A stretch of DNA of 64,000 bases from Cinnamomum chago (Eukaryota; Streptophyta; Magnoliopsida; Laurales; Lauraceae), in the NCBI GenBank assembly GCA_038049695.1, contig CP142451.1, positions 9,422,001 through 9,486,000 on the forward strand, in the 5' to 3' direction. A program made the translations under genes and the position numbers. This document shows, in pieces, positions 1 to 64,000 of the stretch. Position 1 is the stretch's first letter. Each line of letters opens with the position of its first letter. The notes below the pieces were generated by a model that saw nothing but the letters and a program-made list of their open reading frames with translations, did no database searches and had not been told where the DNA came from.

Positions 1-908
1 TCTCTCACTTCTATTTTGAGAAACTCACCAAAACAGGGGGCGTGGGTTTTGAAGGAGAAAGAGGGGGAAGAAAACTAACATGCCATAAGGGTATTTTTGT
101 CATTTTTTTTATAATAGAGAGAACTTGATTTAAAGAGACATAAAAAACTTTAGACCCTTTTGAAATATTGAAAATGGGCCAAAGATTATATACTTTCTTG
201 AAATTCTCCCTTAATTTTTTTTTTTGTTTTTTTTTGTTTCAATCCTATATGGCATTCCCACTTACCTTACATCAAGACCATAAACACGACCAATGGAGCT
301 AATCCCAAGAATTTTTTTTTTTTGAGGGTAACATGTAAAAAAAAGTAAACTTTTGGATGGTGCTATATGTAAAAAACACATATAAGCTTTCTAAAAACTT
401 TGTTTGGGGGGGTGGGGGCAGTGTTGTGTGGTTTACTGGTTTCCATACCCCTCCACTAAATAGAATAGGGGAAAGGAAAACCACAGAGAATGTTTGGGCG
501 TTTTATTCTGTAAGATTAAAACACACATCACATGTGGCCTCTATCTATTCTATGCTACTTGCAACAACAAAATAGAAGGATAGGACAGATAAATCAAATG
601 TGAAAAAGGGGTGTGCCCCAATATCGATCAATCCTAAACCTCCCAATGATAAAATCCAACGATGAATAATAACAGTCCCATCCATCTCAATCTATAAGAT
701 TAATATTAAATCATGGAGGGTAGGTATGTGAAGCTACAGGTGGGCCACCTTTGTCAAAGCACAAAAAATCAGACATTATTTATATAAAGGTGGTGGCCTT
801 TCAGAGAAATTGTAATAAGGAACAGGATATTCGTATATCCAAACAAACAAAACAACAGCATTGTTTCAAACCCTAATCACTCGCTCTCAAATCATTTCAA
901 ACTACTTT
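1..908. other. AT-rich non-coding stretch, no gene seen
   Basis: No exon, RNA gene or complete transposon is recognisable. If the gene whose first exon ends at 1046 is intact, this DNA would be its first intron or later sequence; I looked for a continuation of that protein on the minus strand and found none. Confidence 0.4.
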
Positions 909-968
909 CTATTCATTCATCATAAGCAAAGAACAGAAGAGACTATTCATTCATCATAAGCAAAGAAC

Positions 969-976
<8 letters not shown>
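909..976. repeat. 34-bp tandem duplication
   Basis: Two near-identical 34-bp units (909-942 and 943-976), each beginning CTATTCATTCATCATAAGC and ending in an AGAGA stretch; the second runs into the GA microsatellite. Confidence 0.85.

Positions 977-1028
<52 letters not shown>
970..1028. repeat. (GA)n microsatellite
   Basis: About 29 uninterrupted GA units. On the minus strand it reads CT repeats about 17 bases downstream of the putative splice donor, so it would lie early in the first intron. Confidence 0.95.
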
Positions 1029-1030
<2 letters not shown>

Positions 1031-1045
1031 TTTGTGTTCATGTAC

Positions 1046-1242
1046 CTGTAGCTTTGCGGCCATGAAGTGTTGTAAGAGCTGGGCTTGTTCTGTTGGGCGC
1101 TCCCAATCGAAGAAGACTCCGAAGTATCGGATTCATTCCCATCTTCGTACCCTTTGTATGAAACCTCCTTCCCTTCCTCCAATACCTCCTCCTCATCTTC
1201 ACTCTCGATGATGAAGCTATGATCCGAAACTGAATTCTTCAT
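1046..1242 (-). CDS. First coding exon of an acidic Ser-rich protein, OXS3-like (partial)
   Basis: The frame starts at the ATG at 1242 and encodes about 66 residues: an acidic patch (SEDEEEVLEEGKE, residues 14-26) followed by SDTSESSSIGSA (residues 38-49). The SSSIG motif after an acidic or serine-rich stretch is typical of plant OXIDATIVE STRESS 3-like nuclear proteins, which is why I suggest that family; the rest of the family signature is not visible. The open frame continues into a CT microsatellite read as Leu-Ser repeats, so I end the exon at a CAG/GTACAT donor (GT at 1045-1044). A TATA box lies about 200 bp upstream with a CT-rich leader between. Later exons were not found to the left, so the gene either has a long intron and continues outside the window or is truncated. 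Confidence 0.45.
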
Positions 1243-1444
1243 CTTCTTCTCTCTCTGTCAAATCCAAATAAACAAGAAGAAAAATCAATCCCACAGTTAC
1301 AGAAGTTGAAAAGATCATATCAAACGAGCAGATCTAGATCTGGATTCTAGTTTCCAAATCAGAAAATCAACTCAATAGATCACTTGCCAGAGTAGCAAGG
1401 AGAAGATTTCGAGAGAGAGAGAGAGAGAAATCAAAAGACAGAGG

Positions 1445-1452
1445 TTTTTATA
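1445..1452 (-). promoter_or_regulatory. TATA box (TATAAAAA) of the OXS3-like gene
   Basis: Minus strand CTCTATAAAAACC, about 200 bp before the start codon, followed by a GA/CT-rich stretch at 1411-1429 that would be in the 5' leader. A second TATAAATA at 1558-1565 sits in a similar context (AGAGGTTTTAT) and could serve as an alternative start. Confidence 0.5.
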
Positions 1453-1942
1453 GAGAATGTTTGGACTTTGGAGTAAGAATGAGAAGGATTGGAGCTGTGG
1501 AGGTGAATGAAGTGGAATGGTTTGGTTCGTGAGAGACAGATAGAGTCACAGAGGTTTTATTTATAGAAAAAAAAAGATAATATGGAATGGTTTGGAACGG
1601 TGTTTGCTGTCCTGTGTCCTCTATCCATTTGAGGATAAAGAGAAAAACTTTTATTGTGAAGTTCCTACAATTTCAACTAATTACAAGCACAGTCTCATGA
1701 TTTATGCATTAGGTGAACTTACTTGTAAAAGTATTTCTTAATCTTAACCTTTTTCATATAGTACACAACTTATGGGCGATAGGGACAGGATTAGATAATT
1801 TATATTTTAGATCACTTCTCAGTAGTACAAGCAACTTGGGTTTTAGTAATGAAATTACTTTTAGTTGATAAGATGTGGACATAACCCAAAAATTAAGTAT
1901 GCGTGAGTTTGCCGTGAAACTTTTTTATGAGGTGTTATTCTC

Positions 1943-2100
1943 TATAACTCAGTTGGCCTAAGATCACGGTTTGCATCTAGAGGTTGTAGGTTTAAAACTG
2001 CACTACCATACTAGGGCTATATGGGAGTTTACCCGGCTTCTCTCTGGGTTCGGAGGGATTAGTCCAGCTCAAAGGGTTGGGAACCTTCCGATAACAACAA
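1943..2100 (+). mobile_element. tRNA-derived SINE, copy 1
   Basis: Contains an A-box-like ACTCAGTTGGCCTAAG, a B-box-like GGTTTAAAACT, then the family body (GGAGTTTACCCGGCTTC, GGGATTAGTCCAGC, AAAGGGTTGGGAACC) and a degenerate A-rich tail (ATAACAACAA). The same unit recurs at 8579, 9494, 29565 and 38169. No clear target-site duplication, so this is an older copy. Confidence 0.75.
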
Positions 2101-3059
2101 TTTATAAGAGATGTCAAACCAAAGTTTATAAATATATGTTATATTTATTTTGTAGATGTGTGATTTCTAATTTTGTCTCTCCATTGTTGCATCAAACATA
2201 AATTGATGGTTTTACTGGGGGTATAGTTGGTACTAAAAAAACAAGCAAGGAAAATAAGCCGTCAATTTGTCATGCTTAAATATGCCACAAATAAGGGCTA
2301 GTTTGGCAATTTTGTTGGTATAGTACATTGAAAAGAAGGATCAATTTAATATACAAAAAAAGAAGTATGGTCAAATAAGAAGTACTAAATTTCAAAAAAG
2401 GCATCTTCTTTTCCTTAAAGTAAAGTGGAAATGTTACTTTTCCGTACTACTAAATGACAAAAAGAAAACTACACTCATGTCACTAAATGATAAAAAAATC
2501 ATTAATTAGCCTGATCCACTTAAATATCCAAATTTAATTCAATTGAGCATGTGCTTTTAAAGCGTCTTTAAGCTTATGAAAATGCCTCATATCTATTTTG
2601 ATTGTCCATAATGAAGCCAAATCTATATATCTATCAATAAGATCCACCTCCGGATCATAAATTGTTTAAAATTGCAATTGATCATATTGATGTTGACCCC
2701 ATTCTCACTCTAATTGAATTTGAACATTATCGATGGCCCAAATCTGATTGGAGCGAAAATTGCCCTGTAGTCAATTAATGGGAATAATGATCTGTTACCT
2801 GTCTAGATTTTGAAGGGCACAATCTTCTCATTTATAATCAATAGGTTGTCATAATGAAATTAAAAAAAGTAGTATCTGCCCATGCTAGGTGTGTTTATTT
2901 TTATAATTATAGAAAAGGCTTACTTTAAGATTTCTCCACAACAGGGTCTAACTTTGATAAACTATGAAACTGCATCGAAGTTGTATCATTGGGTGCGTTT
3001 GGCATCATACCATTCGGATGTTCGCCCATGAATTAATGCGGAGAGGATCCAACTAAGGA
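2101..3059. other. AT-rich intergenic DNA
   Basis: No coding or structural feature recognised; GGGTGCGTTTGGCATCAT near 2991 resembles a hAT-type MITE terminus but no partner end was found. Confidence 0.35.
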
Positions 3060-3397
3060 GAAGTTGGTCGTGTCATGACAAAGATATATAATCAGGATTG
3101 AGAAGAGGAACATCACCAGATGCAGATGCAGATGCAGATGCGGATGCGGAATTGGGATCTTTCTCAATATCAATAGATTCATCCTCTTTTGCTGAGATGA
3201 ATGGTGTGGGCAGGGCTTGGTTCCATCAATGAAGCCAAGAAGATTGTATCCTTTGAGAAGAGGGAAAAATTAGAACCTACATAGGAGATAGTTAGTTGAA
3301 GATAATTTGATGGGAAGAAAGTGGTGGATGTTGGATGCTAGAGGAGTTTCAGCCATTTGAGATGATGGTATTGTCTTAAAAGTTATCAGAACCAATG
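3060..3397 (-). pseudogene. Ty1/copia gag fragment (5' internal region)
   Basis: On the minus strand, just after the primer-binding site, the frame reads MAETPLAS...HHFLPIKLSSTNYLLCR, a stop, then in the same register FFPLLKGYNLLGFIDGTKPCP. This is the N-terminal signature of copia Gag (LTSTNYLLWR...LLGFIDGT). A TGG-to-TGT change and an in-frame stop after CRF break it. It then runs into a GCATCT repeat reading Ala-Ser (3118-3152) and is lost; no protease, integrase or polymerase follows, so the element is truncated. Confidence 0.65.
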
Positions 3398-3399
3398 AT

Positions 3400-3413
3400 G
3401 CGCTCTGGTACCA
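3400..3413 (-). other. Copia primer-binding site
   Basis: Minus strand ACA/TGGTACCAGAGCGC: the usual plant copia site complementary to initiator tRNA-Met (TGGTATCAGAGC) with one change, directly after an LTR ending in ACA. Confidence 0.65.
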
Positions 3414-3787
3414 TGTAAATGTGGCGCAACTTGGTAATTTCATTATGATTTGCATGAGAATATATAATTGATTACAAACAACTCATCATCTTTACCCCTT
3501 TGGGAATGTAGTGATAATGAGAAATAGATGTGATACAATCTTGACATAAAATCATAGAACCAGTATCCCTTGATTAGGGAGTGAACGAGATGTGTTGCCA
3601 TTTTAATTGATCCTGCTGATATGTGTCTTTGTGTAAGTTACTATTTTGGTTGATCATGCTCGTGTGTATCCTTATCACATGCATGAAATGTCTTTGACTA
3701 TTAGACTCCATTGGGCCACACTAAATGAGTTGCCTCAAGTAATTTACTACCCACTGGTTGCCATTGATCATTGTGTTTGAGACATCA
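3414..3787 (-). mobile_element. Copia 5' LTR (probable)
   Basis: Inner boundary is fixed by the adjacent primer-binding site. The outer boundary is set at the first good TG...CA pairing (minus TGATGTCTCAAAC at 3787) and is less certain. The matching 3' LTR was not found. Confidence 0.45.
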
Positions 3788-4340
3788 AAATTGATATGTT
3801 TTCTTGTTTTTTTTTTTTTTCCCAAATCCTCCTTGGGAGAGTCCGGACCTATTTTAAAATGGTAATTGTCAAATTCTATAATATTAATGAAGTCTTTTAG
3901 GCAAAACTAATCTGCACCTTTGCAAAAAAGAAAAAAAGAAAAGAAAAGGGGTTAAAAAAAAAGTAAACTAAAAAACATCTAAAAAATATGAGAAGGCATA
4001 ATCTGAAAGTAAGTTTAGTTTTTCAAATTTTGAAGGTTAACGTTCATTAAGATCTTCCAATCCACCATTAGATTAGTTGATAAAGCACCTCTCTTCCATA
4101 GGAACAATCAGCTATAGCGCTGATGATAGAAACTTAAGTGCGAGTGCACAAGTGGGTGTGTGAGTACTTACCTTAAAAAAAATAAATCTATATTAAGATT
4201 AGAGGCTGCAGGTAATGAAACTTGAACCATGACAAGTAGTGAAATATTAGGTCCTCACTCACCCTCTCATGACAAATCCATTGTAATTAAGAGTTAATAA
4301 CTCGAACCCTCATTAAATTTAATCCATGGTAGTCTGGTTC
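3788..4340. other. AT-rich DNA, nothing recognised
   Basis: Poly-T at 3808-3822 and purine-rich runs at 3920-3980; no gene or complete repeat. Confidence 0.35.
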
Positions 4341-4344
4341 TAAT

Positions 4345-4735
4345 TGCCCAGAGCACGGAGCGGGAGCGACAAAACTCTAAGTTTTAAAATAATTATATAT
4401 CCGGAGCGCCTTCGGAGCGCTTATACAACATAGTGCTTGTGAGTTTATAAACAATTAACTAATGAGTACAAATATATCTTATCCATATATTTAAGTATAA
4501 AAAATAGAGAAAAAAATTAACTTTGTAATTTGATCACACAAAATAGACAATAACTAATAAGTCAAAAGAATTTTCTTTATTCAGATGATAAATATCAAAC
4601 TTATAGAAAAAAAAAGCAAAAAAAATTAAAATTTTGTACGGTTTGCTCCATATTTGATCGAGCCGTGCTCCGAAGACGCATCCGCTCCGGAAGCGCAGAT
4701 TTGCATTTTCAGAGCGGGATCAAAAGGGCTAAGAA
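4345..4735. repeat. Candidate MITE with GGAGC-rich ends
   Basis: AT-rich centre bounded by two clusters of GGAGC/GCTCC motifs (GAGCACGGAGCGGGAGCG at 4352 and GTGCTCCGAAGACGCATCCGC near 4664). Such subterminal motif clusters are usual for hAT-type short elements. No clean terminal inverted repeat or target duplication found. Confidence 0.3.
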
Positions 4736-5673
4736 GAGGTTACAGGCACTAATGTCTAATTCACTGTGGGTTTGATATCCTGGAGACCACAATCTCTAAC
4801 AGTTATTAAAATATATACATAATAAAAATATATTTCATATATACATAATAAAATATAGCCTGCAATTATTAATGGAGTAAAAAGTGAATAAATCCCTATA
4901 ACAATGATGTGAGTGGGTCTAATATGTTGAAAAGTGTGCCACATGCCAGTAAGTATATGTATACACGGATCATCTTTTCCGCGGGTTCCTACTACCTTAG
5001 TTCACCAATCCATGACCAAGTTGAAGACTATAGGATCTCAGTTCAACTTTGTTCTATAATGCTAGTCTTTTGATCTATAGCTTTAAAATTTAATGGATTT
5101 TAGATGGATCGGTCTTTTAGGGTTTTAATCAAATAGCGAATAAAAGCAAAGCAAGTGTCGAATTCGAGCTCATATCAAATTATTGAATGACCTATTTCTT
5201 TACTGAAATTCTAACAATTTCTGTCTAAAAAATTATAAATAATGAAAATATGGTTGGATTTCTGAATTCTCCTTTATACTTTCCACCAAAATGAAAAAAA
5301 GTTAAAATTTTAAAAATTCAAAAAATCATTTAAAACTTTTTAGGCCGCTGAAATTTTAATGACAAGCCATCATATCATGTCCAGAAGTTCATGTCCAGAA
5401 GTTCTTAAATATATTAATTTTTTTTATTAAAATTTTTAATAAAGAAACAAACCTTTTTTAACGTGGGGTTGATTGATGATGAGCGTGGCTTGTTGATTAA
5501 AATAAAACAGAAAAAAGAGTAGGGAGTGTTTACTACATGCGAACAAGTGCAGCACATGGCTGCCTGTATTTGCGGCTCATCAATCCGCTGTCATTTAATA
5601 AAATGTAAATGACAAATGATCACTGACACTGAGGGTGACAGCCGTTTCTTACATGATGTGGACCCCTCTACCC
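4736..5673. other. AT-rich intergenic DNA
   Basis: Nothing coding; CATGTCCAGAAGTT is repeated at about 5379 and 5391 and resembles the ends of the fold-back element at 18911. Confidence 0.35.
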
Positions 5674-7417
5674 ACCTGATTTAGAGATGTCAAATGGTTC
5701 GGCCCGGCCCGGTTCGGCCCAGCCCAGCCGGCCAGTCAACGGGCCGTGTCGGGTCAACGGCACGGCCCGAGACACGGGCCGTGCTGGGCCGACGTAGCCA
5801 GGCCTGCCAGGCCCATGGGCTGCCCTCTGTGGCCCGCCAGGCCTGCCAGGCACAACCCGCTAGGCACGACTCGCCTGGCCCGCCCACAAGTGATTTTTTA
5901 AAAAAAAATTATCCATTTTACCCCCCCAAACAGCCATAAAACAATCATATAAGGGGTATTTTGTGTCCTTTTCAATTTTTCAAAGTATATAATACTCTAA
6001 CCCTCTTATTCTTTTTCTAAATTTATTAGTGTTATTTATACTACTCTAAGTTTCTAACCCTCGAATATTTCTACGTAAGAAGTGTATATCGTGACAAATT
6101 GCTAAAAATTGCTTTAACTTTGCTAAAAATTGGATTAAGTCTTAATAACATATAAATAAAAAATTACCAAGAATTTAAAAGTACTAAGCCAAAAGGTTAA
6201 AATAACATGATGGGGTTGGTTTTCTTTTAATTATTGGAACTTTCATGATTCCATCCATCCTAACCCCACTAATACAAGTGCACCTAGGTGGGCCCCATGA
6301 GATGTAGTAGGAAATCCCCAATCAATCAATCAATCAGAGTAACTGAATGAGTCTCTTTTCTGATGATGGTGGAACTGGGGGTATGGACCATATGACATGC
6401 TAACTGACTTGAGGTATATGAGGTTGGTAATCTGATCAATTAGCATCTTTGTTTCACTTTCAATGACTGCTGCTTCAGAGTTGAGAGTTTCAAATTTTAA
6501 TCATGGGGGTAATGGCTGATTCATCCACAAGCCTTTTTATCTTTTCTCAGTCTTCCTTTCCGCCATTTGACATGTGCCCTGATAGGTTAAAAAATGAATC
6601 TCCCTTTCTAGACACCTCTTGCTAGTCATTGGTCTTTTTATATCATTATATCAAGGCATAGTGCCACCAGTTTCAAGTATTTCACCATAAAAATTGCAAG
6701 AAAAGGCACATTACAAAAATCACTTCATTGTTGAAAAGCAATAAAGTACTTAATTTTCATTCATACCCATCCAGACAGAAATGAGAGAACAGACTCATTC
6801 AAGTTGAGACAACCAATGAAAAAATCATATCCATATGGATTGCTTGCATGCAGGAAACTGAAATCCATAATCTTAACAACAACAACAACATTAATGAAAA
6901 GAAATAGCAAGAACTAATCTGACTGAAAAGAAAGAAAGAAAAGAAAGAGAGAAAGAAAGAAAAAACAAAGAAAGAAAGAAAGAAAGAAAAAAAACAAAGA
7001 AAGAAAGAAAAAAAAAAAAAGAAAGAAAGAAAAAAAACAAAGAAAGAAAGAAAGAAAAAAAAAAACAAAGAAATAAAGAAAGAAAGAAAAAAAAACAAAG
7101 AAAGAAAGAAAGAAAGAAAGAAAAAAGAAAGAAAGAAAGAAAGCAAAGAAACAAACAAACAAACAAACAAAACAAAGAAAGAAAGAAAGAAAGAAAGAAA
7201 AAAAAAAAAAAAAAAAAACAAAGAAAAAAAACAAAGAAAAAAAAAAAAAGACCAGGCCCAGCAGGCCCGCCCGCCCCGGCCCGCTCCAGCTCGCCCCATG
7301 GCGGGCCATGCCAGGGGTTTTCCCTGGCGGGCCGTGCCGACCCGTGGCACGGGTGGGCCGAAGCTGGGGTGGGCCGGGCCGACCCGGCACGACCCGTTTG
7401 ACATCTCTAACCTGATT
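5674..7417. mobile_element. Non-autonomous hAT element with 8-bp target duplication
   Basis: Element proper is 5682-7409 (1,728 bp). Ends are inverted copies of TAGAGATGTCAAA, each followed by a GC-rich subterminal zone dense in GGCCC/GGGCC motifs (5700-5890 and 7250-7400). It is flanked by an exact 8-bp direct repeat ACCTGATT (5674-5681 and 7410-7417), the target-site length of hAT transposons. No transposase frame exists inside, so it must rely on another copy. The centre is AT-rich non-coding DNA plus a long GAAA tract. Confidence 0.9.
6925..7249. repeat. (GAAA)n purine tract
   Basis: About 325 bp that are almost pure purine on the plus strand (GAAA units broken by A-runs and ACAAA). Long minus-strand frames of Phe/Leu/Ser here are artefacts of this tract. 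Confidence 0.95.
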
Positions 7418-8001
7418 ACCTCGTATCAGACCTAAAACCTCCATTTTTCTGGATCTGGATTACTGTTTGGAACAATCCGGGAAAGCTCGTATAAACAGGA
7501 AAACCTTATTTTGACCATTCAAGGGATGACACATTTATTTTGTATATGTTTTGTACTTAAAAGACGAATAGCACCATTTGTTAAGTCAATAAGCTCATGT
7601 GTCACGCTCTTATTTGGACTAAGTAGGGGATCCGGTTCCCCATTTTTTAAGTAAAGCATTCATTTTTCAGACAATATATCACATTAAAAGCATTTTAATT
7701 CAAAACTTTTTCCTTTTTTTTTTTAAAAAGCAACTACCTTTATCCACTAAAATACAAAAAAACTCCACTTTTCCATACAAAAAGTCAAAAAGATTTTATA
7801 ACAAACAACTAAAAATAAAATATTATCATAACTCACATATATTTTATTCTTTCTTTAAAATCAACTTTACTTTACTTGACTCTATTAGTAGAGTTGCCAA
7901 ATTGGCCTAAGAGTCAGATGATGATTGGGCTTGGATAGGGCCCGCATCTCGGATCCGATTGGAAATCAGGTTTGGGTCTAGACCCAAGCGTGCTATACGT
8001 T
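7418..8001. other. AT-rich intergenic DNA
   Basis: No gene or repeat boundary recognised. Confidence 0.35.
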
Positions 8002-8353
8002 TAGGACGCGTTGGTGTAACGCCTCTTTTTGTCGAAATGGAAGGAGACAGGGTGCCGGATTTTTCGACGCCTTTTTCATTACCGTTTTGCGCTGCAAAGA
8101 ATCGAGGTCGAAAACTACCTTTTTAGGAAAAGGATCTAGGAAAGTGGTGCCGCACTTCTTCCGTGGCATTACACAAACGCCTCCCTAATCAATAATCCAA
8201 TTGGAAGGAGACAGGGTGCCGGATTTTTCGACACCTCTTTTATTACCATTTTGCGCCGCCAAAAATCGAGGTCGGAAACTATCTTTTTAGGGAAAGGATC
8301 TAGGAAAGTGGTGCCGCACTTCTTCCTTGACATTACACAAACGCCTCCCTAAT
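8002..8353. mobile_element. Dimeric MITE with TA-type target
   Basis: Left end TTAGGACGCGTTGGTGTAACGCC and right end (inverse) TTAGGGAGGCGTTTGTGTAATGCC are inverted copies. The body is present twice with a 164-bp period (8038-8201 and 8202-8355, starting TGGAAGGAGACAGGGTGCC), and the right end also occurs between the two bodies (about 8166-8192). This looks like two head-to-tail units sharing one left end. TA at each outer edge would fit a Tc1/mariner-type target. Confidence 0.6.
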
Positions 8354-8564
8354 CAAGTAACTTAATCTAAAGCAGATATCTGTTCATCTAAGTTTTAGGC
8401 CTCTAGAATCACATGCCATAATGAGCATTAATTTACCATTGCCTAAGATAATAACACAATTTCTCATATCCAATCCACATGAGTTTTTGGCATGTTTCTA
8501 GGGCCTCCAGACGGAGTCACGTGGCCAAAAACTACACTACACATCCTTGCAGTCATGCTTGCAG

Positions 8565-8767
8565 TCTGCAGGGTATCTTTTTTTTTTTTTGCTGTCGGAG
8601 AGTTCCCAACCCTTTGGGCTGGACTAATCCCTCCGGGCCCAGAGGGAAGCCGGGTAAATCCCCTGTAGCCCTAGTGTGGTAGCGGAGTTTCGAACCCACA
8701 ACCTCCGGGAGCAAACCGTGGTCCTAGGCCAACTAAGCTACCCCTTGGGGTTATCTGCAGGGTATCT
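8565..8767 (-). mobile_element. tRNA-derived SINE, copy 2, intact, with 14-bp target duplication
   Basis: SINE body 8579-8753 on the minus strand: A box TAGCTTAGTTGGCCTAGG, B box GGTTCGAAACT, conserved body, and a poly(A) tail seen as a T-run at 8579-8590. Flanked by the exact 14-bp repeat TCTGCAGGGTATCT (8565-8578 and 8754-8767). The perfect duplication and near-intact promoter boxes make it one of the younger copies. Confidence 0.9.
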
Positions 8768-9493
8768 GATTCCTTGTATATTCTTTATACTCGAGGAAGT
8801 GTGACATTGGTGAATATACCCTATGGAGGGAGTAGCTTATTTGGTCAATGAGTCATTCTATTATGTTATCAATTATCTAATTAAAGACCTTACTTTAGTT
8901 TCAATTGTTTGAGAAAGAATTGAATCTTTCTTGATTTATCATTCCTAACGAAATGTTGAAGAAATAAAGAAGTGTTAAAGGTCTGAGAATGAGGAGTCGC
9001 TTAGTTGGTTGGCAACAACCCACCCGGATGCCCAACAATCAATCCCTATTAAGAACTCGTTTTGTAGGGTGAGAAGAATCTTGCATTTTTTATTTATTTT
9101 ATAGAAAATCAAAACTCTCTATATGGAGTAAAACACTTTTTATATTTCTTATTTATTATAAAAATAAAAATGTATCGCGTCAAATGACAACAATAGACTA
9201 CATGAAAAATCAAAACAATCTTCCCCTCTATCAGAGTTCTTTTGTAACCCAAATGTGCCTTATGAACTTATTCTTGCCATGAGAGGATTTTGCTTTTAAG
9301 TGCATTTAAGTATTTATAAGAGAGAGAAATCATTTGTTCCTACCTTCTCCATGAGAAATCGAGATTCTCTCTATCGAGAAAAAATAGTTAATTTTTTCAC
9401 TTTTCACCAAAAAAAGAAAAAAAAGAAAAACGTGTTAAGCCAAACATGGACACAATAGTCTTTACAGGAAATCAAGACAATTTGATTTGTGAT

Positions 9494-9658
9494 TCTAGCT
9501 CAGCTCAGTTGGCAGAAGATCACGGTTTGCACCTGAAAGTTGTAGGTTCGAAACTACACTAGTACACTGAGGCTACAGAGGAGTTTATCCGACTTTCCTC
9601 TGGGTTCAGAGGGATTAGTCCAATCCAAAGAATTGAAACCCCTCCAATGACAAAAAAA
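9494..9658 (+). mobile_element. tRNA-derived SINE, copy 3
   Basis: A box TAGCTCAGCTCAGTTGG, B box GGTTCGAAACT, body GGAGTTTATCCGACTTTCC and GGGATTAGTCCAATCC, ending in AAAAAAA. More diverged than the 8579 copy; target duplication not recognised. Confidence 0.75.
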
Positions 9659-11065
9659 GCTCTTGATAATATATAATACAAAATTTATTCTAATCAAATT
9701 CAAAGGTGTCATGTGGATCACTATACAGGAGGGTGGGTGAAGAGACTCCATTGATTGATGACAGACAGAGACACAAACCCACTAAAGGAAGGGCCTACTT
9801 AGACAATCCATTGGAAGTCTGGAAACACAAATCATCTCATGGTAGAAAAAAGTTGGCCAGATGAATCATTATTATGTATCACAAACAGAACAGAAATGTT
9901 GTGTTAAAAAGGGAGCCAGGCATATTGGTGGCCCAACAGGTTGAAAACCCGGATGGAGTCCTGAACTTATCCTGCTCCCAATATAACACATGGTAGGTTT
10001 GTGGACCTCACCAATCACCAGATACATATGGAGATCCTCAGTTAAAGGAGTGGAACTCCATGGTAGAGCCCACTTAAGAAAAATTCAAACCGTTCAAAAT
10101 AATGGTCATCTCATTATATGCAGTAAACCCAAAATTTACCATAATAGGAGTTGGTTCCACCGTATGATTGACCGTTTGATAAAAAAAATATGATTAATGA
10201 ATAATGCTTAGATTAGGTTGATCATGATTTTAATAAAAAGGTCAATCACTTGGTTGGACCACCTCCTAATAGAATAAAATGAGGGTACCCCCATACATTG
10301 AGAGGGAGTTTATTTCGAACCATTCGAATTTTAAATAGGTTGGCTCTACAGTGGAATTTCACTGTTTAACTAAGGATTTCTCTACATCAAAGTTTCAGAG
10401 GATCCGGACTCCAAGATTATAGATTCTTGAGGTCCTGCTCAATTCGTCCATCTCTGCAGTAAGAATTGGTGACAATTGTAGGCCTTTTTAAAATTTTCTT
10501 CCCTTGTTGTCTTCTAATGATGTAAAATACACTGGGATCAATCTATTCTATTGGCAAACCCAGATTGGGGTGAGTTTTGATCCAGAGGTAACATTGGGGG
10601 ATTGATTTGGGCCAGAGTTGTGATCTTAGTAGTGGGTGTCCAATTCTAAAAGCCTTTGTCCCTCAATTCTCAATGGATCCATTGGAGATTGAATGCAAAG
10701 ACAGTGGATTAGCCATCTTGAATAAACTAGATCCAACGGACGCTAGAGGCCATCCAGTTTAAGGGCCATTAAATGAATGGTTGAAATTGGATTGTCACAC
10801 TTTTTTTTTTGTCAAATTTTCCGGAGTTTTGACCTAGAAATTTTTGGAGAGAGTTAGATTTCACTCAATCAAATTGTGCATGGGATTGACTATCATGGAT
10901 TAGAACTCAATAACATGGATTAAATTAAATATAAAAGCATACCTTAATTCCAGGATTGTTTTTCGTAAGGGATTTACAACTCTTTTCTACTTCTTTTGAA
11001 TGCATGTTATCGATGCGATGTCAATCGAGTATGAAGGAGTGTAGCAAGTTGCTCAATACCCCCCC
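9659..11065. other. Intergenic DNA, no gene seen
   Basis: Contains GGATCCGGACTC at about 10399, the terminus type of the Mutator-like MITEs at 57314 and 28562, but no second end was identified. Confidence 0.35.
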
Positions 11066-11590
11066 TTTTTTTTTTTGGTAGAACTTTCTTTTAGCTTTCT
11101 GTTATTTATAGTATAACTTTCCATGATCGAACTCCTAGTTGTATTTGGATCCTCTTGTCTCAATTGGCAAATCTAAATGTAACAGGATACTTTCTTTTCT
11201 TTAAGAGTCCATAACTTAAATCAAGCTAAAGGGAGGGGACTATATCTATATGCCTTGGTCGTCCAATGCAGAGCCCACCATGAGATGTGGTCATATGGAG
11301 TCCATGTCCATGGTTGGGGTTGGGAATTATTTATTTACTATTGTTGATGTCGTCGTCGTCGTCATTGATCATAGTTTGTCTACTGGTCACATGAATTCAG
11401 CTTGTTAGGCTCACCCAGATTCATCTTTAAGAGTGGGGTAGGGGATGGAAAGTTCTAGTCATGAACAAGGGTCGCGAAAAAACTGAACCTAACAAAGAAC
11501 CATGACCTTTGATTTAATAGCCTTAAAAAATTTTATTAGTATTTTGATGACAGATTTATATTTTTGGGATGAACCAAGGACGAATAAAAG
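11066..11590. other. Intergenic DNA with a retroposon-like tail
   Basis: Begins with an 11-T run followed by GGTAGAACTTTC, the same junction as at 17015-17036 (12 T then GGTAGAACTTT); read on the minus strand both are ...GTTCTACC plus poly(A), as at the 3' end of a retroposon. A (GTC)n stretch lies near 11350. Confidence 0.35.
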
Positions 11591-11960
11591 TTGGATGAGT
11601 GTCGGACTTTGTCTGGAATAATAAGTGTGATGGGTTTACAAAGGGCCCGTCTAGCCTCTTTTATATGCATAGAAATCTTCTCCTGTGAGCCATTGCATAT
11701 GCAATCCAACTTTGTGGAGCCAAATGGGGCCCACCTTGGATCAATGCAGGCCCTTTTACACTGTCATCCCCTCTTGATCTGGTATTAGGCCCAAGTTCAC
11801 TATCATCAAACCTTTATCCACTGTTGGATTTGATCTCAAAGAAATCCATGGTTAAAAAACCACCGAAGTTTATGACTTTCAAATTAAGGGCTAGGATTAT
11901 CTTACAAGGCTGATTTTTTCTTGTTTGCCTTATTTGTAGGGAGACCTTTCTATATACCCC
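11591..11960. repeat. Dispersed repeat, copy A
   Basis: Shares several ordered blocks with 16270-16800: TTCTCCT(G/A)TGAGC, GCAAATGC-like and GGGCCCACCTTGG-like segments, CACTGTTGGATT, GCTAGGAT, GGCTGATTTTTT and GAGACCTTTC. Family unknown. Confidence 0.4.
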
Positions 11961-12311
11961 GCCCAACTATTAAGAGGGCATCTTAAGTGAGCTTCACGAG
12001 GTGGACTGAATATTGCTCATATGCAGTCTTCTTTTAGGAAAACATTGCCCATTTTTAATGCATATAAGCTTAGGCCTTTGCAGGACCAGCTTGGGGGATT
12101 GGCTCTATTTCCTACAAAAATGAGGGCTATTTAAATAGAAGGCCCACCAATTTTCAAATCCAACAGATTTTATGATGGTCGAGATATGGGCTTTCCCAAA
12201 ACCAAAGGCTAAAAATACCCTTGATTTGTTAAATGGTGAGATTTGGTGGCAAATTGGTGACAAATTCATTTGGTGGCAAACTGGCAAATCATGAGCCGCT
12301 CTTTGAAAGCC

Positions 12312-12858
12312 ACTGTAACTAGGGTTACGAATGGGACTGTTTTAGATCGTAACCATAGTGAACCCGGACCCGAACCCGAACCCATTTCTAAATAATAGCT
12401 CCAGTTTCAAATTTGGTTTTGACTCAGAACCTGTTTTGTTGGTTCTAGATCCGGTTCCGGAACCAGGTCCACTTAGCGGATTGGAATCTAGTTCCAAAAT
12501 CAATTCTAATTTCTCTTTATTCTTCATTTTTCTTAGAATAAGCATATCATTCAATTTATAACAGTGCATCAAGTCTATTACCTCCAATATTATACATAAA
12601 AATGTTAACAGAAAAAAGTTAATTTTGAGGTACAATTTGCAACATTAAAGGCTTATATACTCGGTCCCGGGTCCACAGGTCAGAACCTATATGGACCAGG
12701 AACTAGACCCGTTTAATCAATCGGAACTTTAATTGGGTGCCGGACCCGGACTCGTTTATGAATCAGAACCTAAAATAGGTTCCAGATCTGGTTTTTTGCG
12801 AGTCGAAACTTCCAGGTAATCGAACAATTAGATACTCATTTACAACCCTATCTGTAAC
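12312..12858. mobile_element. hAT-type MITE, 531 bp
   Basis: Element 12320-12850. Ends: TAGGGTTACGAATGGG and, inverted, TAGGGTTGTAAATGAG. Subterminal zones carry repeated GGACCCG/GGTTCCGG motifs. Flanks ACTGTAAC (12312-12319) and TCTGTAAC (12851-12858) match at 7 of 8 positions, as expected for an ageing 8-bp hAT target duplication. Confidence 0.8.
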
Positions 12859-13299
12859 CCAAAAAGAAAAGAAAAGAAAAAAAAAAAGAAATCTCTCTTT
12901 GAAGGTCTCTTATCCATTGGAGAATTCATGTTATAGCTATCAAACTTAGCCTCTTATGAGAATAAAGAGATAGTTTAGTGGTTGAACGTCGCATTCTCAC
13001 TCAACTGCGCATCATTGGATCTCTAGGTCCTCTTTTTAAGTGTGGAAGTGATCTTTTACCCTACATGTAGGTGGCCTTCTCTCCATCATGTTTTGGAGTT
13101 CACTCTTGTATCATTCAGATCTCTAAACAAGGTCCAGCCACCTTGGTTGTAACAAAAACAGTAAAAATAAAATCTGAACCTCCTACACCATTGCTGTGCT
13201 CGGCCACAAAAGGGTTTTGGTATTGGGCTTGGACCATCACTGGGAAAGTGCATGGTTTTACGACTAGCAGTGGTCCTAAACTGGCCAGCCCAAGCTGAC

Positions 13300-14900
13300 C
13301 CGAGCTTGTCTGCACTGCACTGGATTTGGGCTGTGATATTAGGCCTGTTGGGTTTCCGAGGTCTATATCCCGGCCCGATAGCTAAGCAGGGCAGGTCTAG
13401 GCCAAAGTAAGCTTAAAGCATAGTCCAGCTCAAGATTCTTTTTTTACCCAAAAGTTTACGTAGAATTTGAGAATAGGCAGAACCTGGACTTACAGGTCGT
13501 GGGCTGGTTCTAAGCCAGAATATCATGCCCAGTTATTTAATGAGCCACTCTCTTGGACAATCTTCGGCCTGCCTCTCACGAGATACTGATTTGGCCTTGA
13601 GATTTCTGACTGTGACTTAGTTGTGTGTGGAATGTGGATGGGGCTGGCCCGGCTGGGCAGAGGAACCTGAAGGGCTTGGATATCCATACCCATTGCCCTA
13701 ATAATAGGCCCATCAGGCCCGTTTATACGTTACATGTGATTCGGTTGTGAACCGGACTTGTTGGTAGGGCAGTTTATGTATGATCCCAATCCATGGCCTC
13801 TAGTATTGTGATCTAGGCTTTAATTTCATCTTATTTCATGCACAAAAGATCTTAAGGGTGTTTAGGTTGAGGCATGGACCTAAATTCAGGCCCAGTCCAA
13901 GCCCCCCCTCATGTAAAATATGTTTCCTGGGGAAGGTCCTCAAGCATATATAGGCCCCAGCCTGGACCATTTATCAATCAGACCAGAAACATAGGCCTGG
14001 TCACATCCCACCGGACTAAAAATAGAGCCTGAATCTAACCCAGCTTGGTCTGTGCATGGGTTGGGTTGGGCTGGCAGGCCAATGAACACCCCTAATAATG
14101 ACCCTAGGGTGATAGGAGAAATGGATGAAACTCTACTCACCCCCAATCCAAGCTTGGTGTAGGGGTGTTCATGGCCCGGGTTAGGATAGGTTGAGGAATG
14201 TCTAGGTTGGGGCTTGTCTGGAATTGGGCCACAATTATCTGGCCTAACATTCAAGCCTATTTCCAGCCCATGGGTGTAAAAGTCTGCCCCAGCCGTAGCC
14301 CATTTGCAAGATACATGCTGTACTAACAAGGTTCCATTTGCAACATATACATACAGCTCTTTGTGCCAGACCAAACCTTCAAGCATATAGTACAGGGCCA
14401 GAAAGTTAGGCCCAGTACAAACTCACGGGAATAAAACACTGTCCAATGTGAGCCTAGCTTGACTCAGGTTCAGGCTGGCCTGGCCATGGGGTGGGCCTCA
14501 TAATTACATTCCACTAAATGGATGGGCTGGGTTCAGGCTTTCATCTTTATCAAATATTTATGTTTAGAATGGACTTTAAAATCCAATTAGCTCAGCTAGA
14601 GGCCTGATTCTTATGTAAATATATTTGTCCCGGGCCCCGACTTGTGTTTAACTGGCTGGAGTTAGGCCCATTGCTATACTCAGTTAGATGCCTAGTGTGG
14701 TAAATAAGGGTGGCTTAGGCTGTCGTTATGCTACCAATGGGCCTGAATTCGAACCCAGATGTGGGTCCTTATAGGTGGGCGCAGACAAGCATTTGGCTCC
14801 AGCGGTCGGGACTCAGATCTATTACATGGTTCACAACCCTTAACAGGCCGGATCTGGGCCTACTGTCTTTAGCTCAATTGACTCCGACTAGGCCCGTTTT
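13300..14900. repeat. Nested GC-rich hAT-type debris
   Basis: Dense in GGCCCA/TGGGCC motifs and in termini of the type AGGGGTGTTCATGG (14160; inverted at about 14079-14094 as CAATGAACACCCCTA). Several broken short elements seem to be inserted near or into each other; I cannot pair the ends reliably. The 148-residue minus-strand frame in here has no family resemblance. Confidence 0.45.
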
Positions 14901-16269
14901 ATAGTTGTTATATACACACACCATATATGCTAGAGAAAACATACTTATGCCATGGAAAAAGTGGCCTTTATGACTTTGTATGATTATTTTATTAAACTAG
15001 GCTCAATCTAATTAAAAGCCCATGACCCAAGTTCAACTCTACTAAGGGTCTTCCGATGGGTGGAATAGGGCCTTCCTGTTTACCAGAGGAGAAGGCTCGG
15101 ATCCGAGCACTAGGGTCCATGTTGACTGGACCTGGGCTGGACTCATTAACTTGTAAATGGATGAGAAAATGGGTTTCACATGTGTAAATCTTACATATGT
15201 AAAACACGTTACCGTGTTTGACCAATGATTCTAGATGTGTTTGGATTACTTGGATGTTATTTTCACAAAATATGTGCATGAAAGGGTTCAAAGCGTTAAC
15301 GTAACCAATTATTATAACATATACAACTGGTTGGGTACCATATCATATATAATCACTTATGGCCTTTTCAACCTTCTAAAATAGAGGCTAAAAGTAGTTT
15401 TATTTCCACACCATTCTCACACTTTATTTATGCATCACATTCATTAATGAGTGCAAATAAATCTGATTATGCATAACCACTTCACATGTGCATGATTTAC
15501 ATAGGGAAAATAAGTGCAAACAAACGACTCCTTACTGCAAGGCAAGGTTGGAAAACTCAGCAAGTTAACTAACTACTCTTATGAGTTAGCTCGCTTTGAG
15601 GAAATACCAAGTCAAATACAAGAGACACTCCACCTATTCACCTCATTTGGAAAAATTGTTTGCATTCTAAATTATTTCTTAATAGCTAAATTTTTTCATT
15701 TCCAAGTCACAGGTCTTCCAACCTTGCTGCAAGGACCACAAATGCTAATGCTAAGAGAGTTGATACATGGTTGGGCACATGTAAAATAGAATTAATGGGC
15801 ACTTTGGGTGACAACTGAGGATTCCATTTCTGGTGCAAACCACAACGTACTAATCTATTCTAGTAGTAGTGGACACATCTCGAGAGTGAAGGCCACAAAT
15901 GGTAAAAACAAAAACACTTCAGCCCTGTCCCCTTGGACATCAAAATCCTAAAAAGCATTGACTTTTGTTTTTTTAGCTGGCAGGGGTGAAAAATAAAAAA
16001 AGGCATAGACTTTTGGTGGATGTTCTTTTTCATTTCCTTTTTTTTTATAAGTATAATGGCAAAAAGAATTCACACTAGAATATTGCTCTTACATAAAAGT
16101 AAAAAAACAATAAGTCTAATTTTAAAGCATAAATTGTATTCACAAATGTGCCCAATTACCCAACAAATCCAATGGAAGAAAAACCCATATTACCCATAGC
16201 ATCACATATGATTATTCAATTAATTTTTAATTAGAAACAATCGAAAGCTACGTGAAGATCCATCTTAAT
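14901..16269. other. AT-rich intergenic DNA
   Basis: No gene, RNA or bounded repeat recognised. Confidence 0.35.
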
Positions 16270-16800
16270 ATACATGGGAAAATGTTCTCCTATGAGCAAG
16301 AGCAAGTGCAAATGCATGCAGTCCAGCAATTTGGGGCACACTTGGGCCTACATTTCATCAAAATAACCGCTTTGACGCTCTTTTCATTTCAACATCGGGC
16401 CGACTTTTGCAATCACTGAACTTTCACTCACTGTTGGATTAAATCTTATGAAAATCAACAATCAGGATGCCTATAACTTTAAGGCAGTAAAATCAAGGGT
16501 GGCTAGGATGATCTGTCGGCAAGGATGGACCTACATATTGGGTTTAAGGGCAGCCGCCCCTATATGACAGTTAAAAAACGTCAAGTCTTTTTTAAATCCA
16601 ATCAATAATTGGGTCAAAGGCAGGCCATGCCGCCCCCCGCCCCGCCCCACCCCATTTTCTTATAGGTAAAGCCCTTGTTCCCCTCAAACCACAAAATAAT
16701 GAAAACAAATTAATATTTGGGCCACTGTCCGCCACCCTCAAATGGAATTCTGGGTTCACCATTGTCTAGTGAGGCTGATTTTTTGGATCTTATTTATCCA
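16270..16800. repeat. Dispersed repeat, copy B
   Basis: Diverged counterpart of 11591-11960, with extra sequence at about 16525-16770. Its last shared block (GAGACCTTTC, then TATAT-CCCC) is split here by the GC-rich element at 16823-17188. Confidence 0.4.
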
Positions 16801-16822
16801 TGAGGAGACCTTTCCATCAGCG

Positions 16823-17188
16823 AAGGGGTGTACATGGGTTGAGCTGATAAAGCCCAACCAACCTTGAAATGATAAAGCCCAAGTCCTGCCTGAGTTAGAG
16901 TTATAGAATAAAAAAAAAAAACATTTCTTATTATGTCCTAGGCAGTAAGTCAACTAGTCTGGACACATTACCTTGTATGAGAGTTCATGTATTTGGTTTC
17001 CCTTTTTACCCCTCTTTTTTTTTTTTGGTAGAACTTTTTACCAATCCCTTATAACTATTCTTATATTCGGGCTGGGCTGGGCTTCAGGCTCTCTACCACT
17101 AAGCCTGAGCCTGGCCCATCTACTAGAACGTAAGCCCCAAGCCAGGGTCAAAGCAGGCTGGGCCTAGTCCGATCCATGAGCACCCCTA
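16823..17188. mobile_element. Candidate hAT-type MITE
   Basis: Inverted ends AAGGGGTGTACATGGGTTG and (inverse of right end) TAGGGGTGCTCATGGATC, with GGGCTGGGCT/AAGCCCAAC subterminal motifs. Comparison with copy A of the dispersed repeat shows continuity across the element. No 8-bp target duplication is recognisable. Confidence 0.45.
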
Positions 17189-17189
17189 T

Positions 17190-18508
17190 ATATTCCCCCC
17201 TCCTCCCATTGATAAACTTGTATTTAAGTTTGTATTTAAGGGCCCCATGAGTTGCTTATTTGTTAGAGAACATTGCCATCTTTTAAGTGAGGACTCATTC
17301 TAAACTAGATTTCTCATGCATGTGCAAAATGTAGACTTTTAAATAACTGAATCCATTGCTTAAAACTACATAACATTTATTTAAACAATCTTATCTATAT
17401 TTACAGAGAATAGAGAACAAAGAGAGGGGAGAATTTTAAATTCAAAATAATTTAATCCAAATCTCTAAAGATCAAACCTATCATTAACAAACCTAATCTC
17501 TAACAATCTCACAGTTCTCGATCTCTAACACATGAGAATCCCACACCATTCTGCTGTTTCTGTTTTTGTTTGGATTTTTTGGTGTAGCCTTTTAGGCTTT
17601 GGGGGCTTTAAGCCTTTGTTCTCTTTTCTTCCTCTTTTAATTCAATTTTACCTTCAAGCAAGCAAAAAAAAAAAAAAAACACAGAATCCCACCAACTTCA
17701 GGCCTCTCATCAGCTTCCTTCAACATGTCCTTTGTTTTTGTTTGTGTTTTTTTTTTTTTTGGCTTAAAGGCAAGATAATATTAAGAAAGGCCTGAACAAA
17801 AGCCTCTCATTAGCTTACTTCCACATGTCATAGATATAGATATATAATAATTATATAGCCCACATGTGTATACAGGAAAATCTTTTGCTCCAGCTCATGG
17901 GATGCATTGTTATCACCAGGTATGAGGATAGATGGAAAATCCCTCTATGTATATGCGTCCGGCATAAAATCAGCACCGTCAAATTATCTTATCCATTTAC
18001 CTTTAAGTTTAATAATTTTTGAATCATATTTGATACTTGAGGTTTCAATAGTGCATAAAGATTTAATTAGCTAGCGTAAAGCTGGGCATGGTGCCACTTC
18101 AAGGGCGGATAAGAATTTTACTAAAAGTGAATTTCGTAGAGCTGGACTGTATATGTATATAGTCCTCTTATAAGAAAAAACTTCTATTAAGATGCAAGAG
18201 AGCTTTGCTTTCTACTTTTTAGCTGCTGAATGCTTGAAGATGTTGACCACTCTATTTTGAATATTGTTTATACTCTTGATTGTTTTTTTTTTACGGCTTT
18301 AGTTGAGAGAGGTGACATCATTAAATTAAATGAACATGCTCTTTTTATTTTTTGTTTTTTTGTTTTTGTTTTACTTGAATCAAAGGAGGGTGGGTCAGTG
18401 TGATGAGCATTTGAAAGAAGCAGCAGAGAAACCCCTGTTGGTAGAACTGTGGAAGATTCGCAGCCCTCTGATCTCAATTCTATTATTTCTCTCTCATCCC
18501 CTCACAAT
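17190..18508. other. Intergenic DNA, no gene seen
   Basis: Poly-A at 17666-17682 and poly-T at 17746-17760; nothing coding recognised. Confidence 0.35.
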
Positions 18509-18538
18509 CACATGCACATGCACATGCACATGCACATG
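18509..18538. repeat. (CACATG)5 hexanucleotide repeat
   Basis: Five perfect CACATG units. Confidence 0.95.
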
Positions 18539-18570
18539 GAAAGAGTGCAATCGTACAAAGTGTGGAGCCA

Positions 18571-18689
18571 TTTTCACGTGACACCACCGCCTACTGGCCT
18601 CAAAACTAAAATGCCGCTTCCCATTTTCGTTTTCACGTGACACTTCCACTTCCACTTCCTGGCCTCAAAAAACACTGAAATGCCGCTTC
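18571..18689. repeat. 59-bp tandem duplication with two CACGTG cores
   Basis: Two units starting TTTTCACGTGACAC (18571 and 18630) and ending ATGCCGCTTC. Each carries the palindrome CACGTG, the core of plant G-box/ABRE sites. No transcript start could be tied to it. Confidence 0.7.
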
Positions 18690-18910
18690 TTTTTCCCAAA
18701 AACCCCCTTTTATTTTTTATTTTTTCCGGCCAACATTCACACACAACATGTGTACGTAAGAAGAGAGAGGGATAGATAGTAGTCCTGATCTTCTTTTGAC
18801 CTTGACTTAGAGGAAACCTAAATTGAATGAGTAAAATTCCAAAGTGGGAGCCACTTATAAAAATCTTAACCCCACAAAATAAATACACTCTAAAATGCAC
18901 TATTTCTTTA

Positions 18911-19175
18911 GTGGAATTTCTGTCCGGAATTCACCATGTCCAGGAATTCCTGGACATGATGTAACAAGTTGTCATCTAGAATTTTCGAATCCCATATTTC
19001 TTCACTAGTATTTTTGGATTCCAATCGCATAAATGTTTTCTTTTGACCTTTGATAATTCAGGAATTTCACTCTCTTTACATTTTAGTGGAATTATTGGAT
19101 ACTCAAGCTCAAAGGAGTATTTAGAAATTCCACCTTATCTAGAAATTCAGAAATTCCTGGACAGGAAATTCCATC
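18911..19175. mobile_element. Fold-back MITE
   Basis: Left end GTGGAATTTCTGTCCGGAATT is the approximate inverse of the right end (AAATTCCTGGACAGGAAATTCC), with an internal palindrome TCCAGGAATTCCTGGA at 18939. No transposase; target duplication not resolved. Confidence 0.5.
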
Positions 19176-19918
19176 CCCAAAGCTTACTAGAATAGTAATT
19201 TGTTCCACCATAAGATTGTGGCAAATTTAGAGATTTCTTTTATATTAAAACTGGGTTTATTTTGAACGGATTGGATATTTAACAAGATGCCCCCATTCAT
19301 TCTAGTGTTGCAATCATTCAACTCTAGATTTCCCTGAGTCAATGTCGTAGAGGGTAGGGTATCTAGATAGATATAGATGGGTGAGAAATGAACGTTTAAT
19401 ATGTGCCGTGGAACAAAGGAAGACTAAGTCGTGGGATTGGTCACTCGTATGGTTAGGTGAGGGTGGGGTAGGTCCCAACTCCAACTGCTATTCCATCCAA
19501 GATTCGGTTATAGTTGATTGGACATTGTTGACCCCATCTCTCTCTCAGTCCACCGGCTATATTAATAAAATGGGAGAAATGAGAATCTGGGATCCTCCAC
19601 CAAATGGGGACCACCCCTGCAATCTTAACCATGACTCCTATTTTTCTTTTTTTCGATTTGATCAAATAAGGCCAGTCGGTAGGCTTTTCACATGCCAAAC
19701 AGTTGTTACAAACAAATCAATGAACAATGAAAGAGTGAAATCACATGCAGGGCATGTGAGAAATTTTATGATTGTCCCAACTCTAGTTAAGTTGAAACAT
19801 TTTCCGGAACCAATACAGGGATAGTGATTTTATGCAATAGATTTTCGAGTTGGTAGGGCGGGGGCAATTGTTTGAATGATGATGGCGACAATGATGATAG
19901 TAGTGGTGGTGGTGAGAA

Positions 19919-20228
19919 TGTTGTGACCTAGGGCTACGAGAAAAGATGAACCACGCACAAAGAACAGAGATTTACGTGGTTCGGCTTTTGGTCTACGTTC
20001 ACGGTAGACAGGAAATCACTGTGCAATCAGAATAGTTGTGTGTACATCGTAGAGACTCTAGGTCTCTATTTATAATATCAACCCCAAACCCTGTTACAAT
20101 CAAACCCTACTTCTAATCTCAGTAGACTTACTATAATAGGCATACTTCTAATCACAGTACAACTTGGACAATCCAGGAGCCCGGTTAACCAATACTTACA
20201 AATTAATAGTGAGCAATATTAATTAACA
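19919..20228 (-). mobile_element. Copia 3' LTR
   Basis: Minus-oriented LTR of 310 bp, starting TGTTAATTAATATTG and ending GTCACAACA (TG...CA). It contains a TATA box (TATAAATAGAGACC) and the ACGTGGTTCGGC-type segment (on the plus strand) common in plant copia LTRs. Immediately before it, on the minus strand, is a polypurine tract CCAAGGTGGAGATT (20229-20242), fixing it as the 3' LTR. Confidence 0.8.
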
Positions 20229-20242
20229 AATCTCCACCTTGG
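20229..20242 (-). other. Polypurine tract
   Basis: Minus CCAAGGTGGAGATT directly before the LTR start TGTTAATT; primes plus-strand DNA synthesis in LTR elements. Confidence 0.75.
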
Positions 20243-20308
20243 CGAACATTGAAACTGATCCTCATGCACAGAACACGACTCACTGTCTCCACCTGCCCCT
20301 GAAGGCAC

Positions 20309-20660
20309 TCAGGTAGTGACCACATTGATCAAGTCCAAACAATGCTTGAACTTGACTACTGGAATAGTCTTGGTCATCATATCTGTTGGATTATCCGCCG
20401 TAGCAATCTTAATCATTGCAATAGCACCCTCGACGATGACATCTCGAATGAAGTGTGCCTTAACATCAATGTGTTTGGCCTTCTCATGATACTTAGGATT
20501 GTGTGTCAGATCGATCGCACTCTGACTGTCACATAAAACAGTTGTCAGCTTCTGTTCCAATCACAGATCTCCAACCAAGCCTTTCTGTTCCAATCACAGA
20601 TCTCCCAACTGCACTAGCATAAGAAACACGAGACATGTGCTCCACCTCTTTCTCAGTTTG
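20309..20660 (-). pseudogene. Ty1/copia reverse transcriptase-RNase H, internally deleted
   Basis: Minus-strand frame 20309-20560 carries the copia RNase H core ([28 protein letters not shown]) and its C-terminal tail ([10 protein letters not shown]). Just upstream, at about 20585-20660, a short stretch reads QTEKEVEHMSRVSYASAVG, from the end of the reverse-transcriptase domain. The segment that normally joins them is missing. In its place lies a 32-bp direct duplication (20551-20614) containing TTCTGTTCCAATCACAGATCT twice. The rest of pol and gag is absent, so this is a dead remnant belonging to the LTR at 19919. Confidence 0.75.
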
Positions 20661-20797
20661 TGGTGATAAAGCAGCGAAAAGTTTGAAATGGACTCTACCC
20701 AAAAAGCCTCATACCAATGGATTACTTAGTCCTACTTATATGCCCATGATCTTTCCCATTTCTAGCCGATGTGGGACTTTGGTTGCTCCCCAACAGA
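20661..20797 (-). mobile_element. 5' fragment of another LTR
   Basis: On the minus strand it begins TGTTGGGGAGCAACC, continues with AAAGTCCCACATCGGCTAG and a TATA box in CATATAAGTAGG, all usual for the start of a plant LTR. It differs from the 19919 LTR and is cut off where it meets the polymerase fragment, so two elements have been joined. Confidence 0.45.
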
Positions 20798-20799
20798 GA

Positions 20800-21250
20800 A
20801 TGATGACGGAATTGATTGTGAGCGTAGCGATGATGATCATGGTGGTGATGATGATGTGATAATATTAATTTTGGTGGTCATGATGAGTGGAAGTGATGCC
20901 ACTGGTTGTGGTGGTGGTGGTGGTGGTGATGACGATGATGGGTGGTGACAATCACAATGATGATGGGGACGATGACAATGATAATGATGGTGATGGGGTG
21001 ATGATGATGATGATGGGTGGTGGTGATGAGTTCAATGAGGATGACAATGATGGTGACACTACCGGTGGTGGTGGTAATAACAAGTATGGTGTCGATAACA
21101 ATGATGGTGACAGTAATTACAAAAATGATGGTGATTAAGGTGACAATCATGGCAAGATGATGAACGGGTAGACGTCTTGATGATGATGATAATAATGAAG
21201 ATCATGGTGGCGGTGGTGGTGATGATGATGAAGATTGTGGTGGGGTAAAT
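20800..21250. repeat. GAT/GGT-rich trinucleotide tract
   Basis: About 450 bp of degenerate GAT, GGT and GAC triplets (also thinly at 19875-19915). Asp/Met/Gly-rich and His/Ile-rich frames on the two strands are by-products. Confidence 0.9.
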
Positions 21251-21259
21251 TTCCAAAGA

Positions 21260-22523
21260 TAGGACAAGGTAGCAAAATAAGTTTTGAGTATTTTAGACTT
21301 CCAAGGGGGGACTCATTGATGGATTAATACTCCAAAAGAGTGTTACATAATTGACTGCCTTAATAATGAACCTTACTCTAATCAATAACATTAAAATGTT
21401 GTTATCTTGAAATTTGTTTATATATATATATATATATTATAATTACAGCACTATCCAAGCAACTCAAATAAAAATCTGCTGCATTTTTCAAAAACGGCTT
21501 AAAACAAAAAATACTCTAATTTTCTAATAATATGTTTTTCTATTATATATGATTTTATTCTACCAGTATTTAAATCCTGATTTTTCCTATTTTGTAGACC
21601 TCCAAACAGGTTAGTATTCAAAGTCGACCTAGGCACCTAAGTTTATCTCCAACCATGCGTGTATATTGTATGCAATATAAGAAAGATATGCATATATAAC
21701 CGTCCAAAAAAAAAGGGATATCCATTCTTTAAATTCTAATGCTCTTTGAAGAGAAAATCATGCAAAGTTTGGATACCCCACATAACTCAACTTGAATTGC
21801 ATATCATTCTAACTAAAAATCCAATTGCCTTTTTTGAAAAGACAAAAATCCTTACTTACGAGTTACAATGTTTGGGTTTGATAGAAGGGTATTTGTCATG
21901 GTGCCTATAATAAAGGGATATGGATCCTCTCCATATCTCCACTAGGACTAAATTGATCTTAGCCAAGAGGCCAAGAAAATTTTCTCCACTAACACTTACG
22001 CTCATTGCTACTTTAAACATAAGACACATGATAAGTTTCTCGGGCTCGGTGGCCCTACAAGATTTGAAAGGGATTTGGGATCTACCAAATTATATAATAA
22101 GGTTTATAGGATTCTAACAACTATCTAATCTAAGGTCATAAATAGGATTCTATCAAAGCTCATGCTCTCGTAAAAGTAGGTTTAAGTTCAAATTGTGATT
22201 GTCTTGTCTATTTCGGATGAAGTAACAATTAATCATCGTTTTTTAATAAAATCAAATATATTTCCAATAAAAATAAAATAAAAAATAAGATAGCCACATG
22301 ATAGAATAAATTTTTTATTTTAATAGTTCTTTTCATGTCATTAGATCCGATGGTTATCGAAATCCTATTGACATGATTTCTTCAGTTGGATTCATCTTAA
22401 GGACCTTTTGGATACAATATGGCCTATAGGAGTGAATTTATGGTCATGGTAGTGTGATTGCAGTGCTTCCAAAGTAACCGTGATAACAGTCGAATGCTTG
22501 ACATGAAGATATATGGTGTGTAA
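21260..22523. other. AT-rich intergenic DNA
   Basis: A (TA)n run at 21420-21438; no gene recognised. Confidence 0.4.
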
Positions 22524-22713
22524 GAGTTTGGATCTTTTGTTTCGTAGAAATATAGAGATACTGTTTCACTCAATTCAAATTCACCAAATGTGTAAAATCT
22601 CTTCCTTGATTTTCTCATTCCAAATAAGCAATTAAGATGATGCATTAGTTCGGATGAGATTTTACACCATCAGAAAATTTGGATCGAATGAAGCAGTGTC
22701 CCTATCGAGACTC
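22524..22713. mobile_element. Fold-back MITE, possibly Mutator-like
   Basis: Left arm starts GAGTTTGGATC, right arm ends GAGACTC; inner parts of both arms match as inverted copies around ACTGTTTCACTCAATTC and TGTGTAAAATCTC. Same general design as the element at 57314 but more decayed and without a visible target duplication. Confidence 0.5.
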
Positions 22714-23634
22714 ATTGCCCCTTGATGCTTCACTCTAAAAATGAGGATTTGTTAGATTACCTATCTATAGAGAGCTAATCGCGTCATCGTACAAGGCATG
22801 GTTGGGTAATGTTCTCAGAAAGGAATCCTCTCTGATTTTTCTCGAAAAACCCACATTTTGATGAAGAGAGGAAAAGTGAGAAAGGATTTTTCAAATCCTC
22901 GAAATCCATAAAAAAAAACCCCTCTCTTCCAATGATTCCTCAGTCTCCACCTCCTTCCATCGAATTTTGTAAATCCACGCAAAGAAGCACCTGAGTTATA
23001 ACGAGTGACTTCTCGTAAGTGTTTTCCAACTGAAATGCAATGACTCTTCCCCTTAGAAATCCTTAAAAAGAATAGTACGATTCTAGGAGAACGAAGGAAT
23101 CTCCACTTACCATATGTAAAAGCAATAATTCTTTCTAATTTATTTATTTTCTTTTATTTTTATCAAAATCGAACAATCCTGCACCAACAAGCTATAAGTC
23201 ATTAGTATGAAAAGTACCCATACACAGCCGACTCACTCATCTATCTACACCAATGCAAATGTTCTTCTCACCCAACAAAAACTATCTGAAACTGTAAGGT
23301 CATTATCCTAGCCAAAGCTAAACCAATAATTAAAAATGTCAAAATTACTCTAGCAAAAAGAAAAAGAAAAAAAAAAAAAAAAAAAAAGGAAAACGTCATA
23401 AGGTCCATGTCATTGATTTTAAATATTATATATACATATGATCTAATTAAGTGTCTCCATCTGCATGGAACCCAGCTTTTGATCCTCTTCTTTCTTTAAC
23501 ATAAAGATGACAGAAGGTCCCACATGTGCCCCCACCCCACGTGTATGCAACTGAGTCCTGAGTCCTGACTCATGAGCTGAGCCCTCATCAAAAGTATCAG
23601 CTCTCACTGTGGACCTCTATATCTCACATATTAT
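22714..23634. other. Intergenic DNA, no gene seen
   Basis: Poly-A at 23369-23387; ACGTG-type motif at 23539 (CCACGTGTATG). Nothing coding recognised. Confidence 0.35.
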
Positions 23635-23820
23635 TCACTTCACTTGGGACAAAAACACCAGCCAGTACTGAAATGCCGGCAAGAAATAAAAGAAATCTTC
23701 AGTCACCACCACATCATCTTGTACGGATTTTGGCTCCACTTCAGGTGCATCATGATGTAAGGAATCCACCACATAATAATCTCTCTCATGCACCACTATT
23801 TTGTTACAACTACAACCCAT
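23635..23820 (-). CDS. Possible small ORF, 61 residues, unknown
   Basis: Starts MGCSCNKIVV in a favourable ACAACATGG context; an N-terminal Gly-Cys pair could be acylated. It is rich in acidic residues in the middle (DAPEVEPKSVQDD) and ends with an aromatic stretch. I recognise no family. It lies about 100 bp from the 3' end of the LINE, which is on the same strand. A chance frame cannot be excluded. Confidence 0.2.
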   Translation of the reverse strand: MGCSCNKIVVHERDYYVVDSLHHDAPEVEPKSVQDDVVVTEDFFYFLPAFQYWLVFLSQVK

Positions 23821-24356
23821 GTTGTGAGACCCTAATTAATTAACCACCACATAAATTAATGATGAATGATTTGATAGATTACAAATTAGGAGATGAATAT
23901 CTTGGCCATCAAGAGAACAAATACTTTTTTTTTTCGCTTAATGGTAAATTGTATTAAGAGAAAGAAACAGAAAGAAACAGGGCAAGGCCCCGAGGACAAG
24001 GAGGAAGAAGAATACAACCAAAAAACAAAGAACAAGCCTATCCAGGAACAGGGAGGCAACAGAACAAAGAGCTCAAACAGAGGAGCCAGAGAACCGAGGA
24101 AGAAGATACAACCAAAAAGCGCCAGAGCTGCTGAAAGAAGAGGGAGAAGGCATCACCCCAGACTAGGCACAGCAGCCAAGAAGAGCCAGAGGAGGCTCTA
24201 CCCCAGCAGACAGCCACCAGAACACCAGCAGGGCCACAAGGGAGAGACAGGAAGACTCAAACAGCAAGCTCCCCAGAGAGAGAGCTAAGCTCAGGCCAGA
24301 GCAAGGAACCCAACGACCACCAGAAGACCAACAGCAGAGACAAGGAGAAACAGAAA

Positions 24357-26754
24357 TCATATCAGGCCCATACCTCTCAGGACAGGGTGGGATGTTGGGC
24401 TAGCAGAGCCTTGCAGCAAACTAGCCAGCACTTTCAGCTGGTCTTGAATAATTGACTGAGCTCTCATCAACGAAGGCTTGCAATTCCGATGCTTACTGTC
24501 ATTCCGAAGGGTCCAGATAGCGGAGGATGATTGAAAGAAGATCACCGCTGCCAGCTTTCTCTCAATGGGGCCAGTACCCTGAGATAAGGCTGACCAAATA
24601 GGCGAGGCAGACAGATGAATGGAAGGAAGATTAACTCCCAAACTTAAAATCCACTTCCAAACCTGAATTGCAAAGGGGCAGGAGAAGAAAAGGTGGAGAT
24701 CATTTTCTTCATTGTTGAGACAGAGACAGCATCTAGACGCCAAGGAGCTTCCTCTTTGTTTAGCCCGGCTATCCGTAGGAGTTTTCCTGTGAAGGAGGCG
24801 CCAGGAGAAGCAAGCCAGTCTAGGGGACATATACTTGGACCAGACCAGACCATCCCAGGGAACAGCAGGGAGATTGGCCCTAAGTAAATTCCAGGCCTCA
24901 TTGAGAGAGAGGATACCTGAGGAATTCCCCTGCCATTCAATGGAGTCAGGCGTAGAGGAAATACTTAAGGGTAAGAGAGAAATAGACTGCTGGAGAAAGG
25001 AACTCAGGTCAGCTGGGAGGTGGCTGGGGAGGGTCCAGGAAGAATTCTGGATGAAGGCTGCCAGCAGATCCGATTCAGGGAGCTGGAGATGGGGAAATCT
25101 GGGAGCTATTGGACCTTTGCCTGTCCAATTGTAATACCAGCTGCTGATGGAGAGCCCATTCCTTATCTTCCAGATGCTGCCACTAAGGAGTAAGTGAGCC
25201 AGGGGCCTGATTCGCTGCCAGATGCTGGAACCTCTTTTTGGCGTGCCAGGGGACCAAATCAAAGGTCTGAAGTATCTATCTCTAAACCAATTTGCCCAGA
25301 GGGAGTTTGAGGAGGCCGCCGACCAACCAAGCTTTAGCATACAGGCTTCATTGTAGACCTTAACTCTTCGAAGGCCAAGCCCTCCTTCTGATTTTGGCGA
25401 GCAGACCGTACCCCAGTTAACTTGACCATTGGAATTGTCTGGCCCAGCTGACCAGAGGAAATTCCTCATCAGTCTTTCAATCTGAAGGCAGGTTTTACTC
25501 GGAATTGGGACTACCAGGGAGGTGTGGAGGGGGATGGAGGAGAGCACATGCTTTACCAGAACAAGTCTACCCGCAAAGGATAAACTTTTGGCTTTCCAAC
25601 CCGCTAGCCTAGATCTTATGGAGTCCATTATCCGGTTAAAGAAGATGTGCCTCGAAGATCCAAGAAAAAAGGGGACTCCCAGGTAGGTGGAGGGGAAGTT
25701 AGCCTGAGGGATGCCCAGGATATTGGGCATCTTCTGCGTTTAACCAATTATGAAGGTCAGCTTTGGCAACATTCAGCTCTTGGAGAAGGGTGTCACTTGG
25801 ATTGGCTTCGAATTCTGTTTGCTTGGACAAGACCAGGAGCTCAGCTTCAGCTATCTTGGTCTTCATTTGCCCAAATACATCCTTACTCCAAACCTTGAGA
25901 TTGTACTTCAGGTTCTTGAGCTTGTTTGCAAGGACGAATTGAGGAGTCCCCCTGCAAGGAGAGGCCCAACTGGAAGAGACAACCTCTGAGAAGGAGTCAT
26001 GCAGCAGCCATTTTTCTTCAAATCTGAATGGAATGGACTTGCTGAAGGATGGATTAGTCCTATGGAATAGTAAAATTGGGCTGTGATCAGAAGCTATTCT
26101 GGGGAGGTGACTCACTATAGGATCATCAAAAGAATCTAACCAGAGAGAGTTTGATAAGGCTCTGTCTAGTCTTGCAGCAACCAGAGCCATTCCTTGCATG
26201 TTATTTGCCCAGGTGAATTGATTGCCTTTAAAGCCAAGGTCTTGAAGCCCAGTGGCCGTGATCATTTCTTGAAAATCCTTAACTGAAGTGGGGGAGGGGG
26301 GACGGATACTGAGTTTTTCTTTGGCAAGGAGGATGGCATTGAAGTCCCCTATTACACTCCAGGGAAGAGTAGTAGAAGATCTATTCACTAGATAGCTCCA
26401 GAGGTCCCTTCTGAGTCTATAGTCTGTGGAGCCGTAGACCCCTGTAATGACACAGGTGGGAGAAGAAGAGGGATCGGCTAGGGAGATGGAGATGTGCTGG
26501 GAGGAACTATCAAGAAGGGAGAAGGAGAAGTTAGAGAATTTATGACAGAGACACTAGAGAGTATTAGTGGGATTGGAGAAGGAAGGGTTGAATTCAAAGG
26601 AGTGCTTTCTGGCTTCTAGAAATGAATCCAGACTGGCCTTAGGTTCAGAGAAAAAGATAAGGTCTGGAGAGTGGGAGTCTAGGAGATGAGACAACATGAT
26701 TTTTGTTGGGGAATTATTAATTCCCTTGCAGTTCCAATATAAGACTTTAATCAT
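24357..26754 (-). pseudogene. LINE ORF2: endonuclease + C-terminal domain, reverse transcriptase deleted
   Basis: Starts MIKVLYWNCKGINN at 26754, the opening of an apurinic-type endonuclease. A TAG codon at about 26556 (after PTNTL) interrupts the frame; downstream the same frame continues (SPTCVITGVYGS, then SVIGDFNAIL with a catalytic Asp, and ASDHSPILL with the catalytic His). At about 25730-25735 sequence ending LHNWLNAE is joined, out of frame, to LGIPQANFPSTYLGVPFFLG, which in intact elements follows the reverse transcriptase. The palm with its YADD box is thus absent. From 25730 to 24357 the C-terminal part is open for 457 residues and includes the zinc-binding motif (CCLCLNNEENDLHLFFSCPF). 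Plant L1 ORF2 is about 1,300 residues; about 500 appear lost. Confidence 0.85.
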
Positions 26755-28415
26755 TGGTTACAGTGAGGGGGAGGGGGACCAGCAGAGCTTCTTGTCTTGG
26801 GGCCAGAGGATGAGGCTAGTTTTAGCTTTGGTTTTCTTTTAGGTTTCAAATTGAAAGGAGATAAGTCAACTGTGAGGGAGGAGATCTGAGTTGTAGGGGG
26901 AAAGGCCAAAAGGGGACTATTGCTGGCTGAGGGGGAGGGATGCTTGGTGGGACTGGGGATTATATTTCCATCGCAATTGGCTGAGGGGGAGGGATGCTTG
27001 TTGGGACTGGGGATTATATTTCCATCGCAAAAGGGGGCCTCTGATCTGTCCTCCAGAATGGAGAAGGGGTTAGAACATTCTATAGCTGGAGCTGGGATAC
27101 TCTCTGGGATTATGGGAGGAGGGGGCAAAGGGGAAGGGACTGGGTTGACTAATGTCTGAGTGGCTATTGATGTGGTGGAAGGATTTACCTTAGGAGGGGA
27201 TGAAACCTGAGGGCTGTCTTCGGTTAGTTGGAGGGATCCCTGAGACGAGTTGGTAGTTGAAGAAGGATGAATGAGTCTATCTGCTTCTATCGGGGTTTTC
27301 AGCAAACCTGGCTTCTGACGAAATGGGCACTTGCTGGAGATGTGGCCAACCACTAGGCATTCAGCACAAGGAGTGTTCTCATAATAAACTTCTACCTCCA
27401 CTGTATCCTCCCCTTCCAATTCCACTGAAAGGATATTAGGCCCTATCTTAGTCACATCCAGAAGAACCTGCACTCTTGCAAAGGTTAGCATTCGCTGTTT
27501 AGCAGTAGTTTCATCTAGGTGCAGAGGCTTACCGACCGATGCTGCTATGGAGAGCAGGATGTCACTGCTCCAGCAGTGATAAGGCAAGCCTTTGAGGCGA
27601 ATCCAGACTGGCGCTTCTGCTGGCCAAGGACTCTCCGCTTGACCTGGAGACCAAGGACGAAGAAGAAGCTTTTTCTTGTCGAACCGGAGAGGGCTTTGGC
27701 TGATAAGGGCATCTCTGTCTGCCTGAGAGTTAAACCTAAAGATGAAATTCCCTTTCTCTGTGAGGGAGATTAGGCAGGGCAAGGAGAGGTTCCAAGTTGC
27801 AGACACCCATTGCTCCAGGGATTCCAGGGTTGGGCGTCTTCCCACAAATTTCCCCAAGGCGGAGAAGGTGAAGGAGTCTTTGCTGTTGGTGACCATTTGC
27901 TTAGGGATCCGAATGGTAAGTTTCCCGTCAATCCAGACTGCTGGGGGGATGGCAGGGGGGAGAGTAGACCATAGGAGAGAAGCATTTGGCGAAGGATTTG
28001 GGTGGGGATATGGGAGGGAGGAGGTTCGAGGAGATTGGGTTGGGGTGAGGGCCTGTGGTTTGGGGGTAAGACTCCTCAGGTGCTGCTGTAGCAGATGAAG
28101 CTGGTTTGGGTCCCAAGTGACCGGAAGAGGGGCCAGGGAGGGAACCTGGGTATCAGGGGTCACAGGATTGGGAGTGGGGCCGGGTGAGGAGTGGGGGATG
28201 GAGGGATTTGGGGGATTGAGGATGGGAAGGTTTTGCTCTGAACCATTTAGTGGAGAGGAGAGGATTCGCAGAGCAGACTGAGATTCAGCAGGTAAGGCCA
28301 AGGCGATGGAAGCTTCTGCTTGCTTTGATTGAGATAGATCCGGGAAACCAGGCGGAGAAATGGGGGGGGCGATCGGGGGAGCAGTGGGAAGGAAGGGAAC
28401 AACACCGACTATCAT
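26751..28415 (-). CDS. LINE ORF1, nucleic-acid-binding Gag-like protein (554 residues, intact frame)
   Basis: Proline-rich N-terminus (1-160), then a DUF4283-type region (about 160-325, with FVGRRPTLESLEQWV and APVWIRLKGLPYHCW), then one CCHC zinc knuckle (C350, C353, H358, C363: CAECLVVGHISSKC), then a Ser/Pro-rich tail. Such proteins coat the LINE RNA. The tail holds a perfect-length 18-residue tandem repeat (CDGNIIPSP...). The stop codon overlaps the ORF2 start as ATGA. Unlike ORF2 this frame is unbroken. I chose the first ATG; it lies close to the likely 5' end of the element. Confidence 0.85.
   Translation of the reverse strand: MIVGVVPFLPTAPPIAPPISPPGFPDLSQSKQAEASIALALPAESQSALRILSSPLNGSEQNLPILNPPNPSIPHSSPGPTPNPVTPDTQVPSLAPLPVTWDPNQLHLLQQHLRSLTPKPQALTPTQSPRTSSLPYPHPNPSPNASLLWSTLPPAIPPAVWIDGKLTIRIPKQMVTNSKDSFTFSALGKFVGRRPTLESLEQWVSATWNLSLPCLISLTEKGNFIFRFNSQADRDALISQSPLRFDKKKLLLRPWSPGQAESPWPAEAPVWIRLKGLPYHCWSSDILLSIAASVGKPLHLDETTAKQRMLTFARVQVLLDVTKIGPNILSVELEGEDTVEVEVYYENTPCAECLVVGHISSKCPFRQKPGLLKTPIEADRLIHPSSTTNSSQGSLQLTEDSPQVSSPPKVNPSTTSIATQTLVNPVPSPLPPPPIIPESIPAPAIECSNPFSILEDRSEAPFCDGNIIPSPNKHPSPSANCDGNIIPSPTKHPSPSASNSPLLAFPPTTQISSLTVDLSPFNLKPKRKPKLKLASSSGPKTRSSAGPPPPHCNQ
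26925..27032 (-). repeat. 54-bp tandem duplication inside LINE ORF1
   Basis: Two 54-bp units (26925-26978, 26979-27032) differing at few bases, keeping frame and doubling an 18-residue Pro/Ser segment. Confidence 0.9.
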
Positions 28416-28561
28416 GGTATGTGGGGACTTGTTCTAGTTGGGTTGTGTAACTAGAACAATTAATTAATATGATCTAATCTTGATTTTATTACGATGAGGA
28501 TCACAGAATAGAATTTCAATTTGGGGGATATCTAATCCATGAAATGCTTCTTCTATCCAAC

Positions 28562-28771
28562 GAGTCTGGATCACCTATCGCATTTATTATATTTTTGCGG
28601 TGAGTGGACCAATAATACTCCGTCACCTCATCCAAAAATTTAGGCGATTCTCTTTCATCTGATTTAAACTTTTTAAACTTCAAAATCACTTAAATTCTTG
28701 GATGACATGGCAGAGTATTATTCGTCCACTTACGGTGAATGTATAACAAATGCGATAGGAGAGCCGGACTC
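28562..28771. mobile_element. Mutator-type MITE with long inverted arms
   Basis: Starts GAGTCTGGATC and ends GGCTCTCCTATCGC-inverse...CCGGACTC; the two arms match over roughly 90-100 bp (CTATCGCATTT, AGTGGACCAATAATACTC, TCATCCAAAAATTTA). Shares the GAGTC(T/C)GG terminus with the element at 57314. Flanks (CTATCCAAC and ATCCCCCAA) do not give an exact 9-bp duplication. Confidence 0.65.
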
Positions 28772-29549
28772 ATCCCCCAACGAACCGTCTTTCTTAGATG
28801 AAAGTTCCTAGAGTGGGCTGGGCCTGGGCCTCACAACATATGTTGTACTGTAGAAAACATGTATGATTTGCTCGTTAGACTTGGATTTCTCTTAATTTGT
28901 ATTATAATATGTTTTGAGAATTGAGATGCAAACGGTTATTCGGCTTTCAATGATGCCATGCCCCCACACCTCTTGAAAAAGAAAGGCCAAAGAATCCCTT
29001 GAATTTTATAATATGTTGAAAAAACTACAGCCTCATTTTTAAATTGACAATCAGCTGAAACATGCCAGTGGAATACTATTCTATACTACAGCATGGCACA
29101 GTGTACAATCATCTCTAGATAAGTACAAGCTTTCAAAGTTCCTATTGTTGCTCTGGTTGTATTTACCTCCATTATTTTTTGTTAATTTGATTACCCTGAC
29201 TTTTGACTTCCAAATCGGATCATAGATGATCAAGATTTTAATCACAACTGGAAATATCACATATCGGTTTAGCCCAATAAGGCAAATGTCTTTCATATTA
29301 CAAATCATTTGGTCTTTTAAGGTCTTTTTTTTTCTTTTTGTGTATCTTTTTTTTAAGGTCTTTATTGCAACCCATTCATTGAGTTAGACCATGAGTTTGG
29401 ACCACTGATAATTAAATTTTATAGAAAAGTGCTCATGCAAAACAAATGTAAGAAAAGTGGTCATCTGAATTGTTGGTAAAGCCCAATAGATTTACCTAAT
29501 ATAAATGGGTTTTCAAATTAACCATTTAGTTAGAATTAGGTTTACTGGA
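28772..29549. other. AT-rich intergenic DNA
   Basis: No gene or complete repeat recognised. Confidence 0.35.
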
Positions 29550-29712
29550 CATTGCTTGTCATTAACCCTAGGGGTAGCTCCATTTGCTTAAGACCACGAT
29601 TACCTGGCTTCCCTCTGGACCCGGAGGGATTAGTCCAGCCCAAAGGGTTAGGAACCCTCCGATAACAAAAAAAAGAAAAAAAAAAAAAAAAAAAAGGCAT
29701 TGCTTGTCATTA
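29550..29712 (+). mobile_element. tRNA-derived SINE, copy 4, internally deleted, 15-bp target duplication
   Basis: SINE body 29565-29697: GGTAGCTCCATTTGCTTAAGACCACG, then directly ACCTGGCTTCCCTCTGG, so the B-box part present in other copies is missing; ends in a long poly(A). Exact 15-bp duplication CATTGCTTGTCATTA (29550-29564 and 29698-29712). Confidence 0.9.
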
Positions 29713-30249
29713 TAACTATGGTGATGATTAGGACCTGTTCATTTTATCTAAGTTTTGATGGTTATTGAAAGAAAAGCTAACATTGAGGTATGAAGTGATG
29801 CTAAAAAAAAAAAAAAAAACCGATGCATATAAAACACTTGGAAAAGAAGTACAGAGCACGAAATCCCACCATATAAAACATGATTTAGTTAATGAGTCCA
29901 TTTGCTCTTTTTCCCACTTCAAAAGTGAAAATGCTTCACTTTTTTTGAAACTTCTATTGAACTTACTATTTATGAGTCTAATTTGCTCATACCACACTGT
30001 CATAATTCATATATAAACATCATAAAATAATTTACTTCAATCAAAATGAGAACTGCCATTGAACTGATCACTTCTAAATTAGAAGGTTACCCCTCAATGA
30101 GATAATTTACAAATTAAATTGTGATCAATCTAAATATGAAATACACTTTGATTAAAGTGAGATTTGGATGATTGTCAGTGCTAGGAATTTCATGTGTTGG
30201 TTAATTCATGGGTTGGACAAAACTTTAGTACAAATCGAGTTGTAATTTT

Positions 30250-30960
30250 TATTCTTTTTAGATATGGATGGTGATAGTACCCCAAGACAGAGGTCGAAGA
30301 CTCATGGACGCACAAGATACTTCAAGATAGAGCTTAAAGAGTCCTGGCCACACATAAACTCTAGGTTCAAGCCAAAATCCAACGAGCAGGTTTGCTATGG
30401 TAAGCCTGGACAGAGAGACAGCTCGCTATAGCGAACTGGGATTTTCTGCCAACGAAAAGTACTCCTGATTTCACTGAAACTTCAGTTTTTTGAGTTCTGA
30501 TCGAATCGGAAACCTCATGCACGACCTTTGGACTATATAAGCATCTTATTTCTACCCTAGAACTTACTTTTCTCCTATCAAAAGATTGAGAATCTTTTGA
30601 GAGATTTTTTAGAGTTCTAATTATTTAAGATGATTATTGAAGAAGAAGATTTCTTCTTTCTTTATTGCTTATTGAAGCACCTTTAGAGGCATCAATGTGG
30701 TTTGAGTTTGCATCACTTTGGGAGGCATCAAAGTGTGGCCAGATCAAGTACGGTAAAGATGAATGGTGGGTAGTCGGTAAGTCCATTTCAGTTCTTAAGT
30801 TGAGTTGCAAATAAGAAATGTTTTGTGAGTCTTTATAACTTTCGTTTTATAGTGCTTAGTTTTTTCAGTGGTTGCGACCACCCGTGATTTTTTTCAAAAA
30901 GGGTTTCCCACATTAAAAAACTTGTGCCTCATTTCTTTTGTGGTTGATTAATTTTTTTGA
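30250..30960. repeat. LTR-like sequence, copy A
   Basis: Shares ordered motifs with 40290-41060: CTCGCTATAGCGA, a TATATAAGC-like promoter (30534), and near the end AAAGGGTTTCCCAC followed by TTAA. That order is common in plant copia LTRs. Boundaries not resolved and no internal region adjacent; could be a decayed solo LTR. Confidence 0.4.
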
Positions 30961-31900
30961 TATTAAGCTAATCCATTCTAATAATTTAAAAAGGGAAAAC
31001 CTTCACTCAGTTTTAAGATGACATGTGGTGGCAGAAGCTTGGACTTATCTTAGATGGCCAGTTATGCTAATTTTAAGCATCTTAGTGTCAATTCTACTGG
31101 TTAAGTGGTGGGGTGGGGATAAGTCCTCATTGGTTAGAAATGATTTATAACTAATCAATCTACAACCCAAGGCCCACCACAATTGTGACAAATGAATCAT
31201 TGCACAGTACTATATTGGATGCTTGGTGTAACATCACAATAATGATGTCCCACCGGTACACAAGCCATTCTGACCAGACAGTGATGACTCCAGACTGGAG
31301 TATATACGCCCAATCTTCTTCTGCCTGCTCATATCATATTTACTTACTATTTTCCCAAAGTATTTACTCAACTCATCTCACTCATGCCCCACTGTAGACG
31401 ACTTATTTGAGCTCCTGGCCACTAGGCCAGCCTAGAACGAAAAAAAAAAAAAAAAAAAAGAGGCCCCAGACTTCTCTGGGCATAGGCTTCGAGCACAAAA
31501 TTCTCTGATGCCAGCTGCACATTCTGTAAATGAGCTCACATATTAAATGCAAACATTCAAATACACCACAATTGTTAACCTTGTGCATCACATGTTATAT
31601 ACATGTGATCAATCTTACAAAATTTGGAGAAGACCCAAACTAGCAGATCAAGGAGGAGCTACTGGTGAGAGTGATTGATTTTGAGTAGCTTAGATTTAAA
31701 ATCTAAAAGACTGGAATGTTGTGTTGTGGGCTTGGAATATGAGCATCCAGAATTAGTAAATGGGGTTAGTACGAGGCTTGCATAAAACGTCGTCGTTTCT
31801 ATAAAATGAGAAATGTCCGAAGCGTTTTTCACCTAAACCCGTGCGGGGATGCCCTTTAAAAGTTACGATTTTTAGGGTTTTTGGGGATGGGATGGATGGA
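30961..31900. other. Intergenic DNA upstream of MIR172
   Basis: Holds a 19-A run at 31441-31459 after GGCCAGCCTAGAACG, possibly a retroposon tail. The last part would contain distal MIR172 promoter elements. Confidence 0.4.
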
Positions 31901-31940
31901 GATGTGTAACTGCTTTCAGTACCATACAGCTCAGCATCAG

Positions 31941-31973
31941 CCAATAGCAACATCCTTTCTCTTCTCTATAAAA
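31941..31973 (+). promoter_or_regulatory. MIR172 core promoter: CCAAT box and TATA box
   Basis: CCAAT at 31941-31945 and CTATAAAACC with TATAAAA at 31967-31973. Transcription would start near 31998, at the beginning of a CT-rich leader (31999-32070), as is common for plant microRNA genes. The hairpin follows about 750 bp downstream on the same strand. Confidence 0.6.
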
Positions 31974-32480
31974 CCATTGCAGGAAATACCCCACCATCAT
32001 TTCTCTCTCTCTCTATCTCTATCTCTATCGATCAGTTTCCTCTTCTTCCTTCTTTTTCTCTCTGATATTTTTACAGTTCATGGAAGAGAGGAAGAGAGGA
32101 AGAGAGAGAGAGAAAAATAAAGAGTCCCAGGCTATACGATCTGGGACTGTTTTTGTTTCATCGTTGTCTGTATTTCTTTCCTGCTTTGGTTTTTTTCATA
32201 TGGATGGGTGTTTGGTTTTTTTTCATGGAAATCTGGGATGAATCGGTATTTCCGGCGAATTCCTTGCCTGATCTCGATCAACGACGTACGACCCAGTAAA
32301 ACCCATTCCTTGAATTGAGAGAAAGAACCCCTTGTGGGTTCTGGGTTCTGGAGCTAAATATTTATTGTCTTTCTGCCTCTAGATTCGGTGGGAAAGTGAA
32401 GCAAAAAGAAAGTTTTAGAATTCCAGGTCCGAACACAAATACACACACGGTTTCTTTTGGAATTCGTTCACTCCCTCTCA

Positions 32481-32484
<4 letters not shown>

Positions 32485-32512
<28 letters not shown>
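32485..32512. repeat. (CT)n microsatellite
   Basis: About 14 CT units in the MIR172 leader region. Confidence 0.9.
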
Positions 32513-32513
<1 letters not shown>

Positions 32514-32769
32514 GGATTTCATTTCCCTCTAGATTCCTGTTTGTTTGGCCCACATGTCATCTTTTTTCAATTGGCCAATGGCAACGAACCACGTCATCAG
32601 GTGCTCATGTCCAAAAATCTCAGCCTGTAGTCTTCTTTCTCTTGGTGATGGTTTTCTTTCTCCCTTTCTTTTTTTTTTTTTTTTTTTCCATTTTTTTGGG
32701 TGATTTTGTGGGTTAAGAGTCTTTTTAATATGGTATGCATGGATTAATGGACAGTCGTTGTTTGCGGGC

Positions 32770-32790
32770 GTAGCATCATCAAGATTCACA
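32770..32790 (+). ncRNA. MIR172: miR172* (star strand)
   Basis: 21 nt beginning GTAGCATCATCAAG and ending ATTCACA; complementary to the mature miRNA with a 2-nt 3' overhang. Confidence 0.9.
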
Positions 32791-32844
32791 AACATATGCA
32801 TGTTATCACATGGAGAGAATGGTGATGATTTGTTTTTTGGGGTG

Positions 32845-32865
32845 AGAATCTTGATGATGCTGCAT
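32845..32865 (+). ncRNA. MIR172: Mature miR172
   Basis: 21 nt beginning AGAATCTTGATG and ending ATGCTGCAT, matching the deeply conserved miR172a/b form. A TG precedes it, so the 23-nt variant starting TGAGAATC is also possible. Confidence 0.97.
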
Positions 32866-32880
32866 CGGCAATCATCAACT

Positions 32881-34984
32881 TTATGAAAAATATTGAAACC
32901 CGGTTCTACGGATCTTGCCTGCTTGCCTTCCTTCCATCTCTCTTCTGACGAAGGTAAATCATTTTTTTGGAATTAATGGACTATCTCTTGATGATACTGT
33001 AACTCACTTTTGATGGGGTTTTTTTTTTTTTAGTGTTCTCTAGTGGAGAAATGGATAGATGCTGATTCTATGTACTAGATCTGGAGCTTGATGAATGAGC
33101 TAAAGATGGGGATGAAAGGTAAAAGAAAAGGGAATTTGATCTTTTTTGCTGGGTATAATCCTTTTATGATTCTTGATGCAGTGCTAAATAGTACTTTTTT
33201 TCTTTTCTTTTTTTTGTGTCAAAGATTATTTGGGCTTTGTTATTCGCAGTCGAGAAATTTGAGGGTCGTTGTAATTGTACTTTGTTGTCATTCTTACATG
33301 AGATTGGCTTGGATCCTTGAATTCTGAACTTGGAACTACCATCATAACTTGAATGAAATCGTTTGGATGGCTCCTGACTGGTTTGTTGGGACTACATTTA
33401 ACACTTATTTCCAACTGCTGCTCTCTTTCTCTATGTGGGTGAGTAGGGGAGTGTGTATTCGTATCCTATACAATTTGAACAACTTGGTACTGTATAAAGA
33501 TGTGATCATTTCTCATGTTGGTTCTTTGGGTTGGAATGGTATTGTTATTCCCTGATTTGTCCTTATCTTTTACATTTTGAAAAAGCCTGGGGTATCAGAA
33601 GGCTTACTTTTCATTTTTCATATCTAAAAGAACCTATGATCTCATTCTATCCGGAAAATTCTCAACAAGATACATCTGATCTAAAAAATGGACTGTGAAT
33701 CTGACTCCATTTCCCAAGACAGAAAACCCTAAATCCTCTCATTCTTATTGAACATAAGCATCTTATGATTCTAACTCAGCTTATCATTTCGGACTTAAAC
33801 AGATCCACCTCAAAATGAGTTTGTTTCCTCCACACCAATTTTACACTACACAAAAGGGTCTTTTTTCTTCTATCTCAAGGTGGGGTTAACCTTTATCGCT
33901 AAGTCAACTAGAATTAAGTAATTTCTTGAGAATTGAATCTTGCCGAAACCTCCCAATAATCCAAGATTAGGAGATTCTTTGTTGTGTATAAGTCTTTGAA
34001 AGGTTACAAATAATAAGAAAAACGATGTCCATATGGTGTGATTGATACCTTTATGGAATATTCAATTCAGAGCTCAAGTGTTGACTCATGCCTTACTTTT
34101 TTCTTCACAAAGATTTTGAATGTTTTCTGTTCAGCCATTTGCAGAGCTAGCTTTGCAAATCCATTTGCACAGCCATTCAGTACATCCTTACTATTTTATT
34201 ACCAATCACCTCCTACCAAATTTTACAGCTAGTTGTCTCAGAACTGAAGTTCAATCAATTTTAATTTCTTGCATCATGATTTGGACCATTTTAGCACTGG
34301 ATGTTTAAAGCAAACGTCCATACAACATTGACAGAGATTAACAGCTAAATCCGAGTTGGTCAAGGCTATTGGTCTTTGATTAACTATAAACCCCCCCGCT
34401 CCCAACCCAAAATAAAATAAAATAAATAACCAAATGGGTTCCTCTAGGTAGAAGGTAATAGAATGTTGAATGTTATGCAGAATGGTGAAGATTCTGTTAG
34501 TTAGGGAGTAGGACTAAGATCTTGCATCTTAAAAACTTGCTATCTGGTAATGACTTCCTAATATCATGCCAAAGCAACCATCTCATTTCTCATGTTTTAT
34601 CCTTTGTAAAATCGGGGTACATTGAACATTTGTCCTCTATTTGAACCACTCGAAGACAGTAATCCTCACATTAGGCAGAAGAAATGTGATGAGTGTAAAG
34701 ATGTTTAGTTTCAGCATTTGTATTAATATCCTGATTCAATTTTTAGCAAGTTCTCTTGAACTAACTCCATTTGGATGTCTATCCTGTCCTTTTTCCATTT
34801 GTGCATGATGAGATACTGGTTGCTAGTGGTAATATCAAGAGTGGCCTAGCATTTCCTATAGCATATGCAGTTTATCACTGTATGTATTTAAGCATATGTA
34901 GTTTATTGTACACATACGATCTAAGCTCCCAAATTGTTGTTCTACTTGTGTGTGGGTCTAGACCTAGAGATTTAACCCATGAGC
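32881..34984. other. Region downstream of the miR172 hairpin
   Basis: Probably includes the rest of the primary transcript (for example a donor-like AAGGTAAATC at 32952). No protein exon recognised; poly-T at 33018-33031. Confidence 0.35.
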
Positions 34985-35278
34985 ATGGTTCAAAATAAAT
35001 GTCGCTACGTAGCGTGGCAGCCGCATTATTGGTCATATCAGTTGAATCCGCTATGCTATTTTGAAAATAACGGCTTTACAGGCTAAAACCTAATAAAGCC
35101 AAGCAATTTCAATTTAAAATATAGCTTTTCCTATTTCTTTTCCTCAGTAATCTTTTCTAAAATTTCATCTACCCTCATATGGTTCTATATCACCTCAATA
35201 GCCGTCCGTATCGCCTCAACCGCTATGTAGCGTTTTAACTGTTAGTCGCTACACCTGCCGGAATAGCTATTTTGATCC
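34985..35278. mobile_element. MITE with GCTATGTAGCG motifs
   Basis: Ends are inverted copies: GGTTCAAAATA at the left and, inverted, GGATCAAAATAGC at the right. Subterminal copies of GCTACGTAGCG/CGCTATGTAGCG lie inside both ends. CCATGAG occurs just outside both ends (34976 and about 35286), hinting at a longer target duplication. Confidence 0.55.
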
Positions 35279-38157
35279 TTGCCGGCCATGAGAAGTGGGC
35301 CTCAATCACCACATTTGATGAAGATTTAATTAATTAATTAATTAAAGTGGGGAGGACAAACAGTCAATAAGTTCTCATTGGTACCCAAGGCACTGTTCTT
35401 GAATATTTTTCATCCTTGTTTTATTCTCTTAAGCCAGTTGTCTCTTTTGTGCTCATAAGTTGAGGCTTCTTGGAGCATCATGTGGTAACTTGTATTTGAT
35501 TCTATTTTCTTTTATCTTCATGTAATTTCCAAAGGAGGAGAAGAATAAACATTCCATCTGGTTTTTTAGTGGATTTTCTTTTACAATTGCTCCATGGGTA
35601 TTTAATTCTGATTGAAAGGTTTCTCACATAATCTCATGTCGTGGAATAATTACTTGGTGCCACATAGGATCTTTCAGTTGTGCATTTTCTTCAACTTATG
35701 GATGCCTGCTTGTGAATTTATTTCTCTGTTTTATTCACACATAGTTGTGAAGGCATCACAATACTTCCATACATATTCAAACTGTTGTTTTAAAGATTTC
35801 TTGTCGACTTCTGTTGATATTGCATGTATTGTTGATCTTTTATATGAATTTTTACATTCTAAACATAATTTGTTAAAACCTGACTGGGATTAAACCGACT
35901 TTGTGGGCAGTCCATTCCATATAGAAGACCATGAACTGCTAGTATTACACTTTCAGCGAAGATTTATTTGGCTGGGAGCAAGTTTTGGCATCTTCAACCA
36001 TCTAGGTAGGTTTTGAGAATCATTGCAAACCATGTGAATTTCAGTCAGTTGTATTCCTGAGGTTGCATTTGCTTGTGTTGATGATGATGATGATGCATGT
36101 TTGTACGTGTACAAACTACAAAAGCATTTGACAGGGGGTTGGTGGGTTATGTTTACGTAACTGTTACCGGCCATGACCGAAGCAAGCTATGTATAGTAAC
36201 AGTTTGTGTAGCATGATTTGCTTCCTTGTCCTTTGTGATTTACCCTTTACGAGTGGGAAGGCCACACCATGAAACCCACTTGGACGCATGCAAAACATTA
36301 GTAGGTGGATGTTAGGTTTTAAAGGTTTTTTGAAGACCTACATGCATATAGAAAAAGGGAATGATTGGTTCATAGGAGTTACACACTAATTTAAGGAGCT
36401 ACATTAATTTAAGATAGAGTGTCAAATTTGGACTTGTGACAATTGGAGACCATATTTTTAAGTATATATTGGGGTGAGACCAATAATATCAGGGGTAGCC
36501 GATGCCATTATCCAGGAATTCTCCAAAAATCTTTATATGTGTGTGTGCATGTGGGTGTGCGAGTTCGTGTGCGCGTATTGGTTGTTTCTTATGTCTTGAG
36601 ATTGAGCTCTTTTTACTACACATCTTAAATGGGAAATACCCATTTAAGGATGGCTTGGCAATGGCACAAGCCAAGAGAAAAATCCGTCCTCATGCCAGTT
36701 CAAGTCAACTGAGGGTGCGTTTGTGTAGCGTGGCTGCAGAAATCCTTTCTCCCCATATAGATGCATAAAAACTTCTCTATGGATAATAAGGGAAATCAAG
36801 GGAAAAAGTTTTCTTTTTCTGGCAGCAACTTGGATGCACAAACAATGGAAAAGCAAGACCACAAAAATCAAAATGTTTTTCATTATTATGGGAAAAACAC
36901 ATCATATGAACAACTCTTGAATCAATACTGCCAGCCTTAGAATCACTAACCCAACGGAAATAGGCTTATCATTCTTTTCTCTTTTTTGTCCCTTTTTTTT
37001 TAAGGATATACAAGAAGGTTGCAACACATTCACTATGTAGGTGTATAGTATAGCAAGGGTGATAGATATAAGGGGGTTTTGACGTATTAATCCTCTTTAA
37101 ATACAACTTTTCTAATTTTACAACCAAAGCTTAGATAATATGTCACCAAAGTCACTTTCATTGTGGGACAATTCCATAGTATCATGGAATTTATCAATTT
37201 TCATTACATATATATTGTTCTCATGATATCATGGGATTTAGGGCAAAAAGTAAAAGAAAAAATGCTGAGTCAAGTGACTCTAGTTACATTATCTGAATTT
37301 TAGTCATGAAAATTGAGAAAATTGGTTTTAAAGATAATTAATATGTCAAAACACTTAGATATAAATCCATTGTCAGAACATGCATTCTGCACATTGTTAT
37401 ATCTCATTTAGCCTCCTTTTCTTTTCTTTTCTTTTTCTTAGAAAACCAAAAATAATTATTGACCTATTTTCTTGTTTAAATAAATCATAATCATCATAAT
37501 CTTCAGAGACTTATTCAAAATATGTTGAGGTTACATGAATTTTGTTTTGCCATACCATCTATCTAGGGTGAAATCCTACGGGACCCTTGACTATGGTTAT
37601 GTTTATATTATTAAATTCCATAACACAGAACTAAATGAATTTCATAACATATTTGGTTGAGAGAGAGAGAGAGAGAGAGATTTGTTAACACCCTTGACTG
37701 TGGTCTATGATTGTAAGCAAGCCAAGCTTGCCCAAGTCGAGCTAGAGAGGAAAGACGTGGGAATGGTTCTTCTCACTTTATCTCTCCTAATATGAGATAG
37801 AGGTGTGGTTTTGCTGTCCTCTCTTTTGGTTGTAACCCTTCTCCTCCTTCAATTCAATTTTTGCAACTTAACCAAAAAAAAAAAAAAAAATCCAAGCTCA
37901 AGGTTGGGTTGTTTAATAATAATAATAATGGGCATGGGCTTGAATTTGAGGGTGAACTGCTATATAATGTTAACTTAATTGAGACAACTTTACCAAAACA
38001 AAAAATTGAGACAAACTCTAGCTAAGTTGATCTGACCCACTTACTGATAAGTGCAAAATTTCTGTGACAGACCTTCCTTATTAGTGCACCATCTTGCATT
38101 GGGGTCATTGAAGCACAACTTGTAGATGTACGCCCAGTGAAAATGGGGATGATGCAA
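35279..38157. other. Intergenic DNA, no gene seen
   Basis: (TTAA)n at 35326-35344; GATGAT repeat at 36078-36095; a likely MITE end pair GGTGCGTTTGTG (36714) and CACAAACAATGG (about 36836); (GA)n at 37661-37681; poly-A at 37875-37890 after a TGTAACCCTTCTCC stretch that may be a retroposon 3' end. Confidence 0.35.
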
Positions 38158-38321
38158 TTAAGTTGATGATTATCTCTTCAGGAACTGAAAGTTGAGTCCA
38201 CTTATGTTATCACCTAGGGGCCACAAGGGTTTTACCCTGCTTCTCTCTAGTCCGAAGGGAATAGTCCAACCCAAAGGGTTGGAAACCCTCCGTGAGCAAA
38301 AAAAAAAAATTTAAGTTGATG
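38158..38321 (+). mobile_element. tRNA-derived SINE, copy 5, with 11-bp target duplication
   Basis: Body 38169-38310. The 3' half is clear (GGGTTTTACCCTGCTTCTC, GGAATAGTCCAACCC, AAAGGGTTGG, poly(A)); the 5' half is diverged but CTGAAAGTTG matches copy 3. Flanked by exact TTAAGTTGATG (38158-38168 and 38311-38321). Confidence 0.75.
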
Positions 38322-39380
38322 TTTACGGAAAAACCTAAGTATACCGAATTGTTGTCTATTTTCCAGTATGTATATGTTTTGTTCATGTTCTCCTAGAGAA
38401 GAATGATTCCTTTTATAAGAGTTTTTCAATGGCCGAAAGAGGGGATTCCAGGGAAATAGATCCCCTCACTTTTGGTGCAATATACGGGAGAGATTTCGGG
38501 AACATTGGAGGCATAATCTTGACTAAATCAATGAGCCTAGGGCTCTTTTGTGGCCATCAAGTATGGGCCACATGCCAACACAGTTGTCTTGTGATATTTT
38601 GATTTTCTTATCCAATGCAGATCATAGTGTCCTTGAATTAGGTCGTACTCGGGTTGAGCCCATTTAACATTTTCTAACTCAATAAATAAACAAGAGTTAA
38701 TCAAAATGAATTTCCTATGTTGGAGTACTCATCAGCATGAGCAGACCCAAGTTATGGCACGTGGGAGCGGCCACACTCACACGATTTGAAAAATGATCCC
38801 GCCTCATCCATGGAGATGAAAAGTCGAAAACTTAGTACCCAAATCGGCAAAACTCAAACTCTTTCACTGAAAAGGTACAATTGTATTTTAATGATTGGTG
38901 AAAAAGGGTGTTTTCTCTGTTATTTTAGGTATTTTGAGTTTTTCGGGGACTTGGTACAATAAAACTTGGTTTTTAGAATCTTTTTTCCTATACATGATAT
39001 TTTTCTACGGTTACTGCAGATGTGTATCTTCACTCTTTCTCGTTTTTTTGAAGAACTAAAAAGAAATGAATACACTATAAAACTTAATTTGACCCTTTCA
39101 ATCCACACTCAAATAAAATTTTTGAGTCCGCCACTACTCATTGGAAATGAAACTTTTCAACCTAAAGACCAAAGATTGAGTGTGTTGAAAAAGATTTTAA
39201 TTTTTTGTAAATGAAGTGGTGAAGGAGTTGTTTTCAAATCATGCTTACATGTGATGAACAAGTTGAGTGATGTAAGTCATACATGCAAGAAGAAGATGGA
39301 GTGCCATAAACAAAGGAAGAGCTGTCCTTCATTCAACGTACATCTTGTCGGTTCAGATGGAATAAATGGATGGACCACTT
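38322..39380. other. Intergenic DNA, no gene seen
   Basis: Nothing recognised beyond AT-rich sequence. Confidence 0.35.
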
Positions 39381-39408
39381 CACGTGGTATATATATGCCC
39401 ATATAAAG
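39381..39408 (+). promoter_or_regulatory. Possible promoter: G-box next to TATA
   Basis: CACGTG at 39381-39386, then TATATATAT and CATATAAAG at 39400-39408, followed about 85 bp later by a CT microsatellite (39494-39545) of the kind found in plant 5' leaders, and a good splice acceptor TGTTTTGCAG at 39610. No coding exon follows that I recognise. Confidence 0.25.
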
Positions 39409-39493
39409 TAAATGATGGCTTGTAGCCTTGTAGCTTTCAACTCCTTTCTCTCGACATTGCCTCTTTGCGTTTCTGTTCACACTTCACACAAAC

Positions 39494-39495
39494 AC

Positions 39496-39535
<40 letters not shown>

Positions 39536-39545
39536 CTCTCTCAAT
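39494..39545. repeat. (CT)n microsatellite
   Basis: CT repeat with two TTT interruptions. Confidence 0.9.
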
Positions 39546-39659
39546 TAACAACACTCAATCAAACATTCGTACAAAACTTAGAGGACTCGTACACACTCTT
39601 CCCAACTGTGTTTTGCAGGACCTGACTCCCCTGACCACTGATATTTTAGTTGGATTGAC

Positions 39660-40289
39660 GTAGTTCCAATTTCCAAACGAATAGTCAGTAAGCTGTGGAT
39701 TTCCAAGATTTATTACAGATTGATTAGCTTCATTTGATATTTTTAGGGCATGTTGGTTTAGAATGTAAAATATAACACAATGTTTATTTGAAAGCACCAT
39801 TTTCACATGAGTAAACATTGGAAAGTATGGTTAAGATTAAGCATGTAAATCTTTGTATTTCTCAAGAATCAAAAGTTTGAGGGCTTAATGTGTCAATACA
39901 AAATTTGAATGGGTAAGATTGAGATTTTGTGTTCCATTGGAGTTTAAAAAAAATTAAAAAGTGGGTTGGTGTGTAATCATTTCACACATTTTCATATATG
40001 AAGATTTTCATTTAAAAATGACTTGATCATTTACATACCATTTCTGCACTTCATTTACACATGTGTGTGCATTTAGTACGATAATCATTGTTATGAGAAA
40101 AATATAGAGTTTTTACCCATAACTAGAATAATCTTACTAAAAGCTTATTACTAAAAAGGATTATAATTTTTTGCCAAAAAAGGGTACTTGTAAGTCTAAG
40201 GGTTATAAATATTACTAAATTTCCCATGACAATGCCACTTCAATCTTCTACACTTTTATTCATTCAATGGACTTCTATTAGGCAAAAAG
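39660..40289. other. AT-rich intergenic DNA
   Basis: No gene or bounded repeat. Confidence 0.35.
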
Positions 40290-41062
40290 TCACATGACAG
40301 AACATTCTCTCAGGCTCGAAACAGAGAGGTAACTCACTATAGCGAGAACTCATTCTCGCTATGAAGTCCAGTTCCATTCGAACTCTGATAAAGAGTTTGA
40401 GGATGAGTGTTATTCCGATTGGAGTTTAATTAGAAGACTAAAGCACGAACTTAGGGCTACAAATTGGGTGATTCTCTCCACCTAAATATGTAAAACAAGA
40501 AGTTAATTCTCTCTTTTGATCTGATGTTAGAATACCTTAAGAGAAATTTCTTTATTTCTCTAGAACCATTAAGAAATTATTCTGAAAGGTTGTTATAGAA
40601 GGTTTTGTTGCTTCTACCATCTTTGTAGAAGATTGATCATTTTGGTTGGTAAGGTGCAAGGAGATCAAATAAGGATAACGGTGTACTGTGGAAGTCGTGT
40701 TAGTGGATTCTGTGCAAGAACAACTACGATCCTTAGGTTGATGTACAGACTGAGGTAAAGGAGCATGTGAGTATATCTTGTAACTATTCGTGAAATCTTG
40801 ATTTTTAGATCATGGTTTTTCTCCTTGGAAAGGGTTTCCACGTTAAATTTGTGATCGCCTTCTTGTAGTGATTGCTTGGTAAATTTATTTGTTAATTCTA
40901 TCTTGTTTGATTGGTTACATCCGCTGCATTGATTTGATTAATTAGACTAGCATCAATTCTAGTACTGGGTAGATTTATTTGTTAGTTCTATCTTATTTGA
41001 TTGGTTATATCCGGTGCATTGATTTGATTAATTAAACTAGCATTCATCCTAGTACTGGGTCC
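40290..41062. repeat. LTR-like sequence, copy B
   Basis: Diverged relative of 30250-30960 (CTATAGCGAGAAC, GGAAAGGGTTTCCACGTTAAA). Its right end carries a 90-bp tandem duplication (40883-40972 and 40973-41060; units contain TTTGATTGGTTA, GATTTGATTAATTA and AGTACTGGGT). LTR ends not resolved. Confidence 0.45.
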
Positions 41063-42795
41063 TGCAAAATTTTCAACTTCTTTCTTTTTTTTCTAGAATG
41101 CTTCGCAGCTCATGTATTTGCTTTTGTACTTTGATTGCAATAAGGGGATACATTGAAATCAGTAATGGTTTTGCTGATCAATGAAATATAAATATTTTTT
41201 TTTGGAGTTCGCATTTCAAATGGCCAGATCCATATGTTTTCAGATTGTTGGAACTGATATCTATCACCTATTTGTGATATCCACATATTACAATGTGATT
41301 TTGTGGTACTTTCTAAAATATTGATAATAGTTCTACTTCTTCTCCTTCTAATTCTCATTTATAAGTGTCTAGATTAAGTCCATGTCCTTATTGTGATTTA
41401 CAGTTAAGGTGATAATTCACTTTAGAAGAGTTTTTAGGGATATTCCAGGTCCTCCTTTTGCCCCCCACCCCCAGATGATTCCCCATAGATGATATATTCT
41501 ATAAACAAGACCCAAAAGTTCCACCTGTTGGTTCCACCGTACCATTGAATCACACCTCAAGATCCACATTGTTGGATGATCCTAGAGTAAGATTGGAAGA
41601 TTTTTTATACATGGAAATAGCCCTATTGAGGGGTTTAGAGTTTCTTGAGGAAAAATAGTCATAGAGAAGGAAGAAGAAAAGGGTAAACATATATAGGTAG
41701 TGATTTATGGGCACTTTATTAAAAGAAGAAAAAGAACCCTTGACTCATGGTTATTCCTTTTGGGTAAAAATTCTGGACAAGAAATATATGCTTTATATGG
41801 TAACACATGGCATATAACTGACATAAATGAGGCACATGAAGTACATGTATTCTACCAAAAAAAGTACATGTATTGATCATCTATAGTACAAATGAATTTT
41901 TTGGGAATATATCACATAAACATAATGCCTATCACATTCAAAAGATATTGATTAATGCTTAACTTGTAATGAGATTGTACGGAACATCCCATATGTTGTA
42001 TCATTCAGAGGATATAAAATCATACTTGGAGTTTAATAAGGTGTTAAGGTTGTACTATACACAAATTATATGTGTATAAATGAAACACATATCATATATA
42101 TTAGTTATTCTGTGAAAGTTTCTTTTCAACATTTTAGGGCCTATTTGTTGCATTAGAATGTATAGGGACTGAACACATAAGGTTGGTTAAAATGAAGATT
42201 AAAGATGGATTTTTAAAAGCAATATCAAATAATATTTTCTTTTAGTGAAATAGAATAAAAAGAAGATTATGTTTGATGCTCATTTTGGTAATTATCCTTT
42301 TGATCTTTATTTTTAGCCACCCTATATATATATATATTAAATCTCTATGTATTTTAATGTAAGAAAAAAATAGTAGATTAAGAAAAACAAATAGAAACCT
42401 CAATCATATTTAACATCTTTTAAAAAGAATATAAATCTTTTTAAAAAAAATTCAAAGCGCAAGCACCCTCACTTATAATTAGAATTATTCTAAATAGTGG
42501 GCAACAAAAAAAACTTTAAGAGCATGGTCATATGCATGGATGCTGAAACTAAAACTTCTTAAAGAAAAAATAAACTACGGGAGCATATACATCCCAATTT
42601 TTGGCACTTTTTACTCATCTTTTGAAGGTCAAACTTTTACTTGTATTCTTGTATCCTCCTTAATCTCAATCCACATATATTTCATACGTTATTTGAGTCA
42701 TATAGTAAATGATTTAAAAGAACAGTTATTCCATATCATATAAAAGAGGTTAAATGCATTAACTATCTTAAGAAAGCATTATGAGGTGTTCAATT
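41063..42795. other. AT-rich intergenic DNA
   Basis: Contains a tiny insertion-like repeat at 41839-41874 (see findings); otherwise nothing recognised. Confidence 0.4.
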
Positions 42796-42815
42796 GGGGG
42801 GGGGGGGGGGGGGGG
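42796..42815. repeat. (G)20 homopolymer
   Basis: Twenty consecutive G on the plus strand, able in principle to form a G-quadruplex; unusual in AT-rich plant DNA, where A/T runs dominate. Length could be affected by sequencing. Confidence 0.85.
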
Positions 42816-43320
42816 AATAAAGGGACTAGGATGGTGAAATTGACTTCAAATAATATTATATATGAGGTGTTCCCATCTGGATCTTTCAATCCCTTACCTT
42901 GAGATTATTGGTGGAGCCCTCGGTGGGCTCTACTGGTTGTCTCACACGGTGTTCCATGTGAGACATCCACACAGGAGCCCACCCCAACAATGTATTTTTT
43001 GATTACCAAACATACCTACATGGAAAGCTTATCATAAAAGTTTTATCTCATCTATCATAAGAGTCTTATCCCATTTATTCTTATCCTATCTATATTCATT
43101 AAGTTAGACCTAGGTTTATAGTTCTTATAAATTAATATTGATGGCAAAATATATATAAGTGGGGAATAAGAAGAAGCAACCCAAATTCAGATGGCTTTCA
43201 TAAAAGAAATCTACCTGTGACCAGTCCACACTGCTACTCCCATCCCTCTCCTTTTGAAACAACAATTGATACATTTAAGTTTGCTAAAACCAAATTTCTT
43301 TTTCCTGATATTCATAATAC

Positions 43321-43472
43321 AAAAGATGACTGCTGAGCCTGTTCAGCTTTTTTTTTTTTTTTTTGATTGGGTGGGCTCCTCCTTGGGTGCTCTTCTCTCT
43401 TGGTGTTGCAACTGGGAGGAAGCCTTCCCACCATTGTATGAATAAAGAAAGAAAGAAATAAAAGATGACTGC
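43321..43472 (+). mobile_element. 5'-truncated retroposon (LINE 3' end) with 13-bp target duplication
   Basis: Insertion 43334-43459 ends TTGTATGAATAAAGAAAGAAAGAAAT, with a polyadenylation signal AATAAA and an A-rich tail. Flanked by the exact 13-bp repeat AAAAGATGACTGC (43321-43333 and 43460-43472). The segment TTGCAACTGGGAGGAAGCC...CCCACC is like the 3' untranslated end of plant LINEs. A 17-T run lies near its 5' end. Confidence 0.75.
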
Positions 43473-43690
43473 CTCGTAAAATAAGTGCATTCCCCGTCTA
43501 AAAACTTAAAAACTTGTCTATGAGACCTCTAAAGGAGGTAAATTGACATCTACAAATTAAAGGCCTTGATTTTTCCTTTATTCTTTTCTTTTGGAAGTCC
43601 TTAAGACACTAGTTTTGTAGTCTAATGTATCTTCAGTTGTTTAGACCCTTTTTTACTCCCTTCATTTTGATGCATTGGGTCTAGTTGTGC

Positions 43691-45946
43691 CAACCTGTTA
43701 GGCTCCGTCCCGAGTTAATCTAGATTAACTCTAATTAATTGAATTTAAGACTAATTAAGCCGGTTTAAATGAACTAATGGTGAATTATCGCCAAATAAAA
43801 TTGAATTAGCCTAACTATGAGTTATTTAGGCTTAATGAAATAGTAAATGAGATTATGAAAGGAATTGAATGAAAAATAAAGCTTAATTAAGCAAATGAAG
43901 GAATTGTGTATAAATACGAATTTGTACGTATTTTTGTCGAATACGGAAAGTCTTGATACCAACATGTGTATCTCGACGAGTATGATGATTTTCATAAAAG
44001 GCTTGAATTGGTTCGACGGGTATTTGATCAAATGGACCTCCATTTGACTTGAATTGGAATTAAATAAAATTAAGGGGGCTTAAATGCAAAATTTCCTTTA
44101 TAAGATGAGATGAACCTCATTCATCTCATCCTAAACCTAGGCAACAGCTCCTCCATCCGTTTCTTCTTCTTTCTTCCTCCGTTTCTTCATCACGTGTGTG
44201 GTTCAAGTGAAGAGGAGTGAGAGGAATTCATCTCCTTCATCTTCTTGATCATCTTCTTGGAAATCAAGCTTCAAGTGAAGGATTTCACCTCAAATCCAAG
44301 CTAAAAGAGGAGTTTGTTTCTCTCAAGCTTCAAATAAGGCAAGCTATACATGTGTTTATGTTTGTTGAAGTGTTTTCGGTGAGTTTAATGGAAAAGAAAT
44401 GATGAATCACATGTTAAAGTGATTTATGGATTTTAGAACCTTATTTAGGTTATGTAATTAATGTAATGGATTAAGATAAGTAGGGTTAGATTAGTTAGAT
44501 TATTAGTCTTGGGTTACCTTTGTGAAGTTCCTCAAATTATTGTCAATCAGGTTCAACAAGTACAGAGGGAAAAGGGATTAAATCCCTTCACTGCACTGCA
44601 GTTACAGAACTGCTGTTCTGTTTCTGCAGTGTGGCCGGTCGACCGGCCAGCAGGGCCCGGTCGACCGGACACACTGGGTCAGGCTCGAAAGAGCCTGATC
44701 AAATTACTGTTCACCATTTTTCATATACAACTCCAGGTCGACCGGGCCTTGCTGCCAAGTCGACCAGGCCCACTGGAAATTCTTTGAAAAACACATTTTA
44801 ATCTCTGAATTTCCGGGATTAAAAGTTTAAGCTTAGGGATTAATGTTAATCATGTTTAAATCTTCCTAAGTGTTATGATGGTTATTTTAATGCATAAATT
44901 TCACTAAAAGTAATGTCATCGACAATAATACATGCATTAATAATCACCGTGGATGGTTATAGAATTGGGTTAGAAATAGAGTGAGATTACTGTGAATTGT
45001 TAATAAGTCTGGCACTACCTAGTGGTTTCCGACCTCATTATAGAATTGAATTGAATGAATTGAGAAATGAACGGTTACGAAAAGTAACTGAAATGACTAT
45101 TCCTACTGCAGTAGATGAGATTGGGGTGTTCCGGAGCCCGTGGTGACACCAGTGATCTCTGATCAAGACACTGGGAGATCCCACCTTATTGGACCGAAAG
45201 GTCATTGATTGAAAAGTCATACATTGAAAAGCCATTAATAAATATTGAACATAATGAATGAATATGAATATGAATTGCTTCATTTTGGGAAGAACTGAAT
45301 GGAGTTGAAACCAATGCTAGTGTAGTTGCCAGTATTATTATCATTGTTGTTATTATTTGTTATGGATTGTTTTAGCACTGTTCAACAATGAATTGCTAGG
45401 AACTGTGAACATGCTATAAATATATGTATACCTTGTTGAACCGTCGTGTTCACGGTATTACTGATGATGTTACAGGCTCAGTTGCCTGTACCGGTCCCTT
45501 CGAGACCGTCCCGCCAGCGGAGGAGGCTCATTCGATACCTCCAGGAGGTCTAGCCGAATGGACGTGATCTGAGCGCGAATACACAGAAATCTTTTGGGAA
45601 ACTTTTTATAAACTGTTTTAGATGTTCATTTTTGGTATTGTAGGTATTGTAAATGATGTCCCCTGCATTGTATTTTAAATATGCAGTAATTGATAGTAGG
45701 AAACTGAAACGATGTATAGTGAACTTTACGATTCAAAGTAAAGTATATGATTCGTTTTGTTAAATGGTTGTCAATGTATATTATTGTATATTCCGCACTG
45801 TACATTGACAGGTACGTATGCAAGATCCCTTGTGGACTTCGGTTTAACTTCGGTTAATCGGGGTTTACGGGAGTAAGTATGATTACATCGCGACCCGGGG
45901 GTTAACCCCAATGACTCTGATCTCGGGTTCGGGTCATGACACAACC
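43691..45946. mobile_element. Solo LTR, 2.25 kb, with 5-bp target duplication
   Basis: LTR 43696-45941 (2,246 bp) begins TGTTAGGCTCCGTCC and ends GGGTCATGACA, bounded on both sides by CAACC (43691-43695, 45942-45946). No internal region, primer-binding site or second LTR adjoins, so the element was reduced by recombination between its LTRs. TATA-like TATAAATA at 43909 and TTTATAAG at 44096. The end (TCTCGGGTTCGGGTCATGACA) and the large size suggest a Ty3/gypsy element; I cannot prove the lineage. It includes four GTCGACC motifs at 44637-44766. Confidence 0.88.
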
Positions 45947-46447
45947 CAAGGCTTGTGAAAGCCTATCCTATATATTTAGATATAGGGCCTAATATTCAGG
46001 GTCATATCAGTAGAGTTGGGCCTCGGCTATGTGCAAAAGCATATGCTCCAAATTGTTAAATATGGTGGGCTGGGTCAACCTTTTCTAAATGTATGCCAGC
46101 CTATTTACCAATCGGTGAAAACAATTAGGACCAGGTATGCCATGCGGGCTGGCCAAATCCAACCCAATGTAGGTTGAGCTCACATTAAGCTCCATTTGGC
46201 CCACCCCATGAGTATTGCTGCTAGTGGTAGAGGAGCAAAGACAGATTGCATAGTTTAATTTGGTGCCTTTTTTATTCTCTTCAAGCACTGGCTGGCCCGC
46301 AAGGGAAGGGTATAGGCCTAGGTTGTGGAGGGCCTCCGAGGGCTTTGGCCTGCTCTAGGCCTGGCATTTATATGTTGAGGATAAGATAAGGGCACACCCC
46401 CAGCCCAGCCCTAATTGCAACCCAATAAAATAAAATAAAATGTTTAA
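45947..46447. repeat. GC-rich hAT-type debris
   Basis: GGCCCACCCC, GGGCTGGGTC and CCAGCCCAGCCC motifs as in the other hAT-like elements, without paired ends. Confidence 0.35.
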
Positions 46448-46757
46448 GATCCCGTTGGTTTCATGTAGTTGAATTCGTAGGCATAGCAAGAAAGTGATTT
46501 ATTGAAGAAACAAAGGGGACTACTCAAAACCAATCATCAAATAATATCTCCTTTAATGGAAAATTAATTCAACAGCAGATAACGAAATGATTAATACTCT
46601 TCACGCTGGCAATTCAAATCTTAGGAAAGTCGAGATCCATCGACATTTCCACCACCTTATACGCATCATTTCACCCACATCAATCACCTCTTTAATAATC
46701 ATTTATTCGAGACTAATTGACCATAAATTCATGTCATTTCCAATTTTCCATTCAACG
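46448..46757. mobile_element. Candidate hAT-type MITE
   Basis: ATCCCGTTGGTTTCATG at the left and CATTCAACGGGCCC at the right are inverted copies of the common plant terminus GGGCCCGTT(T)GGTTTCAT. Target duplication not resolved. Confidence 0.45.
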
Positions 46758-47637
46758 GGCCCTAAATGCCTTTTTTCACAATTTCTTTAGCAGATTCACC
46801 CCCAACTAAAAAAATCCTATATATCATTCCCAGCTCCACCATTGGGTTGAATGAACACAGCCCCTTTCTCTGAAGCAACAAAAATATAGAATTCTTACCA
46901 AATGAGCAATTGGTGACATTCCATTAGAGCCTGTAATGCAAATAACCAGTCCAAAATGATGGATACCACTCATACCAAAATCCAGCCAATTCAAACTAAT
47001 TCTGCACGAGAGCGCGCACACATCAACTTAGTCAATAGCCTGGATCAATGGTTTAGAACGTGGCTTCACTTGGTAGATCCATTCTTTCTTCTTTGGGTGT
47101 TGGACTAGCATAAAGGATGTACCATTATAATCCCATTTTTATTTCTTCTTCTTCTTTTTCTTTTGGACTTGGATTGGAAGCCTTTCTTAAGTTAAAATGC
47201 TAATCTACGAAAGAGAAGTGCCATAAAACCTGATTCATATCAGCTTACAAAATCTACTTATCTGGCACAACCTTTTATCATTCATTACTAGAGAAGGTTT
47301 AATAACATTCAATTAAAATTCACAACTCTCAGGTGTGTTAAGTTTATCAACTCTTTCTTTTACATGCACAGAAAGGATAGCACTTCACTGGCCAAAGTTA
47401 ATTCCCTGTACAAGGTTTTGGTCACTGAATAAATCAAATGCCAAGAGGCAACCTGTCTGCTGAAATGCCTGAAGCAATTCAAATGCATCTCAGTGCTGTT
47501 TATACAGAAGTGTATGATGGAACCAATTTTGCAAAAAACGTATCTAGAAAACATTTCCATTTTGTTTTCTCAACAATCCCAACACATGAAAGATGAAAAA
47601 ATAAAAAGAAATCCAACCTCCCAAGTGGAAAATGCAA
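46758..47637. other. 3' flank of the thioredoxin-like gene
   Basis: Would contain its 3' untranslated region (directly left of 47638); AATAAA-type signals on the minus strand are possible near 47137. No other gene seen. Confidence 0.4.
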
Positions 47638-53310
<5,673 letters not shown>

Positions 53311-53449
53311 TGAAACGAAGACGATTTTTTTTTTTTTTTAATGCAGGCGGCGCTTTCGGTTTCGGTTTGGGTTTGGACTTCGTAGAATTCCCGCGATGTC
53401 TTCTCTACCTACAAGCAAAAATGGGAGATTAGGTACACCAAAAATCAAG

Positions 53450-54164
53450 TAGGGCCGCAAAATTGAATCGAACCGACCGGGCCTTAGTTGCATGTTGTAT
53501 GTTTGATGAAATTTCTACAAAAAGTTTGAATTATTTGTTTTTAGTAGCTCTCTCGAGGAGTTTAGTTTGTCCTAAGAGAAAGTTAACTATGAAGAGGCTT
53601 ATCTTAATTAGTTTAAAATTAAGGTTATATTCAACTCGAACCCATGTTGGGAAAAAAAAAAAAAAGGCAATTCCTTTTGTGTTGAATTGATTGGAATGAA
53701 TAAAGCAATCTAGTCTAGGTTAGATTTTATGTAGAAAAATAGGTAGATACCTAACTATTTTGTTAGTGTATTTTACCAGAATATTTGAACTGTTTCAGCT
53801 CATTGGCCTCAAAAGTTAGTCAAACCTGACCTGGGTCATTCAATCACACTACAGAATGATGATGGAAAGAGTTCATCCATTGTTTGATGTATGCTTCCTT
53901 GGTTGAAACGAATTATGAAATATATTTTAGTGTTCATTACAGCTTCTCATCATTTCATTTAATGGACCAAATTTGAACTGCAATTTTTTTGTGAAAAAAA
54001 AATAATAATAAAAAAAAAAACAAAAGAATTGTAACCAAACCGAACCGGACCGAACCGATTCGGTTCAGTTTTAGCACATTGGCAGTTTCAGTTCGGATTA
54101 GAGGGGAAACCATCAACCAGACCGATTTTTCCAAACCGAACGAAACCGCCCACGTGCATCCTTA
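53450..54164. mobile_element. Candidate hAT-type MITE upstream of the WCRKC gene
   Basis: Left end TAGGGCCGCAAAATTGAATCG, right end (inverse) TAAGGATGCACGTGGGCGG; both followed by AACCGAACCG/CGGTTCGG subterminal motifs (54040-54150). An 8-bp target duplication is not recognisable. Its position puts it in the 5' flank of the WCRKC gene. Confidence 0.5.
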
Positions 54165-56034
54165 CATTTGACATGCTGCCTTTTGAGGATTAATTTGGGC
54201 CCAGCTATTGCTTGATTAGTCCTTTCATGTAACATTTCGATTAGTAAATAGATATAGATAGGGGTCTAAATTTTATTTGAATTAGAGGATGGGGTTTTTC
54301 CTATGCAGTCACCTTTAGCAGTTGATTTTCATACTTGTTGAGTAAGATTTTAGATATTTTTTTGTCGAGGGATTCTACGTACTCTTTTTTTTTTTTTTTT
54401 TTTTGGGATATTGCAAGATTTTATTTGATTATTGGAAATGGACATCGAAATGGAAAGAAAAAGGTAAAGTATTATGTGATATTGCATGATTCGATAAAAG
54501 TTTTGAAAACCTATGTGGGTTTATCTCTATTTTAGTCACCAGGTGCGGATATTGACAGTTAAATGGTGACCGAACAAGATAAACCCAGAATTATATAGAT
54601 ATTATACACAATTTGATTGATTATTGTTTATCATCATAAATGATTGAAGTCATTGGTGTGATTGGTAATTCACATGGCCATATGGATGCAACTGGCAGAT
54701 ATTATCAACCATGGCGGCCATTTCAAAGTATGCCTTATTTCCTTGTAGCTGGAGAAGAAGTCAGCACACAGCCGCCATTGGAGAAGAGGGAAGAATTTTC
54801 ATGCAAAGGGGTTCGCATAAAAGTTTCTTGCGGAGTTTTTAATCTCGTCCAACTATACGGAAGGATTCACCTGAATTAAAGGCACTCATGATAGAAGATT
54901 TCACAGGAGAAAATCCCATGTTGGAGAGGATCTTCAATTCTATTGGATATTTCAACAATGGTCTATGTATTTAAAACATAGAATAGGCAGTAGAACCTTT
55001 AGCAGGCCGGAAATTTGGAGATGCACCCGTGTTGGGTGAGAATCCTCCATGGAAGAAAACTTGAATACTTGAGTGAAGAGAGGGTTCTGTGACTGAGCAA
55101 TCACAGAAAACTGTTTCAATTTTCTGCAGTCAATACTTTCATAGTTTAGTGCAATACTTTTTTCTGCTTGGAAAAGGGAAAAGATTTATTTGATTTTCCT
55201 CAAAAGAGAGGATCTTGATTCCCTATGAGTGGGTAAGGATGCACGATTCCTCTCCACTGTGGAAATGACTACCTACAAAGTGCGGAATCCTCTCATCTAT
55301 TTTACTGATTACGGAGAATTGAAAGCGTGAAAATTAGTCTCCCACTTAAAATGCTCAAAGCTATCAAACTATGCTTGATCTCTTGGGGTTGCAATTCCTA
55401 GCCAGCCTCTCAAACCAACCACAAACTAACCCAGTAATTCAGTTCTGATTTGACTTTTTTAATTTTCAGATTGTGTTCGAGAAGACATTTCTGACCCATG
55501 ACTAGCAAATGGTGTGCGGTTGGACTGAGCTGTAATTCTTTATTCAACCCACAAATCCAAACCAAATGAGACCCCACCCAACCCAACTAAATAGACCTTG
55601 ACCCGCCAACTCATTCAAAGCATGTCATTTTAATTTAGTACTCGGGTTCAACTTCTAGCTTCCAGATTGATCAGTTTGGATTGGGAGTTGACACTTTTGA
55701 CCTGATTAATAATCGGAAAGTTTAGGTTGCGACCATACATGTTGCACGATTTTCAACCGGACCGACCCATCGCAAGCTCTACCCAAATGGATAGGAAATA
55801 GAAAGCAGAGGGTTTAGAGCTTCTGGAATTCTGAAATGTTGGTTGGAGCTTATTTTTGCATTTGTGCAAGTCATTTGCTACAACAATAAGACCAGCGACC
55901 TAACCATAAGCTGCAGAAACTGAATCATCCTCAATGGACTGGGAGGACACAGGACAAGTCCTTTTGATCCAGGTTGGTGGTTGAGATAGAGACAGCATTT
56001 TTTGTGGTGCTTACTTAGGCATGTACGAAGGTTT
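54165..56034. other. Intergenic DNA, no gene seen
   Basis: 18-T run at 54387-54404; AAACCAACCACAAACTAACCC and ACCGGACCGACCC motifs at 55410-55770 hint at another decayed hAT-type element. Nothing coding recognised. Confidence 0.35.
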
Positions 56035-56452
56035 GTTATGATAAGGGGTGTTCATAGGCCAGGTAGGCCCAGACTAAGATATATCTAGGCCCGGCTCAAC
56101 TTTAGAAACACAAGCCTCAATCAGCCCAAGCGCGACACGGGCGGCAAGTGCCTTGCCCAAATCTAGCCCACCTCAAACATATTATCAGGCCTATTGTCCA
56201 CCCATTTAACCAAAATGGTTGGGCTGGGCTTTCTATCAAATTGTTTGGACTTTTTATCACTTGTTTGGGCAAATCATTCACTAAATAAAAGCATTACATA
56301 TTCAGGCCAGGGAGGGCTGAGCTTCAAGCTTTCTATCAATTAATCTAATTCTGACCCAAATATTAAATGGCCAAATCTAAGTATATGCCTGGACCCTGTT
56401 CCAAAGTGGGCTCGGCCCTTGCTAGCCCTGGCAATGAGCACCCGGTCATGAT
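56035..56452. mobile_element. hAT-type MITE, 402 bp
   Basis: Element 56043-56444. Ends AAGGGGTGTTCATAGGCCAGG and (inverse) CGGGTGCTCATTGCCAGGG; internal GGCCCGGCTC/GGGCTGGGC motifs. Flanks GTTATGAT (56035-56042) and GTCATGAT (56445-56452) match at 7 of 8 bases. Confidence 0.7.
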
Positions 56453-56914
56453 GTGTCCAACGTCCAAGCTACTAGTTGAGCTAGCCAGAAACGTCAAAGT
56501 TAATTACAGAGGGACAAAGGTCGCTAGGCTCGAGCCACAATTGGAATAGGTAGAAGCAAACACACCTTGAGATAAACATTACAGAGTCACATTTGCGTGT
56601 CCACTTTCCCTGATGATTCCACATTCAATGGCTTAAATTTGTACTGAGAAAAAAAATGCTTGTGCATCAATTTTTCGACCACATTAAAGAAATATTTGTG
56701 AAGAAAAAATATCCAACAATGCATATCACTTCTATTGGAGTAAATTTAAGAAGGTTCGATTGTATATAGTATAAGGGCAGCTCTGAGTAGGCAAAGGTGA
56801 CCCTTACATAGGTTTATCTAAGTGGTCAGTTGAGGTCTCTAGCACATTGACTATCATAGAAGATCATTCCTCGTTTGGAAATTAGGTCATCCCTTTGTTA
56901 CTAATGATTCGATT

Positions 56915-57222
56915 TTGTAGGATCTTATACCCCATTGAGCTACCACTTAAATGGTAACTCAATGGGGTGTAAGATCCTACAAGGGGTATCAAAGGTAGGT
57001 AGGTTGGGTGTTCGAGTCGGGAGTTACGCGTAGTGTGAGTTGCGCAGTAGGAGTCACGGTGGGTGTGCCGTTGAGGGAGGTATTGTTGAGGTCAACGTCC
57101 ACCCTCACTCCTAAGCGGTCATAAAACCCTCGCCCTCGCATTAAAACCATTATTGTGTCGTTTCCCATCACCAATTGGTTTTGGGATTAGTGGTAGTTCA
57201 ATGGGGTTTAAGATCCTACAAA
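56915..57222. repeat. 30-bp motif in three copies, one inverted
   Basis: TCAATGGGGT(G/T)TAAGATCCTACAA occurs at 56953-56982 and 57191-57221 in direct orientation and at 56915-56945 inverted, so 56915-56982 can fold into a hairpin. The 208 bp between the direct copies contain GGTGTTCGAGTCGGGAG, reminiscent of a B box, which would suit a tRNA-derived retroposon. Confidence 0.6.
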
Positions 57223-57304
57223 TTTCAATTGATATGAGGATTCTACAAGGTCAAAATCTTTAGTAATTTGCAATGATTATAGATTGACTTACAGATTGAG
57301 TAGC

Positions 57305-57529
57305 GTAAAAGCTGAGTCTGGATCCCTTGTTTCGTTGAAACAGGTGGATATGTTTCATTCTATCAACATTCGCCAGTTTTATAAAATCTCCTCTCTTTTT
57401 TTCCTTTTTTTTTCCAAGGAAGCGGTTAAGATAGTGCATTAACTAGCAATAAATTTTATAGAGCTAGCGAATATTGATAGGACGAAACAGTCTCCCGATT
57501 GAAACAAGGGATCCGGACTCGTAAAAGCT
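57305..57529. mobile_element. Mutator-like MITE with 9-bp target duplication
   Basis: Element 57314-57520 (207 bp) consists mostly of two long inverted arms starting GAGTCTGGATCCCTTGTTTC and (inverse) GAGTCCGGATCCCTTGTTTC, matching on through TATCAACATTCGCCAG and TATAAAAT. Exact 9-bp flanking repeat GTAAAAGCT (57305-57313, 57521-57529), the length made by Mutator-family transposases. Confidence 0.88.
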
Positions 57530-57614
57530 CGTCCAAATCCTAATATTTACGCTTGAATCTAGCATATCGGCTTGAAATTCAAGTCCAAACTCCGTCCCAT
57601 TGTTGCACAGTTGG

Positions 57615-57778
57615 TAGGGACATGGGTGCGCATGACAAAATGTTAGTTCCCATGTCCTTCATGAAGGAGAAAAAAGAAGATACATTGTCAATCTAGTAGG
57701 GACATGGGTGCCCGTGACAAAATGTTAGTTCCCATGTCATTCATGAAGGAGAAAAAAGAAGATACATTGTTAATCTAG
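57615..57778. repeat. 82-bp tandem duplication
   Basis: Units 57615-57696 and 57697-57778, starting TAGGGACATGGGTGC, differing at about five positions. The following sequence, TAGCTCAGTTGGTGAGATG, looks like a tRNA-type A box. Confidence 0.92.
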
Positions 57779-58273
57779 TAGCTCAGTTGGTGAGATGATA
57801 CCTTCTACAAAAACGACTAGGGACCAATTTTTGGATGCAGTAGCAATGATGGTGAGGGATTTGGGAGTGTGTTAATAATTTTGCGAGTGCTTAAAAAAAT
57901 AGAAAAAATGTCACACTATTTAATGTTAAATTTTTGGGACTCTTGAGGTTTTTTTTTTTTTTTTTCCTTCTTCTTACCACAATCAAAGGAGTTAGGACTT
58001 AAACGAGAGCTCCCACATAAACAGAAAGAAAGCCCGCATATGCAAAAAGAGACGACATACCCATGTATTGAACCATAGGCCGCCAACTGAGAACTGATAT
58101 TCCTTACCACTCCAACAAGGAGTCGTCGTCTTTTGGGACTTGAGTTAATCTCCATTTATACATACATCAGACTTGAAGCATTTAAATATCAAGCCCAAAG
58201 GGGGCTGGTTTACTCGTCCATGAGCTTTCCCAGTTAAATGTTTTTCCATAGAGATGGATAACAGCAGTGCTAT

Positions 58274-58390
58274 GTGGACCAAATGGGGGGACCAAACTCT
58301 GGCCCGGTCACCCCGACAGAGAGGTCTGGGATCCACCGGTTCTCAGGGGGGACCGGGACAGAATTCGGTCTCCCCATTCGGTCCAAGTGG
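58274..58390. repeat. GC-rich fold-back sequence
   Basis: GTGGACCAAATGGGGGGACC and the inverse of the right side (TTGGACCGAATGGGGAGACC) pair, and the match continues through TCTG(G/T)CCCGGTC. Probably a short MITE. Confidence 0.5.
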
Positions 58391-59163
58391 ACTTTCTAAA
58401 TGGATAATGGCCCGGTCAGTGCTGTCAACATCGAACTACAGTAAGTGAGTGCAGCAGCGCACATGGTTGCTATGATAACCCAATAATTTTAGATATCAAG
58501 GATTTAGTCTCATCTTTCGTCTATTTGAGATTTTCTTTTGTTTCTAGGTCCAATAATGAGAGTGCTCACATGCTTGTTAAACGAAGTTATAACTTGAATC
58601 AAAACTTTATTTTGGATTGGGGTAGGGGCTAAGTGAGGATGGATAAGTGGTTTGTTGTTATTGTTTCGGCCTTTTTTTCATAGTCTGGGATTCGATTTCT
58701 AAATAAAATTCTATTTACCAGAAAAAGAAGAAAAAAAAAACATGGAACGACAAGTCACTCCACGATGCATAATAGTGTAAAGGTGCGGCGGTCACAGCCT
58801 TATAAAATGAGATTTCTTTTAATTAAGTAGCTATATAATTTAACTTAATTATATGTTGTTATTATTATCTGATTAAAAGTAATGATAGTGAATGATACAT
58901 TATAAACAACAACAAAAATTACTTGCTTTGCCAAATGTTATAACTGGGTAGCATCACAGTCCTGGATAACTAACCTGGCCAGCCTTCTCCAAGGTGATGG
59001 GACTAGTGGACCCATAAGTGCCATGGCATTTTAGTCTTAAAAAAGAAAAAAATATTCTCAAAAAAATAATTTTTTTCTCATATTTAAAAAAGAACATGAA
59101 GATTTAAATAACAAAAACAAAGTTTTCGACAATTATTTCAGTTAAGTCCTCATCATAAAATAA
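58391..59163. other. AT-rich intergenic DNA
   Basis: No gene or bounded repeat recognised. Confidence 0.35.
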
Positions 59164-59544
59164 GAGCAAGGCTCTTCTAAGCTCAAGCTTAGGAGAAAAT
59201 TTCGCAAGCTCATGCATGTGGAGCCCACCTTTGGTTCATCCAAATGAACCAAACACATGACCCCCCCTAAATTGCACATGTCCACAAACTTTCGGTGAAA
59301 TCCGAATTTACTAGACCGTTTGATCGAATATGTATCAATCCAAATGGACTATTAACCATTAAACTTTTGTGCCAATATGGAAACGATAGAGATCACAATT
59401 GGGGCAAAAAAAATTTTAAAGAAGATGATCCTAGGGAGACCTTAAAATCTTCTCATCCCTATCATCATGCGGGTCTCCAAGTGGGCCCCATCACACACTT
59501 GAGCTTATCTTATCCTAAATTTGAGCTTAGGAGAGCTGGCCCAA
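59164..59544. mobile_element. Candidate MITE
   Basis: Left end GCTCTTCTAAGCTCAAGCTTAGGA is the inverse of right-end TCCTAAATTTGAGCTTAGGAGAGC with few differences. Both flanks contain ATAAAAT, but a precise target duplication cannot be set. The inside includes GTGGAGCCCACCTTTGG and GTGGGCCCCATC motifs. Confidence 0.55.
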
Positions 59545-59639
59545 TAAAATGATTCTAAAAGTAAAAAAGAATATCCTTCTCTCATCTCTTATAAAGAAGT
59601 TTTTTTACCATAAAAATATTATTAAATAATTAACGACTT

Positions 59640-59755
59640 TTGAACCCCTTTGTGGTCAGGACCACGGTGCCTCCCTCTTTCAAAGCTAAGGGGTATTATT
59701 TGATTTCTCACCGGCCCAAAGGGATTAACCTAGCCTAAAAAGTTGCGAAGCCAGT
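59640..59755 (+). mobile_element. Degenerate SINE fragment
   Basis: CACCGGCCCAAAGGGATTAACCTAGCC and AAAAAGTTGCGAA resemble the 3' half of the SINE family (GGGCCCAGAGGGATTAGTCCAGCCCAAAGGGTTG). Heavily decayed. Confidence 0.35.
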
Positions 59756-59904
59756 TACTTTTAGACAAGGTCTCACCCTTGGTTGCACATATATACCTTG
59801 GAGTAGGATTTGAATGTTATTGAGGTGGTACTTATATATCACACCAAATCCAATCCATTTTCTACACAAAGGGGATGCTGGCCGAATCAAAAGCCCTAAC
59901 TTTA

Positions 59905-60414
59905 GGGCCTTTTTGGATGCACAAAAAAGTACAAGAAAATAATATTTTTTAGAATATAATCTTTCATTTTTTGAAGAATAAAATATTGTGCGTTTGGTAA
60001 CTCAAGAAAAACTTGAAGAAAATATTCTTTTCTTTCAAAAAGCACAATATTCTCTCCTACAGCTCCCCCCTGTAGAAAACTTTCTACAAGATAAAAATCT
60101 TTCAAAATGACGATTACAAAGTGGTAGAGTAAAGTAAAGACATTGGTTCAACAAATCCATCATAATGTGTATGTTTACATATATGGAAAAGTAAAGTAAA
60201 AGTAAATCTCACAGGACGATAAAGGTGGGGTAAAGTAAAGGTGGGATAAAGTACATGGTGAAGTAAAGTGGGAATGAATGGTAAAGTAGTTTTTTTTTTA
60301 CTTTACTTAAACATTTTATCGTAGTTTTATATAGTAAATAAAAAGTGACTTGTTTACAGGTGTGGTAAAGTAAAATAAAGATCGATGTCATATCATGGTA
60401 AAAGATGAGGTAAA
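59905..60414. repeat. AT-rich repeats incl. GGTAAAGTAAAG tract
   Basis: Starts with GGGCCTTTTTGGATGCAC, a common MITE terminus, followed at 60190-60400 by many GTAAAGTAAA units on both strands. Confidence 0.4.
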
Positions 60415-60935
60415 CACTACAACAATTTTGCCTTTTTGCGATGCCAAAAAAGCGTCGCAAATAATATAAAAAGCGTCGCAATTACGCAAAAAACTAAGCG
60501 TCGTAGAGGGGTCGCAAATAATGGGGTCACAAAAAGATTAGCTACGCTAAAGACTGCAGCGTGGCAATAAGAGAGTATTTGCAATGGTTTCAAAGCGTTG
60601 CTAATTACGTATCAATTGCGACGTATTATAAACGTCGCAAATAATGATTTATTTGCAACAGTAAAATTGCGTCACTAATTAATTTATATTTACAACGTAT
60701 TATAAACGTCGCAAATAATGATTTATTTGCAACGGTAAAATTGCGTCACCAATAATTTATATTTGCGACAATTCTAAAAGGTCGTTAATAAATTATTAAA
60801 GGCGACGCTCATATAAAGTTGCAAATATTATTTTTTTTGCGACGCTTATGTGGTGTGGTAAATAATATTTATCTTGTTACATTTAATTATTTGCAACGCA
60901 ATAAAAGCGCCGCAAATATTAATTTATTAAAAAAA
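60415..60935 (+). mobile_element. CACTA (En/Spm) transposon left end with subterminal repeats
   Basis: Begins CACTACAACAATTTTGCC and is followed by more than ten copies, in both orientations, of GCGTCGCAAATAAT/GCGACG-type motifs to about 60920: the transposase-binding subterminal array of a CACTA element. A 74-bp unit is tandemly repeated (60621-60694, 60695-60768). The other terminus with matching array is not in the window; the element would extend to the right. Confidence 0.8.
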
Positions 60936-62555
60936 TATTTTTTAATATTTTTAAAATATATATATTTTTCCTGATTTTATACCCAATCAATACAAATATA
61001 ATCTCATCATCCATTCACAAGTCATCCATTCACAAATCTTTAATGCAAAGTCACCATTTGGTCATCACAATCATATATCTCTAAGTTGCAATTCAGGTAT
61101 GAAAATAACACTCCATTGATGTAAAAACATAAACTAAATTAATTCATTGAATTTGAGTGCAACGAATCAGTTGTCCTCATCACAAATTCTTACTGAATGA
61201 TATTGATAAAATTCTGTTAAACATAAATCTATATAATAGTTGGTCTCAATATAACATAGAAACAATAATTGAAATGCGGTCTTCAATATGTATCACAGAG
61301 AGACGACAAGCAATTTCCACGATAAAATATAGCATCCTCAAATTGATCCGCACTATCCAAATCGGTCAAAAAATGTTGCTTGTTCTTATTTTCTCTTCGT
61401 CTCCCATTTCAATCTGTAATAAATAAAACAAGATAGATGTTAAAATCTATAAAGAAAATCTATAAAACACAACTATATTTGCCATTATAACTAGTCATAT
61501 TAACATCACCAAGGATGAGAAGCAAGTGAAATTGCCAACACTAGATGTGTAAGTGATGAGATCATTTCTAAGTACCATGTGAAGGAAAAACCAACTGAGC
61601 ATTGTGTATTGCCCCATATATGGTGATAAGGAAACACCAAAAACGAAAAGAAAAGAAAGAAAAGAATTCATAGCATACAGAAGGGGAATATATATTATCA
61701 TGAAATGATACTTCATTAATCATTGAAAAATTAAAAAAAACTGTGTTATAAAATTACTTATAAAGACTGAAATAACTAGTATAATTCTTGCTAAAAAAAC
61801 CTTCAATAATCATTGAAAAACCGAAAATCTGCGCTCTAAATATACTTAATCAAGATTAAAGAAAACTCTCCACACCAAAAATCTGCATTTCTATGCTTGG
61901 TTTTTGTTTGACAGAACTCCTTGAAAACTTCAACACATTCAACCTGAGGTGCAAACATCCATATTTAATTTACAAATGATTGAGCTGAGTGCAACATCCT
62001 ACAAATCACCATATGGCATACAATAATAATTTTCTCAACTCCACTAAAGCAAACTTTTAAGGTCGATGGCACCTGCAATGAAGTTCTGAAAATTCCCAAC
62101 ACAGAGACAGAATGCGTACTTAGTGTATTATATTTGCAACTCTAACTGTTGAACCTAGGCCAGTGGCCTCGATAGTTCAATAATGGATTCCCACTTCCCA
62201 CTGCTAAGTCAAGGCCATTTAGATGAATCCCATATGGCAACTGCTTCAGTAACTGACGGTGAAACTAGAAATTTGACCCCTCAACAAGTAAAAAAACAAC
62301 TAAAGAACTTTAATTACCCAAAATCTCAACAAGTAAAAAAAAAAACCCAATACTACCAGCTTGAAGAGGAAGAGTAAATACACAAAGTCTATGGTTTCCA
62401 GCATGGGTGGATCATGAAATCAAAAGGAAATAAAGAAAACAACATAGTAGAAAGAAGAATTCATAAATCAAATAAGAAGAATAATAATTCAATCAAATGA
62501 GATGAGATTGGAAAAAAAAAAAAAAGATGAATAGAAGACAGAATTGGAATCAAAC
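60936..62555. other. AT-rich DNA between the CACTA end and the RPN2 exons
   Basis: I searched both strands for transposase motifs and for the next RPN2 exons and recognised neither. Confidence 0.4.
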
Positions 62556-63031
62556 CTGATAATTGCTTGTTTGAGCTTGTCCAACTTCTACACTCTACCC
62601 AGAGCTTGCTGATATCTTCCATCAGAAATACACCTGCAGAAAGCAAAAGATAAGGCCTTTTATCTTTAAATAAATGCAAATACAAATAAAGAGAGGAGTA
62701 ACACTAAATAACATACTTATCCAGCATCCTTTCCACAACAGCCTCCAGTCTAGGATCCACCTCTGTTGCTGCTTCATTTGACTCTACTGCTTTGAACTTG
62801 AGACTAGCATATTCATCGATAGCTTTGACTAGTGAAGACAAATTTCAAGAAATTGTGTTATTCATTAAGAAACATAACTGCTTCAGAGTAAGCATACACA
62901 GGTCTACACCATATTCACTCCTTACCAAGAAGAGTATGAACATAATCAGAGTCTTCCAAAACATCAAAAAGAGGTCCAGTGCCCAAAGCATATGACAATG
63001 AATCATTAAGTTCTACCAGGTAGTAAAAGAC
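62556..63031 (-). pseudogene. RPN2: RPN2 (26S proteasome non-ATPase subunit 1) fragment, three exons
   Basis: Exons 63031-62926, 62828-62717 and 62633-62556 (minus) with GT-AG junctions and matching phases. They read VFYYLVELNDSLSYALG...PLFDVLEDSDYVHTLL, KAIDEYASLKF...TEVDPRLEAVVERMLDK and CISDGRYQQALG: unmistakably the N-terminal part of RPN2, a scaffold of the 19S proteasome base. In the third exon the frame then reads RV-stop before KLDKLKQAI, where intact proteins have roughly MAVECRRLDKLEEAI; about nine bases seem lost around this point. The preceding exon (WPEISTS...) is not in the 970 bp to the right, nor are following exons to the left. So this is a pseudogene or a gene fragment, perhaps carried by the CACTA element starting at 60415. 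Confidence 0.85.
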
Positions 63032-64000
63032 CTGTAATAAGTAGTACTAATCATTTCTTTTTCTCTTTTTTTTTTTTTTTTTTGAATGGTAAGTAGTAAT
63101 CATTGTGGGTAAAAAAAGAAAATATGTTAAGCAAAAGTATGACTTTCTAGGAAAAATTGAAGCAAATGATTTGCAAAACGACTAAGTAATTGTCAACAAA
63201 CAGAATGTTTGATGCACACCAAATACATGTAAAATTCTCAAAATAAAATCAATGCGGCCAAACTGACTGTCAACTAAAAGAGATGGCCCAAGGCACAAAG
63301 AAAAAAGAGTCTTAGCCTAAGACTTCTCAACTTAGAGTCATAGTTTGTGTCTTGTTAGTTGGAGGCTTCAGAAGTAATTGAATAAAGGACTTAGGCACAA
63401 ACAAAGTAGGACACCCAGACTTCTTTTTACAGTTAAAAAAATGTATCCCGTTTCATGTGGACTAGACTACTAGTGATGAATCCTCTATTCCCTTGTGTGA
63501 TGATTCCTTGGATTCTCCTTTTATGAAGACTCCAAAGTCTTTGAGATCTCTCTCCTCAAACCTCCACAAATTTGGTATAAGAGAGACTCCAGGTTTCTTC
63601 CTTTTGTGGATCCATCTCCTATTATAGTTTAGTTGTCCAAAGAGCATCACAAAGGTTAAAAGAGCATCTTAGGTTAATTTCATAAGATACTGCAGCATTT
63701 AAGGTCTCCGCAAATGTAAAATGACAGATGGAAAAACTTGTAGTGGAGAGATAAGGAAAGAAAAGACAGACAAAAAAAGCTAAGCATGGAAATTGAAAGT
63801 CTGCTTGAGACCTCGTTTTAGGAAGAGCTAGGAGAAGAGAATGAATGAAAGAGCTTGCAAGATCAATCCATTCCCCTACTGATTGAAGGGGAAAAGATGA
63901 TTCAACAGATCTGAAGAACAAAAAATTCTCCTAACCTCCTCAAAGAATATTTGCCATGATAGACAACCACACATTAAACCACCATCAGCCACAGAAGAGT
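63032..64000. other. DNA right of the RPN2 exons
   Basis: Poly-T at 63068-63083; no further RPN2 exon or other gene recognised up to the window edge. Confidence 0.4.

Follow-up and report, generated by a model that had tools for sequence, protein, structure and literature searches.

The hairpin at positions 32758-32875 of this stretch raises the questions of whether it is a genuine MIR172 gene, from which strand it would be read and where its primary transcript would begin. The window, that is, the whole stretch of DNA that was analysed (C1:9422001-9486000, 64 kb), belongs to a genome of 1,061,006,199 bases (~1.06 Gb) in 14 contigs. MIR172 is deeply conserved and regulates both flowering time and the floral organs, and an ORF-based annotation would miss the copy on C1. 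The value of the locus lies in annotating the MIR172 set of this genome, and no new question on microRNA function is raised by it. The results described below make it almost certain that a plus-strand MIR172 gene is present at 32758-32875.

The MIR172 hairpin and its duplex

The whole window was scanned with Rfam release 15 at gathering thresholds, which for MIR172 (RF00452) is 70 bits. Two matches were obtained, both on the same hairpin, one per strand. With E-values up to 1 the number rose to 15, the other 13 scoring below the gathering scores of their families, and ARAGORN found no tRNA or tmRNA genes in the window. Both scans agree with the original prediction, which had described this hairpin as the only clear regulatory RNA gene of the window. 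The features of the hairpin are the following:

32758-32875, plus strand: MIR172 precursor hairpin (Rfam RF00452, 88.6 bits, E 1.6e-18, model positions 1-114 of 114)
32845-32865, plus strand: mature miR172 (3p), AGAATCTTGATGATGCTGCAT, exact sequence on the 3' arm, paired with the star strand
32770-32790, plus strand: miR172* (5p), GTAGCATCATCAAGATTCACA, with 32770 paired to 32863 and 32790 to 32843
32753-32769 (5' side) and about 32865-32880 (3' side), plus strand: imperfect lower stem below the duplex, from the inverted repeat and the fold

The covariance-model match is full-length and well above the gathering threshold. Allowing up to three mismatches, the mature 21-mer has a single match in the window, where 0.01 would be expected by chance. 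Checked pair by pair in the fold, the miR172/miR172* duplex has 2-nt 3' overhangs at both ends, and the canonical duplex proposed from the letters is thus borne out by the terminal pairings given above. The mature strand is paired throughout except at its positions 1 and 20. In the fold of 32740-32890, the region that had been singled out for checking, the two strands lie opposite each other; its energy on the plus strand is -52.6 kcal/mol (shuffle mean -34.07, sd 3.32, z -5.58), and none of 200 dinucleotide shuffles was as stable. The inverted repeat comprises 32753-32790 and 32843-32880, with 11 lower-stem pairs in the fold, and its 5' lower-stem segment, 32753-32769, is a possible signal for the first cut. 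The letters of GTAGCATCATCAAGATTCACA also appear in the available part of a paper on Rehmannia glutinosa miRNAs (PMC3702588).

The MIR172 family in the genome and target-type sites

The genome contains at least seven MIR172 loci, on C1 (the window locus), C2, C3, C4, C5, C9 and C11; this count is a lower bound because the genome search scores best candidates only. AGAATCTTGATGATGCTGCAT is identical in six of the seven loci listed, the mature sequence on C9 beginning with CGAATC, and the star strands predicted for C11 and C9 have the same 21-mer as that of C1. When the hairpin regions are compared by BLAST, C3 comes nearest to C1 (84.2 bits), followed by C9 (70.7 bits), all others scoring at most 61.7 bits. 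Outside the hairpin region, a comparison of 30001-35500 with the flanks of the other MIR172 loci gave one match, of 71 bp, between 30789-30857 and the C2 flank. The microsynteny comparison of the window covered ~75 kb surrounding C3 and C9 and ~16 kb surrounding the four remaining loci. Collinear gene order was not seen by eye in these regions, the non-hairpin matches being scattered and several window segments having multiple matches, in the manner of repeats; therefore, no positional paralogue of C1 is named.

Of the 12 places returned by a genome pattern search for target-type sites, with one mismatch allowed, half carry CTGCAGCATCATCAGGATTCC/T and the other half are MIR172 hairpins. The six target-type sites have two to three mismatches to the perfect complement, and each has a frame reading AASSGF. 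In three of them (L021, L022 and L023), motifs of the AP2 second repeat (among them RGVTLHKCGRWEARM, YLGLFD, AYDKAA and AVTNF) are found upstream on the same strand within the 3 kb scanned. Such motifs were not found on the site's strand in the 3 kb around L020, L024 and L025, whose AP2 exons may lie farther off. At the sequence level, target sites in AP2/TOE-type genes thus appear to be present in the same genome.

The MIR172 identity is well supported because the Rfam score, the exact mature 21-mer, the duplex geometry, the six further loci and the target-type sites all concur, and the locus stands as originally named, with the shuffles and the paralogues on the same side. The C1 locus is a typical MIR172 gene and belongs to a known family. 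It shares with RF00452 the full-length model match, the canonical mature 21-mer on the 3' arm and the target-type sites in the genome; it differs in a loop and an upstream sequence of its own, although all tested features are within the usual range of the family and show no departure from it. The mature sequence is identical to that given for grapevine MIR172D, AGAAUCUUGAUGAUGCUGCAU, in the accessible part of PMC2831844, a likeness that covers the mature sequence.

In plants, miR172 is transcribed as a primary transcript, processed by DCL1, loaded into AGO1 and represses AP2-type mRNAs. The analysis itself yielded the hairpin with its duplex, the MIR172 family and the target-type sites, and from that general knowledge we infer the remaining steps. 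The primary transcript would be made by Pol II from a start downstream of the TATA box at 31967, most likely around 31996-31999. DCL1 would cut the hairpin 32758-32875 to release the 21-nt duplex of miR172 (32845-32865) and miR172* (32770-32790), and AGO1-loaded miR172 would repress AP2/TOE-type mRNAs at CTGCAGCATCATCAGGATTCY sites.

The putative promoter and the transcription start

The original prediction endowed the locus with its own TATA promoter, and its positions for the mature and star strands, the CCAAT motif, the TATAAAA and the CT-rich tract from 32000 are all exact. The upstream elements are:

31941-31945, plus strand: CCAAT motif upstream of the TATA box, a five-base motif and candidate element
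31967-31973, plus strand: candidate TATA box, TATAAAA, placing a putative start at about 31996-31999
32000-32120, plus strand: candidate 5' leader of the primary transcript, CT-rich and then GA-rich
32501-32610, plus strand: block resembling C3 upstream sequence in local alignment, with a second CCAAT, CCACGTCA

From the start proposed at 31998 it is 760 nt to the beginning of the hairpin and 847 nt to that of the mature strand. A composite element was defined as a TATA-like box (TATAWAW or TATTTAT) followed by a C+T content of at least 70%, no more than 1.5 kb upstream of the hairpin, the C+T content being taken over 100 nt beginning 30 nt after the first T of the box. Both the motif and the 0.70 threshold were chosen after seeing the C1 locus, whose own value in the candidate leader is 0.70. 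The composite is found upstream of four of the seven MIR172 loci (C1 at -791, C9 at -770, C5 at -351 and C11 at -708 from the hairpin) and is absent from C3, C4 and C2, both at 0.70 and at 0.65; on C3 there is a TATATAA at -889, with a lower C+T content afterwards (0.55). Control rates at 70% were 0.039/kb in the window (both strands, C1 site included) and 0.006/kb in the paralogue flanks; at 65% they were 0.086/kb and 0.081/kb, respectively, with the same four loci found. This distribution makes the proposed promoter plausible on sequence grounds, with motif and threshold set post hoc.

Alignments of the segment from -1000 to -600 gave a mixed picture. The similarity between C1 and C3 was not significant (129 of 200 shuffles as good), that between C1 and C9 was a weak match (1/200), and C3 and C9 were clearly similar (0/200) in a shuffle test that is not strict, since C3 and C2, from different sub-groups, also beat all 200 shuffles in this segment (18.0 vs 17.5). 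The motifs of the TATA promoter are therefore present and recur as a composite at four of seven loci, whereas paralogue similarity is absent with C3 and weak with C9, leaving the promoter plausible but unproven. On balance, the TATA box at 31967 probably sets the main transcription start of the MIR172 gene, its position being deduced from the motif.

A real MIR172 gene with its main promoter elsewhere, for example near the block 32501-32610 or below a further TATAAAA at 31800, is a less probable arrangement, yet one to be taken seriously. Among four upstream segments compared with C3, only the one containing this block beats all 200 shuffles, and multiple starts are normal for MIR172: within the parts available of the respective papers, four start sites were mapped for maize pri-miR172c, with TATA-like motifs at two of them (PMC2773440), and three 5' ends are related for Arabidopsis pri-miR172e (PMC3558349). 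Against it, a TATA-like box with a CT-rich leader occurs at four of seven loci, at varied distances, and the TATAAAA at 31800 has no CT-rich stretch after it (C+T 0.50). A conserved stretch of the transcript itself would explain the block equally well. The local score of the block between C1 and C3 is 26, compared with a maximum of 23 in 200 shuffles, and the three-way alignment of C1, C3 and C9 is collinear there, but between C1 and C9 alone it is not significant, 95 of 200 shuffles doing as well. The first 12 bases are a CT repeat. Under stricter scoring the signal of 32530-32625 is weaker, its score being reached by two of 200 shuffles for C3 and 31 of 200 for C9. C1 and C5 also beat all 200 shuffles in the segment holding the block, probably due to simple CT repeats. 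The alignments are consistent with a candidate proximal regulatory element or a conserved transcript segment.

The start below the TATA box at 31967, which we prefer, would lie upstream of the hairpin, and in maize pri-miR172c and peach pri-miR172d the hairpin also lies below the mapped starts, according to the portions of PMC2773440 and PMC9252053 at hand. The words around the two CCAAT motifs of the C1 upstream region are alike (GCCAATAGCAAC at 31938-31956 and GCCAATGGCAAC at 32569-32590). The distal CCAAT word has a 16-base match upstream of the C3 hairpin, at -257, which is not significant (E 0.61).

The primary transcript

The locus had been described as not being a protein-coding frame, and Pfam at E 0.1 indeed gave no match for the three long stop-to-stop frames at 31972-32238 (+), 32300-32713 (+) and 32532-32972 (-). 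The proposed leader contains a 53-aa ORF at 32080-32241, and a perfect 8-bp inverted repeat is located at 32122-32147 (AGTCCCAG ... CTGGGACT). Peptides from pri-miR172 have been reported from soybean, grape, rice and Arabidopsis, as summarized in the accessible text of a review (PMC11055055). By eye, neither the first five ATG frames given for C3 nor the first five for C9 include a counterpart of the 53-aa ORF, and a conserved miPEP from the leader ORFs was discarded on this basis. It is very unlikely that the locus would yield a product beyond canonical miR172, either a miPEP from the 53-aa ORF or, through transcription of both strands, a miR172-like RNA from the minus strand, altered at its 3' end, alongside the canonical one.

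Splice-like motifs delimit a possible short intron downstream of the hairpin:

32954-33033, plus strand: short intron candidate on the 3' side, GAAG|GTAAAT ... TTTTTTAG|TGTT

On C9 there is a similar donor, yet only ~45 nt separate it from the next acceptor-like site, and on C3 no acceptor-like site was found in the 900 nt scanned. In the available part of the maize study, RACE placed an intron upstream of the hairpin in one gene and downstream of it in 15 genes (PMC2773440). Peach pri-miR172d is given as intronless in the corresponding portion of PMC9252053, a difference from C1 with its possible 3' intron. Upstream of the hairpin, the acceptor-like CTCTAG|ATTC ending at 32532 is common to C1 and C3, the aligned C9 sequence being GCAG|ATTC. 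An upstream intron is not claimed because none of the three leaders (C1, C3 and C9) gave a donor-like site matching the motif applied.

The strand of origin

Read on the minus strand, the hairpin scores 73.9 bits and also exceeds the Rfam cut-off for MIR172, as expected of a near-palindrome, and the minus-strand fold is stable as well (-39.8 kcal/mol, z -5.26, with none of 200 shuffles as stable). There is a precedent in grapevine miR172a and b, for which the authors later favoured the strand opposite to the first prediction as the likely source, as told in the part of PMC2831844 available. Production of the microRNA from the minus strand is, however, extremely unlikely here: the plus strand scores higher and folds more stably, and in the window the canonical mature 21-mer is found on the plus strand only. 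These three features rule out a minus-strand gene as the first choice. The genome search for MIR172 listed 14 matches, corresponding to the seven loci, each matched on both strands. All seven listed loci exceed the cut-off on their better strand and two of the seven on the other, so the double matching is a property of the near-palindromic hairpin.

Other elements of the window

The chance that a plus-strand MIR172 gene is only mimicked here, by a decayed or transposon-made inverted repeat, is negligible: repeats are common in the window, and a LINE-like element lies at 24360-28433, but the mature strand, the star strand and the fold are all intact, in agreement with the six other loci, and outside the hairpin region 30001-35500 has the one flank match with C2 mentioned above.

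The LINE-like retrotransposon at 24360-28433, on the minus strand, was recognized by its frames, with DUF4283 and zf-RVT matches and a middle frame without Pfam match; coding pieces similar to it are found near the MIR172 loci on C2, C3, C9 and C11. Next to it, at 28603-28730, there is an imperfect inverted repeat that on each strand resembles plant miRNA families, with scores below their thresholds (52.6 bits for MIR7504, cut-off 83). It looks more like a MITE, a transposon-like hairpin, than a miRNA gene, and a genome search with RF04134 gave no matches, 28603-28730 itself also remaining unmatched, so that this search carries no information. A segment of ~520 bp at 59901-60414 is 94% identical to a stretch ~21 kb from the C9 MIR172 locus and is probably a recent repeat. 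At 52912-53408, on the minus strand, there are open frames of 142 and 160 codons without a Pfam match at E 0.1, part of one frame being reminiscent of a plant thioredoxin-like protein. Finally, 6799-7459 is a low-complexity tract rich in AAG/AAAG, in which several frames are open on both strands.
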